The notes under the pieces are model-generated. The model saw nothing but the letters and a program-made list of their open reading frames with translations, did not search any database and had not been told where the DNA came from. From Candidatus Gastranaerophilales bacterium (GTDB taxonomy: Bacteria; Cyanobacteriota; Vampirovibrionia; Gastranaerophilales; Gastranaerophilaceae): a stretch of 56,830 bases of DNA. Position numbers and translations under genes: made by a program. Of the stretch, positions 1 through 56,830 are shown piece by piece. The stretch lies in contig CALVHD010000011.1 of the NCBI GenBank assembly GCA_944327245.1, forward strand, positions 1-56,830. The letters run 5' to 3'. Each line of letters starts with the position of its first letter. Position 1 is the first letter of the stretch.

Positions 1-143
1 TGAAACGTCGCTGTGGTAAGGTATTCGCTCTGTCCGCCAGAGCTCAACGCTCTGCCGTCACGAGCTTCACACACCTAAGCCCCAAACTTCGCTCACTAAG
101 CCAAGTCTGGCTAAGTTCGCTTGTTTAGGGTTTTAAAAAAAAG
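1..143. other. GC-richer non-coding stretch at window edge
   Basis: I see no convincing gene here. The stretch is clearly richer in G+C than its surroundings and contains short inverted repeats, for example AGCCA/TGGCT around position 97-110 and CCTAA/TTAGG enclosing it. It could be the tail of a structured RNA or a dispersed repeat whose other copies lie outside the window. It directly abuts the terminator of the downstream minus-strand gene. Confidence 0.3.
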
Positions 144-166
144 GCCTTTTGAGTAATTCAAAAGGC
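144..166 (-). terminator. Rho-independent terminator of the prepilin-like gene
   Basis: Nine-base perfect inverted repeat (GCCTTTTGA, 5-nt loop, TCAAAAGGC). Read on the minus strand it is followed by a run of eight T, as expected for an intrinsic terminator. It lies 36 nt beyond the stop codon of the minus-strand gene. Confidence 0.85.
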
Positions 167-202
167 ACGATATCAAAACACAAAAAATAACATAAAATTT
201 GC

Positions 203-1963
203 TTATAGCTCAGTTACGCAACGAGCGGATTCTGCTGCAGATCTTTTCCAATATGTGGTATACCAGTTGTCATTTTCAAGTCGATACACATATACATCAT
301 TTCCTATTGGATATGCTTCGCTACTCCATATGTCATATACACTACAAGCACCATTAAAGCTGCCTCTACAGGCGTATGTTGCTATCGGGTCGCATTGTGC
401 TGCTATAGAGCCATTGTAATATTCTCCGCATAATTGTAGTCCTTTTGCTCCTTTGTTGTTAGAATACGCGCCCCAGTTTGCCATCTCTGACGTTGTAGGC
501 AATCTCCAAGTATATCCGCCGTAGTTATAATTTTTACAGATATAATCAGCAGCATACCAACTGCAAGCAGTTCTACCGCAGCCTGAATATCCGCCGCCAT
601 TTGCATTATCACAATTGGAAGCTGTAGATCCTTTCCAGCAGCAAAGATTTGTGCTGGTTGCACTACAGTTCGTATATGTATTTACTATATTAATTCCGCT
701 TGGAATTTTTAGAGTTGTGCTATCTCCCATATTTCTTCTTGTTATACAAAGATTTCCTATTAACATAAAATCACTGCCTTTACAAAACGTGCTTTCACAT
801 TTGCCGTTTTTAAGTACATAACCGTCATTGTTATCGCAAGCAAGGCATTTGTTTTCGTCGCAAGTTAAACATTCTGCTCCGAATTTAGCTTCGCAACTTT
901 TTTGCATTTCTGTAACACAGCGAGTAGAAAAAGCACTTAAATTACTGTCGTTTCCTTGGCTCCATTTTCCATTCATTAAATAATAATTTGAGGTTGCGTT
1001 CCAAATATGGTATGGATAACATTTGCCATCACTTGATCCTGAACAATTATTAATATTTGCGCAAAGTGCAGAAAGTTTACCAGATGTACTATCGCATAGT
1101 TGAAGTCCATTAGCTTTAAGGTCTATTGAGCTGTTTATCCAACCGGACATCTCTGACGTTGTAGCCAATCTCCAAGTATATCCGCCGTAGTTATAATTTT
1201 TACAGATATAATCAGCAGCATAATAGTCACATACGGTTCTGTTGCATCCTGAATATGTTCCACCATTTTCGTTATCGCAAGTATTTGTAGTATTTCCTTT
1301 CCAGCAGCAAAAATTTGAGTTGCTTGAGTTGCAAGTTGAACCTGTATTTACTATATTAATTCCATTTGGTATGGCTAGTTCGTCTGCATCACCCATGTTT
1401 TTCTTTGTTATGCATAGATTCCCAACTTGTATAAAATTATCGCCTGAACATGAAAAAGGTTCGCAATTGCTATTTTTAATAACATATCCGTTTATACAAG
1501 AAGTACATTCTTCTTTATTGCAACTTAAACAATTGCTATATTTATTATTACAAGCACTGCATTTATTTTTTTCATCTAAATAATATCCGTCAGCGCATGT
1601 TGAACATTTATCGGAATTGCATTCTATACAATGTTCTCCATATTCTTTATTACATTTTTTGCAAGTGCAAGTTGCATTATCTTTATATTCATTATCAGCA
1701 CAATTTAACCCAGTGCAAGATAAACAAAAGTTGCTTGTGCAAAGATTGCAATTAGGACCAAATTTTTCGCAGTCTGCTGTAATGTCAGAAATAGAATCGC
1801 CCCCTCTACCTATAATCTGAGTAGAAAATTTTTTAGTTATCAACGGTGCAAAAGCTGCGCTAATACATGAAATTACAATTAAGCTAATCAAGAGTTCAAC
1901 TAAACTGAATGCAGATTTTTTTTGAGTTTTTAGTAACATATTTATTAACTTTCGAATTAACAT
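203..1963 (-). CDS. Cysteine-rich prepilin-like surface protein with duplicated C-terminal domain
   Basis: The 586-residue product begins with a short basic leader and a class-III prepilin signal (KKSA then FSLVELL, with the conserved Glu at +5), so it is probably processed by a prepilin peptidase and exported through a type II/IV pilus-like system; Ala replaces the usual Gly at -1. Residues about 60-168 are packed with CxxC motifs resembling furin-like or Giardia VSP cysteine repeats. Two related domains of about 185 residues follow (about 169-353 and 396-586), each with a conserved YTWRL.TTSEM stretch and ending in RCVTE; this recalls the DUF1566/Fib_succ_major (FISUMP) lectin-like folds. 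A second CxxC segment separates them. Start uncertain: an in-frame ATG at 1939 would leave a 10-residue leader. Divergent from the XRE regulator at 2214, which may control it. Role in adhesion is inference. Confidence 0.75.
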   Translation of the reverse strand: MLIRKLINMLLKTQKKSAFSLVELLISLIVISCISAAFAPLITKKFSTQIIGRGGDSISDITADCEKFGPNCNLCTSNFCLSCTGLNCADNEYKDNATCTCKKCNKEYGEHCIECNSDKCSTCADGYYLDEKNKCSACNNKYSNCLSCNKEECTSCINGYVIKNSNCEPFSCSGDNFIQVGNLCITKKNMGDADELAIPNGINIVNTGSTCNSSNSNFCCWKGNTTNTCDNENGGTYSGCNRTVCDYYAADYICKNYNYGGYTWRLATTSEMSGWINSSIDLKANGLQLCDSTSGKLSALCANINNCSGSSDGKCYPYHIWNATSNYYLMNGKWSQGNDSNLSAFSTRCVTEMQKSCEAKFGAECLTCDENKCLACDNNDGYVLKNGKCESTFCKGSDFMLIGNLCITRRNMGDSTTLKIPSGINIVNTYTNCSATSTNLCCWKGSTASNCDNANGGGYSGCGRTACSWYAADYICKNYNYGGYTWRLPTTSEMANWGAYSNNKGAKGLQLCGEYYNGSIAAQCDPIATYACRGSFNGACSVYDIWSSEAYPIGNDVYVYRLENDNWYTTYWKRSAAESARCVTEL

Positions 1964-1996
1964 ATTAAATAAATTTTTATTTTTTTTATCTTTGAT

Positions 1997-2201
1997 TATG
2001 TTACCATAATATTACAAATTAATAAACATATACATCACCAAAATAATTTAAAATTTAGATTTCATTGGTAATACAGCATAGTATATCTTTTTTGCTTTCT
2101 TAATTTTTGTTAATAAATATGTTACCAAATATATTTGATAGTAACTTGATTATGGTTCATAATTTTATTGGCTAACCTTATCATATAAGTAACATACTTA
2201 T
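1997..2201. promoter_or_regulatory. Repeated TATGTTAC operator-like sites between divergent genes
   Basis: The 8-mer TATGTTAC occurs at 1997 and 2118 and as its complement GTAACATA at 2189. The middle copy belongs to a larger inverted repeat (GTTAC at 2121, GTAAC at 2141) around the palindrome CAAATATATTTG. The third overlaps the perfect arms ATAAGTA-ACA-TACTTAT at 2185-2201, just upstream of the XRE gene start. I infer binding sites for the adjacent regulator, with autoregulation and control of the prepilin-like gene. Confidence 0.45.
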
Positions 2202-2213
2202 TAAGGAAGTTAT

Positions 2214-2570
2214 ATGGATAAAGTATCCCTTGGAAGAAAAATAAAAGAAGCAAGACTTATAAAAGGCTTAACACAAGCTCAATTGGCTGAAATTGTTTCG
2301 CTTCATGAAAAGCATATTTCAAGAATTGAATCCGGAAAATATATGCCGACATTAGATAATATTATTAAAATTTTTGAAACTCTTGATATTGAATTTAAAA
2401 TGAGCAATTTAGATATAAAGAGTCCGGTTGAAAATAATGTTGTAAAAACGGAGCTTTTAAAATTTATTAATAATTCTTCGGAAAATGAGCTTGAATTTTA
2501 TTTAATGCTTTTAAAGCAAGCGCAAAAAGGACTTGCAAAATATAAATCAACAATAGTAAGCCATTTATAG
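2214..2570 (+). CDS. XRE-family HTH transcriptional regulator
   Basis: 118 residues. Residues 5-60 form a Cro/C1-type helix-turn-helix (LGRKIKEAR then GLTQAQLAEIV, HISRIESGK, PTLDNIIKIF), the standard XRE DNA-binding domain. The C-terminal half is a short unassigned segment, perhaps for dimerisation. The ATG has a good ribosome binding site (AAGGAAG, 2203-2209). The gene is divergent from the cysteine-rich prepilin gene with repeated TATGTTAC sites between them, so local and autogenous regulation is likely. Its stop codon directly abuts the stop codon of the convergent gene (2565-2570). Confidence 0.85.
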   Translation: MDKVSLGRKIKEARLIKGLTQAQLAEIVSLHEKHISRIESGKYMPTLDNIIKIFETLDIEFKMSNLDIKSPVENNVVKTELLKFINNSSENELEFYLMLLKQAQKGLAKYKSTIVSHL

Positions 2571-2879
2571 TTCAATATCTTCCCAATCACCCATAGAGCG
2601 TAATTGTTTTTCTTTAATTCTGTGAACTGTTGCGTCAACAAGAAGATCAAATGATTTAAAATCTTTTATTTTTGGTGAAAATTCCTTAATTAGGGTATCT
2701 CTTACCATTTTTTCAAGTTTTTCGTTATCTTTATTTATATCTTTATTATCTTCAGGAATAAGATAGTCTATATATCTTGAGCCGATTTTATAATCTTGAA
2801 ATTGTGAAAACATGGTCCATTTTAATTTTGGACTTAAATCTTTTAATTTTCTCACAATTTTAAAGTTTTTAAAATTCAT
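2565..2879 (-). CDS. Conserved-looking hypothetical protein
   Basis: I do not recognise this 104-residue, highly charged protein; it has no signal peptide or membrane segment. I place the start at the ATG at 2879 because it follows a good AAGAGG ribosome binding site 6 nt upstream, whereas the in-frame ATG at 2906 has none. It begins MNFKNFKIVRKLKDLSP and ends in a charged helical segment (VHRIKEKQLRSMGDWEDIEL). Tail-to-tail with the XRE regulator, the two stop codons back to back. The length and pairing with a regulator would fit a toxin-antitoxin-like module, but no toxin family motif is visible. Confidence 0.6.
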   Translation of the reverse strand: MNFKNFKIVRKLKDLSPKLKWTMFSQFQDYKIGSRYIDYLIPEDNKDINKDNEKLEKMVRDTLIKEFSPKIKDFKSFDLLVDATVHRIKEKQLRSMGDWEDIEL

Positions 2880-3050
2880 TTTTGACCTCTTATTTGATTT
2901 TGTCATGGTATTGTTGATTATTTAAAGTCAACTGAATAAATAAAATGATAAATAATTATTCACATGTTTACAAAAGTTTACTTTATTAAATTATATAGTA
3001 TTTTTTGGATTTTGCAAAGAATTAATATTTTTCTTTAATTGTTTGTGTTG

Positions 3051-3079
3051 TTTACACTAAATTTGAATTTATGTAAAAT
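3051..3079 (+). promoter_or_regulatory. Candidate sigma-70 promoter of ftsZ
   Basis: TTTACA at 3051-3056, a 17-nt spacer and TAAAAT at 3074-3079. It lies about 90 nt upstream of the ftsZ GTG, giving a moderately long leader. It is the best-spaced match in the 287-bp gap before ftsZ, which otherwise shows only AT-rich sequence. Confidence 0.5.
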
Positions 3080-3166
3080 TTGATACATACTTTTATTAGA
3101 TTTTCTTTACATCTAAAAATTTTTAAAATATAGTAAAAATAAAAGTAAATTTAAGAGGGCCAATAA

Positions 3167-4366
3167 GTGGATAAGTTCAAATTAGATAATTATGACAGAC
3201 AACCTGCAGAATATCCGAGATATTCAACAAACGCTAATATTAAAGTAGTCGGTGTTGGCGGCGGCGGCGGCAATGCAGTTAACAGAATGATTGCTTCCGG
3301 CTTAAGCGGTGTTGAGTTTTGGGCAATGAATACCGATGCACAGGTTCTTGAAATGTCCAGTGCCCCAAGAAAAGTTCAACTTGGAACTAAATTAACTAAC
3401 GGTCTTGGTGCAGGCGGAAATCCTTCAGTTGGCGAAAAGGCTGCAGAAGAATCAAGAGAAGATATAACAGTTGCACTGGATAGCGCTGATATGGTTTTTG
3501 TTACAGCAGGTATGGGCGGAGGAACAGGTACCGGTGCTGCTCCTGTTGTTGCCAAAATTGCAAAAGAAATGGGCGCTTTAACTATCGGTGTTGTTACTAA
3601 ACCTTTTAAATTTGAAGGTAAAAAAAGATTAGCTCAAGCACTTCAAGGGCTTGAAAAATTAAAAGAAAATGTTGATGCATTAATTGTTATTCCCAACGAC
3701 AAATTAATGGAAGTAGTTGAAAGAAGAACAACTTTTAAAGATGCTTTCTCTGTTGTAGATGAAGTTCTTTTGTGTGGTGTTCAAGGTATTTCAGATATTA
3801 TCCTTGTTGGTGGTTTAATTAACGTTGACTTTGCCGATGTTAAGACAATTATGCAATCATCAGGCTCAGCTTTAATGGGTATCGGTAAATCATCAGGTGA
3901 AGGCAGAGCAATGGAGGCTGCTAAACTTGCAATAGATTCTAAACTGCTTGAAACATCGATTAACGGTGCTACAGGTATTATCATGAATGTTACTGGCGGT
4001 CCTGATATGACTTTATTTGAAGTAAATGAAGCTGCAAATGTAATCCATGATGCAGTTGCTGATGATGCCGATGTAATTTTTGGTGCTGTTGTTGATGATA
4101 GAATTCAAGGTGAAATTCAAATTACAATCATTGCAACGGGCTTTGAGCTTAAAAATGGCGAAGTTTCTGCGCCAAATACCGCAGATAACAAATTATCAGC
4201 AGCAGGATTATTTGGCGGATTTTCTTCATCAGGAATGAATGCTTCTTCTTCATTCCCGTTTGGAATGCCTTCTAACACTGAAGAAAAACAACGTGAGCAA
4301 TCTGCTCCATCTTCATCAAGTTCATTAGATATTCCGGAATTTTTAAATCCGAAAAACAGATTATAA
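3167..4366 (+). CDS. ftsZ: Cell division protein FtsZ
   Basis: 399-residue tubulin-like GTPase that polymerises into the cytokinetic Z-ring. The nucleotide-binding G-rich loop is at residues 30-38 (GGGGGNAVN region) and the tubulin signature GGGTGTG at 118-124. The T7 synergy loop NVDFADV (219-225) supplies the catalytic Asp for the neighbouring subunit. A variable Ser/Asn-rich linker (about 330-385) leads to the conserved C-terminal peptide [12 protein letters not shown], which binds FtsA/SepF; a SepF gene is present at 29505. The start is a GTG preceded by AGAGGG. It is monocistronic here, bounded by a strong terminator, and not next to ftsA/ftsQ. Confidence 0.98.
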
Positions 4367-4384
4367 ATTTAATAACTTAAAAAT

Positions 4385-4417
4385 ATGACTCTCAAATTTG
4401 AGAGTCATATTTTTTTC
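4385..4417 (+). terminator. Rho-independent terminator after ftsZ
   Basis: Perfect palindrome TATGACTCTCAAA/TTTGAGAGTCATA (4385-4410) followed by a run of T. It starts 19 nt beyond the ftsZ stop codon, and it separates ftsZ from the cyclase gene. Confidence 0.9.
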
Positions 4418-4452
4418 TTTTTATTTTGAATAAAGTATAATAAAATAAAAGT

Positions 4453-6399
4453 ATGGAGTTAAAACAAAAGAGTATAAAATTTTTATTTCTAGTGTTTGCT
4501 TTTATATTCGTTGTGATATATTTTTCGCTTGCGCAATTTTCGCAAGCAAAGTCTTATAATTTTTTATATAAATTAACTCTTAAAAATAAAATTCCCTCTT
4601 CTGATGTTGTTTTGATTGCCATTGATGATAAATCGCTTCATGAAATAGGAAGATGGCCTTGGAAAAGGGAATATTATCTTGAAATATTTGATTATCTTCA
4701 AACATATACAAAAGCAAAGGTTATGGGCTATGATGGGCTTATAATGGCTCCGGATTTAGAGTATCCTTTGAGTGATAAAAAGTTCTTTTCTTCAATAGAT
4801 AAATTTAAAAATTTAACAACGGGTGTTGCTTTTTCTTACGATGACTTTGAAAATAATATTGATAAAAATAATTATGATAAGCTGCTCAAAGAAAAATCAG
4901 ATGTGGTAATAATTGATAAAAGAACTAAAAACAAAGTAAAAAGTGATTTTAAGAGTTTTACTGCTCTGCAAAATGAGTATTTTAAAAATGTTAATTCAAT
5001 AGGTTTTGTTAATGTTCCGACAGATTCAGACGGATATATAAGGCAAATTGCGCAATTAATTGATTATAAGGGTACGATATATCCTTCTATGTCTTTTTTA
5101 ATGTATAGTAAATATACCGGAATTAAGGAGTTCATTTTATCAGATAATTATATTTTTGGTTTTTCAGATAAATATACTCTTAAAATTCCTGTTGAAAATA
5201 AAAAAGGGATGACGCTAAATTATATTTGTTATTATGATTTAGAAGATATTAATTATTCGCATAAAAAATATAGTGCATTTGATGTTATCAATTCTTATAG
5301 AGCAATAAAACAAGGTAAAAAGCCTATATTAGACCCATCGGTTTTTGATAATAAATTTGTTTTTATCGGAGCGAATGCAAATGCTCAAGCATTGAATGAT
5401 ATTGCAAGAACTCCGACAAGCGAAACTTTTTCAGGTCTTGATATTCAAGCAACAAATTTTGATAATTTGCTGTCAAATCGTTTTTTTAGAATGTCGAGTC
5501 CTTTATATAATTTCATTATTTGTTTATTTGTCTTTATTTTGGTTTTTGTTTTGATAAATACTATGCCAATTATTGGCGCATTATTATCTTGTACTACTAT
5601 AATGCTGTTATATATGTTTTTTGCAATATTTATGTATTATAACAGAATTGCAATAAGTGTTATTTTGCCTTTGGTTTTTGTTGTTGTTTCAATAGCTTGT
5701 GCTTATTCATACAGATATTTAATGGAGGATAACAAAAAATTAAAAATTCAAAAAGTGATGGGTAAATATTTGTCTTATGATGTTATGCAAAATGTTGTTA
5801 AAAATATTGATAATATTTCTCTTGGCGGCAAAAGAGCAGACATAACCGTACTTTTTGCAGATATTAGAAACTTTACTTCTATATCTGAATCTATGGATGC
5901 TGACAGTGTTTCTGTGATTTTAAATGAATATTTTTCTGCGCTTGTTCCTATAATTGAAGAATATAACGGCGTATTAAATAAGTTTATGGGAGATGCTGTT
6001 TTGGCTATTTTTGGTGAACCAAAAAAGAGTGATAACCACGCGCTTGATGCGGTCAGATGTGCAGATAAAATGCTAAGAAAGGTTAAATATCTTCAAGAAA
6101 AATGGCTGGAAGAAGGTAAACCCAGAATTGAGATTGGAATAGGAATTTCATCAGGCGAAGCTTTTATAGGTAATATTGGCTCTCAAGAACGTCTTGAATA
6201 TACTGTAATAGGTGATACCGTAAATACGGCAAGCAGAATTGAAAATTATAATAAAGTATATAGAACTAATTTTTTAATAAGTGAATCAACTTATGAAAAA
6301 GTGAAAGATTATGTTGATGTAATAATAATTAAAAATGTTGTTATAAGAGGAAAAGCCAATAAAATTAATTTATATGAAGTTATCAGGTTGATTTATTAG
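4453..6399 (+). CDS. CHASE2-domain membrane adenylate cyclase
   Basis: 648-residue class III nucleotide cyclase. One N-terminal membrane helix (about 9-28), an extracytoplasmic CHASE2 sensor region (about 45-340, with IDDKSLHEIGRWPW near its start), a cluster of about three membrane helices (about 350-425), then a cytoplasmic cyclase domain (about 455-645). Metal-binding Asp470 (FADIRNFT) and Asp514 (KFMGDAV) are present. Lys510 and Asp588 (IGDTVN) match the adenine-selecting pair, and Arg595 (NTASR) the transition-state Arg, so ATP-to-cAMP activity is likely. It lacks a clear Shine-Dalgarno site, and TATAAT/TAAAAT at 4436-4446 lies 6-11 nt before the ATG, suggesting a nearly leaderless mRNA. 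It is followed 9 nt later by recG, probably co-transcribed. Confidence 0.92.
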   Translation: MELKQKSIKFLFLVFAFIFVVIYFSLAQFSQAKSYNFLYKLTLKNKIPSSDVVLIAIDDKSLHEIGRWPWKREYYLEIFDYLQTYTKAKVMGYDGLIMAPDLEYPLSDKKFFSSIDKFKNLTTGVAFSYDDFENNIDKNNYDKLLKEKSDVVIIDKRTKNKVKSDFKSFTALQNEYFKNVNSIGFVNVPTDSDGYIRQIAQLIDYKGTIYPSMSFLMYSKYTGIKEFILSDNYIFGFSDKYTLKIPVENKKGMTLNYICYYDLEDINYSHKKYSAFDVINSYRAIKQGKKPILDPSVFDNKFVFIGANANAQALNDIARTPTSETFSGLDIQATNFDNLLSNRFFRMSSPLYNFIICLFVFILVFVLINTMPIIGALLSCTTIMLLYMFFAIFMYYNRIAISVILPLVFVVVSIACAYSYRYLMEDNKKLKIQKVMGKYLSYDVMQNVVKNIDNISLGGKRADITVLFADIRNFTSISESMDADSVSVILNEYFSALVPIIEEYNGVLNKFMGDAVLAIFGEPKKSDNHALDAVRCADKMLRKVKYLQEKWLEEGKPRIEIGIGISSGEAFIGNIGSQERLEYTVIGDTVNTASRIENYNKVYRTNFLISESTYEKVKDYVDVIIIKNVVIRGKANKINLYEVIRLIY

Positions 6400-6408
6400 G
6401 AAGAAAAA

Positions 6409-8799
6409 TTGAGCTTTGATGAAATATATGAAAAAATAAAACAGGCAATAACGCTTGAAGTTAAATATCAATACATAGATTTTGACGGAAGGAAGATGAA
6501 TTTTTCAAAATTTATGATTGGTATATTAAATCAGGTTTTAAAAAATATCAATAAAATTGAAAAACAAAATATTCTTTATCTTATAAATCTTTTTGAGTCT
6601 TATCATATTGATAGTGTTAACAATAGAAAATATACAATTGATAAAACGCTTGAAACCTTTGCCCGTTTAAGAAAATTGATTAAACCCAAAAAGGAAAAAC
6701 AAACAGAAGAAACAGAAAAACAATTCCAAGATGAAATAGAAGATATTGATGTTGCTTATGTTAAGGGGGTTGGTCCAGTAATAGCCAAAATGTTCAATAA
6801 AATGAACATTTTTAAAGTAAAAGACTTGATTGAGTATTATCCAAGAAAATATATTAATTATGTGGGTCAGAAGAAAATCAAAGATTTAAAATATGGCGAA
6901 ACTGTTTCATTTTTTGCAACTATAATAAAAGTTGCTCATAGAACAACAAAAAATAAGCTGACTATTTTTACTGTTTATGTAAAAGATTCAACCGGCGTTA
7001 TGCCGATTAATTTTTTTATTAAAACAGATAATCGAAGATTGATTGAGCATTATAAAAAAATGTATCCGATTAATTCAAGTGTTATGGTGTTGGGAAAGGT
7101 TAAATTTGATGATTACTTATCAGCTACAACAATAGAAAAAGCTCAAATTCAGATATTGGGTCAAGGAGAGGCTCTTGAATTTAATAAAAATTTGATAATG
7201 CCTGTTTATCCTTTGATTGAGGGTCTAAATCCAAAAACATTAATAAACGCAATAAATAATGCCTTAGTTAAATTTCAAGATAAAATAGTTGAACCTTTAC
7301 CAAGATATATTATTGATGAATTAAATTTAGAAGATAAAAAATCGGCCATTTTTGATATGCATAATCCAAAAAGTCAGGAACAGATTGACAGAGCCAGATA
7401 TAGGCTTGTTTTTGAAGAATTTTTTTCAATGCAATTAAATTTGGCGCTTTTAAGAAAGGAAAATCAAAAAAATAAAACAATAAGGCTTAGTGTTAAAGAA
7501 AATGGTTTAGTTGATAAATTCATTAAAAATCTGCCTTTTGAATTAACAAATGCGCAAAAAAATGCCTTAGATGAAATTATGCAGGATTTGAATTCTGAAA
7601 TTCCTATGCAAAGGCTTTTACAAGGAGATGTGGGTTCAGGAAAAACAGTAGTCGCGGCAATTATTTTGCTTTGTGCAATTGAAAACGGATACCAAGGGGC
7701 AATTATGGCGCCGACTGAAATTTTAGCCATTCAACACTATAAAAATTTTTCAAATTGGTTGACTCCGCTGGGGCTTAGTGTTGGTTTGTTTACAGGTAAA
7801 AACAGTGCAAAATTAAGAAAAGAGATGCTGGCTAATTTAAAAAACGGCCAAATTCATGTTGCTGTTGGAACACATGCGCTTATCCAAGAGGGAGTTGAAT
7901 TTCAGAATTTGGGTGCGATTGTAATAGATGAACAACACAGGTTTGGCGTTAAACAAAGAAATGCACTTTTAAATAAGGGTAAAATGCCTCAAATGCTTAA
8001 TATGACAGCAACACCAATTCCAAGAACTTTGGCATTAACTTTATGCGGAGATTTGGATGTTAGTGTTATTGATGAATTGCCAAAAGGAAGAAAGCCCATT
8101 ATAACAACTCTTGGCGGAGTTAGTGAAAGAAAAAGAATATATGATTTAATAAAAAAAGAAATTTTCTTTAAACACCAAGCATATATCGTCTATCCTTTAA
8201 TTGATGAATCTGAGGCAATTAGCGCAAAAGCGGCAACATTGGAAGCTCAAAAACTCCAAGAGGGTGAATTTAGCCAATATAAGGTGGGTTTATTGCATGG
8301 CAAAATGTCAAATATTGAAAAAGACGAGGTTATGAATGATTTTAAAAACGGAAAGTATGATATTCTTGTTGCAACCACTGTTGTTGAAGTTGGTGTAGAT
8401 AACCCAAATGCAACGGTTATTGTTATAGAAAACGCTGAAAGGTTTGGTTTATCTCAATTGCATCAATTAAGAGGCAGGGTTGGAAGGAGTGAAAATCAAT
8501 CATATTGCGCTTTAATAACTCAAGGAAGTTCTGAAGTCAAAAATAGGCTTTCAATTATGACAAAAACAAATAATGGTTTTGTCATTTCTCAAAAGGATCT
8601 TGAATTAAGAGGTCCGGGGGAGTTTTTAGGCACAAGACAGTCGGGTTTGCCTGATTTTAAGCTTGCAGACATTGTTCAAGATTCTGATATTTTAGAATTA
8701 GCAAGAAAATATGCTGTTGATTTTGCTCAAAAACAAAACATAAATGATTATCCGATTTTGAAAAATGAAGTTGAATCAAATAATCTTTTTAGAGGCTAA
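6409..8799 (+). CDS. recG: ATP-dependent DNA helicase RecG
   Basis: 796-residue superfamily 2 helicase that regresses stalled forks and branch-migrates recombination intermediates. An N-terminal extension of about 115 residues precedes the helix-hairpin-like [14 protein letters not shown] segment and the OB-fold wedge domain (about 140-330). Helicase motifs follow: Walker A GDVGSGKT (406-413), DEQH box 507-510, TATPIPRT, and the motif V/VI region ending [11 protein letters not shown], then the RecG-type C-terminal segment [15 protein letters not shown]. The start is TTG at 6409, preceded by AGGAAG and 9 nt after the cyclase stop. The length exceeds the usual ~680-700 residues because of the N-terminal extension. 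It overlaps the convergent fliN stop by 4 bp. Confidence 0.96.
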
Positions 8800-9260
8800 G
8801 TTATTGTTTTGACAATGTTTGTGGAAGTAACCCTGACGCCAAATTTATCTTCTATGACAATTACTTCCCCTTTTGCAACCAGTTTTTGATTTACAAAAAT
8901 TTCAACTTGTTCGCCTGCAATTTTATTTAATTCAACAATTGAGCCTTTTTCAAGCTCCATTATTTCTTTTATGGATGATTTTGTTCTTCCTAATTCAACG
9001 CTTATATGCATTGGAATATCAAGCATAATATCAAGATTTTTCTTGATTGCGTGGTTAACTGTTATATCTTCAAATTCTTGAAATTTTACGGGTCTTACAG
9101 TTACCAGTTGGCTATTGGAGGTCTTTTCATCTTTTTCGATTTCCAAATGCAAATTTTTTTCAACCTCAATTTCATTATCAATTTTTTCTGTTGATAAGTT
9201 TTCTTCATTTATTTTCGAAGTTGAATTTTCGTTATTAATGTTGTCTTTATTTTCTTCCAT
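8796..9260 (-). CDS. fliN: Flagellar motor switch protein FliN
   Basis: 154 residues. An acidic, Asn/Glu-rich N-terminal half (about 1-65) precedes a SpoA/FliN domain (about 68-150) with the typical sequence [15 protein letters not shown], then a GSIVELNK segment and [13 protein letters not shown]. FliN forms the bottom of the cytoplasmic C-ring and takes part in rotor switching and delivery of export cargo. It sits directly behind fliL (10-nt gap) on the same strand, a standard flagellar pairing. The extended acidic N-terminus recalls FliY-type proteins, but there is no CheC phosphatase domain. Confidence 0.92.
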
Positions 9261-9270
9261 CTTTTGATAC

Positions 9271-9888
9271 TTATTGAATAATAAACTGTCCGAAGCTTAC
9301 TCTCATAACTTCTCTTTGACCTTCAAACACATTATTTACCATTTCGGTTATTTCTTCTTTAGCTAACTCTTTGCCTGTGGGCGTAGATAATTCATCAGAT
9401 GTTTTGTTGGATAAAACAGATATAACAGCATCTCTGATAGCCGGTTTATAGCGTTCCATTTCTGAAATTATACTTGCGTTAGGATCAAGTGGAGTGCTTG
9501 CGCCGTGTCCGCCTTGCGGTTTAGCTTCTGCCATGGCTTGGGAAGTTGCAATTTCTTCTTCTGTTTTTGATAATTCCATTGCAATTCCGACTTTTAAATA
9601 TCTTCTTGGTGCTGCATCTGCTAAATTTAATATAAAATCTCCTAAATCAAGCAATATGCCTTCTTGTTTAACTTCTTCCGTTTCTTCTGATTGTTCTTCT
9701 TCGTTTGGAATAAGTTTAGATAATTTTTTGTTAAAAGATGAATCTAAAAGTATGTACATTATAATCATCGCAATAATTATCACAACAAGCATTATGACGT
9801 TATTGATAATCATTATTGTATTTGAGCTTAGTTCTAAAGGTTTTTTGTTTGGATTTTTGTCTTCCTTGTCATTTAGGGGTTTTACCAT
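9271..9888 (-). CDS. fliL: Flagellar basal body-associated protein FliL
   Basis: 205 residues: a short charged cytoplasmic tail, one membrane helix (about residues 22-45, rich in Ile/Val/Met) and a periplasmic FliL domain (about 80-205) containing LLDLGDFILNLAD and RRYLKVGIAMEL, ending in VSFGQFIIQ. FliL surrounds the stators and supports torque generation. I set the start at 9888 because CGGAGG lies 3-8 nt upstream; an in-frame ATG at 9915 would overlap the upstream gene and has no such site. Middle gene of the secreted protein-fliL-fliN operon. The loop between about 132 and 150 is unusually Gly/Pro-rich. Confidence 0.93.
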   Translation of the reverse strand: MVKPLNDKEDKNPNKKPLELSSNTIMIINNVIMLVVIIIAMIIMYILLDSSFNKKLSKLIPNEEEQSEETEEVKQEGILLDLGDFILNLADAAPRRYLKVGIAMELSKTEEEIATSQAMAEAKPQGGHGASTPLDPNASIISEMERYKPAIRDAVISVLSNKTSDELSTPTGKELAKEEITEMVNNVFEGQREVMRVSFGQFIIQ

Positions 9889-9905
9889 ATTTCCTCCGTA
9901 TTTGG

Positions 9906-10847
9906 CTATAGCCATTCTTCGTTTTGTGTAGTTTTATTTTTGAAGATTTTATTCTTAAGATTGATTATACCATTTTTTGTTTTATTTCCTACATTTTTTA
10001 TTCCGTTTTTGGTGTCATTTGTAAATTCAATGATATTATCTTTAGTGTCTTCTTTAAGTTTTTCTGTATCCCATTTTTGTCTGTCAATTTCAGACAGTTC
10101 TTTTTTAGAGCCAATATTGTGCTTGTCTTTAGCATATTGTTTTATGTTTTCTCTTGTAATATATGTTGGAGGTTCAACATAGTTTGGATTTAACATTTTC
10201 ATTTTAACATTATATGCAATATCAGGGCTTATATATTTAGAGTATTCTTTTAATCTCAACATTCCCTCGTAATTATTTGAAATTGTTGTATCAAGGTTTT
10301 TCATTTTGTTGTTTCTTATGTTTTTAGCATATATGCTCTCCCATAGCATAAGTTCTTTTTCAACATCTACAAATGCAACATATACGCTTACTCTATGGGT
10401 TGGATTTACGACATCCATGCCTGACACATTAAATACATTCCAGACGGTGTTTTTTAGAAAATCACGCTGTATATCCATACCCATTGAAACAATAACCATC
10501 TTTTTTACGCCTATGCCTTTGGCAATTTTCTTTAAAAGCGGATATTCAAGATTATATCCTTGTTGAAGTCCTTGGAGAGATTCAAGGTCATATTGCCTTA
10601 GCCCTGCTGCTTTTAGAGCATTTTGAGTAGTGTCAATGGCAACAACTTGGACATTTTTTTTGTTAAGTTCGCCTTTAATATCTTGAGCAAAGAACATCGG
10701 AGTTCTAAAATAAGCATTATAGTAATTAACAGGGGTTAAAAGGGTGTCTGTAATTATTCCTATTTTTTCTAAAGCGTAACAATTAAGAGTGTTTGATAAC
10801 ATTAAACACAATAAAAATATTATTTTAAATATAATTCCCCTCATCAT
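9906..10847 (-). CDS. Secreted protein of unknown function in the fliL-fliN operon
   Basis: I do not recognise a named family in these 313 residues. A signal peptide is clear (MMRGIIFKIIFLLCLMLS, cleavage near CYA-LE at about 25). The mature part alternates strands and helices, with two well-formed stretches, KKMVIVSMGMDIQRDFL and HRVSVYVAFVDVEKELMLW; the second resembles the 'tGevlWs' edge of TolB-N/CsgG-like periplasmic domains. The C-terminus is a Lys/Asn-rich helical tail. It is the first gene of the operon, 17 nt before fliL, so a periplasmic or outer-membrane accessory of the flagellum is plausible. No ribosome binding site is obvious before the double ATG. Confidence 0.75.
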   Translation of the reverse strand: MMRGIIFKIIFLLCLMLSNTLNCYALEKIGIITDTLLTPVNYYNAYFRTPMFFAQDIKGELNKKNVQVVAIDTTQNALKAAGLRQYDLESLQGLQQGYNLEYPLLKKIAKGIGVKKMVIVSMGMDIQRDFLKNTVWNVFNVSGMDVVNPTHRVSVYVAFVDVEKELMLWESIYAKNIRNNKMKNLDTTISNNYEGMLRLKEYSKYISPDIAYNVKMKMLNPNYVEPPTYITRENIKQYAKDKHNIGSKKELSEIDRQKWDTEKLKEDTKDNIIEFTNDTKNGIKNVGNKTKNGIINLKNKIFKNKTTQNEEWL

Positions 10848-10928
10848 AACAATAAAATTATCAACTATATTAATTGCATTTCAAATCATATATTTGGTTG
10901 ATTTTTTTGACTTTATTAATTTTTTTAT

Positions 10929-10955
10929 TAAATAAAAAAAAGAATAAGTCGTTAT
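10929..10955 (+). promoter_or_regulatory. Candidate sigma-28-type promoter of the fliJ operon
   Basis: TAAA at 10929-10932, exactly 15 nt, then GTCGTTAT at 10948-10955, matching five of eight positions of the flagellar sigma consensus GCCGATAA. It lies 36 nt before the fliJ ATG. TAAA is common in this AT-rich DNA, so this is suggestive only; the flagellin gene has a similar arrangement. Confidence 0.3.
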
Positions 10956-10990
10956 ATTTCATAGCTTAGTGTGCTTTGAAAGATTAATTA

Positions 10991-11479
10991 ATGCCCTTTA
11001 GATATAGATTACAAAAAATTCTTGAAATAAGAATTAGAAAAAAAGAAGAACAATTACAGGTTGTAATAAAAGCACAAGAAGAGGTTAATCGAATTGAGTA
11101 TTTGATAATTGAAAACAGAAAACAAATTGAAACTTTGACTAAACAGATGAGAAGTGCAGACCCTATGATGTTTGATCAGTATGATAAATATATTAAACAT
11201 CTTTGGGAAGAAGATGAAAAACTTCAAGAAGAAAAAAGACAAGCTGTTGAAAATTTAAATAAAGAAAAAGAAATATTAAAAATTAAAGAACAAGAAGTTA
11301 ATGTTTTAGAAAGTCACAAGGAACATCAAAAAGAAGATTATATCAAGGAACAAAAAGCGCTTGAGCTAAAAGAATTAAATGAAATCGGTTCGCAAAAATT
11401 CTTTATAAGAAATAGAGAAAAAACCCAAGAACAAGAGTTATTAGAGTATTTGGAAAAACAAAAACAAAATGGAAATTAG
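10991..11479 (+). CDS. fliJ: Flagellar export chaperone FliJ
   Basis: 162 residues, almost entirely helical coiled coil, starting with the typical FliJ opening MPFRYRLQKILEIRIRKKEE. FliJ is the central stalk of the type III export ATPase FliI and escorts chaperones. The middle and end are rich in Glu/Lys/Gln heptads (for example EEDEKLQEEKRQAVENL). First gene of a four-gene plus-strand run with a FliK-like protein, a hook/rod protein and a secreted protein; its end overlaps the next gene by 11 bp. fliI itself is not in the window. Confidence 0.88.
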   Translation: MPFRYRLQKILEIRIRKKEEQLQVVIKAQEEVNRIEYLIIENRKQIETLTKQMRSADPMMFDQYDKYIKHLWEEDEKLQEEKRQAVENLNKEKEILKIKEQEVNVLESHKEHQKEDYIKEQKALELKELNEIGSQKFFIRNREKTQEQELLEYLEKQKQNGN

Positions 11480-12122
11480 TGCCCCATCTACAATTGAATA
11501 TAATCAAAATGCTTTTGATGAAACAAGCATGCAAGGCAGTATATCTCAAGATTATATTGCCGCTAAGACTTTTTCACCTTTTGATGATATAAGAACTAAG
11601 CTTTTAGAGATTATTTCATTTATTTCGAATGATAAAGAACCAACTTTTGAAGAACAATTAAACGAAAAATTTTTAAATTTAGATTTTGGTTCAGAGTTTG
11701 ATATTGATTCATCGAAAATCGGAGTAAATGATGCAATATTTTTTGTTAATTTATTAAATCAAAATAATATAATTAACTATACTGTTGATAATGATAAAAT
11801 TTCTTTAAATATTGATGATAAAACAATTAAAACTTCAAACTCGCTTTTAAATATGCTTCATAGTTCAATTGAAACAAAAAAAGCGATAAGGTTAGACTTT
11901 GATAAAGATGTAACCGTAATTTTAAAATTGGATAAAGAAGGTAAAATTTTGACTCATTTTATCCCCGGAAGTTTTGAAGTAGAAAGTTTTTTAAAACAAA
12001 ATATTCCATGTTTGAGGCAAAGGTTTGACGATGCTCAAATAAACTATTCGCAAATTGCTTATTCAAAATATAAAGGCGAAAACAATAATTCAAATAATCA
12101 AAGAAAAAAAAGGAGTAACTAA
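11469..12122 (+). CDS. Putative FliK-like hook-length control protein (divergent, short)
   Basis: 217 residues without signal peptide or membrane helices. The C-terminal third (about 138-195) has the pattern of a FliK Flg_hook domain: a beta strand IRLDFDKDVTVILKLD, then ILTHFIPGS, then FEVESFLKQNIPCLRQRF. These parallel the LRLELPPE, LxVxL and VRELLxxNLPxLRxxL elements of FliK. It is much shorter than typical FliK (over 350) and lacks a long Pro/Gln ruler. It lies between fliJ and a hook-family gene, the usual fliK neighbourhood, and its stop overlaps the next ATG by one base. The assignment is inference from pattern and context. Confidence 0.5.
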   Translation: MEISAPSTIEYNQNAFDETSMQGSISQDYIAAKTFSPFDDIRTKLLEIISFISNDKEPTFEEQLNEKFLNLDFGSEFDIDSSKIGVNDAIFFVNLLNQNNIINYTVDNDKISLNIDDKTIKTSNSLLNMLHSSIETKKAIRLDFDKDVTVILKLDKEGKILTHFIPGSFEVESFLKQNIPCLRQRFDDAQINYSQIAYSKYKGENNNSNNQRKKRSN

Positions 12123-12955
12123 TGAGAGATTCCTATATTAATGCGATGAATACGCAAAAAACAACGGTTCAATGGATGAATGCAATTTCAGAGAATCTTG
12201 TTAATTTATATACACCGGGGTATCGGGAAAATCAGGTAACTTTTAAAACCTATCTTGACGCTGCCGTTCCTGACAGAATTTTGAAAAATACGGGACAAGG
12301 CAAGGCAATTCCAGGGACATCAAATGAAAATGTTTTTCTTGAAGGCAACGGTTTCTTTGTTTTAAGAAATGAAGAAGGAAGAATTGCTTATACGAGATTG
12401 GGCGAGTTTAAGTTTGATGGCGAAGGCGTCTATAGGGCTGCTGATGGGTCAAAAGTTCAAGGATATATTTTGAATGATAAAGGTGAAATTATGTCAGGTA
12501 CAAAATCTTTATCAGACAGTGCTTATGAAGATACAATAGCCCAAGGCGGAGCTTTGGCTGTTCCGACTACTGAAATTAAGCTTTGGATTGACCCTGATAA
12601 CGGTAAATATTTAGGTAAATATGATGAATATGAAATAAAAGGCGATGGAATTTTGTATGGAAAAGCTAACAATGGTAAAGATTGTACGCCTTTGTATAAG
12701 CTTGCTTTAATGAATTTTCATAATCCGCAAGAGCTTTTTGAATATAAACAAGGTCAATATCTGGAAACAGAATATTCAGGCAAACCTGTTATAGGAAAAG
12801 GTGAAGTGAGAAGCGGTTTAATAGAGTTATCAAACATTGATTTTAAAGCTAATGCTACGTATTGGCAAGAAGCAAATACACAGCTGGATCTTTCAGGAAA
12901 AATCATGTCTACTTATAAACAACTTTTGCAATCAGCTATGGAATTATTAAGTTAA
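12122..12955 (+). CDS. Flagellar hook/rod protein (FlgE/FlgF/FlgG family)
   Basis: 277 residues with the family architecture. The N-terminal rod-like segment has ISENLVNLYTPGYRENQVTF, matching the 'NNLANVNTxGFK' motif. The central part has GNGFFVLRNEEGRIAYTRLGEF, and the C-terminal FlgG-like helix includes VRSGLIELSNIDF and LDLSGKIMSTYKQLL. At this length it is closer to FlgF/FlgG rod proteins than to long FlgE hooks; I cannot choose between them. Exported by the flagellar type III system, so no signal peptide. A ribosome binding site (AGGAG) precedes the ATG, which overlaps the upstream stop codon by one base. Confidence 0.88.
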   Translation: MRDSYINAMNTQKTTVQWMNAISENLVNLYTPGYRENQVTFKTYLDAAVPDRILKNTGQGKAIPGTSNENVFLEGNGFFVLRNEEGRIAYTRLGEFKFDGEGVYRAADGSKVQGYILNDKGEIMSGTKSLSDSAYEDTIAQGGALAVPTTEIKLWIDPDNGKYLGKYDEYEIKGDGILYGKANNGKDCTPLYKLALMNFHNPQELFEYKQGQYLETEYSGKPVIGKGEVRSGLIELSNIDFKANATYWQEANTQLDLSGKIMSTYKQLLQSAMELLS

Positions 12956-12973
12956 ATTTTGAATAATGTTGTT

Positions 12974-13777
12974 ATGAAAAAAAATATTATCAAATTAATA
13001 ATTTTTTTAATCTTCTTGATGATAAATCGAGCATATTGTCAAGAAGATTTTTTCATAGATACATATTTTGAAGAGGCTAAAAATTCTAAACCAAAATATG
13101 AAAAAAAAGTTGATGATATTAAAGAAAAATTAAAAGAGAATAAAGAAGAAAAAAAAGGGTTTTTTGCAAGGTTTAAAAAACGGGATAAAAAGTTTAATTA
13201 TTCAACAAATAAATATGAAGAAATTCCAAGAGGATATTACGGCAAATTACCTAATATTGAAGATGATTTTAGTTATAAAAAGCAATATTCAAAATCAAGC
13301 AAAGAAAGTGATATTATAGTACCAGATAGCGAGGAGACACAAGAGGAAAATTTTCAAAAAGCTCCTTTTGATGATGCATTGTTTTTGGATGTAATTGTAA
13401 AAGAAGAAAAATCTTCGACTTATGTTAATGATTTACAAAGAGTAAGATATGCGCTTGATAGTTTAAGAAAATGTATTGAACAAAATGAGGATATTCAAAG
13501 ATTTAATGCTTGTGTAAATGTGCTTGATTTATATACAAAAAATCTTAGAACAAAATATCAAAATAAGCCTGAATCTCATAAAGAAAGTTACATACAAATT
13601 TTAAATTCAAATTATTATGCTAAAGAACTTGGTAATTTGAAATATGATGCAGGGTATTATTCAAAATATATACCAGTAAATGATGGCAAGTATTCAAGTA
13701 AAAACATTGATTTAAAGGAGCAAGCTCTTTTAAATAAAGTCAATAAAACGCTGTTTTTAATTAATCAAGAACGCTAA
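12974..13777 (+). CDS. Secreted protein of unknown function at the end of the fliJ operon
   Basis: 267 residues from the ATG at 12974, which opens a good signal peptide (MKKNIIKLIIFLIFLMINRA, cleavage near YCQ-ED); an in-frame TTG at 12959 would put five extra residues before it. The mature part is very basic and Lys/Glu-rich (about 30-75), then has a helical region (about 145-200: LQRVRYALDSLRKCIEQN). I recognise no family. It follows the hook/rod gene by 18 nt, so it is probably a flagellar or envelope accessory. It overlaps the convergent prepilin gene by 4 bp. Confidence 0.7.
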   Translation: MKKNIIKLIIFLIFLMINRAYCQEDFFIDTYFEEAKNSKPKYEKKVDDIKEKLKENKEEKKGFFARFKKRDKKFNYSTNKYEEIPRGYYGKLPNIEDDFSYKKQYSKSSKESDIIVPDSEETQEENFQKAPFDDALFLDVIVKEEKSSTYVNDLQRVRYALDSLRKCIEQNEDIQRFNACVNVLDLYTKNLRTKYQNKPESHKESYIQILNSNYYAKELGNLKYDAGYYSKYIPVNDGKYSSKNIDLKEQALLNKVNKTLFLINQER

Positions 13778-14370
13778 TATGCAACCCCTTTTTCATTTAA
13801 ACCAAAAATAAATACATCTTCCCCTTCATTGTTGGGTTCTTTTTTCCCGTTTGTATCAACGTACAATTTTCCCCAGCATTTTCCCCTTTCAGGTACAACC
13901 GCATCGGGGTCGATTGGAATTTTTGGAATCGGGCAATCTTCGATTTTATCTAAGACTTCAAGACCAACGTGTACTTCGCTTGTTAATTTGGCTCCTGTAT
14001 ATGAATCTCCTGATGAACAATAGCCTGTGTTATCGCAGAATTCTTCTCCGACATTTTCTATTTTCATGTATTTTTGAAATAATTCCAATACTTCATTTGC
14101 ATCTTTCAAAGAGCCGTCTTCATTAATTATTGCATATTCATATTCATCCAGAATTTTTGTCATAAAGTTTCCGGATGGAACTGCATTGGTTTCTTTTTCT
14201 CTTATCATTTGGCTTGCTTTTTCAAACTCATCTATTGCTTTGTATGCATTTGCAATGTTGCTCTTTTTATTAAAATTTTCAGGTTTGATATTCATTAGCA
14301 TTACAACAGCAAGTATTCCCATAACTGAAATGCAAACCATTATTTCTGCAAGTGTAAATGCTTTTTTCAT
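13774..14370 (-). CDS. Type II/IV pseudopilin-like protein
   Basis: 198 residues opening with a textbook prepilin leader and helix (MKKA then FTLAEIMVCISVMGILAV), with Glu at mature position 5 and Ala rather than Gly at -1, as in the other prepilin of this window. The N-terminal helix is followed by a globular domain with a small cysteine loop (EEFCDNTGYCSSGD) and ends in a short beta stretch (EDVFIFGLNEKGVAY). Such proteins assemble into pseudopili of secretion systems or are minor pilins. A GGAG site precedes the ATG. It stands alone, tail-to-tail with the fliJ operon. Confidence 0.85.
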   Translation of the reverse strand: MKKAFTLAEIMVCISVMGILAVVMLMNIKPENFNKKSNIANAYKAIDEFEKASQMIREKETNAVPSGNFMTKILDEYEYAIINEDGSLKDANEVLELFQKYMKIENVGEEFCDNTGYCSSGDSYTGAKLTSEVHVGLEVLDKIEDCPIPKIPIDPDAVVPERGKCWGKLYVDTNGKKEPNNEGEDVFIFGLNEKGVAY

Positions 14371-14456
14371 TTTTTCTCCGTTTTTATTAAATTATAATTT
14401 TATAATTTAATTTGTGCAATAAATCATTTTTTATTCCAATTTATGAATGATAAAAT

Positions 14457-14487
14457 AAAACAAGAAGGCTTTTTACCTTCTTGTTTT
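14457..14487. terminator. Bidirectional intrinsic terminator
   Basis: AAAACAAGAAGG, 7-nt loop, CCTTCTTGTTTT. It has U-rich flanks on both strands and lies 16 nt beyond the stop of the minus-strand CHAP gene, which is its most likely client. Confidence 0.8.
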
Positions 14488-14502
14488 ATTTCAATTATTT
14501 TA

Positions 14503-16719
14503 TTATTCTTTTTCTTCTTTTTCTTTTTCTTTTTCAAATGATGCACTGCTGTCAGAAGCATTTTGTGATTCACTTGTAGCTGGGTGATTGTTTGTTTGTT
14601 CCGGGCTCGGACTTGTTTCTGGAGCTGACGTTGGAGCTGGAGCCGGAGCTGAAGTTGGAGCTGGAGCTGGGGCTGAAGTTGGAGCCGGAGCCGGAGCTGA
14701 AGTTGGAGCCGGAGCTGGGGCTGAAGTTGGAGCTGGAGCCGGAGCTGACGTTGGAGCTGGAGCCGGAGCTGACGTTGGAGCTGACGTTGGAGCTACATCT
14801 TCATATGTTACCGGAGCTTGTGTTGGAGCTGGAGCCGGAGTAGTTGGTTCTGGTTCTATAATTTGTGTATCATCAGGGTTTACATCTGAAACAGGTGGAC
14901 AGTCGGTAGTTACATCAGGTAGCGTAGGTTCTTCTGATGGAGTTTCAGATGGAGCTATTGTTGGTGTAACACTTGGTTCATCAGATGGAGTTTCAGATGG
15001 AGCTATTGTTGGTGTAACACTTGGTTCTTCTGATGGAGTTTCTGATGGAGCTATTGTTGGTGTAACACTTGGTTCTTCTGATGGAGTAAATGTTGGTCCG
15101 TTTATTGGGTCATCAAAATCAACGCCGCTATCTCCAATATCTAAATCATCATCGTTACTGTCCGGTTTAGATGGTGTAACACTTGGTTCATCAGATGGAG
15201 TTTCAGATGGTGTTATACTTGGTTCATCAGATGGAGTTTCAGATGGAGTTATGCTTGGTTCATCAGATGGAGTCTCTGATGGAGTTATACTTGGTTCATC
15301 AGATGGAGTTTCAGATGGTGTTATACTTGGTTCATCAGATGGAGTTTCAGATGGAGTTATGCTTGGTTCATCAGATGGAGTCTCTGATGGAGTTATACTT
15401 GGTTCATCAGATGGAGTTTCTGATGGTGTTATACTTGGTTCATCAGATGGTGTAACACTTGGTTCATCGGATGGAGTTTCTGATGGTGTTATACTTGGTT
15501 CATCAGATGGTGTAACACTTGGTTCATCGGATGGAGTCTCAGATGGTGTTATACTTGGTTCATCAGATGGAGTAACACTTGGTTCTTCTGATGGAGTTCC
15601 AACAGGAGTTTCGGATGGAGTTCCAACAGGAGTTTCGGATGGAGTTCCAACAGGAGTTTCGGATGGAGTCCTTACTGGAGTTTCAGATGGAGTCCTTACT
15701 GGAGTTTCAGATGGAGTTTCTGATGGAGTTTCAGGTTCGCCATCGCCCTCGAATAGTAAATAATCTTGATATTTTTCAATATCATCAATATGATAGTATC
15801 CTGTTCTGCTGTTGTCATTTTCATCATATTCACTAAAGTTTAAAGAATCAGGATGGTATTTACTTGTATTAATATCTTCATTAGGATCTACGCCGTCTGC
15901 ATATGCGTTTGCAGAGTTATCAACATTTGTTCTATCTGTTCCTGTTGTGTTTGCAAAGCTAAACATATCATAGTCTTGCGGTTGAATCATAAATACTTGG
16001 GTTTCATCACCGGTATTACCCGCAACAACGCAGATGGTGCCATCGTCTTCAACTTTTGCAACAACACCCATATGTCCGCTGGTAAGAAAACATATATCAC
16101 CTGATTGGGTTTTATTGGCTTCAACCATAGCACCTGCATCTTCAGCGGCTTTTCTTACATATTTAACTGTCCAAGAATCTTCAACGCCATCTCTGTTGTT
16201 ATCTTGGCTTATATCCTTATACCATTGAGCTGTTTCTACACCTGATGTTTCTTCAATGTAGTTAACATAAGCAGCACACCAAGCAACACCGCCATTATCA
16301 TCATTAGCGCCAAGCGTGCTTTGATCTTGAACGAAAATATCGGCATCGCCGCCGTCTTCAGTTCTTATATTGCCGTCAATAATATTTTGTTCTTTGGCAA
16401 GAGTTGTTCTGATAAGTTTTTCTTCTTCTGATAGTTCATCAAATTTATTTACAGGCTCTTGGGGTGCGTCAGGCTCTGTTTCTTCTTGAGATGCTGTGTC
16501 ATAAATGTTTTCATCAGAATTGCTTTGCTGATTTAGTGCGGCAATTTTTGATGGAGCTAATGTTTCAAATATATTTTCTTCATTAGCGCTTTTATCTGCT
16601 GCTTGGACTTGCGGAGCATAAGTATTTTGCTCTGTGTCAGTTTTTGTTGATTGGTTTGTAAAACCATTTTTGATATAATCTTGTACATTTTTCAGAAAAT
16701 CAGGTATTTCAAATCCCAT
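14503..16719 (-). CDS. CHAP-domain (NlpC/P60-like) protein with long Pro/Ser/Thr repeat tail
   Basis: 738 residues. No signal peptide: it starts MGFEIPDFLKNVQDYIKNGF. Residues about 135-260 form a CHAP/TIGR02594-like amidase domain with Cys148 (GGVAWCAAYVNY), His216 (SGHMGVVAKV) and Asn235 (AGNTGD) as the likely catalytic set, so cleavage of peptidoglycan cross-links is expected. From about 330 to the end lie low-complexity tandem repeats: 8-residue SETPVGTP units, 12-residue TPSDEPSITPSE units, 16-residue TPTIAPSETPSEEPSV units and 8-residue APAPTSAP units, ending in SFEKEKEKEEKE. These probably form an extended, wall-spanning stalk. AAGGAAGG precedes the ATG. It lies between flagellar/pilin genes and a small membrane protein. 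How it leaves the cytoplasm is unclear. Confidence 0.88.
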   Translation of the reverse strand: MGFEIPDFLKNVQDYIKNGFTNQSTKTDTEQNTYAPQVQAADKSANEENIFETLAPSKIAALNQQSNSDENIYDTASQEETEPDAPQEPVNKFDELSEEEKLIRTTLAKEQNIIDGNIRTEDGGDADIFVQDQSTLGANDDNGGVAWCAAYVNYIEETSGVETAQWYKDISQDNNRDGVEDSWTVKYVRKAAEDAGAMVEANKTQSGDICFLTSGHMGVVAKVEDDGTICVVAGNTGDETQVFMIQPQDYDMFSFANTTGTDRTNVDNSANAYADGVDPNEDINTSKYHPDSLNFSEYDENDNSRTGYYHIDDIEKYQDYLLFEGDGEPETPSETPSETPVRTPSETPVRTPSETPVGTPSETPVGTPSETPVGTPSEEPSVTPSDEPSITPSETPSDEPSVTPSDEPSITPSETPSDEPSVTPSDEPSITPSETPSDEPSITPSETPSDEPSITPSETPSDEPSITPSETPSDEPSITPSETPSDEPSITPSETPSDEPSITPSETPSDEPSVTPSKPDSNDDDLDIGDSGVDFDDPINGPTFTPSEEPSVTPTIAPSETPSEEPSVTPTIAPSETPSDEPSVTPTIAPSETPSEEPTLPDVTTDCPPVSDVNPDDTQIIEPEPTTPAPAPTQAPVTYEDVAPTSAPTSAPAPAPTSAPAPAPTSAPAPAPTSAPAPAPTSAPAPAPTSAPAPAPTSAPETSPSPEQTNNHPATSESQNASDSSASFEKEKEKEEKE
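14620..15740. repeat. Coding minisatellite arrays in the CHAP-protein gene
   Basis: Three repeat types in tandem within one reading frame: about 24-bp units (14620-14790, encoding APAPTSAP), about 48-bp units (14930-15085) and about 36-bp units (15175-15590), followed by further 24-bp SETPVGTP-type units (15583-15730). Copies within each block are nearly identical in DNA, implying recent expansion and length instability. All unit lengths are multiples of three, so copy-number change preserves the frame. Confidence 0.9.
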
Positions 16720-16829
16720 GTCTAATTCCTTCCTTGCTTAAATTTTACTTCCACGAGAATATTCTTTTATAATTCATTAATTCCACGCAATAAAAAAAAA
16801 TAACAGCGTGTTTAATAAATTAAAAAGAA

Positions 16830-17225
16830 TTAAGCATTGGCGAAATAAGTGATTGATTTTCTGATTATTCTTCTTAAAATTTGCGCGAAAAATAATTTTT
16901 TAATATTTTTGTAATTTATTGATTTTATACCTTTTGATAGGTTTAGCGAGCGTAATAATATAATTATTTCAATAATATTTAGTGTAATTCTGATAATTTT
17001 TCTTATTTGAATAAATCTTTTATTGGTAATTATGGATACAAATCTGTTTAGTGTGATTATTACTTTTTTGATTTTATTGTTTATTATAAATATGATTTCA
17101 CTGGATATTGTTAATTTTTCATTTAGCAAAATAATGCGCTTTTCAAGTTTTATTATTTGCAAAACTATAATAGTGCTTAAAATAACTTCTAAAATTATTA
17201 ATAATATAAAGACAAAATCTAGCAT
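16830..17225 (-). CDS. Small hydrophobic membrane protein
   Basis: 131 residues. The first helix (about 3-26, FVFILLIILEVILSTIIVLQ) is a clear membrane anchor, followed by a coiled-coil-like segment (EKRIILLNEKLTISSEIIFI) and a second hydrophobic stretch (about 80-92). The tail is basic, so it probably faces the cytoplasm. I recognise no family. A perfect -10 hexamer (TATAAT on the minus strand, 17233-17238) lies 7 nt before the ATG and there is no Shine-Dalgarno site, which fits a leaderless transcript and supports this strand over the overlapping 81-codon frame opposite. Divergent from murT. Confidence 0.55.
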   Translation of the reverse strand: MLDFVFILLIILEVILSTIIVLQIIKLEKRIILLNEKLTISSEIIFIINNKIKKVIITLNRFVSIITNKRFIQIRKIIRITLNIIEIIILLRSLNLSKGIKSINYKNIKKLFFAQILRRIIRKSITYFANA

Positions 17226-17291
17226 TGATAGTATTATATATTATGAGGATAAATTTCTCTATACGTAAGTTAAACTATTTTAAAGGTTATA

Positions 17292-18668
17292 ATGAATTTT
17301 AAAACTGCAATTATCTGGTTAGGGCGTTTTTATAGATTTTTAGAAAAGATAAGAGCGCAAAATAAATTTAATTTAGATTTATTTATTGATAATAATTATC
17401 CTTGGATTGCATCAAAACTACAGACATATTCAAATATTGCAAAAATAGCAGTTTGTGCAACTAACGGGAAAAAAACCACACTGGATTTATTAAATCAAAT
17501 CATTGCTAAGGACAATAAGACTTTTATTACAAATATTAATAAAAATGCTGAGTTATATCCTGTTTTAACCTCTATAATCTTAGACTTATCAAAAACTTTT
17601 GGCATTTTTGATAATGATATTAAAAAAAATTTTTATACTATGGCGCTAAATTGTTTTGAACTGCCTTTATATTTTAATACGATGAAATTTGATTATCTGC
17701 TGCTGCACAATACGTTTATAGATCAAAAAAATTGTTATACCCTAGAGGAAAAAAGAAAAAAAATCCAAGAAGCAATTGTTTTAAACTCTAAGCTCAATTT
17801 GGTTATAAATGCCGATGACCCTGTTTTTTATGAGATTGATGAAATTAAAAATGATACAACTTTTAATAAAAAAAGAAATAAAGTTTATTATGGTTTTGAA
17901 AATGTTGAGTTTGCATTTTCAAAAGAAGATTTATCTCAGGAAAATGATATAATAAGATGTCCGAAATGTTCTTGTGTTTTGGATTATAAAAAAAGATTTT
18001 ATTCTCATTTGGGTCAATACGATTGTGAGTGTGGTTTTAAAAGACCAAAACTTGACATTAGTGCAAATGTTAAAGTTTTTAGCGACTACTCATTTTTGGA
18101 TGTCTATTATAATGATGCTAAATTTGTATTTAAGCTGCCTTTGGGCGGTTTATACAACGCCTATAATGCTCTTGGAGCAATTTCTTTAGCCTTGGTTTTG
18201 GGAATAAACAGAAAAACCATAACTTCGGCTTTTGAAAATTATAAATCAATTAAAGCCAGAGATGAAATTTTAAAATGTGAAAATAAAAGCGTTAAGATAA
18301 AAACCATAGTTAACCCTGTCTCATTATCAGAGGTGTTAAGAGAGCTTTGGGGAGAAAAGAACAAAAAAATAGTATTTTGTTTGAACGATGAGATTATAGA
18401 CGGTGCCGATACAAGTTGGATTTGGGATGCTAATTTTGAGGCGTTAAGATATTTTGAAAATAAAATATACATAACATCTAATCGTTTTGATGATATGGCT
18501 TTAAGGTTGAAATATGCAGATGTAAATCCTTGTTTTTTGGTAATGGATTCTTCGGTTAAAAGTGCAATTAAAACTTGTCTTTATGAGCTTGAAGAAAAAG
18601 AAGAAATGTTAATTTTGGCAACGCCAAGCACTGTGGACGAAGTTTATGAAGCGCTTAACAAATATTAA
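17292..18668 (+). CDS. murT: MurT-type Mur ligase (lipid II isoglutaminyl synthase subunit)
   Basis: 458 residues. Mur-ligase central domain with an ATP-binding loop CATNGKKTT (55-63) and the NADDP motif (about 175). It carries the Cys4 zinc ribbon that distinguishes MurT (CPKCSC, then CECG, about residues 222-248) and the C-terminal DUF1727 domain with LNDEIIDGADTSWIWD. MurT with the glutaminase GatD amidates the alpha-carboxyl of D-Glu in lipid II. Two oddities: the position after the P-loop Lys, normally Thr/Ser, is Lys61, and no gatD lies next to it. AAAGG precedes the ATG. Confidence 0.88.
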   Translation: MNFKTAIIWLGRFYRFLEKIRAQNKFNLDLFIDNNYPWIASKLQTYSNIAKIAVCATNGKKTTLDLLNQIIAKDNKTFITNINKNAELYPVLTSIILDLSKTFGIFDNDIKKNFYTMALNCFELPLYFNTMKFDYLLLHNTFIDQKNCYTLEEKRKKIQEAIVLNSKLNLVINADDPVFYEIDEIKNDTTFNKKRNKVYYGFENVEFAFSKEDLSQENDIIRCPKCSCVLDYKKRFYSHLGQYDCECGFKRPKLDISANVKVFSDYSFLDVYYNDAKFVFKLPLGGLYNAYNALGAISLALVLGINRKTITSAFENYKSIKARDEILKCENKSVKIKTIVNPVSLSEVLRELWGEKNKKIVFCLNDEIIDGADTSWIWDANFEALRYFENKIYITSNRFDDMALRLKYADVNPCFLVMDSSVKSAIKTCLYELEEKEEMLILATPSTVDEVYEALNKY

Positions 18669-18806
18669 GCTAAAATATTGCATTAATCAAAAAAAAGTTA
18701 TAAAATAACGAAATCAACTATTTGTGCGCTGAATTATTTAATTAATTTAAACAATTTTTTGCACCGGTGGTCGAATAAAATTATCAAATAAAACAAGGAG
18801 ACCAAA

Positions 18807-19079
18807 ATGTACGAAGATCAAAACCTAGTATGTGAAGATTGCGGAAAAGAATTTGTATTCAGCGCAGGAGAGCAAGAATTTTATGCTCAAAAAGGGCTTG
18901 TAAATGTTCCTAAAAGATGTCCTGATTGCAGAAAAGCAAGAAGGCAGAAATCAAGAAGAAAAATGTATGATGCAGTTTGTTCAGAGTGCGGTGCTGCTAC
19001 AAAAGTTCCCTTTAAACCAATAGAAGGCAAAGAAATTTATTGCAAGGAATGTTTTTTAAAAAAACAACAACAAGGTTAA
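18807..19079 (+). CDS. Double zinc-ribbon protein
   Basis: 90 residues with two four-cysteine clusters: Cys9/12 with Cys38/41 (CEDC and CPDC) and Cys58/61 with Cys79/82 (CSEC and CKEC). The first resembles the probable-zinc-ribbon/CxxC domain common in Cyanobacteria, with ALVNVPKRCPDCRK-type wording; the segment between is very basic (RKARRQKSRRK), suggesting nucleic-acid binding. A strong AAGGAG site precedes the ATG. Its upstream region shares the 11-mer TCGAATAAAAT (18771-18781) with the glnA promoter (45354-45364), whose last six bases may be the -10. Monocistronic, with its own terminator. Confidence 0.85.
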   Translation: MYEDQNLVCEDCGKEFVFSAGEQEFYAQKGLVNVPKRCPDCRKARRQKSRRKMYDAVCSECGAATKVPFKPIEGKEIYCKECFLKKQQQG

Positions 19080-19082
19080 TAT

Positions 19083-19108
19083 AAAAAAGAGGCATTTGCC
19101 TCTTTTTT
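19083..19108 (+). terminator. Rho-independent terminator after the zinc-ribbon gene
   Basis: Perfect inverted repeat AAAAAAGAGGCA-TT-TGCCTCTTTTTT, 4 nt after the stop codon. The T-run follows on the plus strand. Confidence 0.92.
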
Positions 19109-19185
19109 AATGAATGGCTTTAATTTGCAAAAATCACGATTTAAGTATATTATATATTTGTCAAAATATGATATAAGGATTAAAT

Positions 19186-21033
19186 ATGTCTTCTCGACAG
19201 ATTGACAATATAAGTGACAGTGAAAATAAAATTGAAACAGCTGAAGATAATCAAGACAGGATAGATAATACAAAATTAAATGCGGTTATAAGGGCATTTA
19301 TTGCAAATATTGGTATCGCTTTGGTTAAATTCATTTGTTTTTTGGTATCAAAGAGTTCTGCGATGCTGGCTGAGGCAATTCATAGCGGAGTTGATTCTTT
19401 TAATAGTATTTGTCTTATGGTTGGTATCAAAAGGGGGGCGCGTCCTGCAGATAGCGAACATCCTTTTGGCTATGGATTGGAAGCCAATATATGGGCTATG
19501 TTTGCCTCTATATTAATGCTTGCGGGTGCTTTTGTTGCAATATATCATGGTTTTGATAAATTATTTAATCATCATGATATAGGAGAGTTGTTAAAAAATT
19601 ATAATTATATTGCGGTTGCTCTTATAATTAGCATGATGTTTGAAGCTTGGGCTGTTTCAAGTGCAACAAATGCTGTTGTTGAAGAGGCCATGATTGTTGA
19701 AAAAAATATAATAAAGAAATTTTTTATATCTTTGAAATATATTAGAAAAATTCAATCTCCAACAACCAAATTTGTTTGGTATGAAGATACGGCAGCTTTT
19801 TTGGGTGTATTTATAGCTCTTGTAGCTCTTACTGTTTCTAAATTTTTTATGCCTGTTGAATTTGCATATATTCCAGATGCGATTGCGTCCATAATAATAG
19901 GTATAATTTTGCTTTGTTTGGCTATTTATCTTTTAAGAAACAATGTTAGCTCCCTAACCGTTCAATCAGCACAACCTCGCGTTGAAGAAATAATCAGAAA
20001 TGTTGCTTCAACAATACACGGGATTGCTCGTGTAGTTGAATTAAAGACTATGGATTTAGGCAGTTCAGGGTTAGTTGTTAATATGACTATTGAGGTAGAT
20101 CCTGAAACACAGATGAAAGATGCTGATGATATAGCTCAAATGTTAGAGCGTAAAATCAGAAAATATGTTAAAAACATAAACGATATTACAATTGAATTAC
20201 AGGCGGATGACGAAGAGGGTAATTGGGAAGAAAAATTTGAAAAATTGATTAAAGAGGGCGAAAATATCGGCGCAATCGATAATCATGAAGGGAAAATGCT
20301 TTCTAATTTTTTCTCTTTTGCAAATACGGTTGTAAAGGAAATTATGGTTCCAAGAACAGAGATTGTTTTTGTGGATTGCGAAAAAAATATCTATGAATTG
20401 TCTGATATAATTATTTCTTCAGGACATACAAGAATTCCTTTGTATGAAGAAAATATTGATAATATTTTAGGTGTAATTAATGCCAAAGATGTTCTTAAAG
20501 TTATTAAAAATAATAACATCGATGAGACTTTCAAAATAAAAACAATTGCAAGAGATTTGTTAATTGTCCCTGAAAACAAATTTATAAGCGATTTATTGTC
20601 TGATTTCACTTCTTCAAAAAATCAAATAGCTGCTGTTGTGGACGAACATGGCGGAATAGCGGGCATAGTTACAATAGAAGATATTATTGAAGAAATTGTA
20701 GGTGAAATTTATGATGAATTTGATAAGATTGAAACACCTGAAATTGTTGTAATAGATGACAATACTCTTGAAGTTTCATCTAAAACAAGTATAGATGATA
20801 TAAACGAAAGGTTTGATCAAGATATTTTAAGCGAAGATTTTCAAACAATAGGCGGTTATGTTTTTGGTTTGTTGGGCAGAGAGCCTGAAGTCGGCGATGT
20901 TGTTGAAGATAAAAATATTACATATACAATATTAGAAATTGACGGAATTAAGATAACGAGAATAAAAATGCATAAAAATACACCTTTTGTTGATAAAGAA
21001 GAAACAAAAGAGGAAGCAAAAGAGGAAGAATAA
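19186..21033 (+). CDS. Cation diffusion facilitator fused to a CBS/CorC_HlyC module
   Basis: 615 residues. Residues about 30-340 are a cation-diffusion-facilitator transporter. TM2 carries the metal pair His66/Asp70 (AEAIHSGVD), the HPFGYG motif is at 92-97, and TM5 has Glu200/Asp201 (YEDTAAFLGV) as in ZnT9-type members, with a C-terminal cytoplasmic domain to about 340. Residues about 365-510 are a CBS pair opening with MVPRTEI and containing DEHGGIAGIVTIEDIIEEIVGE. Residues about 520-595 are the CorC_HlyC domain (IGGYVFGLLGREPEVGD). Both halves are normally separate proteins; here they share one frame with no internal stop. Likely a metal exporter with a nucleotide-sensing regulatory tail (inference). 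An AAGGA site precedes the ATG. The stop overlaps the gpsA start (TAATG). Confidence 0.9.
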   Translation: MSSRQIDNISDSENKIETAEDNQDRIDNTKLNAVIRAFIANIGIALVKFICFLVSKSSAMLAEAIHSGVDSFNSICLMVGIKRGARPADSEHPFGYGLEANIWAMFASILMLAGAFVAIYHGFDKLFNHHDIGELLKNYNYIAVALIISMMFEAWAVSSATNAVVEEAMIVEKNIIKKFFISLKYIRKIQSPTTKFVWYEDTAAFLGVFIALVALTVSKFFMPVEFAYIPDAIASIIIGIILLCLAIYLLRNNVSSLTVQSAQPRVEEIIRNVASTIHGIARVVELKTMDLGSSGLVVNMTIEVDPETQMKDADDIAQMLERKIRKYVKNINDITIELQADDEEGNWEEKFEKLIKEGENIGAIDNHEGKMLSNFFSFANTVVKEIMVPRTEIVFVDCEKNIYELSDIIISSGHTRIPLYEENIDNILGVINAKDVLKVIKNNNIDETFKIKTIARDLLIVPENKFISDLLSDFTSSKNQIAAVVDEHGGIAGIVTIEDIIEEIVGEIYDEFDKIETPEIVVIDDNTLEVSSKTSIDDINERFDQDILSEDFQTIGGYVFGLLGREPEVGDVVEDKNITYTILEIDGIKITRIKMHKNTPFVDKEETKEEAKEEE

Positions 21034-22025
21034 TGAAATTAACTGTATTGGGTCCGGGGTGTTGGGGCTTAACTATTGCAAAATTAGAAAACAATAATTT
21101 TGATGAAATTTGCGTTTGGGGAAGAAAAGAAGATATCTCCAAAGAATTAAAAGAGGAAAAAAGAATTGAAAAGCCTCTTAAAATTGAACTTGATAAAAAA
21201 GTTGAAATAACGGACGATTTAGCTTATGCCCTTAAAGATGCGGAGATTATTCTTCTTGTTGTTTCTACATCAGGAATTCGTCCGGTTTGTGAGCAAATTA
21301 AAAAAATCGGCTTAGAAAAAAATCAAATTCTTGTAAATTTATCAAAAGGGATTGAATTACCATCATTGAAAAGAATGTCTGAGGTAATCTTGGAAGTTCT
21401 GCCTGATGTTAATTTTGCTGTTTTATCAGGTCCTACTTTAGCTAGAGAAATAATTGAAGGTAAGCCGACACTAGCTACAATTGCATCAAATGATATGGAG
21501 ATTGCTTCAAAGGCTCAAAAATTATTAAATGTTCCATCTCTATTCAGGCTTTATACTAATTCTGATATGATTGGAGTGGAATTGGGCGGCAGTTTGAAAA
21601 ATGTTATTGCTATTGCTTCAGGATTTGCAAGCTCCATGGGTCTTGGAGATAATTTGAGGGGCTCTTTGTTGACTCGCGGAATGGCTGAGATGGTCAGAGT
21701 GGGCGTGGCATTAGGGGCTAAAGCACAAACATTATATGGATTATCAGGCATGGGTGATTTGATTGCAACGGCTTCGAGTCCATATTCAAGAAATTATACT
21801 GTTGGGTCTTTAATTGCACAAGGCAAAAAAATTGATGATATTTTAGCCCATTTAGGTTCCGTAGCTGAAGGTGTTAAAACATCAAAGGCGTTATGTGAAT
21901 TAGCCAAGAAATTGAATATTGATGTTCCTGTTTCAAATGCTATATATGAGGCAGTTTACACAGATATTACTCCAAAGGAAATTTTGGACAAATTAATGAA
22001 TAGGAAATTAAAAGAAGAAGATTAA
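21033..22025 (+). CDS. gpsA: Glycerol-3-phosphate dehydrogenase [NAD(P)+]
   Basis: 330 residues. N-terminal Rossmann fold with GPGCWGLTIA (8-17), the family motif NLSKGIE (about 104-110), SGPTLAREI (about 132-140) and the helical catalytic domain with GGSLKNVIAIASG, supplying the active-site Lys. It reduces dihydroxyacetone phosphate to sn-glycerol-3-phosphate, the phospholipid backbone. The first position of the dinucleotide loop is Gly-x-Gly-x-x-Gly with Pro inserted (GPGCWG), compared with the common GAGAWG. Translationally coupled to the upstream transporter by a one-base overlap and followed after 1 nt by a small secreted protein. Confidence 0.96.
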   Translation: MKLTVLGPGCWGLTIAKLENNNFDEICVWGRKEDISKELKEEKRIEKPLKIELDKKVEITDDLAYALKDAEIILLVVSTSGIRPVCEQIKKIGLEKNQILVNLSKGIELPSLKRMSEVILEVLPDVNFAVLSGPTLAREIIEGKPTLATIASNDMEIASKAQKLLNVPSLFRLYTNSDMIGVELGGSLKNVIAIASGFASSMGLGDNLRGSLLTRGMAEMVRVGVALGAKAQTLYGLSGMGDLIATASSPYSRNYTVGSLIAQGKKIDDILAHLGSVAEGVKTSKALCELAKKLNIDVPVSNAIYEAVYTDITPKEILDKLMNRKLKEED

Positions 22026-22026
22026 T

Positions 22027-22461
22027 ATGAAAAAGCTATTATTTTTATTCACAGTTTTGTTGTGTTGTTCTTGCGTTTTTGCAAATTATGATTTTACGAT
22101 TAATAATAGAAATATTTCATACAACGAAGATGAGTTAAAGTTTTATGAAAATAATAAGCTTTTAGATGAAAATGAAGTAAAAGAATTATTTCCGGATTAT
22201 GAAATTATTTTAATTTCTGATTTTGATAAAAATAAAAAATATTATATGAAAAATTCTTTATTTAAAACAAGAAAGTTATTGCTTTTAAATGATACAAGAA
22301 GAACTTTTCATTTGTTCTATGTTTACCCTATAAGTTCAAGAAATCAGGTAAATGAACAAGATAAAGATTATAAAGTAAAATCTTTGATTACTGTTTATGG
22401 AAAGAAAAATGTAAGACTTAAACATTTCGGGCTTGATGAGTTTGAAATAGTTGTCAGGTAG
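22027..22461 (+). CDS. Small secreted or lipid-anchored hypothetical protein
   Basis: 144 residues with a clear N-terminal signal sequence (MKKLLFLFTVLLCCSCVFA); cleavage near FA-NY is expected, although the CCSC cluster could alternatively be read as a weak lipobox. The mature part is charged and strand-rich, with paired motifs such as YEIILISDFDKNKKYYMKN and KSLITVYGKKNVRLKHFG. I recognise no family. It starts 1 nt after gpsA and is very probably co-transcribed with it; the hairpin at 22549-22597 could end this transcript. Confidence 0.75.
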   Translation: MKKLLFLFTVLLCCSCVFANYDFTINNRNISYNEDELKFYENNKLLDENEVKELFPDYEIILISDFDKNKKYYMKNSLFKTRKLLLLNDTRRTFHLFYVYPISSRNQVNEQDKDYKVKSLITVYGKKNVRLKHFGLDEFEIVVR

Positions 22462-22495
22462 TTATTAAGGAAAATTACAAAATTTTTCTTTCATG

Positions 22496-22523
22496 TTGCA
22501 AAAAATTTTTGTTATTGTAGAAT
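22496..22523 (+). promoter_or_regulatory. rpsE: Candidate promoter for the rpsE-adk operon
   Basis: TTGCAA at 22496-22501, 16-nt spacer, TAGAAT at 22518-22523. It lies in the 186-bp gap before rpsE and upstream of a terminator-like hairpin, so transcripts from here would have to read through that hairpin. Confidence 0.45.
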
Positions 22524-22548
22524 TATATTTGTCAGAAATCCCAACATC

Positions 22549-22597
22549 GAACATAAGAATTTAGCTTTCAAAAGAAGCTTATTTTGTGTTCTTTTTT
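22549..22597 (+). terminator. Leader hairpin with T-run before rpsE: terminator or attenuator
   Basis: GAACATAAGA pairs with the GU-tolerant complement at 22582-22591, and an inner stem AGCTT/AAGCT (22563-22567 with 22575-22579) closes the loop. Six T follow (22592-22597). It may end the gpsA transcript or act as an attenuator in the ribosomal-protein leader. Confidence 0.6.
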
Positions 22598-22647
22598 AGT
22601 TTAAAGGGTAAATATAGAAATTAATTACATTAAGAAAGGTAATAAAC

Positions 22648-23289
22648 GTGGAAGAAAACAAAGAAATCCAAGAAGTTGAAGTTTCAAATGAAACAGTTCA
22701 AGAAGAAGCAGCAGTTGAAACAACTACTGAAGCTCCTGTTCAAGAAACTAAAAAACCTCAAAGAAAAAGCAGAAGAAGAAAAATTGAAACAGTTGAACCG
22801 ACTGAATCAGAATGGAAAGAACAAGTTGTTCAAATTCGTCGTGTAACAAAAGTTGTTAAAGGCGGTAAAAAATTGTCTTTCAGAGCTATTGTTATTGTCG
22901 GTAATAAAAAAGGTCAAGTTGGAATGGGCGTTGCAAAAGCTGCTGAAGTTATCATTGCAATTCAAAAAGCTGTTGCTGATGCTAGAAAGAACTTAATTAC
23001 AGTTCCTTTATTTAATACAACTATTCCTCATATGATTACAGGTCGTTCAGGAGCCGGTTCTGTTGTTTTGAAACCTGCTTCAAAAGGTACCGGTGTTATT
23101 GCAGGTGGTGCAGTTCGTGCTGTATTAGAGCTTTCAGGAATTGAAAATATCTTATCTAAATCATTAGGTTCTAAATCTCCTCTTAATGCTGCTAATGCTG
23201 CTCTAAACGCTCTTAAATCTTTAAGAACATTTAAAGATGTTGCAGCTGTTCGTGGAATAAGCGTAAAAGAAATGTTAGGACAAAAATAA
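22648..23289 (+). CDS. rpsE: 30S ribosomal protein S5 with acidic N-terminal extension
   Basis: 213 residues against about 165 usually. The core (about 55-213) has the S5 double-stranded-RNA-binding domain ([31 protein letters not shown]) and the C-terminal domain with [17 protein letters not shown]. Residues 1-50 are an acidic Glu/Thr-rich tail ending in a basic RKSRRRK patch. The start is GTG at 22648 with GAAAGG upstream; I see no nearer start that keeps the core intact without the tail. First gene of rpsE-rpmD-rplO-secY-adk. The usual upstream neighbours rplF-rplR are missing. Confidence 0.96.
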
Positions 23290-23306
23290 TTTAAAGGTAT
23301 AAAGAA

Positions 23307-23489
23307 ATGGCAGATAAAAAAATAAAAATTAAACAAGTTAAAAGCACAATCGGTGCTTCGCAAAAGCAAATTAAGGTTGTTCGTGCTCTTGGTTTGACAA
23401 AAAAAGACCAAGTTGTTGAACATAATGCAACGGCTACAATCCTTGGTATGGTTAATAAAGTACCTCATATTGTATCAATTGTTGAATAG
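23307..23489 (+). CDS. rpmD: 50S ribosomal protein L30
   Basis: 60 residues, the usual bacterial length. Typical L30 sequence: IKIKQVKSTIGASQKQIKVV, then LGLTKKDQVVEHNATATILGM, and the final IVSIVE. Binds 23S rRNA in the large subunit. Canonical position between rpsE (17-nt gap) and rplO, with AAAGG before the ATG. Confidence 0.97.
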   Translation: MADKKIKIKQVKSTIGASQKQIKVVRALGLTKKDQVVEHNATATILGMVNKVPHIVSIVE

Positions 23490-23518
23490 TAATTTAAAAA
23501 TAAGGAAGGTTTAATATA

Positions 23519-23962
23519 ATGTTAAATTTAGAAGATATAAGACCGGCTGAAGGTGCAACTCATACTAAAAAACGCAAAGGTAGAGGTATTGCATCAGGTC
23601 ATGGTAAAACATCTTGCCGCGGAAACAACGGTGAAGGACAAAGATCTGGAAATTCTCACAAACGTGGTTTTGAAGGTGGTCAAATGCCATCATACAGACA
23701 AATGCCTAAATTAAAAGGTTTTAAAAATAAGTTCAGAGAAGTTTCTGCTGAAATTAACGTTGCAAGATTAGCTGAATTAAATGTTGAAGAAGTTGATTTA
23801 GCATATTTGCAAGGTGTTAAAAAAGCTCATTCTTCCGCTGTCGCTTTAAGAGTACTTGGAAACGGTGAAATTTCAAAGGCTGTTGTTGTAAGAGCAACTT
23901 ATTTCAGCCCAAGTGCAAAAGAAAAAATTGAAAAAGCAGGCGGAAAGGCAGAATTAGTATAA
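23519..23962 (+). CDS. rplO: 50S ribosomal protein L15
   Basis: 147 residues, normal length. N-terminal Gly/Arg-rich extension with the L15 signature KGRGIASGHGKTSCRGNNG and RGFEGGQMPSYRQMPK, which penetrates 23S rRNA, and a C-terminal globular domain ending EKIEKAGGKAELV. AAGGAAGG precedes the ATG. Its stop overlaps the secY start by one base (TAATG), so the two are translationally coupled. Confidence 0.97.
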   Translation: MLNLEDIRPAEGATHTKKRKGRGIASGHGKTSCRGNNGEGQRSGNSHKRGFEGGQMPSYRQMPKLKGFKNKFREVSAEINVARLAELNVEEVDLAYLQGVKKAHSSAVALRVLGNGEISKAVVVRATYFSPSAKEKIEKAGGKAELV

Positions 23963-25302
23963 TGCAACAAAATATCGATTCAGATAAAGTTGTGCAAAAT
24001 TTAATGGCAAGTTGGCAAGCAAGTGGATTAAAGCAAAAGCTTATATTCACTTTTGCCGTTATTGCTTTATTTAGATTTGGTGCACAATTGCCGATTTATG
24101 GCATAAATAACGAAGTATTTTTAAATCTTGCAAGCGGAAATAATTTGATAGGTTTCCTTGATATGTTTTCAGGGGGTGCCTTGGGTAAGGTTTCTATTTT
24201 TGCTTTAGGTATAGGTCCTTATATTACTTCTTCAATTATTATGCAGTTGATGGCAGTAATTATTCCAAGCCTTGAAAAAATGCAAAAAGAAGACGGCGAA
24301 GCAGGCAGAAGAAAAATCCAACAATTGACAAGAGTTTTTGCGGTTGCTTTAGCTTTGTTTCAATCAATTATTTTTGCTCTTGCATTGTATAAGCTCCCTG
24401 GGGCTATTATGGCCGGAGTAAATCCTATAATGTTTTTTGTAGGGTCTGCTGTTTCATTGACTGCAGGTGCAATTATTGTTATGTGGCTGGCTGAATTAAT
24501 AACTGAAAAAGGCGTTGGAAACGGTGCTTCATTGTTGATTTTTGTGGGTATTATTGCCGGTATTCCTTTGTATTGCGATAGAACTGCAACACTTGTTTCC
24601 CAAGATCCTATGTTGCAATTAGGGCTAGTTATTTTAACTGCAATATTTATTGCGACAATAATATTTATTATTATTCTTCATGAAGCTGCAAGAAAAGTTC
24701 CGATTGTTTCAGCAAGAAGACAGGTCGGCAACAAAGTTTATGGCGGACAAAATACAAATATTCCCTTTAAACTTAACCCCGGTGGTGTTATGCCGATTAT
24801 CTTCACTGTTGCAATATTACTGTTTCCGGCTACAGTTTTAGGCTTTGTTCAACAAATGCACATTCAAAATGTTATTGTTGCAGGCTTTTTTGAAAAATTG
24901 AGTCTGGTTTTCAGCGCAAATTCAACAAGTTATTATGTTATTTATTTTGTTTTGATTGTTACTTTGACTTTCTTTTATGCATCCATTATTCCATCAATGC
25001 AGCCAAAAGAAATTGCTAATAATCTTAAAAAATATGGTTCGGCAATTCCGGGGGTTAAGCCGGGTAAACCAACCGCTGATAAATTAAACGAAATTTTAAC
25101 AAGAATAACTCTAATTGGCGCCTTGGCATTAGGCATTATTGCTTTAATTCCGACAATTGCAACTAAAATTACAAATATTACCACTTTCCAAGGTATTGGC
25201 GCAACAAGCCTTATAATCTTGGTTGGTGTTGCTCTTGATTTTATTAATCAAATCAAAACTCATATGTTAGCTAAGAATTATGAAAGTTTCTTACAACAGT
25301 AA
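23962..25302 (+). CDS. secY: Protein translocase channel subunit SecY
   Basis: 446 residues with ten predicted membrane helices. Diagnostic segments: FRFGAQLPIYGIN at the start of TM1, the plug region with FSGGALGKVSIFALGIGPYI, and the cytoplasmic loop with RRQVGNKVYGGQNTNIPFKL. SecY forms the Sec pore with SecE and SecG (secG is at 53849 in this window). Standard position after rplO. The last 23 bp contain an in-frame alternative start for adk that I reject in favour of 25313. Confidence 0.98.
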   Translation: MQQNIDSDKVVQNLMASWQASGLKQKLIFTFAVIALFRFGAQLPIYGINNEVFLNLASGNNLIGFLDMFSGGALGKVSIFALGIGPYITSSIIMQLMAVIIPSLEKMQKEDGEAGRRKIQQLTRVFAVALALFQSIIFALALYKLPGAIMAGVNPIMFFVGSAVSLTAGAIIVMWLAELITEKGVGNGASLLIFVGIIAGIPLYCDRTATLVSQDPMLQLGLVILTAIFIATIIFIIILHEAARKVPIVSARRQVGNKVYGGQNTNIPFKLNPGGVMPIIFTVAILLFPATVLGFVQQMHIQNVIVAGFFEKLSLVFSANSTSYYVIYFVLIVTLTFFYASIIPSMQPKEIANNLKKYGSAIPGVKPGKPTADKLNEILTRITLIGALALGIIALIPTIATKITNITTFQGIGATSLIILVGVALDFINQIKTHMLAKNYESFLQQ

Positions 25303-25312
25303 AGGAAAAAAA

Positions 25313-25978
25313 ATGAAAAAAGTATTCATATTTTTAGGCCCTCCGGGGTCAGGAAAAGGAACACAAACATCAAGATTGGCGGATAAACTTTCTATCCCTC
25401 ATATTGATACAGGTTCTTTATTAAGAAAAAATATCCAAGATAATACAGAGCTTGGTATAATTGCAAAAAATTACATTGACAAAGGTCAATTGGTGCCTTT
25501 AAAAGTTGTAGCAGACGTTATTAAAGACAGATTATCAAAAGACGATTGCGCAAATGGTTATATTTTAGATGGTTTCCCTCGTTCAGTTGAACAAGCGCAA
25601 GCATTAAAAGAAATTATGACTGATTTAGGTACATTTAGTTTAAAAGATGATGCCATGGCTGTATATTTTGATATTGATAATGAAGTGTTAATTCAAAGAT
25701 TAATTAACAGAAGAAGTTGTCCTAATTGCGGCACAATATACAATTTAATTTCAAATCCTCCAAAGATTATGGATTATTGTGATATTTGTGAAACAAAATT
25801 AGTTACAAGAAAAGATGATAACGAAGAAACTGCAAGAGCTCGTTTTGAAACTTATGAAAAAGAAACAGCTCCTTTATATGATTACTTTAAACAAATGGGT
25901 ATTTTGAAAGAATTAAATGCCGATGTTCCCATTACTGATATGTGGGAAAATTTAAAGAAAATTATATTTGAAGAATAA
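25313..25978 (+). CDS. adk: Adenylate kinase with zinc-type LID domain
   Basis: 221 residues from the ATG at 25313, chosen because AAAGGA lies at 25301-25306. Walker A GPPGSGKGT (9-17), DTGSLLR for AMP binding, GFPRS (88-92) and the LID with four zinc cysteines (Cys136, 139, 156, 159), the long zinc-binding form. Interconverts ATP + AMP and 2 ADP. Standard position after secY; map and infA, which often follow, are absent because a terminator comes next. Confidence 0.97.
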   Translation: MKKVFIFLGPPGSGKGTQTSRLADKLSIPHIDTGSLLRKNIQDNTELGIIAKNYIDKGQLVPLKVVADVIKDRLSKDDCANGYILDGFPRSVEQAQALKEIMTDLGTFSLKDDAMAVYFDIDNEVLIQRLINRRSCPNCGTIYNLISNPPKIMDYCDICETKLVTRKDDNEETARARFETYEKETAPLYDYFKQMGILKELNADVPITDMWENLKKIIFEE

Positions 25979-25983
25979 AATTT

Positions 25984-26012
25984 AAAAAGACCTGAGAAAT
26001 CAGGTCTTTTTT
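25984..26012. terminator. Bidirectional terminator between adk and the convergent YhcH-like gene
   Basis: AAAAAGACCTGA-GAAA-TCAGGTCTTTTTT: a perfect 12-bp stem with a GNRA-type loop, and U-runs on both strands. It serves adk on the plus strand and overlaps the stop codon of the minus-strand gene. Confidence 0.92.
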
Positions 26013-26466
26013 ATATCGCTATTTTCACAATTACTTTTTTAATTTCTTCACTATTTTCAACGCTAAGCATAGGGGCATGGACATCGTTTGGATAGAATAC
26101 AACAAAATCGCCCTCATAAACGTTTATGTAGTTATATTTTTTGCCGTCTAAAAATTCTAAATCTTTTTCATTATCATAAGGGCTGATTATTGTTTTAAAA
26201 TCCTCAAGTATTCCGTAGCCCATTTTTTCTCTGCCTTTTATAACATATTGGATATCTATATATTTTCTGTGTACTTCCCATTTTTTTTCTTCTTTTGGTT
26301 TAGTTTTAAGGGTTTGCACATTAGCAAAAATTTCATTTCCATCTATTTCATATTTACCGTCAGGCAGATTTTTTAAATCAGTATTTTTTAAAAAGGCGAA
26401 GCCTTTTTCTATTTTTTCTCCAAGGATATTGTATATTTCTGAATTTTTAAGTCTGTCAAAAATCAT
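26011..26466 (-). CDS. YhcH/YjgK/YiaL (DUF386) family protein
   Basis: 151 residues, a single cupin-like domain. Typical family wording: WEVHRKYIDIQYVIKGREKMGY (residues about 63-84), and FYPNDVHAPML near the C-terminus, where the conserved His residues would bind a metal. Family members (YhcH, NanQ, TabA, EbgC) act on sugars such as N-glycolylneuraminate or in biofilm control; the substrate here is unknown. It starts at an ATG with AAAGGAG and overlaps the stop of the upstream glycosyltransferase by 4 bp, so they are one transcription unit. Confidence 0.9.
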   Translation of the reverse strand: MIFDRLKNSEIYNILGEKIEKGFAFLKNTDLKNLPDGKYEIDGNEIFANVQTLKTKPKEEKKWEVHRKYIDIQYVIKGREKMGYGILEDFKTIISPYDNEKDLEFLDGKKYNYINVYEGDFVVFYPNDVHAPMLSVENSEEIKKVIVKIAI

Positions 26467-27224
26467 TCTTTACTCCTTTTTTCTAAAAGCATTATTTCTA
26501 ATAAAATTTTTTCAAAATATTTTTTTATTGCATATATGAAACCTATTCTGCCTTCAAAAATTGCTTTTTTAAACAGATACCAATATAAAAAAGTAATCAT
26601 CGGTTTAAAAAAGATAGAAGGTGTTTTATTGATTGATTTAATATTATTCTTATTGTGTTCAATTATATTAAAAAAGCTTTGCGTAATATCATTTTTAGAA
26701 AAACACAGTATGCACGAACTTTGTTTTTTAAAACCGTCTTGAATTTTTTGAATTTTGCCCTTTTTTAATTTAAGCTCAATTGAAAAATTGTTTTTTATTT
26801 CGCAATAACCTTTTTTAAAAAGCTTTATAACATTCTTTTTTCTTGCTGCTTTAATTTCTTTGTTCAAATAAAAATATTTTTGATTAAAAGAAAGTGTAAA
26901 TTTGTTTTTCTTTGGATTTTCAATGTAGTTATGAATTTTTGAGATTAATTTTTGAGGAATTATCTCCCTGTCTTCAAGAATAAAAATCCAATTATTTTGG
27001 GCTTCATCAATTGCTTGATTTATCCCTAAAGAAAGCTCATTTTTGTCTGCATAGATAATCTTTGTTTTATATTCTTTAGCTATCTCAACAGTATCATCTG
27101 TTGAATGTTCATCTACAATAATAATTTCATCTAAATCTTTTGTTGATTCTAAAGTGTTGCAAAGAAAGTCCTCGCAATTATGAGTTTTTATTATTGCCGT
27201 AATTTTTAAATCTTTTTCTTCCAT
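26463..27224 (-). CDS. Family 2 glycosyltransferase (WaaE/KdtX-like)
   Basis: 253 residues. GT-A fold N-terminus: ITAIIKTHNCEDFL, the nucleotide-binding DEHSTDDT (about 38-45) and an LEDREIIP in the DxD region (about 79-86), which resembles lipopolysaccharide-core WaaE/KdtX-type enzymes. The C-terminal half has a helical membrane-associating segment (PMITFLYWYLFKKA). Likely adds a sugar to lipopolysaccharide or another envelope glycan; the donor is unknown. No Shine-Dalgarno is visible; a TAAAAT -10 (minus strand, 27231-27236) lies 6 nt before the ATG, suggesting a leaderless mRNA. Coupled to the YhcH-like gene. Confidence 0.85.
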   Translation of the reverse strand: MEEKDLKITAIIKTHNCEDFLCNTLESTKDLDEIIIVDEHSTDDTVEIAKEYKTKIIYADKNELSLGINQAIDEAQNNWIFILEDREIIPQKLISKIHNYIENPKKNKFTLSFNQKYFYLNKEIKAARKKNVIKLFKKGYCEIKNNFSIELKLKKGKIQKIQDGFKKQSSCILCFSKNDITQSFFNIIEHNKNNIKSINKTPSIFFKPMITFLYWYLFKKAIFEGRIGFIYAIKKYFEKILLEIMLLEKRSKE

Positions 27225-27247
27225 AGTCTGATTTTATCATAGAAAAA

Positions 27248-28018
27248 CTATTCATTTAAAGGCGGTAATTTAATGCTGCCTTTGACGTCTTTTGCAATGC
27301 CTACTGTTTCAAAGAGTGATTTAGAAAGATCTTGTTGAGAATTGGCAGTTAAAAATTTGCCGCTTGTCATTAATGCAGTACATCTTAATTGATTGTTTGC
27401 TTCGGCATCATGAATATCAAAAGCTATAACGTCAATAACAACATCATCTCTTGTTTTCATTAGTTCGATAACGTATGTACAAGGACTTTCATCACAATTT
27501 TCTCCGCCATCAGTTAAAAGGATTATATGTTTTTTGCCTGTTGTGCCAATAAAATCGTTATTTACGGCTTGTTTAAGGGAATAAGTGATGGGAGTCCAGC
27601 CTGTGGCGTTTGTTGCATACAGACTTCCTAAAATAGACTGATAATTATTGTAGCCCAACGGAACAGTTAATTTTGACGCCTGACATCCTTGAAGATATGT
27701 AAAACCTGCTTTATGACCGTATATTCTCAAACCTGTTTTCACATCAGGAGGAATTTTAGGTAAAATTTCAGCTAAGGTATTTCTTGCCATATCAACTTTT
27801 GCCATGCCCTGAATTGTGTCATTCATTGAGTTAGAAAAATCCACTATGAAAATAATTTGTGAATTTTTTTGAGCTTTAGCAACACTTTTTGATACATCTG
27901 TTATATTTTGCGGTGTATAGATTTTATATGAATAGTTTGGCTCGCTTTTTACAAATTGTATTGTACCTAAAGCGCCAATAATTAATAAAAATGAAAGATA
28001 TAATATTTTTTTTCTCAT
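27248..28018 (-). CDS. Secreted von Willebrand factor A domain protein
   Basis: 256 residues. N-terminal signal or anchor (about 5-22: ILYLSFLLIIGALGTIQF), then a VWA domain. The MIDAS motif is Asp60-x-Ser62-x-Ser64 (VDFSNSMND) with the later Thr in TGWTPITYSL and LTDGGEN. Cysteines occur in pairs (QGCQA, GGENCDESPC) and could be disulfide-bonded in the periplasm. Similar proteins bind ligands or scaffold envelope complexes; the partner is unknown. The -10 TATAAT (minus strand, 28026-28031) is 7 nt from the ATG with no Shine-Dalgarno site, a good leaderless candidate. Confidence 0.88.
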   Translation of the reverse strand: MRKKILYLSFLLIIGALGTIQFVKSEPNYSYKIYTPQNITDVSKSVAKAQKNSQIIFIVDFSNSMNDTIQGMAKVDMARNTLAEILPKIPPDVKTGLRIYGHKAGFTYLQGCQASKLTVPLGYNNYQSILGSLYATNATGWTPITYSLKQAVNNDFIGTTGKKHIILLTDGGENCDESPCTYVIELMKTRDDVVIDVIAFDIHDAEANNQLRCTALMTSGKFLTANSQQDLSKSLFETVGIAKDVKGSIKLPPLNE

Positions 28019-28066
28019 ATATAAGATTATAACCTTTTTGATTTTTTGTTTTGATAGAAGAAAGTA

Positions 28067-28546
28067 TTATTTTATTGTAACAAGTGCATCATTAGACAAT
28101 TCTTCGGTTAATTCTTGAGCTGTTACAATCTCTATAGGAGAATTTTCATCTTTTTTAAGATAAATTGTTTCAATTCCTGATTGTACGATAAATCTTTTGC
28201 ATAATATGCATATTATATTATGCCCCCAGATATATAGGCTTGAGCCTTTACATCTGTCTTGCCCCGCTTGAATTATTGCATTTTGTTCGGCGTGGATACT
28301 TCTACAGGTTTCATATCTTGTTCCTGATGGAATTTTGTTTTTTATTCTGTAGCATTCACCCAATTCCATGCATGACATTACTTTTGATGGTACGCCATTA
28401 TAGCCTGTTGCTTTGATTTTTTTATCTTGTCCTACAATTACGGCTCCAACGTGGGCTCTTATACAATTTGAACGCCTTGCTACAGTTCTTGCAATTTCTA
28501 AAAAATATTCATTCCACTCTAAAGGTGTTAAATTATTTTCTTCCAT
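28067..28546 (-). CDS. dCMP deaminase / ComEB-like cytidine deaminase
   Basis: 159 residues. Zinc-dependent deaminase signatures: His85-Ala-Glu87 (SIHAEQNAI) and Cys113/Cys116 (ICILC, where the usual Pro before the first Cys is Ile). Family features ATGYNGVPS (47-55) and the extra metal-site residues in MSCMELGEC are kept. Converts dCMP to dUMP, feeding dTMP synthesis; ComEB homologues have this activity. AAGGAT precedes the ATG. It stands alone on the minus strand, upstream of the VWA gene. Confidence 0.92.
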   Translation of the reverse strand: MEENNLTPLEWNEYFLEIARTVARRSNCIRAHVGAVIVGQDKKIKATGYNGVPSKVMSCMELGECYRIKNKIPSGTRYETCRSIHAEQNAIIQAGQDRCKGSSLYIWGHNIICILCKRFIVQSGIETIYLKKDENSPIEIVTAQELTEELSNDALVTIK

Positions 28547-28849
28547 ATTTTAATCCTTATTAATACTTTTATTTTAGTTTAAAGAAAAGATAAAATCCAG
28601 AAAATAAAAATCAAAAGGCATGCCATAATTATGTAAGAAAACTGCCTTTGTTAAAATATATTAAAAAATATTAATAAAAATTTATCATGCCAAAACATGC
28701 ATGCCTACATGATTTCAGCATGTTTGCATGTGGCGAAATAATCAGGAAAAATTATTTTTTTGCCTCTTTAAAACAATATTTTATAATTAGAAATGTGAGC
28801 ATAAATTGCTCATCAAAGAATAATGTAGAGTATTTTTTAAGGCTTTTGA
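28547..28849. other. 303-bp intergenic region with CATGC-rich inverted repeats
   Basis: No gene. It holds the palindrome GGCATGCC at 28618-28625 and a dense CATGC/GCATG cluster at 28686-28730. Within this, GCCAAAACATGC (28689-28700) can pair with GCATGTTT (28718-28725) and TGGC (28731-28734). The right side carries the yggS promoter and leader hairpin. Function unknown; candidates are a regulator-binding region or a dispersed repeat. Confidence 0.55.
28760..28812 (+). promoter_or_regulatory. yggS: yggS promoter and leader inverted repeat
   Basis: TTGCCT (28760-28765), 16-nt spacer, TATAAT (28782-28787). Starting about 9 nt downstream, near the expected transcription start, is a perfect inverted repeat TGAGCA-TAAAT-TGCTCA (28796-28812) without a T-run, so it is more likely an operator or 5'-end stabilising hairpin than a terminator. 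Confidence 0.5.
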
Positions 28850-29494
28850 ATGACTGTAGTTTCTAATTTAGAAAAAATATTACAAGATATTAAAAACTAC
28901 AAGCCAAGGATAATTGCAGTAACAAAATACTACGGCATAGAAAAAATGATGGAGGCATTTAATGCCGGATTGAGAGATTTTGGTGAAAGTAAAGCCGTTG
29001 AATCGACTGAAAAAATCAACAAAATAGATGATACAACGAAATCTCAATCGATATATCATTTTATTGGACATTTACAAACTAATAAAGTCAAATATGTTGT
29101 TGGAAATTTTGAATATATCCATTCCGTTGATAGTTTGAAATTGGCTCAGCATATAGATTTAGAGGCAAATAAAAAGGGCATTAAGCAAAAAATTTTAATT
29201 CAGGTTAATAATGCGCTTGAGCCTCAAAAGTTTGGCGTTGCACCTTGTGAACTTGAAAATTTAATCACAGAAATCAAAAAGCTAAAGTCGCTGGAACTTG
29301 TCGGTCTGATGAATATAGCTCCTTTAGTTGATGATGAGGCTCTATTGCATAAGCTGTTTAAGAATATGAGAGAACTGAAAGAAAAGTTTAATCTGTCGGA
29401 GCTTTCAATGGGTATGAGCCATGATTATAAAATAGCTCTCGAGGAAGGGGCAACAATGATTAGATTAGGCAGAATTTTATTTGAAAATAATTAA
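28850..29494 (+). CDS. yggS: YggS/PROSC-family pyridoxal-phosphate homeostasis protein
   Basis: 214 residues, a TIM-barrel fold like the alanine racemase N-domain. PLP lysine Lys26 (AVTKYY), then FGESKAVE, FIGHLQTNK (about 71-79) and the C-terminal phosphate site LSMGMSHDYKIALEEGATMIRLG. It binds PLP and buffers its level; no enzymatic activity is known. It precedes sepF by 10 nt, an arrangement (yggS-sepF) common in Cyanobacteria and Gram-positives and consistent with this lineage. AAGG precedes the ATG. Confidence 0.94.
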   Translation: MTVVSNLEKILQDIKNYKPRIIAVTKYYGIEKMMEAFNAGLRDFGESKAVESTEKINKIDDTTKSQSIYHFIGHLQTNKVKYVVGNFEYIHSVDSLKLAQHIDLEANKKGIKQKILIQVNNALEPQKFGVAPCELENLITEIKKLKSLELVGLMNIAPLVDDEALLHKLFKNMRELKEKFNLSELSMGMSHDYKIALEEGATMIRLGRILFENN

Positions 29495-29504
29495 AGGAGA
29501 AAAG

Positions 29505-30002
29505 ATGGCACTTTCAGAAAAAATTAAAGAAATTATCGGCGCACTTACCGACTCTTTAAATCCAATGGGTGAAGAACAGTATGACGAAGAAATGGAAGGC
29601 GGATTTGAGTCAGAATATCCGACAGATAGAAATGCAGCGCTTCAACCAAGTTTTGTTGAGTCTAATCCAATCAGAAAAAACAGATCTAATTTAAGAGTAC
29701 TTCCTCAACCTAAGGCTGGGGCTTACGAGGTTGTGGTTATTGAACCAAAGGCTTACAATGAGTCAATCACAATTGTAGAAGCACTAAAAGAAAGAAAGAC
29801 TGTTATCTTAAATTTACAACTTCTTGACAGAGAGCAATCACAACGTATCGTTGATTTCTTATGCGGATGCACTCATGCTCTTGATGGTTCACAAAGAAAA
29901 ATCGGCGAAAATGTTTTCATCTTTACTCCATCAAATATAAACATTTCTCAAGAATTTGTTAATTCAAAATTATCAACAGATGCGATGTGGACTAAAGCGT
30001 AA
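29505..30002 (+). CDS. sepF: Cell division protein SepF
   Basis: 165 residues from the ATG at 29505, chosen because AAAGGAG lies at 29493-29499; an in-frame ATG at 29481 inside yggS lacks a site. An N-terminal amphipathic helix (MALSEKIKEIIGAL) for membrane binding, a variable linker, then the DUF552 core (about 70-155) with YEVVVIEPKAYNES, RKTVILNLQLLDREQSQRIVDFL and FIFTPSNI. SepF tethers FtsZ to the membrane. Second gene after yggS, with a terminator 50 nt beyond the stop. Confidence 0.95.
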   Translation: MALSEKIKEIIGALTDSLNPMGEEQYDEEMEGGFESEYPTDRNAALQPSFVESNPIRKNRSNLRVLPQPKAGAYEVVVIEPKAYNESITIVEALKERKTVILNLQLLDREQSQRIVDFLCGCTHALDGSQRKIGENVFIFTPSNINISQEFVNSKLSTDAMWTKA

Positions 30003-30052
30003 GTGATGGTTCATTGAGTTAGCTGTTACGGAAAAATAGAGAGTTAAAATTA

Positions 30053-30076
30053 AGGCGCAAAGTTTGCGCCTTTTTT
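30053..30076 (+). terminator. Rho-independent terminator after sepF
   Basis: AAGGCGCAAA with TTTGCGCCTT (stem GGCGCAAA/TTTGCGCC) followed by six T. Strong and unidirectional for the yggS-sepF transcript. Confidence 0.9.
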
Positions 30077-30095
30077 ATTATATTCTATTGAGTAC

Positions 30096-30123
30096 TCGAC
30101 AATAGTTATTCATATTCTATAAT
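30096..30123 (+). promoter_or_regulatory. grpE: Candidate promoter of grpE-dnaJ
   Basis: TCGACA (30096-30101), 16-nt spacer, TATAAT (30118-30123), 35 nt before the grpE ATG. No CIRCE inverted repeat (TTAGCACTC-N9-GAGTGCTAA) is visible, so HrcA control is not apparent here. Confidence 0.45.
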
Positions 30124-30157
30124 ATAATTATACTATTATTTTTTAAGGAGAATCCTT

Positions 30158-30763
30158 ATGGAAGACAATAAAAAAAATCCGTTTTGCGAAGATAATATTG
30201 AAGAAAAAAATGATGAAGCTGCTGCTGAACAAGTAGAAAATGAAAATAATACACAAGAATCTGAAACTTCTGTTGATGAAAATTCGTCTAATGAAGAAAA
30301 CGATGAAAAAACGCAGTTAGAAAAAAAATATGAAGAATTAAATAATAACTATATTAGACTTGCTGCTGATTTTGATAATTTCAGAAAGAGAACTTTACAA
30401 GAAAAAGAAGAATTATCTAAATTTACAACTGTTCAATTGATGAATAAAATTGCTTCTGTGCTGGACACTTTTGAAAGAGCACAAGAGCAATTGAAAGATA
30501 TTGATAATTGTCAAACAGTAAAAGAAAGTTATGAGGTTGCCTATAAACAATTTTTAGATACATTGAAAAAAATGGGTATGGAAGAAATTGAGGCAATAGG
30601 TAAGGCTTTTAATCCTAATGAACATGAAGCAATAACTCAAGTTCCCACAAATGAATATGAGCCTGATACAATTGCTTATGTTGCACAAAAAGGTTATAAA
30701 TTGAACGATAGAATAATCAGACCCGCATTGGTCGGCGTAGCGAAGAAGTTGGAAGATGAATAA
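30158..30763 (+). CDS. grpE: Nucleotide exchange factor GrpE
   Basis: 201 residues. A very acidic, Asn/Glu-rich N-terminal tail (1-60), then the long coiled-coil dimerisation helix (about 50-110, [15 protein letters not shown]), and the C-terminal beta domain with [12 protein letters not shown] and [22 protein letters not shown]. Promotes ADP release from DnaK. AAGGAG precedes the ATG. It overlaps dnaJ by 8 bp. dnaK and hrcA are absent from the neighbourhood. Confidence 0.96.
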
Positions 30764-31886
30764 AACAATGGACTACTATGAATTACTGGGTGTGGAAAAG
30801 TCAGCCACAAAAGAAGAAATAAAATCAGCTTTTAGAAAGCTAGCCAGAAAATATCATCCTGATGTTAATAAAGCTCCTGATGCGGCTGAAAAATTTAAAG
30901 AAATAGGTAAAGCCTATGAAACCTTATATGACGACAACAAAAGAGAAATTTATGACAGATATGGCGAAGAAGGTTTATCTAATGCAGGATTTAATCCTAA
31001 TTCGTTTAATATGGGTGATATAGATTTATCGGATATATTTTCATCTTTTTTTGGCGGCGGGTTTAGCGGTTTTTCTTCTTATGAAAGAAATTCAAATGCG
31101 CCTGAGCGAGGAGATGATTTAAGGCTTGATATTGAAATTGACTTTTTGGAGGCTTGTTTCGGCTTAGAAAAAGAAATTACAATAAGACATCTTGAGGCTT
31201 GCGAAGCTTGTAATTCAACAGGAATGGATAAAGATGCAAAAGATACAGTGTGTCCGGTTTGCAAGGGTGCAGGCAGAATACAAAAAAGCACACAAACTAT
31301 ATTAGGCTCTTTTACTTCTGTTACTACTTGTCCTAATTGCCATGGAACAGGTAAAAACCCTAAAGCTTTTTGTAAAACTTGCCATGGAGTTGGAGCAGTT
31401 GAAAAAGAAAAGAAAATCAAAATTAAAATTCCTCATGGTGTCGAAAACGGCTCTAAAATGCGCGTGGGTAACGAGGGAAATGCAGGAAGAAACGGCGGAA
31501 GATGTGGAGATTTGTATATTGTAATTCATACAAGACCTTCTAAAGAGTTTGCCCGTCAAGGATTTGACATTTATACTGAACTGGAAATTTCAACACCGCA
31601 AGCTGTTTTGGGTGATGAAATAATGATTAAAACAATACACGGGGAAACGCTTCTAAAAATCCCTCAAGGAGTGCAAAACGGAGATAGACTTACCCTAAAA
31701 GGACAAGGTGTTCCCTACCTTGGTAGTGATACACAAAAAGGAAACCATTATATTACAATACATGTAGCAGTTCCCAAAAAACTATCTTCTCAAGAAGAAA
31801 GATTGTATAAGGAACTTTATATGTTATCTAAACAAAAAGAAAAAGATAATTTAATAGATAGAATGAAACAAGCTCTTGGAAAATAG
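30756..31886 (+). CDS. dnaJ: Chaperone protein DnaJ
   Basis: 376 residues, the full type I architecture. J domain (1-70) with His34-Pro35-Asp36, Gly/Phe-rich linker (about 80-115), the cysteine domain with four CxxCxGxG repeats ([32 protein letters not shown]) and the C-terminal substrate-binding domains. Stimulates DnaK ATP hydrolysis and delivers clients. An ATG at 30768 would remove four residues; the earlier start is preferred because of the overlap with grpE. The next gene starts 18 nt downstream. Confidence 0.97.
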
Positions 31887-31904
31887 AAGCTTAGGAGGGA
31901 TAAG

Positions 31905-33368
31905 ATGAAGTTTAGAAATGCTTTTTTAGGGGTTATTTTAACAACATATTTATTGTTAAATAATATTGTATTTGCAACTAAACTTCCTCAAGATGTTTGG
32001 AAATATATAAAGCAAAGTCTTCCAAATGCTCAGCAAAGATTTGATAGTGTTATTACCATTAGTGATGATGTTATGTATATTCCTTTGTACCCTCCATCTG
32101 ACACTACTGTTGACAGTATTCAAATAGACTATACTTATCCTGAGAAAAAAACTTTATCGGCTTTGCCTGAAGTAGTTTTATTTAATAACGGATATTCTCT
32201 TTTAAAAGTTTTTAAAGACGAAAAAGGTAATTATACTCTAACAAAGAAAGACGATTTACCGATTAAAGTTCGACTTGGTTTAATGCCTCAAGATATGTTA
32301 ACACCCGTAGGATTAAAAATGCCCGAAAGTTTAAAATTAACTCTTGGAGATTTGTTAATTCCATCAAAAGAGGATGGTTCTCTTGTTTTAAAAGATAGAG
32401 ATAAAGAAAAACCCAAAAGTCCATATGCTCCTCAGGTAAAAAGAAATCAATTTATTCCGGTTGTTGATTTTAAAGATAAAAAAACTTTTATAAATCCTCA
32501 AAATTCTAAATTTTTATCTGTGTATGATAATACATCTAAAGAGCCTTTGTATGAGCTCAAATTGTCTTCAATGCCGTCTAAAATAGTTACGTCTGAAAAA
32601 TCAAAAGTGGCTCTTGTATTATATTGGAGTACAAAAAATCTTGAAATAATAGATTTAAAAGACGAAAGAACAATTGCAACAATTCCGATTGATGCTCAAG
32701 CAACTGACGTTGCATTAAATAAAAAAGAAAATCTTGCATATGTGACAAGTCAAAATGCAAAGGCTATTTATGTTGTTAATTTGAATTCAATGCAGTTGGA
32801 CAAAGTTGTTAAACTGGATCAAAAGCCTTCTAAAATAACATATTGTGATATGGATGAATCAATATCATTTTATGATGAGTATTCCCAAAAGGTTTTTAAT
32901 GTAACTAAAAGCGGCAGTGAGTTTATAGTGCAGCCGTTAGGAACTGTTTTAAACGCTTCAAAAATATTGTCTGATATGGCAAATGTATATGTATTATCAA
33001 GGACTGATTCTCAGTTGTATATTTTTGATAAAGCATTGGCAAAACAATTAAATGTTGTTGATTTAGACAAAAAACCAACTGATGCTCTAATCCATGAAAA
33101 CAAAATATTTATTTTGTGTTCAAAAGAAGGTTTTATGGATGTTTATGACACAATTGAAAATAAAATTATTTCAAGAGAACAATTGTCTAAAGAGGGCTTT
33201 TATTCAAAACTTACTTTAATTCCAAATGATAACAATATTATGATTACAGGAATTAATGCAAAAAATTATTTAATATATAATCCGACCACAATGAAACTTG
33301 TAAAAGCTCAAGAATCATATATTGATGTTGCAAATATAATTATTCTTGATAAAAATCAAAGGCTGTAA
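31905..33368 (+). CDS. Secreted YncE/beta-propeller-like protein
   Basis: 487 residues. N-terminal signal peptide (about 1-25, LTTYLLLNNIVFA-TK). From about 225 to 487 short repeated blades appear (for example LEIIDLKDERTIATIPIDA, AIYVVNLNSMQLDKVVKLD, LYIFDKALAKQLNVVDLD, GFMDVYDTIENKIISREQL), typical of YncE/SMP-30-type beta propellers. The N-terminal 200 residues are an unassigned domain. Probably periplasmic; partner unknown. A strong AGGAGGG site precedes the ATG. It sits between dnaJ and an O-methyltransferase whose start abuts its stop. Confidence 0.82.
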   Translation: MKFRNAFLGVILTTYLLLNNIVFATKLPQDVWKYIKQSLPNAQQRFDSVITISDDVMYIPLYPPSDTTVDSIQIDYTYPEKKTLSALPEVVLFNNGYSLLKVFKDEKGNYTLTKKDDLPIKVRLGLMPQDMLTPVGLKMPESLKLTLGDLLIPSKEDGSLVLKDRDKEKPKSPYAPQVKRNQFIPVVDFKDKKTFINPQNSKFLSVYDNTSKEPLYELKLSSMPSKIVTSEKSKVALVLYWSTKNLEIIDLKDERTIATIPIDAQATDVALNKKENLAYVTSQNAKAIYVVNLNSMQLDKVVKLDQKPSKITYCDMDESISFYDEYSQKVFNVTKSGSEFIVQPLGTVLNASKILSDMANVYVLSRTDSQLYIFDKALAKQLNVVDLDKKPTDALIHENKIFILCSKEGFMDVYDTIENKIISREQLSKEGFYSKLTLIPNDNNIMITGINAKNYLIYNPTTMKLVKAQESYIDVANIIILDKNQRL

Positions 33369-33989
33369 ATGGAAATTGAAGTTAAAAAGTTAAATTCAAA
33401 ATATTTTGATGACAAAACAGAAGAAGTTTTGTCATCTTTGGAAAAAACAAGAACGGAATTTTGGAATTTAGATAGGGAGTGTGCAAATTTTTTGAATATG
33501 TTGATTAAAATAAATAATTCAAAAAATGTTCTTGAAATTGGTACTTCAAACGGTTATAGCGGAATTTGGATATTAAAAGCCTTGAAAGAAACAAAAGGAA
33601 AGTTGACAACAATTGAATTTTGGGAAAAAAGGCAGTCAACTGCAAGAAAAAATTTTGCTATTTGCGCTCCTGAAGTTTCTTGTGAGCCTAAAATCGGCTC
33701 TGCTGTAGTTGTTTTAGAAGATATTTTAGATGAAATTCAAAAAAACAAAAGAGAAAAGTTTGATTTTGTTTTTATAGATGCAAATAAAAAAGAATATATA
33801 AAATATTTTGAGCTTGTAGATAAAATGCTTATGGCAGGCGGAGTTATTTTGGCAGATAATATTTTGTCCCATTATGAAAAAGTAAAAGATTATACAGAAA
33901 ATTTGTTTAGTAATCCAAACTATCAATCTCAGATTTTGGATTTTGGCACGGGAATGATGTTATCAAGAAAAATAAAAGAGGCTTTTTAA
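33369..33989 (+). CDS. Class I SAM-dependent O-methyltransferase (family 3)
   Basis: 206 residues. SAM-binding motif I VLEIGTSNGYSG (54-65), acidic motif II LTTIEF (about 79-84), then the metal-binding Asp in FVFIDANKKEYIKYF and ADNILSH, as in caffeoyl-CoA/catechol-type cation-dependent O-methyltransferases. The substrate cannot be inferred. It begins immediately after the stop codon of the propeller protein (no gap), so it is co-transcribed. A small hairpin (GGCTT/AAGCC) lies at its own stop codon. Confidence 0.88.
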   Translation: MEIEVKKLNSKYFDDKTEEVLSSLEKTRTEFWNLDRECANFLNMLIKINNSKNVLEIGTSNGYSGIWILKALKETKGKLTTIEFWEKRQSTARKNFAICAPEVSCEPKIGSAVVVLEDILDEIQKNKREKFDFVFIDANKKEYIKYFELVDKMLMAGGVILADNILSHYEKVKDYTENLFSNPNYQSQILDFGTGMMLSRKIKEAF

Positions 33990-34036
33990 GCCCCTTTGTT
34001 GTCCCTTTAGTCTAGTAGTATTGCCTTATAAATTTT

Positions 34037-34177
34037 TTATGCGTTGAATGCTGAAATTGTCATTGGTATATTTGTGTCGTTAGTTGTTGATATATAATTC
34101 ATTGTCCATATAAACATTGTGCAAGAAATTATTGTAAGCATAACTAAAAGACAGTTCATGAGTTTTGTTTCTGTCAT
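34037..34177 (-). CDS. 46-residue single-pass membrane peptide
   Basis: A short gene of 46 codons. A GCGAGGC ribosome binding site lies 5-11 nt before the ATG at 34177. The product has one membrane helix (about residues 7-27, NCLLVMLTIISCTMFMW) flanked by short polar ends. It starts 16 nt after the stop of the 60-residue ETAGSIA gene on the same strand, so the two form a tiny operon. I recognise no family. Confidence 0.6.
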   Translation of the reverse strand: MTETKLMNCLLVMLTIISCTMFIWTMNYISTTNDTNIPMTISAFNA

Positions 34178-34193
34178 TTTTGCCTCGCTGTTT

Positions 34194-34376
34194 TTATGCT
34201 ACTGCACTGAATGAAGAAGAAGATGAGTTTGATGCAGGTGCAGCTGAAGCAATTGAGCCTGCTGTTTCAGCTCCGCCAAAAACACTGCCTTGGCTTGGTT
34301 TATATGCAATTGAACCTGCTGTTTCGTGATTTGTATTGTATTTTGATTGTGCTAAATTTAAACCAACTGTAAACAT
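34194..34376 (-). CDS. 60-residue Ser/Ala/Gly-rich peptide with repeated ETAGSIA motif
   Basis: Unrecognised small protein. AAGGAGA lies 8-14 nt before the ATG, which supports expression. It starts MFTVGLNLAQSKYN and carries ETAGSIA twice, at about residues 18-24 and 37-43, then ends in an Ala/Ser-rich tail (SASAAPASNSSSSSF-like) with no charge. No signal peptide, no cysteine. It could be a peptide precursor with a leader and repeats, or a surface/secreted peptide. It is the first gene of a pair with the membrane peptide at 34037. Confidence 0.65.
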   Translation of the reverse strand: MFTVGLNLAQSKYNTNHETAGSIAYKPSQGSVFGGAETAGSIASAAPASNSSSSSFSAVA

Positions 34377-34477
34377 ATTATTATCTCCTTCGCTTGATAT
34401 TCGTTTTACATATATATAAAAACGATATACTTTTGATGATTTCGAAGTTGATATTTTTTGTTACATAACTTAATGTT

Positions 34478-36457
34478 TTATAAATTTAATTCACTCATCA
34501 ATTCGTCAAAATCTTTGTTAGAAGCAGTTTTATACACATGTTGTGCTTTTTTAAGAATTTTTGCATTGTGTTGAATTACGCTTTCTAAATGTTCCAATTT
34601 TTCTTGAAGTTCCGGAAGTTTTTGGATAATATCAAGAATTTCTTCTTCTTTTGGCGCTGATTTATATTCATGCTCAATTTCAGATATTGTTTTGCCTTTT
34701 AGCTGAGATTTCAGTTCAATTCTGTGTCTTATTGTTCTTTGTTCTTGTTCTCGAATTTTTTGAAGTTTGCGTTGAAGCTCTTTAATTCTTTCGTTGCATA
34801 TTGCAATTTCTTCAATGTTATTGAAGTATTCAATTGTTTTTGAAGTTTCATAAGATGATAATTTTTCTTGTAAGCCTCTTAGGGCATAATTCAAGATTTC
34901 AATGTCTGTTCTGGATTTTCTAAGGTCGCCTTTAAGCAAGATTTGATCTCTTTTTTGAAGGGCCTCATCACGCAATTGTTTTGTATATAGATAAGCTTTG
35001 TATTCTTCTATATCATCTGCATTCGCAAGATTAAATTGTTCTAATTGACTATTTCTGTTTGAAAGCTGTCCAATTTGCGCCTTGAGTTCACCTATATCAG
35101 ATATTATTTGTGTTTTTTTTGATATTTCTTTTTTCTCATCTAAAATTGTTTGATTTTGTTTTAAAAGTGCTCTTAATTGGGCAATTTTTATATCAAGAGC
35201 ATTTTTAAGTTCTTGATGTGTTTTTTGTCCTGAAATTATTGTTTTGTAACTTTGTGATCTTTTTGCTTTTTTGATGGTGTTTTCAGTTGATACTTTTTCT
35301 TGGATAATTCTGCTTAATTTTTCTTGATAAGTTTTTATGGACTTGTGTCTTTTATTTATAGTTTTTGCTATTGTTTCATCAAGAGTTGAGTCCGGTTGAT
35401 GTAGTTTTATTTGATGTCTGCTTAGTTTGTAGATGGTGTCTATGATGTTTGGGATGTATGAATCATAGCTATCAGGCAGTTCTCTGTTATCAAGGGCGTT
35501 TTGAATAATTTGTAAATGTTCTTGAAGACGTTGTTGAAAATCAGGTATGTCTTTTTGCCAATCATAAAAATCCATGTCGTCTTTTTTTTGGTTGCAGTTG
35601 GCACAATCACAAAGATAATTAGATAGGCTGCTTGCTCCTCCTTTTGATTCTGGAAAAAGATGCTCGGCTGTCGGACGGGATTGTTCAACCAGCTTGAGTG
35701 CAATTTCTTTTGAGGTTTTGTCGTCTTTAGAATATTTTACAAAGAAAGAGTCTGTGTCGTTTGTGGAGTTTGGAAGTTTAGAAGCTATTTTGTGAATTGC
35801 TTCTTTATCTTTTTCGTTATTGGTTGCTTTCACTATTTCATAAATGAATACTTTTCTTGAAAATCCGATTAAACTATTGCCCTTCATTCTTTTTTCTTGT
35901 TCTTGGACTGCTTTTTTTATTAATTCTTTTTGTTCTGGGTCTGATATATTTTTTTCAATGTATTCATTTAGTTCATCAACTATTGCCAGCTGCCTTTTAA
36001 TTAACGAAGAAATACAAGAATTTGCTTGTAATTTAATTATTTGAGATAGTTCCAGAGTCGGGTTTCTGCGTGCTAAATCTTTAATTATGTTTACTATTTG
36101 CTGGTAGTGAGGATTGAAAATTCCTTTCTTTTCCTCATTTTGTTTGTGTGTAAACACAGATTCATCTTCATATTTTTCAAGAGCTGAAGCTAAATCTTCC
36201 CCCTTTTTATCGTATACGTCTTTTACAAATTCCATTTGTTGTTCGGAATTTAGCATAATATATCCGCAAACAGGGCAGTGTAGATTTTTCAGAGTCTTTA
36301 TCTTAAAGCTGGAAGTAGGGTAATTATTACCTTTGAAAACTACTTCACTTCTTGAGAATGTGTCAGCTTTCATTGGCACGTTTTGAAATTTTGCGCTGTT
36401 GTTTTGCTTTTTAGCTATGGCGAATGTAGGTTTGAATTGCGGAAAATTTATTCTCAT
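34478..36457 (-). CDS. Split-HNH-motif protein with long coiled-coil C-terminus
   Basis: 659 residues. A CPVC pair (Cys61, Cys64) is separated by about 200 residues from the AEH motif (Glu265-His266, TAEHLFPESKGGASSLSN) and from Cys283/285/288 (YLCDCANCNQKK). Together these form an HNH-nuclease zinc/catalytic pattern interrupted by a helical insertion. From about 320 to 659 the protein is almost wholly heptad-rich coiled coil. The N-terminus (RINFPQFKPTFA, then SEVVFKGN) is a short polar stretch. No signal peptide. It could act on nucleic acid, or the HNH fold may be structural. I see no partner gene; tRNA genes follow upstream. Start: ATG at 36457 without a clear ribosome binding site. Confidence 0.7.
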   Translation of the reverse strand: MRINFPQFKPTFAIAKKQNNSAKFQNVPMKADTFSRSEVVFKGNNYPTSSFKIKTLKNLHCPVCGYIMLNSEQQMEFVKDVYDKKGEDLASALEKYEDESVFTHKQNEEKKGIFNPHYQQIVNIIKDLARRNPTLELSQIIKLQANSCISSLIKRQLAIVDELNEYIEKNISDPEQKELIKKAVQEQEKRMKGNSLIGFSRKVFIYEIVKATNNEKDKEAIHKIASKLPNSTNDTDSFFVKYSKDDKTSKEIALKLVEQSRPTAEHLFPESKGGASSLSNYLCDCANCNQKKDDMDFYDWQKDIPDFQQRLQEHLQIIQNALDNRELPDSYDSYIPNIIDTIYKLSRHQIKLHQPDSTLDETIAKTINKRHKSIKTYQEKLSRIIQEKVSTENTIKKAKRSQSYKTIISGQKTHQELKNALDIKIAQLRALLKQNQTILDEKKEISKKTQIISDIGELKAQIGQLSNRNSQLEQFNLANADDIEEYKAYLYTKQLRDEALQKRDQILLKGDLRKSRTDIEILNYALRGLQEKLSSYETSKTIEYFNNIEEIAICNERIKELQRKLQKIREQEQRTIRHRIELKSQLKGKTISEIEHEYKSAPKEEEILDIIQKLPELQEKLEHLESVIQHNAKILKKAQHVYKTASNKDFDELMSELNL

Positions 36458-36533
36458 ATAGTATTAATAAGTATTGAGTAGTATATTTATATAAAAAGTC
36501 AAAAAAATTTTTTTTGATTTTTTATAAATAAAT

Positions 36534-36606
36534 GTCCACGAGAGGATTCGAACCTCCGACATTCACCTTAGGAGGGTGACGTTCTATCCATCTGAACTAC
36601 GTGGAC
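36534..36606 (-). tRNA. tRNA-Arg (anticodon CCT)
   Basis: 73 nt cloverleaf on the minus strand. Acceptor GTCCACG/CGTGGAC, anticodon loop CTCCTAA (anticodon CCT, reading AGG) and T-arm GGAGGTTCGAATCCTC. The terminal CCA is not encoded and must be added after transcription; a CCA-adding enzyme gene is at 38201. Confidence 0.95.
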
Positions 36607-36654
36607 ATTTAACTTGATTTTAACACAAAGTTATTTTATAGTATATATATCTTT

Positions 36655-36727
<73 letters not shown>

Positions 36728-36831
36728 AAGTTTTATTTTTTCTATTAAAAATAATACAATACTTATTCTATTTTAATAAGTATTGTATAATGTTATAAAA
36801 AATAGAAAACAGTTTATAATAGAGGGTTTTT

Positions 36832-37593
36832 ATGAAAAAGATATTATCCGTATTTATAATGTTGCTTGTTTCTTGCGCTTTTGCGGCAGATAAAGTACAT
36901 GTTGAAGCACTAAACGGATTTTCAAGTGCTGATGTTGAAGAAGGGTTTAATTTTAAGGTTAAACTGGTTGAAGATAGCACAATGAATGATATTTATATGT
37001 TAAAAGGTGATATTTTAAATTGTGTTTTGAAAAAAGTTACAGACCCGACAAGAGCAAAAAGAGATGCAAAGATATATTTTACAGTAGAAAGCTATGAAGA
37101 TTCTAAAGGGGTGCATGAGATTCAGGAGTCCCTTGTTGCAAGATATGCAAAGACTGTTTTAAATAAGGAAGAAATTAAAAAAACGCCTCCTAAAAAAATA
37201 GCAAAGACAGCAGCAGGCGCTGTTGGAAATTTTTTTATGAAAGGTTTTTCATATTGCGTTTCATTTGTTGACGGTGTTGCAACAAACCCTGAGGGTAACA
37301 GGCTTAAATCCGGAGCAAAACAGGTTTATAAGGATTCATTTTTGTCTATGGTTGAATATGGAAATGAAGTCACTGTAAAAGAAGGAGATGTTTTTTATCT
37401 TGTTGTGAAGTCTGTTAAGGCCGATAAGGAAAATATAGAAGAAAACGCACAACAGGAAATTAAAAAAGATGAAAATGTCGAAGATATTCAAAAAGAAGAA
37501 CAAGAAGAAATAAAAGAAGAACAAAAAGAACCGGTTTCTCAGCAAGTTGAAATCCATGATGGAATTGAAGTTGTAAAAGAAATAAAAGAATAA
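36832..37593 (+). CDS. Secreted protein of unknown function with acidic tail
   Basis: 253 residues. Signal peptide (about 1-18, MKKILSVFIMLLVSCAFA, cleavage before ADKVH). The mature N-terminal region has strand-rich motifs (VHVEALNGFSSADVEEGFNFKVKL) and IYFTVESYEDSKGVHEIQE, suggesting a beta-sandwich envelope domain. Residues about 120-140 include a short hydrophobic helix (GAVGNFFMKGFSYCVSFV). The C-terminal 50 residues are Glu/Lys-rich repeats. No family recognised. GAGGG precedes the ATG and a strong terminator follows; monocistronic. Confidence 0.75.
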   Translation: MKKILSVFIMLLVSCAFAADKVHVEALNGFSSADVEEGFNFKVKLVEDSTMNDIYMLKGDILNCVLKKVTDPTRAKRDAKIYFTVESYEDSKGVHEIQESLVARYAKTVLNKEEIKKTPPKKIAKTAAGAVGNFFMKGFSYCVSFVDGVATNPEGNRLKSGAKQVYKDSFLSMVEYGNEVTVKEGDVFYLVVKSVKADKENIEENAQQEIKKDENVEDIQKEEQEEIKEEQKEPVSQQVEIHDGIEVVKEIKE

Positions 37594-37608
37594 TAAAAAT
37601 ATATTTAT

Positions 37609-37636
37609 AACACCCTTTTAAAAAGGGTGTTTTTTT
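37609..37636 (+). terminator. Rho-independent terminator
   Basis: AACACCCTTTT and AAAAGGGTGTT form a stem closed by a short AT loop, followed by T-run to 37636. It lies 16 nt after the secreted-protein stop codon. Confidence 0.9.
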
Positions 37637-37742
37637 GTGTAAACTTTTGTAAAAATTAAATTTTAAAAACTAAAGTTTATTTGAAACTTTGTCGATACTC
37701 CTTATGTAGACAATAAACAATAGGCAATAAGGAGCAATAATT

Positions 37743-38129
37743 ATGGATGTTAATCAAGTTAGGTTTGGAAACTATTCTATAGGAAATTCTGGGGTTGGCG
37801 CAAGGAAAAGCGAAGGAAAAGAAAAACAGGAAGTATTGCCTGAAGCAAAAAATGAAGGCGTAAAAAGAGAAATAAGCGCTGATGAGATGTTTAGCGCAAT
37901 GAACATAGCAGGCTTACAAAACAAAGCTCAAATAAATATCAATTCTAGAGCAGAAATTAATCCAATGGATTATTTAAGCGAAGATAGAATTAAAGATATT
38001 GAAGCCATGATGGGTAAATTTGAATCCGGAGTAAATCAAGTTGCAGATGTAATTGAAGCAGAATTTCCAAATGCATTATCGCAACAAGATAAACTTGCTT
38101 TGGCTGCCAATATTTATGCAGCAGAGTAA
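37743..38129 (+). CDS. Hypothetical cytoplasmic protein
   Basis: 128 residues, not recognised. It starts MDVNQVRFGNYSIGNSG, has a basic Lys/Glu-rich segment (about 20-45) and a helical C-terminal half (LSEDRIKDIEAMMGKFESG, VADVIEAEFPNALSQQDKLALAANI). AAGGAG lies 8-13 nt before the ATG, which supports it. No signal peptide or cysteine. Own terminator at 38177. Context gives no functional clue. Confidence 0.7.
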   Translation: MDVNQVRFGNYSIGNSGVGARKSEGKEKQEVLPEAKNEGVKREISADEMFSAMNIAGLQNKAQININSRAEINPMDYLSEDRIKDIEAMMGKFESGVNQVADVIEAEFPNALSQQDKLALAANIYAAE

Positions 38130-38176
38130 GTTAAAGAGAAGTTTTCCTTATTCTCCTCTATTGTTTAATTTTTAGC

Positions 38177-38207
38177 GCCGTTAAAGAAGTCTTTAGCGGC
38201 TTATTTT
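38177..38207 (+). terminator. Rho-independent terminator
   Basis: GCCGTTAAAG-AAGT-CTTTAGCGGC (one GU pair) followed by TTATTTTTT. It sits after the 128-residue gene and overlaps the end of the convergent CCA-enzyme gene. Confidence 0.8.
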
Positions 38208-39517
38208 TTGTATTTTTTAACAAAATCTAGGGCTTGTTGTTTTGTTGTAATTTCTTTACTTAATTGCATTTCAAGCAAGCTGTCTGTAATTTCTCCTACT
38301 AATTTGGAAGGTTGAATGTTTAAAATTTCCATTATTTCTTTGCCGTTTAGAAGGCATTTTGGATTTTTTGCCATAGACTCTACTTCATAGTAGTAGTTAA
38401 GTAAATTATCAAGATGTAAAAGTGCTTTTTCAATCATTTCATCGCTTACGGCAATTCCTCTTGCGCTTAATCTGTCTGCTTTTGAAAGTTCTATAATATC
38501 AGGAGTATTTGTGTTTAATTTTCTGATAAACCTTGCATAAGCTTTTTTGTTGTCCGAACAGTTTATAAGACTTGCCGGATAAATATGATATTTGACCATA
38601 TCTGAAATATATGAAATTTGTTTATTTGAAAATTTTAGTTTTTCCAGTTCTTTTTTTGCAAGCACTGAACCTTTTAAATCATGACCTATAAATCGGTGTC
38701 TGCCTGAAGGTTCTATTGTCCAGGTTGAGGGTTTACCAATGTCGTGATATAAGGCTGCAATTTTTAAAAGAGGATTATTTGATTTTATCTGTTTTACCGT
38801 TTCAATTGAATGATGGACTAAATCAAGGTGATGATGAGAGTTAGATGGAACTTTTTTAATTTCTTTAATGAAAGGAAAAATTATTTCCAGCGTTTTATCT
38901 TCAAACATTTCTAAAAGAGTTTCAGCAAGAAATTTGCCTTGAAAAAGATGAATAATTTCATAATTAATTCTTTCTTTTGCAATAGAATTAATTTTAGAAA
39001 AGTGTTCTTTGGAAAAATTTTTTAAATTTTCGTCTATTTGAAAACCTGTAGCGGCTTTAAAACGATACATTCTTAAAAATCTTAAAGAATCATCCAGCAT
39101 GTTTTCAAATGAAATTGTTCTTATTATTTTTTCCTTTAAATCCTTTAAGCCGTTATTAGGATCATAGATTTCTTTTTTATTTAAGTCATAAAAAATAGAA
39201 TTGATTGTAAAATCTCGCCTTTTGGCATCTTTTTCTATGTCATTTTCAATGGCTTCAGAAATATCAAAGTAGTTTTTTTTATCTTTTAGAACTACTCTAT
39301 AGATTTTGTTGTCTTTGTCTAATTCAACAAAAGTTCCTTCAAGCTTTCTTGCAATTTCTTGAGCTAAATTTATTGCGTTGTTAAGGCAGACTAAATCTCT
39401 GTCGGATGAAATTTCATTATTTAAAAAGTAATTTCTTAAATAGCCGCCCACAAGAAAAACTTTGTAATTTTGAATAATATTGTCAATTTGAGATAAAAAG
39501 TTGTCTTTAATTAACAT
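38201..39517 (-). CDS. CCA-adding tRNA nucleotidyltransferase with HD domain
   Basis: 438 residues, class II nucleotidyltransferase. FLVGGYLRNYFL (21-32), catalytic Asp39/Asp41 (SDRDLV), RRDFTINS (100-107) and the neck/body ERIN-type helices. A C-terminal HD domain follows (HHHLDLVHHSIETV and ALYHDIGKPST), typical of CCA enzymes with phosphatase-like activity. It completes or repairs tRNA 3' ends, matching the CCA-less tRNA genes nearby; specialised CC- or A-adding subtypes cannot be separated by eye. It overlaps the rsmE gene end by 7 bp and follows it on the minus strand. Confidence 0.92.
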   Translation of the reverse strand: MLIKDNFLSQIDNIIQNYKVFLVGGYLRNYFLNNEISSDRDLVCLNNAINLAQEIARKLEGTFVELDKDNKIYRVVLKDKKNYFDISEAIENDIEKDAKRRDFTINSIFYDLNKKEIYDPNNGLKDLKEKIIRTISFENMLDDSLRFLRMYRFKAATGFQIDENLKNFSKEHFSKINSIAKERINYEIIHLFQGKFLAETLLEMFEDKTLEIIFPFIKEIKKVPSNSHHHLDLVHHSIETVKQIKSNNPLLKIAALYHDIGKPSTWTIEPSGRHRFIGHDLKGSVLAKKELEKLKFSNKQISYISDMVKYHIYPASLINCSDNKKAYARFIRKLNTNTPDIIELSKADRLSARGIAVSDEMIEKALLHLDNLLNYYYEVESMAKNPKCLLNGKEIMEILNIQPSKLVGEITDSLLEMQLSKEITTKQQALDFVKKYKK

Positions 39518-40242
39518 TCTTCAAGCCTCGAGATTATGTTTGAAACAGCAGCTGTTATTGCATTAGGTGCTTTATATATCATTTTGCCCAATGTAATTAA
39601 TTTGTAGTTATTTTTTTTAAAAAAATCGAATTCTTTTTCTGAAAATCCACCCTCAGGACCAACTACAAGTGCTATTTTAGAATTTTTATCGATATTATTT
39701 AAACAATCTTTTAGGTTGCAATTTTCGTATTTTTCGGCAAAAATTAAAATATTTTCTTTTTTAAAATTAGCAAGGATGTCCGCTAAAGGTTGAATTGCTT
39801 GAATTATCGGAATATCAGCTCTTTCACATTGTTTAAAATTTTCATAAGCTATTTTTTGCCATTTTTCGATTTTTTCTTTTGAATTTTTTATTTTATTGGA
39901 AACATTATCTGATATAGCGGGAAATATTTCTTTTACTCCTGTTTGAGTGGCATTTGCAATGGCTAGATTTTGAGCGTCGTTTGCAAGGATTGATTGCACT
40001 AAAGATAAGTCATAAGGCAAAATTCTTTTAGATTTTTCTTTATTTAAAATTAGAGCGGTTAAAATATTTTTTGAAATTTTTTCAATTTTGCAAGTATAGA
40101 TGACTTGGTTTTCATCAATAAATTTGATATTTTCTCCTTCTTTTTTTCTTAAAACTTTAAAAATATGAAATAAGTTTTCATTGTTTAAAAGTTCAATTTT
40201 GGAGTTTTTTATTTCTTCTTTTTTGATTAAAAAATGCGGCAT
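39511..40242 (-). CDS. rsmE: 16S rRNA m3U1498 methyltransferase RsmE
   Basis: 243 residues. N-terminal PUA-like domain and a SPOUT methyltransferase domain with VGPEGGFSEKEFDFF (about 191-205) and the knot segment LGKMIYKAPNAITAA, where the usual RILRTETA wording is altered. Methylates U1498 of 16S rRNA. No Shine-Dalgarno site; TAAAAT (minus strand, 40252-40257) lies 9 nt before the ATG, so it is likely leaderless. First gene of rsmE-CCA enzyme on the minus strand. Confidence 0.92.
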   Translation of the reverse strand: MPHFLIKKEEIKNSKIELLNNENLFHIFKVLRKKEGENIKFIDENQVIYTCKIEKISKNILTALILNKEKSKRILPYDLSLVQSILANDAQNLAIANATQTGVKEIFPAISDNVSNKIKNSKEKIEKWQKIAYENFKQCERADIPIIQAIQPLADILANFKKENILIFAEKYENCNLKDCLNNIDKNSKIALVVGPEGGFSEKEFDFFKKNNYKLITLGKMIYKAPNAITAAVSNIISRLEEC

Positions 40243-40352
40243 AACAGTATAATTTTATCATAAATTATTGATTTTCTACTATAAACGGAGGATATTTTGC
40301 AAAATGCGGTTAAGGTTTAAAACTCAAATATAGCTTGAAATTTTGTAAATAT

Positions 40353-40406
40353 TTATACTTTAGTATGAAAAATTTATACTAAAGTATAAAAAAATTTTTT
40401 CGATAC
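40353..40406 (+). promoter_or_regulatory. Candidate sigma-28 promoter with overlapping 14-bp inverted repeat upstream of flagellin
   Basis: TAAA at 40380-40383, exactly 15 nt, then TTCGATAC at 40399-40406, matching five of eight of GCCGATAA including the CGATA core. A start about 7 nt later gives a 23-nt leader. A perfect inverted repeat TTATACTTTAGTAT (40353-40366) / ATACTAAAGTATAA (40376-40389) overlaps the -35 and could be an operator. Confidence 0.45.
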
Positions 40407-40435
40407 TACTATTGTGGAAAAAATGGAGAGAAAAA

Positions 40436-41413
40436 ATGGCTATCACATTAGGAACAAACATACCTGCTTTTATTTCTCGCATGTATCTAAATTCTACTAA
40501 TACCAGTTTAACAGAAACTATGGAAAGACTGTCCAGTGGAAAAAAGATAAACAAAGCCGGAGATGATGCAGCAGGTCTTGTAATTTCAGAAAACATGGAG
40601 GCTCTTGTAAGGGGCTCAAAACAGGCAATGGCAAACATCCAAACAGCTGAAAGTTTTTTAACTGTTGCTGAAGACGGCATGGTATCTATTTCGGATCACT
40701 TGCAACGTATGAATGATTTATTGGTTAATATGGCAAATGATACGAATGATGTTGAATCAAGAACGGCAGCAGTAAGAGAAATTATTGAGCGTATAGATGA
40801 AATTAATCGTCTTGCGGAAAGTACAAATTTTAACGGAAGAACGATGCTGGATGGTTCAACGGATGAAATATATGTACAATTAGGACCTGATGAAACAGAA
40901 ACATCTTACATAGAAATTTCATCAGCATTAACGGATTGTCATACTGAAGCGCTGGATGTAGAGTTGCCCGCCGTATTAAATCCGGATGCTTTAAAATATA
41001 ATGATGGTACGGATAAAATTGCAATTCCAAATCCGGATGGCACAGGCTATGTTGATTCTGAAACAGGTGCTCCTGTTGTAAGCATTGTTGACCCTTCTGG
41101 TTATGATTCAGCTTTTGAACCAACAAATGAAAACTGCAGGGCATATATGGAAAAAGTTCAAGCTGCAATTTCTGCACTATCAACAAGACGAGGTATGCTG
41201 GGTGCATATGAAAACAGAATGCAAAGCTCATATGATTCTATGTCAACAAGGATTGAGTCTTTAGAGTCTGCTAAATCTGTGTATGTTGATACAGATATAG
41301 CAGAAGAGTCAACAAATTTTGTACAACAACAAATAATGCAGCAAATTAATATATCTATTTTATCAAATGCAAATTCTCTGCAACAAAGCGCTTTGGCTTT
41401 GCTTGGCGGCTAA
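40436..41413 (+). CDS. Flagellin
   Basis: 325 residues from the ATG at 40436, chosen for the GGAGAG site at 40425-40430. Conserved D0/D1 ends: MAITLGTNIPAFISRMYLNS, LSSGKKINKAGDDAAG (33-47), IQTAESFLTVAEDGM, then the variable middle (about 150-245) with Pro/Asp-rich loops, and the C-terminal D0 (NFVQQQIMQQINISILSNANS). Forms the filament after type III export. The TLR5-binding segment is LQRMNDLLVN (89-98), where the Arg is kept but other residues are changed. It is alone between rsmE and a convergent metalloprotease-like gene. Confidence 0.97.
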   Translation: MAITLGTNIPAFISRMYLNSTNTSLTETMERLSSGKKINKAGDDAAGLVISENMEALVRGSKQAMANIQTAESFLTVAEDGMVSISDHLQRMNDLLVNMANDTNDVESRTAAVREIIERIDEINRLAESTNFNGRTMLDGSTDEIYVQLGPDETETSYIEISSALTDCHTEALDVELPAVLNPDALKYNDGTDKIAIPNPDGTGYVDSETGAPVVSIVDPSGYDSAFEPTNENCRAYMEKVQAAISALSTRRGMLGAYENRMQSSYDSMSTRIESLESAKSVYVDTDIAEESTNFVQQQIMQQINISILSNANSLQQSALALLGG

Positions 41414-41446
41414 CAACTTAAACTTTTTGAATTTTCTCTCCACAGG

Positions 41447-41483
41447 ACTTGCTTTTAATTATTTAGAAGCAAGTTTTGTTTTT
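41447..41483 (+). terminator. Rho-independent terminator of the flagellin gene
   Basis: ACTTGCTT (41447-41454) pairs with AAGCAAGT (41467-41474), followed by TTTTGTTTTT. It lies 34 nt past the flagellin stop codon. The terminator overlaps the last codons of the convergent HExxH gene, so it is shared coding/terminator sequence. Confidence 0.75.
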
Positions 41484-42241
41484 AAATAATCATAGAAATT
41501 GCAATATATATTTTTTGAAATGTTTTCATTAAAAACATTTTGATAGCAGTCGTTATCAAGAATTTCAAAGCTGTTACAAGAAGTTTGTTTTGCTTCTTTT
41601 TCCATTTTTGCTAAATGAAAAAAGTATTCTACAAGCGCTTTTTTGTATTTTTCATCTTGATTTTCTATATAACTATTATGATATAGGATATCGAAAGTGT
41701 TTTGAATATTATTATCAATTATTTTTGGTATTTCATCTTTTAGAATTGAGTATATTTCATCAAAATTAAAATGAGTAGAATTATTTAAATGCGTGTTTAA
41801 CATTTTTTTAAAATCTAAATTGTTTATTAAAAAATTAATAAAATATTTCTCTAAATCCAAAAAAGCCAAGGAAGCAAAGTGTTCAACTATTTTAATATCA
41901 GTTTTGTCTAAATATTTTTTTAGTCCAAAATGGCTTTTGTCTTTTTTTCTTTGCAGTATGTGCGTGTATTCATGGGCAATTGCAGACAAAACTTGCAGTT
42001 CTTCTTTTTCATCATTTGGAAATTTTATATATATGGTGGCATAATTTATGTTGTCATTTTCATCTTGATTGATTTCATAGTGAGCGTAGCTAAAGCCTTC
42101 TAATTTGTTTTTGAATGAAGCAATATTTTCGATATTAATCACAAAATCTTCACAATTGCTAAAGTATTCTTTGATTTTTGGGTAGTTAAATTCTTTTATA
42201 TGACTAAAAATTTCAAGAGCTTTGGTTATATTGTTTTCCAT
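41459..42241 (-). CDS. Putative zinc metallopeptidase-like protein (HExxH)
   Basis: 260 residues. A well-formed zinc motif IAHEYTHILQ (His90, Glu91, His94); Glu120 (KIVEHFASLA), 26 residues after His94, could be the third gluzincin-type ligand. No signal peptide, so probably cytoplasmic, or exported by other means. The rest is helical with many Asn/Glu/Lys and ends in Cys/Tyr-containing helices. GGAG precedes the ATG. Tail-to-tail with flagellin. I cannot place it in a named peptidase family. Confidence 0.65.
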   Translation of the reverse strand: MENNITKALEIFSHIKEFNYPKIKEYFSNCEDFVINIENIASFKNKLEGFSYAHYEINQDENDNINYATIYIKFPNDEKEELQVLSAIAHEYTHILQRKKDKSHFGLKKYLDKTDIKIVEHFASLAFLDLEKYFINFLINNLDFKKMLNTHLNNSTHFNFDEIYSILKDEIPKIIDNNIQNTFDILYHNSYIENQDEKYKKALVEYFFHLAKMEKEAKQTSCNSFEILDNDCYQNVFNENISKNIYCNFYDYLKTKLASK

Positions 42242-42373
42242 TTTTTCTCCTTTTGGTAAAAATATTTTAGCATTTCAGATGTCAATTGCAAAAAAAAATC
42301 TTTTTGCGTATTATATAAGTACTCACTCAAACCTCGCAGATAACGTAAGTTATTTTTGTGAAAGGAAAGAAAA

Positions 42374-42643
42374 ATGGCAAATATTAAATCTGCAAAAAAA
42401 AGAGTACTAATCGCTCAAAGAAACACTGAAAGAAACACTGCATTTAAAACTTCAATTAAAACAGCTGTTAAAAAAGTTTTAGCTTGCGCTAAAAGTGAAG
42501 ACAGAGCTGAATTAAATGCTTTGTTATCTAAAGTATATCAATTGTGCGATAAAGCAGCAGGTAAAGGTATTTTGCATAAAAATACCGCAGCCAGAAAAAA
42601 ATCAAGATTAACTAAAGCTGTTAATAAAATCATTAACAAATAG
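42374..42643 (+). CDS. rpsT: 30S ribosomal protein S20
   Basis: 89 residues, normal length, helical and Lys/Arg/Ala-rich: MANIKSAKKRVLIAQRNTER, then TAVKKVLAC and the C-terminal GILHKNTAARKKSRLTKAVNK. Binds 16S rRNA early in assembly. AAAGGAAAG precedes the ATG. Monocistronic. Confidence 0.96.
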   Translation: MANIKSAKKRVLIAQRNTERNTAFKTSIKTAVKKVLACAKSEDRAELNALLSKVYQLCDKAAGKGILHKNTAARKKSRLTKAVNKIINK

Positions 42644-42662
42644 TTTAGTTGATAAGATTATT

Positions 42663-42697
42663 AAAAACCCAAGGAAGTCATTAGCCTTGGGTTTTTA
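42663..42697. terminator. Bidirectional terminator after rpsT
   Basis: AAAAACCCAAGG, 10-nt loop, CCTTGGGTTTTT: perfect 12-bp stem with U-runs on both strands. It serves rpsT and the convergent symporter gene (stop at 42700). Confidence 0.92.
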
Positions 42698-42699
42698 TT

Positions 42700-44232
42700 T
42701 TATTTATTTTCTTCTGTAATAAAGATTTTTTTACCTAAACTAAATCTTTTACAATAATCTATTAAGTCGTCTTTAACATCTGAACATAATATGTATAGAG
42801 CTATAATGTTTGGTACGCACATTGCAATCATCATAGCATCTGTTATTTCAATTACTGATTTAACATTCATAACCGAACCGATTACTATGAATACGCAATA
42901 AATAAGATTAAATGCAAGTGCTCTTTTTTTGCCTTCTCCAAAAAGAAACGTCCAAGCTTTTTGTCCATAATATGCCCAAGAAATTAGAGTTGAAATTGCA
43001 AACATTATGGCAATCACGGATAAAATAATCGGGAAAAAGGGAATTACGGATTGAAAAGCTCTTGAAGCAAGTTCAATTCCTGAGATTTCTTGAGCCGCAT
43101 GGGTGCAAGCTCCTGAAAATATGATTGCAAAAGAAGTAAACAAGCATAAGATTCCTGTTAAAAATGTTTCTAATAGAGCAACAAAGCCTTGTGAAACCGC
43201 TTCTTTTGTTTGCGCTGCAGCATACACAATTGCTGCCGCTCCTGTTCCTGCTTCGTTACATTGAACAGAGCGCCTCAAACCTATTATTATTGTTCCGAAA
43301 ACTCCGCCTGCAACCGCTGTCGGATGGAATGCTTCTTTTAAAATTAACAGGATTGCGCTGGGAATATGAACTATATTGGCGCATATTACAATTAAGCCTG
43401 AAATAATGTACATAGCGCACATTGTAGGAACTAAAATCGTTGTAATTTTAGCTATGCTTTTTATGCCTCCAACAGTAACAAGTCCTATCAATATTGCTAT
43501 TGCAAGCCCTACAAGCCAAGCACATCCGTTCAATATACTGTCGGCACCCCCTGTCATAAATATTATCTGACGAGTAGACTGATTAACTTGAATCATGTTT
43601 CCGCCTGTTATACCTCCGCCGATACACAAGATTGCAAATAAAATAGATAAAGGCTGACCAAGCCATCTTAGTTTTTTTCTTGTTAAACCATGGGCGATAT
43701 AGTGCATGGGTCCGCCGGAGATTGAGCCGTCTTCATTAAATCTTCTGTATTTAACAGCTAATGTTGCTTCAATGAATTTTATTGACATACCTAAAAGTGC
43801 GCCTGCAAAAATCCAAAATGCGGCTCCGGGGCCTCCTATGGAAATTGAAATGGCAACACCTGCAATTGAGCCTATGCCGATTGTGCCTGAAAGAGCTGTT
43901 GCTAATGCTTGAAATGAAGATACTTCACCGCAATTGTTTGATGTATCTCCGTTTGAGTGTTTAGATGGTTTTATTATAAGTTCGATTGCATGCTTAAAAC
44001 CCCAAATGCATATTCCTCTAAAATAAATTGTAAAGAATATTCCGGCAAATAGTATCCAAAAGATGATTAAAGGAACTTTATTTCCAAAAAAGTTAATAGG
44101 ATAAAAAATTACACTTGCAATAGCATCTGAAACAGGTGCTATATGTTTATCCATAAATGCATCCACGTTCATCGCTTGAGCTTTTAGTGTAAATAATAAA
44201 ATTGTCAAAAATACGCTAAATAGTTTGTTCAT
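42700..44232 (-). CDS. Sodium:alanine/glycine symporter (AGCS family)
   Basis: 510 residues with about ten membrane helices. AGCS signature GGPGAAFWIFAGALLGM (about 132-148), FQALATALSGTIGIGSIAGVA (about 106-126) and VFGTIIIGLRRSVQCNEAGTG. Takes up alanine or glycine with sodium. An extra N-terminal hydrophobic segment (about 3-18, ending at KAQAM) may be a signal peptide or helix not usual in short members. The C-terminus ends in a cytoplasmic tail. Alone on the minus strand. Confidence 0.95.
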   Translation of the reverse strand: MNKLFSVFLTILLFTLKAQAMNVDAFMDKHIAPVSDAIASVIFYPINFFGNKVPLIIFWILFAGIFFTIYFRGICIWGFKHAIELIIKPSKHSNGDTSNNCGEVSSFQALATALSGTIGIGSIAGVAISISIGGPGAAFWIFAGALLGMSIKFIEATLAVKYRRFNEDGSISGGPMHYIAHGLTRKKLRWLGQPLSILFAILCIGGGITGGNMIQVNQSTRQIIFMTGGADSILNGCAWLVGLAIAILIGLVTVGGIKSIAKITTILVPTMCAMYIISGLIVICANIVHIPSAILLILKEAFHPTAVAGGVFGTIIIGLRRSVQCNEAGTGAAAIVYAAAQTKEAVSQGFVALLETFLTGILCLFTSFAIIFSGACTHAAQEISGIELASRAFQSVIPFFPIILSVIAIMFAISTLISWAYYGQKAWTFLFGEGKKRALAFNLIYCVFIVIGSVMNVKSVIEITDAMMIAMCVPNIIALYILCSDVKDDLIDYCKRFSLGKKIFITEENK

Positions 44233-44384
44233 CCTGTAATAAACCCTTTCTAGTTTTTTGGGGCAGATTTATATTATCAAGAACAAATTAAAAACACCAT
44301 TTTATGAACTTACATTTTAACATTTTGTAAATAACTTGCTTTTTAAATTTGTTCAAAAAAGCGTTTTATATTATTCTATTGTGT

Positions 44385-45155
44385 ATGAAATTAGTATTTA
44401 AAATGTTGATTTTGTTAGTTTGTTTTTTTAGTTTAACTGCTTTTTCAAAAGAAGTTAAATTTATTCATATTACAGACATTAATTTAAATACAAAAAATGC
44501 TTATTTGCTTCAAAAAACAGTTAAAGAAATTAATCAATATTCTGATATTGATTTTGTGGTTTTTGGCGGAAATAATATTGCAAAAGCAAATATAGATAAT
44601 TTGAACACTTTTTTATATCTTTTAAAAAAAGTAAATAAAAAATGTTATGTTCTTTTGGGTTCAAATGATGTTTTTGCTTCAAACGGAATTGATAAAAATT
44701 ATTATCTGAAAAGAGTGAAAAGAGCATTGTTTTTTAGACATAGCGATAAACCCAATTATGTATTTAAGAAAAACGGATATGTGTTTGTGGTTATGGACGG
44801 ATCTAAAGAGTATTTTCAATCAACAAACGGTTATTACACAAAAACAGAGCTTGATTGGTTAGATAAAACTTTAAGTAAATATGAAAATAATGACGTTGTG
44901 ATTTTACAGCATTTCCCGATTACCATTGCAAAATCTCAGTGGCTTCAAACTGCAAAAATAGATGAATATATTAAAGTTTTAATGAAACATAAAAATGTAA
45001 AAATGATAGTTTGCGGTCATTATGGTGATAATGATGAGAAAAAAATCCATGGAATTTATAATATAATTACGGAAAGTTATTCTGAAAATTGTGCATATAA
45101 AATCATTGATATGGATTTAGATGATGATTATGTTGCTACATTTTTAGTTAAATAG
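44385..45155 (+). CDS. Secreted calcineurin-like phosphoesterase with degraded metal motifs
   Basis: 256 residues from the ATG at 44385 (a TTG at 44349 would add 12 residues). Signal peptide about 1-20 (LILLVCFFSLTAFS-KE). The phosphoesterase fold is clear: FIHITDINL, FVVFGGNNIA, VLLGSNDVF, VILQHFPI, and MIVCGHYGDND. However several ligands differ: ITDIN in place of DxH, GGNN in place of GDxxD, and GSND in place of GNHD/E. Metal binding may be altered or lost. TATTCT (44372-44377) 7 nt before the ATG and no ribosome binding site suggest a leaderless mRNA. Confidence 0.8.
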   Translation: MKLVFKMLILLVCFFSLTAFSKEVKFIHITDINLNTKNAYLLQKTVKEINQYSDIDFVVFGGNNIAKANIDNLNTFLYLLKKVNKKCYVLLGSNDVFASNGIDKNYYLKRVKRALFFRHSDKPNYVFKKNGYVFVVMDGSKEYFQSTNGYYTKTELDWLDKTLSKYENNDVVILQHFPITIAKSQWLQTAKIDEYIKVLMKHKNVKMIVCGHYGDNDEKKIHGIYNIITESYSENCAYKIIDMDLDDDYVATFLVK

Positions 45156-45192
45156 AAAATATTAAGTTTTCTAAAAATTAATTTATTGAGAT

Positions 45193-45232
45193 AAAAAAAT
45201 TGTGGTTTTTTTAAAAAAATCACAATTTTTTT
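45193..45232 (+). terminator. Rho-independent terminator
   Basis: A-run, ATTGTG stem, CACAAT and T-run (AAAAAAATTGTG...CACAATTTTTTT) after the phosphoesterase gene. The stem is AT-rich but long. No other genes lie between it and the glnA promoter. Confidence 0.7.
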
Positions 45233-45336
45233 AAAAAATATCTAAAAAGATATTAAATTTATATAAAAAAATCTCTCTTTTTTTAATTTTTCATATATTA
45301 TTTTACAATCAAGTTTTTGTTTATTCGTATTGCTTT

Positions 45337-45364
45337 TTGACAAATTAGCAGGTTCGAATAAAAT
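45337..45364 (+). promoter_or_regulatory. glnA: glnA promoter
   Basis: Perfect -35 TTGACA (45337-45342), 16-nt spacer, TAAAAT (45359-45364), 29 nt before the glnA ATG. I see no NtcA-type GTA-N8-TAC site overlapping it. The -10 region TCGAATAAAAT also occurs before the zinc-ribbon gene. Confidence 0.6.
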
Positions 45365-45393
45365 AAAAGCAAACAGCTATTTAAGGAGGAAAT

Positions 45394-46734
45394 ATGGCAG
45401 ATACCAAATCAAAAAAAGAAAAAATCGTGAAATTGTGCGAAGAAAACAACGTAGGTTTCATTAGGCTTCAATTTTGTGATATTAACGGAACAATCAAAAA
45501 TCTTTGTTTACCGATAAGTCAATTAAATAAAGTTTTGAATAATGAAATTATGCTGGATGGTTCTTCCATTAAGGGTTTTAGAAGTATAGAAACATCTGAT
45601 ATGTATTTCTTCCCTGATCTTGATACTTTTACAATTTTGCCTTGGTGTGAAAGAGATGGCGAAAATGTTGCAAGAATTATTTGTGATATTCACAATGCTG
45701 ACGGCACTCCTTTTGAGGGCTGCCCAAGATGTAACCTGAAAAGAATGATTGCAAGAGCTGAAAAATTGGGCTATAAGATGAATGTTGGTCCTGAAGCTGA
45801 ATTTTTTATTTTTGAATTAGATGAAAAAGGTCAAGCAACTACGATCCCGCACGATAAAGGCGGATATTATGATGCTGCTCCTACTGATTTAGCTGAGGAT
45901 ATAAGACGTGATATAGTTGGCACTTTGGAAGCTATGGATTTTGAAATTGAAGCTTCACACCATGAGGTTGCCGATGGTCAACATGAAATTGATTTTAAAT
46001 ATGCGGATGCTCTAACTACTGCAGATAATATTATTACATTTAAATATGTAGTTAAAAGTGTGGCTGCTGAATATGGCGTGCATGCAACATTTATGCCAAA
46101 ACCAATTTTTGGAATTAATGGTTCTGGCATGCACTGTAATCTATCTTTATTTAAAGACGGTAAAAATGTTTTCTATGCTCCTGATAGAGATTTTCAACTG
46201 TCAAAAGAAGCGCTGTATTCAATTGGCGGTGTTTTAAAGCATGTAAAATCTTTTACGGCAATTACAAACCCTATTGTAAACAGCTATAAAAGGCTTGTTC
46301 CCGGATACGAAGCTCCTGTTTATCTTGCGTGGAGCTTAGCTAATCGCTCGGCTTTAATTAGAGTTCCGGCAAAACGTGGAATTGCAACAAGAATTGAATT
46401 GCGTTCTCCTGACCCGTCTTGTAATCCATATTTAGCTTTGGCTGCAATTTTAGGCGCAATATTAGATGGCATTGAAAATAAAATTGAACCGCCATTGCAA
46501 GTTGAAGAAAATATCTATGAAATGACTCCAAGGGAATTAAAAAAAGCAAAAATTGATTCGCTTCCCGGAACATTGATTGAAGCAGTTGAGCTTTTAGAAA
46601 AAGATGAAGTTGTTAAAGATGCCCTCGGAGAGCATATTTTAAATGAATTTGTAACAGCAAAAAATATTGAATGGGATAAATATAGAACAAACGTTACCAA
46701 GTGGGAACTTGATTCATATTTAGACAGTTATTAA
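45394..46734 (+). CDS. glnA: Glutamine synthetase type I
   Basis: 446 residues. [18 protein letters not shown], the catalytic [14 protein letters not shown], the ATP-binding [18 protein letters not shown] and the C-terminal [20 protein letters not shown]. Assembles glutamine from glutamate, ammonia and ATP. The length and the [11 protein letters not shown] segment lacking a Tyr adenylylation loop (NLYDLP) point to the GSI-alpha form, not regulated by adenylylation. Very strong AAGGAGG site. Monocistronic with terminator 46738. Confidence 0.97.
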
Positions 46735-46737
46735 TTT

Positions 46738-46764
46738 AAAAGGCGGAGTTAATCTCCGCCTTTT
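46738..46764. terminator. Bidirectional terminator after glnA
   Basis: AAAAGGCGGAG-TTAAT-CTCCGCCTTTT, a strong GC-rich stem with U-run. It lies right after the glnA stop and overlaps the end of the convergent alpha-oxoamine synthase gene. Confidence 0.9.
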
Positions 46765-48031
46765 AAATAATTTGATATTCTTTTCCTTTATTTATTATTA
46801 ATTGCGCAGCAACATCAAGCTGATGATAGCTTAAATCTTTCATAACACAGAGCCTTAGACGACATTCTTTTCTTCTTGTGGCCGGATAAGTTACGATATT
46901 AACATAAACACCTTGTAGTCTTAGTTCTTGATATAGCTTGAATAATTTTTTTTCGTCATATATCATAACAGGAATTATTGCACTTTGTGTGTTACCTAGA
47001 GTAAACCCTGCTTTTAGAAGTTTATTTTTTAAATAGTCTGTTTTTTGCATTAATTCACTTCTTCCTGCCTTGTCTTTTTCAAGGAGTTTAAAAACTTCAA
47101 TCAATCCACCTGCAACTGAAGCAGGAAGGGCAGTTGAGAAAAAGTATGTTCTTGCATACAGCCTTAAATATTGAACTATTTCTTTTTTGGCTGCACAATA
47201 CCCGCCTAAACCCCCTGGAGCCTTAGATAACATGCCGACATTCAGATCGATTTTATCTTGAACATTATAAAACTGTGCACTTCCTCTGCCTGTTTTTCCA
47301 ACAATACCAATGCCATGGGCATCATCTACCATAACTTTGCATTTATATTTTTGAGCTAAAGATGTAATTTTATCAAGACGCGCAATATCGCCATCCATAG
47401 AAAATACGCCGTCTGTGATTATTAATCTGCCTGTGATATTATCGGGTATTCTGTCTAAAATGCGCTCTAAATATTTCATGTTGCCATGGGGAAACACTTT
47501 AATTTGTGCACCTGATAATTGACAGCCGTCATATATTGAAGCGTGGTTTGCACTGTCGTTGATAATTATATCTTCACTGTTGCATAATGCTGAAATAACC
47601 CCGATATTTGTGCCGTATCCTGACGGAAAAACAATTGAATCTTCGCAATCATAAAACATTGCAATTCTTGCTTCCAATTCCTTATGTAAGTCGCAAATTC
47701 CTGCATAATTTGATACTGCGCCCATTCCCATACCAAATTTTTCAACCGCCTTTTTTGCTGCTTCAACAACTTTAGGATGATTGGCGATATTTAAGTAAGA
47801 ATTTGAACCAAGCATAATGACATCATGGCAAAATCCGTCTTTTTCTTTTAGTTTGACTACGGGAGATAATTTATTTAAACTTACCATACCGAGAGCTTCG
47901 TTTCCTGTTAAAATACCGCTTTTTAGAATTTTATCAACTCTCTTTGCTTTTTCAAATAAATCTTCTTTTTCTTGAGTGTGAACAAAATTTTCAAATTTAA
48001 TGTTCATTATTTCAGTTTCGGATATAGACAA
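46763..48031 (-). CDS. Alpha-oxoamine synthase family (KBL/AONS/SPT-like) PLP enzyme
   Basis: 422 residues. PLP-binding features of the family: MLGSNSYLNIANHPKV (73-88), aromatic/His stacking region NHASIYDGC, Asp236/His239 (VDDAHGIG) and Schiff-base Lys270 (NVGMLSKAPGGLGGY). It condenses an amino acid with an acyl-CoA/ACP; candidates are serine palmitoyltransferase, 2-amino-3-oxobutyrate ligase or 8-amino-7-oxononanoate synthase, which sequence by eye cannot separate. A TTG at 48031 is supported by AAAGG upstream; an ATG at 48007 is the alternative. Divergent from waaA. Confidence 0.88.
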   Translation of the reverse strand: MSISETEIMNIKFENFVHTQEKEDLFEKAKRVDKILKSGILTGNEALGMVSLNKLSPVVKLKEKDGFCHDVIMLGSNSYLNIANHPKVVEAAKKAVEKFGMGMGAVSNYAGICDLHKELEARIAMFYDCEDSIVFPSGYGTNIGVISALCNSEDIIINDSANHASIYDGCQLSGAQIKVFPHGNMKYLERILDRIPDNITGRLIITDGVFSMDGDIARLDKITSLAQKYKCKVMVDDAHGIGIVGKTGRGSAQFYNVQDKIDLNVGMLSKAPGGLGGYCAAKKEIVQYLRLYARTYFFSTALPASVAGGLIEVFKLLEKDKAGRSELMQKTDYLKNKLLKAGFTLGNTQSAIIPVMIYDEKKLFKLYQELRLQGVYVNIVTYPATRRKECRLRLCVMKDLSYHQLDVAAQLIINKGKEYQII

Positions 48032-48139
48032 AATTGTACCTTTCTATTTAGTCAAATAAATTATATAAATTTTAATTTATATATAAAATAGACAATAAGC
48101 TAATATAGTGCTATTATAAATTTCTTATAGGAGTGTCTA

Positions 48140-49411
48140 ATGTTAAATAATATGTTTGAAAAATTATGTTTTAATGTTTATAAGTCAGTCAGCCCAAATG
48201 CTCTTAAAGCTATTATTCCTTTTGTGGATATAATAAGAAAAATAAATAATAAACCTCAAATACCGCTTAAAGAAAAATTGGCAGAGATTGATTTTCCTGA
48301 TTTATCAAATGAAAAGGTAGTTTTAATCCATGGCGTTTCTGTTGGCGAAGTTTTGTCTTTGGAAAATTTAATTAAAAAAATGAAAAATGCTTTTCCTGAA
48401 ATTAAGTTGGTTATAACAACAGGAACAGTTACAGGTCAGGAGTTAGCAAAGAAAAAATATTCTGAAATTGCCGATTTTATAACTTATTTTCCGCTTGATG
48501 CATATAAAACGGTTGAAAAATTTATTGAAGCGATTAATCCTAAAGTTATATTAATAGCTGAAACAGAACTATGGCCCAATTTTTCATATTGCGCTAAACA
48601 AAAAAATATTCCTTTATATATTATTAACGGAAGAATTTCAGATAAATCATATCCGAGTTATTTGAAAATCAAAGGGTTTTTATCTATTATTTTAGATTGT
48701 TACGAAGGTATTTTTTGTCAAAGTGAGTTAGATAAAGAAAGATTTATTTCAATTGGTGCAAAGGCTGATAAAACATCGGTTATGAAAAATTTGAAATTTG
48801 AAATTGATAAAAAAAATTGCGACATAGATTTAAAACAAGAAGGCTTTAAAGTTTTAATTGCAGGGTCAACCCATAAAGGCGAAGATGAGATTGTTTTAGA
48901 GCAATATAAGAAACTGAAGAAAAATGTACCAAATTTAAAACTTATTATTGCCCCAAGACATTTAACAAGGCTTGATGAAGTCATAGAATTAACTAAAAAT
49001 TCAGGCTTTAGCTTTGGTTTAAGAACAAAAGAAGATAATTTTTTAAATAACGATATAATTATTTTGGATACTTTAGGGGAATTATCTAAAATTTATAACA
49101 TAGTTGATGTTGCTTTTATTGGCGGCAGCTTTAACAAAACAGGCGGTCATAATCCTCTGGAAGCTACGATATATTCTAAGCCGACAATTTCAGGGCCTTC
49201 TATTAAAAATTTTAGAGATATTTATTCAATTTTAGAGCGTGAGGCTGCTTCTTTTGTGGTTAAAAATGAAGCGGAATTTTATAATACATTAGAAAAATTA
49301 TTCACTGATGATGAATTTTATTCTAAGATTTCAAATAATTGTTTGAATTGTTTTAATAATCAACAAGGTGCATCTCAGTTTGTTATTGAAAAATTAAAAA
49401 AGGTGTTATAA
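48140..49411 (+). CDS. waaA: 3-deoxy-D-manno-octulosonic acid transferase WaaA (KdtA)
   Basis: 423 residues, GT-B fold. N-terminal helix for membrane association, HGVSVGEVLSLENLI (64-78), TTGTVTGQELAKK, AETELWPNF (about 140-148), GRISDKSYPSYLKI, and the C-terminal CMP-Kdo site with GGSFNKTGGHNPLEAT. Adds Kdo to lipid A precursor, which implies an outer membrane with lipopolysaccharide. AGGAG precedes the ATG. The adjacent alpha-oxoamine synthase is divergent. Confidence 0.95.
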   Translation: MLNNMFEKLCFNVYKSVSPNALKAIIPFVDIIRKINNKPQIPLKEKLAEIDFPDLSNEKVVLIHGVSVGEVLSLENLIKKMKNAFPEIKLVITTGTVTGQELAKKKYSEIADFITYFPLDAYKTVEKFIEAINPKVILIAETELWPNFSYCAKQKNIPLYIINGRISDKSYPSYLKIKGFLSIILDCYEGIFCQSELDKERFISIGAKADKTSVMKNLKFEIDKKNCDIDLKQEGFKVLIAGSTHKGEDEIVLEQYKKLKKNVPNLKLIIAPRHLTRLDEVIELTKNSGFSFGLRTKEDNFLNNDIIILDTLGELSKIYNIVDVAFIGGSFNKTGGHNPLEATIYSKPTISGPSIKNFRDIYSILEREAASFVVKNEAEFYNTLEKLFTDDEFYSKISNNCLNCFNNQQGASQFVIEKLKKVL

Positions 49412-49432
49412 AAATTTAAAATGAGGAATTAA

Positions 49433-49535
49433 TATAATACCGGGTTGACGTTCGTGGAGATAAAAGCCCTCGACTGCTCCCGATGAAGATTAATTGTTTA
49501 ATCTATGATTAAAAGCTCCCTTTAAGGGAGCTTTT
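49433..49535 (+). ncRNA. Candidate small RNA, or structured 3' region after waaA
   Basis: About 100 nt between waaA and the convergent lipoprotein gene, richer in G+C than its surroundings. It has TATAAT at 49433-49438 followed by a CGGGTTGA segment that can pair with TCGACTGCTCCCG (the two outer arms CGGG/CCCG and GTTGA/TCGAC). It ends in a perfect terminator AAAAGCTCCC-TTTAA-GGGAGCTTTT (49511-49535). I do not recognise SRP, 6S, tmRNA or a standard riboswitch. It could also be waaA's 3' UTR. Confidence 0.4.
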
Positions 49536-49541
49536 TAGATT

Positions 49542-50567
49542 TTATTTGTTTAAGTCTTTTAAATCTTTAATTTTTAGAGCTAAATACGGGTCGTTTTTGT
49601 CTGTATCAATTAAAAACATTGCAAATGTTTTATCAAAATTAAAGTGTCTTGGAGTTGTCTGAATTGGCATAGCCATACATTTTGTCATAAGAGCTGCCTC
49701 AGATTTAACTTTTGCGCCTTTATTGTTTAGTTCAAGTTGTATTGTTTCAATAGCTTCAGAGAAATATAAATCTGTTCCTTTAATTTGTTTGTTGCATAAT
49801 TCAGGGTATTTTCTTTGGCTGTTGATAACAAGATTTGGAACTTTAAGTGTATCGTTAGGGTTGAAAATTTCACCTTCTTTATATTCTTTTTGTTTTTTTA
49901 GCATTTTAGAATATAAAGTTTTAAGATTTTTATTTTCATCTGTTCTATATAGATAAACTATATCATTAGTTTTTGTTAAAAGTTGTATAGCGTAATCATT
50001 TTCATTATTGTAGAATAAAACTCTGATGTTTTTATCTAAAATTTCATTTGAACTATTGGTAATTCCAAAGAAATCATATTGTTCATTTGAGTTATTAAAT
50101 GAAGATTTATCTAATACATCAAATTCATTCAAAAATTCAAATTCTTTTTTAAGCATTGCATAGGCATAATAGCTGCCATATCTTTTTGTCCAATCAAGAG
50201 AATCAAGAATATCTGATTTTTCATTGAATTTCTCTTTTATGTCTTTTTTAATTTTTTCTTTTGCTTCAGGTGAAGTTTCGCCATAGCTTGTATAATATGA
50301 AGATTCATTTAACATATTTTTATTAAATTCTTCATTATTAAGCGCTTTGAGTTCTTTTGTTTGTCTTTCTTTTACAAATTCAATATCTTTTTGAATGATA
50401 TTATTTTTCATATCATTAAAAACAAGTTGAAAAGTTCCAACCCAAGCTTGGTTTGGTGCTTTTGAGTCTGATGAGAATAGTGTTAAAATATCCAAATTTG
50501 AATTGGCGCAAAAACCGCACGCACTTAGTAATACGGCGCTTAGCGCTGTTAATAAGATTTTTTTCAT
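49542..50567 (-). CDS. Putative lipoprotein with serpin-like C-terminal half
   Basis: 341 residues. N-terminal lipobox LLSAC, with Cys17 the likely lipid-modified residue. The C-terminal half shows a serpin-like pattern: [36 protein letters not shown] (hinge-like), then [16 protein letters not shown], which mirrors the serpin RHFxxDxPFLFFI strand. The hinge residues are K/S, not small Ala/Thr, so inhibition is doubtful. The N-terminal half is charged and helical. AAGGAG precedes the ATG. Fold assignment is tentative. Confidence 0.6.
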
Positions 50568-50659
50568 AAATTCACTCCTTGCTGACTTATTTATAAAGTA
50601 TATACTTTGGTTTTTTTTCTGTCAAATTGATGAAGAGTTGTTTGTTTTAATGGAAAAGA

Positions 50660-51001
50660 CTAATGATCAATTTTAGTAATATCGAGCATTTTGCTTAACA
50701 TTTCATATATTAAACCCAATTGTGTGCGACTGGCAGATTTCAGAAGATTATTAATGGAATTAATTGTTTTTTCATCAGTTTTTACTTCACGAGCTATAAA
50801 AAATTTATATAGTTCTATTTCTAGTGTATCAGCTATTTTACTTAATAAAGTCAGTGATATTCTATCTTTACCAATCTCGCAATGTCCTATTGTAGACGTT
50901 TCGCAACCAACCTTTTCGGCAAGTTCTGCTTGTGTATATCCGGCGTTCACTCTTAATTCTCTAAGTCTTGCACCTATTTGTTTATCTAATTTTGTTCCCA
51001 T
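50660..51001 (-). CDS. XRE-family HTH regulator
   Basis: 113 residues from the ATG at 51001, near an AAAGGA sequence (an ATG at 51022 adds seven residues). HTH with IGARLRELRVNAGYTQAELAEKVG, STIGHCEIGK and LTLLSKIADTLEIEL. The C-terminal half (about 70-113) is helical with NNLLKSASRTQLGLIYEML, which may be a dimer domain. It resembles the 2214 regulator in size but not in the C-terminus. No partner gene; upstream is a broken small secreted-peptide gene (51089-51235). Confidence 0.85.
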   Translation of the reverse strand: MGTKLDKQIGARLRELRVNAGYTQAELAEKVGCETSTIGHCEIGKDRISLTLLSKIADTLEIELYKFFIAREVKTDEKTINSINNLLKSASRTQLGLIYEMLSKMLDITKIDH

Positions 51002-51088
51002 ACGGATTATTATCCTTTTCATTTAAAGTTAATTAAATGTTAAATATACTAATTTATATGGGTATATTTTCATGATATAATTATCAAT

Positions 51089-51235
51089 ATGTAAAAGATA
51101 TCAATAATTATTCTCATTATTCTACTAACTACAAGTGCATTTGCTCACGATAACTACACCACCATTAAAATCCCTTCACACAAACACAATGAAATAAGTT
51201 ATCAAATGACTGGTAGTATAACTTGGGTTTATTGA
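51089..51235 (+). pseudogene. Relic of a small secreted peptide gene with a stop at codon 2
   Basis: Reads ATG, TAA, then a continuous frame to TGA at 51233-51235 encoding KISIIILIILLTTSAFA (signal-peptide-like, with an SAFA-HD cleavage site) and a mature tail of about 29 residues (HDNYTTIKIPSHKHNE...). A single base change in codon 2 (AAA to TAA) would explain it. No ribosome binding site is obvious, and it may be a fragment of a longer lost gene. Confidence 0.45.
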
Positions 51236-51308
51236 AACGTATCTTAATCTGCAATCTTTTTATACATTTTTTAATAATATATCGTATTTTTTATGTTAAA
51301 ATCATTCT

Positions 51309-52535
51309 ATGAATGAATTATTAATGCCGGCAGGCAGTATTGAAAAAATGAAATATGCGTTTAGTTATGGCGCAGACGCTTGTTATCTTGGGCTTGTGGA
51401 TTTTTCCTTAAGAGCCCTAAGAAAAGGCGAGCTTATAGATGAAACAAATTTAAAAACTGCTGTTGAAATAGCAAATAAATTAAACAAAAAAGTATATTGT
51501 ACATTGAATATTTTTGCTTATGATAATGACATTGAAAAATTATATAAAACTCTCGATATTATAAAAGAAGCAAAACCTCATGCACTTATTATCAGCGATT
51601 TTGGAATATATCGAGTTGTTAAGAAAAATCTGCCTGATATTGATATTCATATTTCAACACAAACCAATATTTTAAATTCCGAGGCTGTTAAATTTTGGCG
51701 AGATATGGGCGCAACAAGGGCAATTTTAGCAAGAGAATTATCTTATAGTCAAATCGAAAAAATAAGAAAAGAAGTTCCCGATATCGAGCTTGAAATGTTT
51801 ATCCACGGCGCTCAATGCATGGCCTATTCGGGTAGATGTTTGTTATCTGATTATATGACAGATGGTACAAGAAAAGCTAATCAAGGAAATTGCGCTCAAG
51901 CTTGCAGATGGAGCTATAAGCTCTTAGAAGAAACTCGTCCAAATGAATATTATGAGATTGTTCAAGATGACAAAGGAAGTCATATAATGTCGACTAAAGA
52001 TCTTTGTCTTGTAAGACATATTAAAAGACTTTGTGAGCTTGGAATTGATTCATTTAAGGTTGAAGGTAGAACAAAAAGTCTTTATTATGTTTCAGCGGTA
52101 GCTAAAACTTATAGACAAGTTATTGATGGAAAAATGACTCCTGATGTTGCTTTTGAGGAATTGAAAAAAGTTGGCAACAGAGGTTATTGCGAAGGTTTCT
52201 TTGGTGGAAACCATGATTCCAGCTGTTATTCTTACGATATTTCAAAAGGCTTAGCCGGAGCTGATTTTTTGGGAATTGTTCAAAAAACAATTGATGAAAA
52301 TACTTTTGAATTGTTAATTAAAAATAAAATTTTATTAAATGATGAAGTTGAAATTATCACTCCGAAATATTCAACTTTAGCTCGAGTTGAGAAAATATTT
52401 CATAACAAAAAGGGCGAAGTTGACGTTGCAAATACTAACGATGAAATAAATATTACATTTAATTGTGATAGTAATGATTGGAAAAAAGAAGCTGATTTTG
52501 CGCTTGTTAGAACAAAAGGAATGAAAGAATTTTAG
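51309..52535 (+). CDS. Peptidase U32 family / TrhP-like tRNA hydroxylation protein
   Basis: 408 residues. MNELLMPAGSIEKMKYAFSYGADACYLG, the U32 signature (FIHGAQCMAYSGRCLLSDYM) and four cysteines (Cys170, 177, 195, 199) that can bind an iron-sulfur cluster. Size and layout match YegQ/TrhP, which acts in hydroxylation of tRNA U34, more than long RlhA or collagenases; annotation as a peptidase alone is doubtful. TAAAAT (51297-51302) 6 nt before the ATG with no ribosome binding site fits a leaderless transcript. Followed after 3 nt by the HAD phosphatase gene. Confidence 0.93.
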   Translation: MNELLMPAGSIEKMKYAFSYGADACYLGLVDFSLRALRKGELIDETNLKTAVEIANKLNKKVYCTLNIFAYDNDIEKLYKTLDIIKEAKPHALIISDFGIYRVVKKNLPDIDIHISTQTNILNSEAVKFWRDMGATRAILARELSYSQIEKIRKEVPDIELEMFIHGAQCMAYSGRCLLSDYMTDGTRKANQGNCAQACRWSYKLLEETRPNEYYEIVQDDKGSHIMSTKDLCLVRHIKRLCELGIDSFKVEGRTKSLYYVSAVAKTYRQVIDGKMTPDVAFEELKKVGNRGYCEGFFGGNHDSSCYSYDISKGLAGADFLGIVQKTIDENTFELLIKNKILLNDEVEIITPKYSTLARVEKIFHNKKGEVDVANTNDEINITFNCDSNDWKKEADFALVRTKGMKEF

Positions 52536-52538
52536 TTT

Positions 52539-53018
52539 ATGTTTTTAGAACCTGATTTTAATCTTGAATCTATTTATGATATTGATATAGCTGAATTAAA
52601 AAGCGTTGGCATAAAGTTAATTCTTTTTGATTTGGATTCAACTTTAATGAAATCTAAAAGCGGAAAGTTTTCCTTTAAAACCTTGCAATTTTTAAATGAT
52701 TTAAAGGCTAATTTTAAACTTGCAATTGTTACGAACAATAAAAATGAAGAATATATTAAAAAAGCCTTATCTCAGGTTGATATTCCGATATATTCAGAAG
52801 CAAAAAAGCCTGATACAAGAATTTTATTAACGGCATGCAGAGATTTTAATATTGAGCCTAATAAAACCGTAATGGTTGGAGATAGACCCCTAAGCGATAT
52901 ATTAGGCGGGAAAAAAGCAGGTATGGCAACTATTTTAGTAGATTCAATATCAAAAGATGAAGAAAATTTCATTGTTCGATTTGCAAGATACCTTGAAAGA
53001 CTCGCTATAAAAAAGTAA
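52539..53018 (+). CDS. YqeG-family HAD phosphatase
   Basis: 159 residues. HAD motif I LILFDLDSTLM (Asp31, Asp33), motif II VTNN (about 68-71), Lys and GDRPLSDILGGKKAG (motif III/IV, about 118-132). Family members (YqeG/GEP4-like) dephosphorylate phosphatidylglycerophosphate. It starts 3 nt after the U32 gene stop codon and is co-transcribed with it, with no separate ribosome binding site. Confidence 0.92.
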   Translation: MFLEPDFNLESIYDIDIAELKSVGIKLILFDLDSTLMKSKSGKFSFKTLQFLNDLKANFKLAIVTNNKNEEYIKKALSQVDIPIYSEAKKPDTRILLTACRDFNIEPNKTVMVGDRPLSDILGGKKAGMATILVDSISKDEENFIVRFARYLERLAIKK

Positions 53019-53145
53019 TTTACATAAATTAATATTTATTATAAAAAGCGCAAAATATATTTTTTAACTGTTTTATACCCATTGATGTAAATTATATTTA
53101 TATAATTTATTAAAAAATGCGATACAAGAAAGGAATAAAATAGTT

Positions 53146-53841
53146 ATGTATTCAATGACTTTTAAAAAGCCATCGGTTAGTGTTGTGCGTGTAGTAATTA
53201 TTGAGGATTATAAATTGACAAGAGTCGGTTTAAAATGTGCCTTAAACAAAATAGAGGGTATTGAGGTTGTAGCAGAAGCCCAAAATGCAAAAGACGGAAT
53301 AGAATTATTTAAAAAATTACATCTTGATGTTGTGCTTATGGATTTGGGTTTGCCGGGGATGAACGGATTTGAAGCAATGGATAAGATAAAAAGGATTTCA
53401 CCTGATACGAAAATTATTATTTTAACTGCACACGATAGCGAAGAAGATACAAGAAATTCTTTTAATTTTGGTGCAAGTGCTTATTGTTTAAAAGATATTG
53501 ACCCATTAACATTATCTTGTGTTATAAAAAATGTTGCAAAAGGAGCTTTTTGGGCAGATTCAGCTGTAGCTGATACTGTTTTTAAAATGTTTAGTAAACC
53601 AAAAATGAAATTCAAAAGCAATTATTACAACTTGATTGAAGATACAAAATTAACACCAAGAGAAAATGAAGTTTTAAAATTGTTGGTAGAGGGTAAATCA
53701 AACACAGAAATAGCTAAAGAGCTTGTTGTTTCAACTCATACGGCAAAAGCTCATGTTTGCTCGATTTTGCAAAAGTTTTGTGTACAAGACAGAGTCTCTG
53801 CCGCTGTTAAGGCTGTGAAAGAAGGGTTGGTTATAGTTTAG
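53146..53841 (+). CDS. NarL/FixJ-type response regulator
   Basis: 231 residues. Receiver domain (about 15-135) with Glu20/Asp21, phosphorylatable Asp66 (LMDLGLPG), Thr in ILTAHDS and Lys in YCLKDID. C-terminal LuxR-type HTH (about 165-225) with TPRENEVLKLLVEGKSNTEIAKEL and STHTAKAHVCSIL. The start could also be the ATG at 53155. AAAGGA lies upstream. No histidine kinase is nearby, so it is an orphan here. A hairpin at 53837-53870 overlaps its stop but lacks a T-run. Confidence 0.94.
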   Translation: MYSMTFKKPSVSVVRVVIIEDYKLTRVGLKCALNKIEGIEVVAEAQNAKDGIELFKKLHLDVVLMDLGLPGMNGFEAMDKIKRISPDTKIIILTAHDSEEDTRNSFNFGASAYCLKDIDPLTLSCVIKNVAKGAFWADSAVADTVFKMFSKPKMKFKSNYYNLIEDTKLTPRENEVLKLLVEGKSNTEIAKELVVSTHTAKAHVCSILQKFCVQDRVSAAVKAVKEGLVIV

Positions 53842-53848
53842 GATGGGT

Positions 53849-54070
53849 TTATTTTAGAATAAATCCTAAAAAGAAGCTTGAAATAATAAATATACCAACA
53901 AAAAAGTATGTAACTTTATTTAAGCCTTTTTCAGTTGATTTTTGAGATGAAAATAATTGACTTGCGGCTCCTATTGAAGCAATTCCATCTCCTTTGGGTG
54001 AGTGTAATAAAACTAAAATTATCGTAAATATTGCGCTAATAATCTGTAATGTATAAAAAAATGTTACCAT
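53849..54070 (-). CDS. secG: Protein translocase subunit SecG
   Basis: 73 residues with two membrane helices (about 4-23 and 52-72). The conserved loop LLHSPKGDGIAS, then ASQLF, identify SecG. It works with SecY (gene at 23962) and SecE in the Sec pore. AAGGAAATACCC precedes the ATG. The end is tail-to-tail with the response regulator gene (7-nt gap). Confidence 0.93.
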   Translation of the reverse strand: MVTFFYTLQIISAIFTIILVLLHSPKGDGIASIGAASQLFSSQKSTEKGLNKVTYFFVGIFIISSFFLGFILK

Positions 54071-54127
54071 GGGTATTTCCTTCTGATTTTATAATTTTAA
54101 AATAACATAAAAACAATTGAATACAAA

Positions 54128-54781
54128 CTAGAACTTAACAAAAAGTTTTAATTTGCCGTTATCCCCTCTAAAATTAATCCAGCCGGTTTTAATTTGATTG
54201 TTAAAATCATATACTTTAACTAATACCCAATTGCCCCTTACAAGCCAAGGAACAATCTTTCTTGGCAGTTCAATTGAGCCTGTAGTATTTGATTGTTTAA
54301 TTGGAGCTGCATATAAGATTTTATCTGTTTTTTGCAGGTCTTTATATAAATATAATCCGTATTTTTTTCCATAAACATCAAAAAATTCACTCCAATTGTA
54401 AAATTTGTTAGCCCCTTGTTCAACCCATCCGCAAACAGGATTTTCGCCTTGATTAAAGCATACTAAGCTCCAATCTTGTGTTTCGTCAAGTGTTGTCATA
54501 AGGGCAATTTTATTGTTTATGCTATAAGCTGAAAATACTTCTTCAATCGGACATCTGTTTTTATTAACCAAGCAAGAAACATTTCCTTTAAAATCAAAGT
54601 TAACAGTTTCCATGATTTTTCCGTTTTTATCAGGTGTTTGGCGCATAACCAAAGGGCTTTGAACATTTGTATATCCGATTCCGTATCTTCTTAGAGAATT
54701 GATGTAATAAGGCAAAACATCAGCTTTTGCAATAATACAAATATTGATAAATATAAATAATGTTAATAAAATTTTTTTCAT
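54128..54781 (-). CDS. Secreted SH3-like domain protein
   Basis: 217 residues. Signal peptide about 1-20 (MKKILLTLFIFINICIIAKA, before DVLPY). The mature part has SH3b-like strands: SPLVMRQTPDKNGKIMETV, and the paired cysteines in VSCLVNKNRC and LVCFNQGENPVCGWV, perhaps disulfide-bonded. The C-terminal WLVRGNWVLVKVYDFNNQ and KTGWINF are typical SH3b endings. Such proteins bind peptidoglycan; the ligand here is unknown. It lies 1 nt after the hisH stop codon, probably co-transcribed. Confidence 0.8.
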   Translation of the reverse strand: MKKILLTLFIFINICIIAKADVLPYYINSLRRYGIGYTNVQSPLVMRQTPDKNGKIMETVNFDFKGNVSCLVNKNRCPIEEVFSAYSINNKIALMTTLDETQDWSLVCFNQGENPVCGWVEQGANKFYNWSEFFDVYGKKYGLYLYKDLQKTDKILYAAPIKQSNTTGSIELPRKIVPWLVRGNWVLVKVYDFNNQIKTGWINFRGDNGKLKLFVKF

Positions 54782-54782
54782 T

Positions 54783-55400
54783 TTAATTTTCTATCCATTT
54801 TCTAAAAAAGTTTATTCCGCCTCGAGAGCTTTTTTCAGGATGAAATTGAACGGCACATATGTTATTTTTTTGTATTGAAGCACAAAATTCAACCCCATAG
54901 TAAGCTGTTGATGAGATTATATTTTCATCTTTTGGCTTAACATAATATGAATTTACAAAATAAAAATAATCATCATTTAAAAAGGAATTATTTGAAGTTG
55001 TTTTAATTTTATTCCAGCCGATTTGCGGGATTTTTTTTGATATATTAATATCAAATTTTTTAACTTCACCTTTTAAAATACCGAGCCCTTTTGTATTTGG
55101 AGCTTCTTCGCTTTTTTCAAAAAGAATTTGAAGCCCAAGACAAATTCCTAAAAAATCAATTCCTTTATTAATTGCTTCTTTAATTGTTTCAATTAAACCT
55201 GACTTTTCAAGGTTATTCATAGCTTGTTCAAAGTGACCTTGACCAGGGAAAAGAAGCTTATTGGCATTTAGAATTTCTTCTTTTGAATTTGAAACAGTAT
55301 AATCATAGCCAAGATGATTAATCATATTGCCAAGACTTTTGATATTACCTGAATTATAGTTAATTATTACTATATTATTTTTCTTCAAAATAGAAGCCAT
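54783..55400 (-). CDS. hisH: Imidazole glycerol phosphate synthase subunit HisH
   Basis: 205 residues, class I glutamine amidotransferase. NYNSGNIKSL, PGQGHFEQAM, nucleophile Cys87 (GICLGLQ), and His187/Glu189 (QFHPEKS). KIPQIGWN (HisH-type) separates it from PdxT and GatD. Supplies ammonia to HisF in histidine synthesis. No hisF lies in the window. Its start overlaps the stop of the aminotransferase gene by 26 bp, implying co-translation. Confidence 0.93.
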   Translation of the reverse strand: MASILKKNNIVIINYNSGNIKSLGNMINHLGYDYTVSNSKEEILNANKLLFPGQGHFEQAMNNLEKSGLIETIKEAINKGIDFLGICLGLQILFEKSEEAPNTKGLGILKGEVKKFDINISKKIPQIGWNKIKTTSNNSFLNDDYFYFVNSYYVKPKDENIISSTAYYGVEFCASIQKNNICAVQFHPEKSSRGGINFFRKWIEN

Positions 55401-56619
55401 CTTCTTTCATACGTCTTATTATTTCGTCTAAATCTTTATCAGCTGCAACAACAGAAAGTCTTACATATCTGGTTGCATTTTCATCAAAAGCAGTTCCCGG
55501 AACAATAACAATTCCTGATTTTTCAAGCATTTCATTTGCAAATTCCACGCAATCTTTAAATCTTTTAGGAATTTCAAGCCATAAATAAAAGGTTGTTTTT
55601 GGCATTTCAATGTTATAGCCTAAAGATTTTAAGCCATCTGTGAATTTTTGGAGTTTGTTTTTAAATTTTTTATTTTGTTCATCAATATATTTTTGACCTT
55701 CTTCACTTTCTAATAAATCTGCGCCTGTGTATTGAAGAACTTTGAAAATACCTGTATCAACAGTTGATTTTGTTCTTGATAACATTGTTATAGCAACTGA
55801 ATTTCCGCAGGCCCAGCCAAGACGCCATCCTGTCATGGCGTATGATTTTGAAAAACTGTATAGTTCAATGCAACAATCCATTGCCCCTTTACATTCAAGG
55901 GCTGAATGCGGTTTGTAGTTTTCATCATAATACATTTCAGCATAAGCGGTATCAGAAATTAAAATTAGATTATACTTATTACAAAAATCAACACAATGCT
56001 GTAAATATTCTAAATCGCAGGTGCAGCCAAGAGGGTTATTGGGGTAGTTTATAACGACCGCCTTAACTTTTTTAGGGTCATTGCCTTCTTTAATATATTG
56101 ATTAAATACATCTTCAAGATTTGGAGTGTAGTTATTTTCTTTTGTTAGTTTAATTCCATAAGCTCTAGCGCCTGATGCTTTAATCATTTGAGTGTAAGAT
56201 GCATACCCCGGTTGAGGAATAAAAATAACATCTTGATTTTTTTCGTCATCATTGGGGTTTACTATTGCTCTAACTAAATTAGCTATACCTTCTTTTGAAC
56301 CGATTAGAGAACAAATTTCAGTTTTTTCGTTTAATTCAACATTAAATCTTTTTTTCATTCTGTTTTTAACAGCTTCTAAAAATCTCATTTCTCCTTTTGG
56401 AGTTGAATAAGTGTGCATTGAGTCAATATTTAGGTATTCTATTGCTTTGTTTATTGCAAACTCAGGAACTCTTTCGACTGGTGCACCCATAGAAAGAGCT
56501 ATTGGAGCTCTGTTTTTTTCTTTTAGAGTCGGGGTTAATTCAATTTGACGAGCTTTAATTTCAAACATTATGTAGTTTTGCATTGATTTAATTTTGTTGT
56601 TAAAAATTTCTTTATTCAT
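55375..56619 (-). CDS. Class I/II aminotransferase (DapL/LL-DAP-like)
   Basis: 414 residues, fold type I PLP enzyme. SMHTYSTPKGEMRFLEAV, ISLGSKEG-type segment LIGSKEG, Asn195 (YPNNPLG), Asp223/Tyr226 (SDTAYAEMYY), Schiff-base Lys258 (YSFSKSYAMTGWRLGW) and the C-terminal Arg (TRYVRLS). Wording matches LL-diaminopimelate aminotransferase-like enzymes; aspartate or other substrates are possible. A strong AAAGGGG site precedes the ATG. First gene of the run leading to hisH and the SH3-like gene. Confidence 0.9.
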   Translation of the reverse strand: MNKEIFNNKIKSMQNYIMFEIKARQIELTPTLKEKNRAPIALSMGAPVERVPEFAINKAIEYLNIDSMHTYSTPKGEMRFLEAVKNRMKKRFNVELNEKTEICSLIGSKEGIANLVRAIVNPNDDEKNQDVIFIPQPGYASYTQMIKASGARAYGIKLTKENNYTPNLEDVFNQYIKEGNDPKKVKAVVINYPNNPLGCTCDLEYLQHCVDFCNKYNLILISDTAYAEMYYDENYKPHSALECKGAMDCCIELYSFSKSYAMTGWRLGWACGNSVAITMLSRTKSTVDTGIFKVLQYTGADLLESEEGQKYIDEQNKKFKNKLQKFTDGLKSLGYNIEMPKTTFYLWLEIPKRFKDCVEFANEMLEKSGIVIVPGTAFDENATRYVRLSVVAADKDLDEIIRRMKEDGFYFEEK

Positions 56620-56740
56620 AATTTGTACCCCTTTATTGCATATCTATTTTAAAATGTAGGCAAGATATAGTCAAGATTTGCAAAATTAGATGAAGTTATG
56701 TAATTAAGTATAAAAAAATTTTTACATTTGATAAATTTGC

Positions 56741-56769
56741 TTTAAAAAAACCTAAAAATAGGGTATAAT
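56741..56769 (+). promoter_or_regulatory. Promoter of the gene at the window end
   Basis: TTTAAA (56741-56746), 17-nt spacer, TATAAT (56764-56769). Transcription would run into the CDS beginning at 56817. The hexamer TATAAT is perfect. Confidence 0.5.
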
Positions 56770-56816
56770 ATATAAATGCGAGATGGAGATTATCTGCGCT
56801 AGAAACGGAGAAAACT

Positions 56817-56830
56817 ATGCACATTCACGT
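56817..56830 (+). CDS. Start of an unidentified gene, truncated by the window end
   Basis: ATG at 56817 preceded by a good CGGAG ribosome binding site (56806-56810) and a TATAAT promoter. Only the first codons (Met-His-Ile-His) are visible, so the product cannot be named. Confidence 0.5.

Follow-up and report, generated by a model that had tools for sequence, protein, structure and literature searches.

Introduction

CDF proteins (YiiP/FieF, MamM and the ZnT proteins; TC 2.A.4), which combine the Cation_efflux fold and an HxxxD motif in TM2 with a ZT_dimer domain, are usually described as regulated through the cytoplasmic domain by the metal that they carry. Transport by YiiP is activated when metal binds to its C-terminal domain (PMC10710835). 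The CNNM/CorB/CorC magnesium transporters, such as MtCorB, TpCorC, and E. coli CorC, feature an acidic-helix linker, a CBS pair with ATP-contact residues, and a CorC domain, in that order. In MtCorB, Mg-ATP dimerizes the CBS pair, and this is proposed to release the membrane domain from inhibition (PMC8242095). According to PMC10710835, both families operate as two-fold dimers, and CBS pairs also serve as nucleotide sensors on unrelated transporters, including MgtE, OpuA, and some MFS proteins, in a "plug and play" fashion.

The window, that is, the whole stretch of 56,830 nucleotides analyzed here, comes from a Candidatus Gastranaerophilales bacterium; the source organisms are non-photosynthetic relatives of cyanobacteria. 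One of its genes encodes a protein that shares the Cation_efflux fold, the TM2 HxxxD motif, and the ZT_dimer domain with the CDF family and adds about 260 residues with CBS and CorC domains. Compared to CNNM/CorB/CorC proteins, the linker, CBS pair, and CorC domain follow in the same order, with a CDF six-helix transporter and a ZT_dimer domain in place of DUF21. In contrast to FieF, TM5 carries an adjacent E-D pair instead of an HxxxD motif, and the site-C histidines are absent. Unfused CDFs of the E-D type, such as those encoded on plasmids of Azospirillum, Sphingobium, and Paenarthrobacter, share the TM2 HxxxD motif and the TM5 E-D pair, with ~30% identity over the CDF half, but they terminate after the CDF C-terminal domain. 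Whereas MgtE, OpuA, and the MFS proteins carry a CBS pair, the fusion borrows three CNNM-type parts jointly (linker, CBS pair, and CorC domain) and places them on a CDF, a case not named in the available sections of PMC10710835. No description of a CDF–CBS–CorC fusion was found in the open-access literature; the architecture may nevertheless be present in protein databases without comment.

Results

A Complete CDF Joined to the CNNM/CorB Cytosolic Part

The fusion gene is a single uninterrupted open reading frame that runs from ATG to TAA without internal stops (Table 1). A sequence-only reading of the window had described one 615-codon frame with a complete CDF followed by a CBS pair and a CorC_HlyC domain. 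The open reading frame and a Pfam search bear this out, with all four Pfam families above their curated cut-offs (26.6 bits for Cation_efflux and 27 bits for CorC_HlyC; CBS scored 51 bits over two stretches) and the C-terminal part being CBS/CorC; the ZT_dimer domain and the acidic-helix linker had been missed. The NCBIfam model TIGR01297 scored 144.5 bits against a cut-off of 82.35, and Cation_efflux, ZT_dimer, CBS, and CorC_HlyC were each matched in 18 of 18 proteins of an alignment of diverse orthologs. DUF21 (PF01595) had no match in the fusion protein or across the whole genome from which the window derives. In a PDB sequence search, E. coli CorC aligned to residues 349–596 (E 4e-40), and the CorC/CorB matches start upstream of the CBS pair, inside the CNNM/CorB acidic-helix linker. 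The protein is a whole CDF, comprising membrane and cytoplasmic dimer domains, joined to the entire CNNM/CorB cytosolic part minus the DUF21 membrane domain.

Table 1. Features of the fusion gene and its downstream neighbor (positions in the window)
Feature	Position	Strand	Evidence
CDF–CBS–CorC fusion gene, 615 aa	19186..21033	+	ORF, Pfam, orthologs
Cation_efflux (CDF) six-helix membrane domain, residues 35–257	19288..19956	+	Pfam 109 bits; FieF profile match 98.3%; YiiP 8f6k structural match
TM2 metal ligands H66 and D70	19381..19395	+	invariant in 87 unique fusions
TM5 E200–D201 pair	19783..19788	+	E 87/87, D 86/87 in fusions; also in unfused relatives
ZT_dimer, CDF cytoplasmic dimer domain, residues 267–337	19984..20196	+	Pfam 36.5 bits; MamM CTD match; FieF alignment
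Junction and acidic-helix linker, residues 345–382	20218..20331	+	CorC/CorB alignments start at 348–349; model helices 347–361 and 366–386
CBS pair, residues 383–508, with ATP-contact equivalents T415, R416, I494, T496, D499	20332..20709	+	Pfam; PDB sequence matches; 7msu structural match; conservation; contacts from PMC8242095
CorC_HlyC domain, residues 522–598	20749..20979	+	Pfam 64.2 bits; 2r2z structural match
gpsA-like neighbor gene, 1-base overlap with the stop codon of the fusion	21033..22025	+	ORF list; locus comparison

An AlphaFold2 model built on 18 orthologs (mean pLDDT 71.5, pTM 0.41), usable for the domains and not for their packing, contains the membrane helices and the CDF C-terminal domain, followed by a pair of helices in the linker, a CBS pair, and a CorC domain. 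The model was compared with known structures in Foldseek and VIA-align. Using VIA-align, residues 24–343 (membrane domain and CTD) were matched to YiiP 8f6k (Z 20.6, rmsd 7.8, 272 aligned), the ZT_dimer region to the MamM CTD (Z 14.0, rmsd 1.6–1.7, 79 aligned), the CBS pair to that of MtCorB with Mg-ATP (7msu; Z 15.9, rmsd 1.7, 112 aligned), and the CorC domain to the CorC-type domain 2r2z (Z 14.7, rmsd 1.3, 82 aligned). The best structural matches include the AMP- or ATP-bound CorC-type CBS pairs 7cfi, 3jtf, 3lfr, and 7msu.

Conservation and Distribution of the Fusion

Full-length, in-frame orthologs with 37–92% identity occur in about 95 other genomes, including that of Vampirovibrio chlorellavorus NCIMB 11383. 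The junction (residues 337–381) measures 45 residues in all 87 unique fused proteins, with W347 conserved in 98% of them, and dN/dS, measured against five relatives, is 0.03–0.10 in both halves. A sequencing error that removed a stop codon between the halves had been named beforehand as grounds for refutation. The recurrence of the same junction in about 95 other genomes, its constant length, and the low dN/dS on both sides rule this out and leave any assembly or sequencing artefact joining two adjacent genes a negligible probability. The fusion is genuine and ancient, and it has been under selection.

Within the order of the source organism, the full fusion is present in 78 of 286 sampled genomes, representing 19 of 50 genera. 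This count includes genome G028, whose ortholog (contig C61:681-2342) has an in-frame gap of ~44 residues directly before TM5, reflecting either a deletion or an assembly fault. A Vampirovibrionales-type order (named from record titles) carries the fusion in 18 of 18 genomes from 12 genera, and in a class-level sample the fusion is confined to these two orders, in keeping with an earlier guess that it would recur in Vampirovibrionia. An unfused ortholog of the CDF half, whether from fission or as an independent CDF, was found in none of the 286 genomes; those without the fusion contain CDFs that are distant at best (26–33% identity).

A scan of a genome collection, using patterns derived from the fused proteins, yielded in-frame fusions at 80 of 80 loci (the best 80 of 159 relatives); more distant fusions may exist elsewhere. 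Nearly all of these best 80 loci bear titles of Gastranaerophilales, Vampirovibrionales, Melainabacteria, Cyanobacteria, or unplaced bacterial MAGs; V. chlorellavorus NCIMB 11383 is also among them, and one is titled as a Clostridia MAG (L103), which is probably a misnomer. Outside the class, no fusion was found in a sample of other Cyanobacteriota, and 72,556 plasmid records contained no single-gene fusion, the one place that covers most of the query being two genes. The premise that the two modules normally occur in separate proteins thus holds for the plasmid records tested and for Cyanobacteriota outside the two orders. On the Azospirillum ramasamyi plasmid NZ_CP029834.1 (L138 2905-5586), a gene for an E-D type CDF lies beside a separate gene for a CNNM ("hemolysin family" protein), possibly an unfused version of this partnership; in A. 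lipoferum the CDF is present at the corresponding place, without a CNNM.

Origin and Genomic Neighborhood

In a maximum-likelihood tree of CBS–CorC modules, in which the placement of a long-branch archaeal row (L184) is unsure, 27 fused proteins form one clade (100/98), separate from the CNNMs sampled from these bacteria. Inside this clade the two orders split apart, matching the expectation for vertical inheritance. Given that the fused module forms one clade, the fusion arose once and was passed on intact through two bacterial orders by vertical descent. Derivation of the module from Vampirovibrionia CNNMs was rejected, since the fused modules stand apart from the sampled CNNMs. The CNNMs of these bacteria (loci L034–L037 and L143–L182) themselves split mainly into two clades. 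One is found in genomes that lack the fusion; fused genomes mostly have the other or no CNNM.

A conserved operon partner was also considered and rejected: gpsA, murT-like, and zinc-ribbon neighbors occur only in close relatives, and the gpsA-like gene adjoins the fusion in many of these and not in distant ones. A search for metal or nucleotide riboswitches upstream gave no Rfam hit in the vicinity of the gene, either in the window or at 18 loci. Elsewhere in the window, positions 14503–16719 (− strand) encode a 738-aa protein with an N-terminal globular part and a C-terminal half made up of an extended series of repeats of the SETPSDEPS(V/I)TP and APAPTS types; the protein resembles secreted or surface proteins. 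Two divergent tRNA genes (36533–36606, − strand; 36655–36727, + strand) are separated by ~50 bases.

Relation to CNNM Proteins

In the window's genome, the sole CorC_HlyC domain is that of the fusion; there is one further CDF and no match to MgtE. Within the order, a CNNM is missing from 34 of the 78 genomes with the fusion and from 10 of the 208 without it (Fisher p 4e-14); at genus level, it is missing from 10 of the 19 genera with the fusion and from 0 of the 31 without it (p 9e-6), both comparisons ignoring shared ancestry and missing contigs. In the second order, where every genome is fused, 17 of 18 lack a CNNM. The fusion probably fills in for some of the Mg/Co efflux otherwise carried out by the absent CNNM proteins, and the pattern suggests that it renders CNNM dispensable.

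The same distribution bears on a different role, in which the fusion would mainly carry CBS–CorC to act in trans on other transporters, with the CDF half serving mostly as a membrane anchor. E. coli CorC, to which the module aligns so closely, is a soluble CBS–CorC protein, and the 44 of 78 fused genomes in the window's own order that keep a CNNM would offer a possible target. However, the 17 CNNM-free genomes of the second order hold no such target, and purifying selection on the CDF half is strong, with its ligands invariant, making a function in trans quite improbable.

Metal Ligands and Equivalents of the MtCorB Nucleotide Contacts

The metal ligands H66/D70 and the putative ligands E200/D201 are found at the positions assigned to them by the sequence-only reading, and all are invariant among the 87 unique fused proteins except D201, which is present in 86. 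A correction concerns the putative TM5 ligands: in an alignment with FieF, E200–D201 is out of register with H153/D157 and forms an adjacent pair rather than the HxxxD motif of FieF/YiiP. Such a pair is common to unfused relatives at ~30% identity, and is therefore a trait of a CDF subfamily that was not acquired with the fusion; ZnT9/SLC30A9 presumably carries it as well. In the fusion, V284, T301, and D314 take the place of H232, H248, and H261, the site-C histidines of FieF. Loss of the CDF metal-sensing site together with the fusion was nevertheless rejected, as the unfused relatives likewise lack the FieF histidines.

MtCorB contacts ATP through Thr207, Ser234, Arg235, Thr313, and Asp316 (PMC8242095); the equivalents in the fusion were assigned by motif spacing. 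R235, T313, and D316 correspond to R416, T496, and D499, which are invariant (87/87), and S234 corresponds to a threonine or serine at position 415, again in 87 of 87 proteins. The ribose contact T207 is replaced by V or I at position 388 in every fusion, E. coli CorC having an isoleucine there, and the equivalent of F233 is mostly histidine. Based on these two substitutions, affinity or nucleotide choice may differ from MtCorB.

Alternatively, CBS–CorC could be a passive add-on for dimerization or membrane anchoring, in which case the CDF would be constitutive and the fused part would stabilize the dimer or recruit partners without nucleotide gating. Site C of YiiP is reported to be crucial to dimer integrity (PMC10617992), and an extra dimer module could help a CDF C-terminal domain devoid of FieF-type site-C histidines; the V/I at the T207 position would also fit. 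Yet a scaffold would not need the phosphate- and ribose-contact equivalents R416, T496, and D499, which are kept without exception in both orders, and the unfused relatives lack site C while carrying no such module. We regard a passive role as unlikely.

Discussion

The sequence-only reading had suggested that cation export is coupled to the nucleotide level. The fusion on which this idea was founded is real, and its metal ligands and ATP-contact residues are conserved; the coupling itself we infer. Nucleotide-coupled export is the best explanation because both sets of residues are conserved. With an ATP-responsive dimer placed directly after the CDF dimer domain, the simplest mechanism would have Mg-ATP-driven CBS dimerization permit or stimulate export.

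In such a model, the CDF half would be a homodimeric antiporter exporting a divalent metal, with the CNNM/CorB regulatory module appended to the cytoplasmic dimer domain. The dimer interface of the CBS pair would bind Mg-ATP or another adenine nucleotide, as in MtCorB. The effect of CBS dimerization would then travel along the acidic helices and across the junction of fixed length, reaching first the CDF C-terminal dimer and then the membrane domain, such that plentiful ATP would permit or stimulate divalent-cation export. The dimer state, the nucleotide, the sign of control, the metal, and the direction of transport are predictions of this model. The purpose of the fusion would probably be to let metal export track the cellular ATP level. 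We assign a probability of roughly 0.6 to the prediction that the protein is a homodimeric divalent-cation CDF exporter, gated by Mg-ATP or an adenine nucleotide, that takes over part of the CNNM role. A bolder version, which we put forward only tentatively and consider doubtful, would have a CDF that acquired the regulatory half of a CNNM magnesium exporter export Mg2+ (or Co2+/Mn2+) under Mg-ATP control and replace CNNM across a whole order, the CNNM cytosolic module being an exchangeable ATP/Mg switch.

CBS pairs are already known from many transporters ("plug and play", PMC10710835). Here, the nucleotide-sensing half of a different transporter family sits, through a conserved junction, on a CDF that lacks the canonical site-C histidines. 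If the model is correct, the CNNM cytosolic module would be able to drive an unrelated membrane domain, and the fusion would provide a natural chimera for studying how CBS/CorC signals reach the transporter. In bacteria without CNNM, the fusion is a candidate for the missing Mg/Co exporter.
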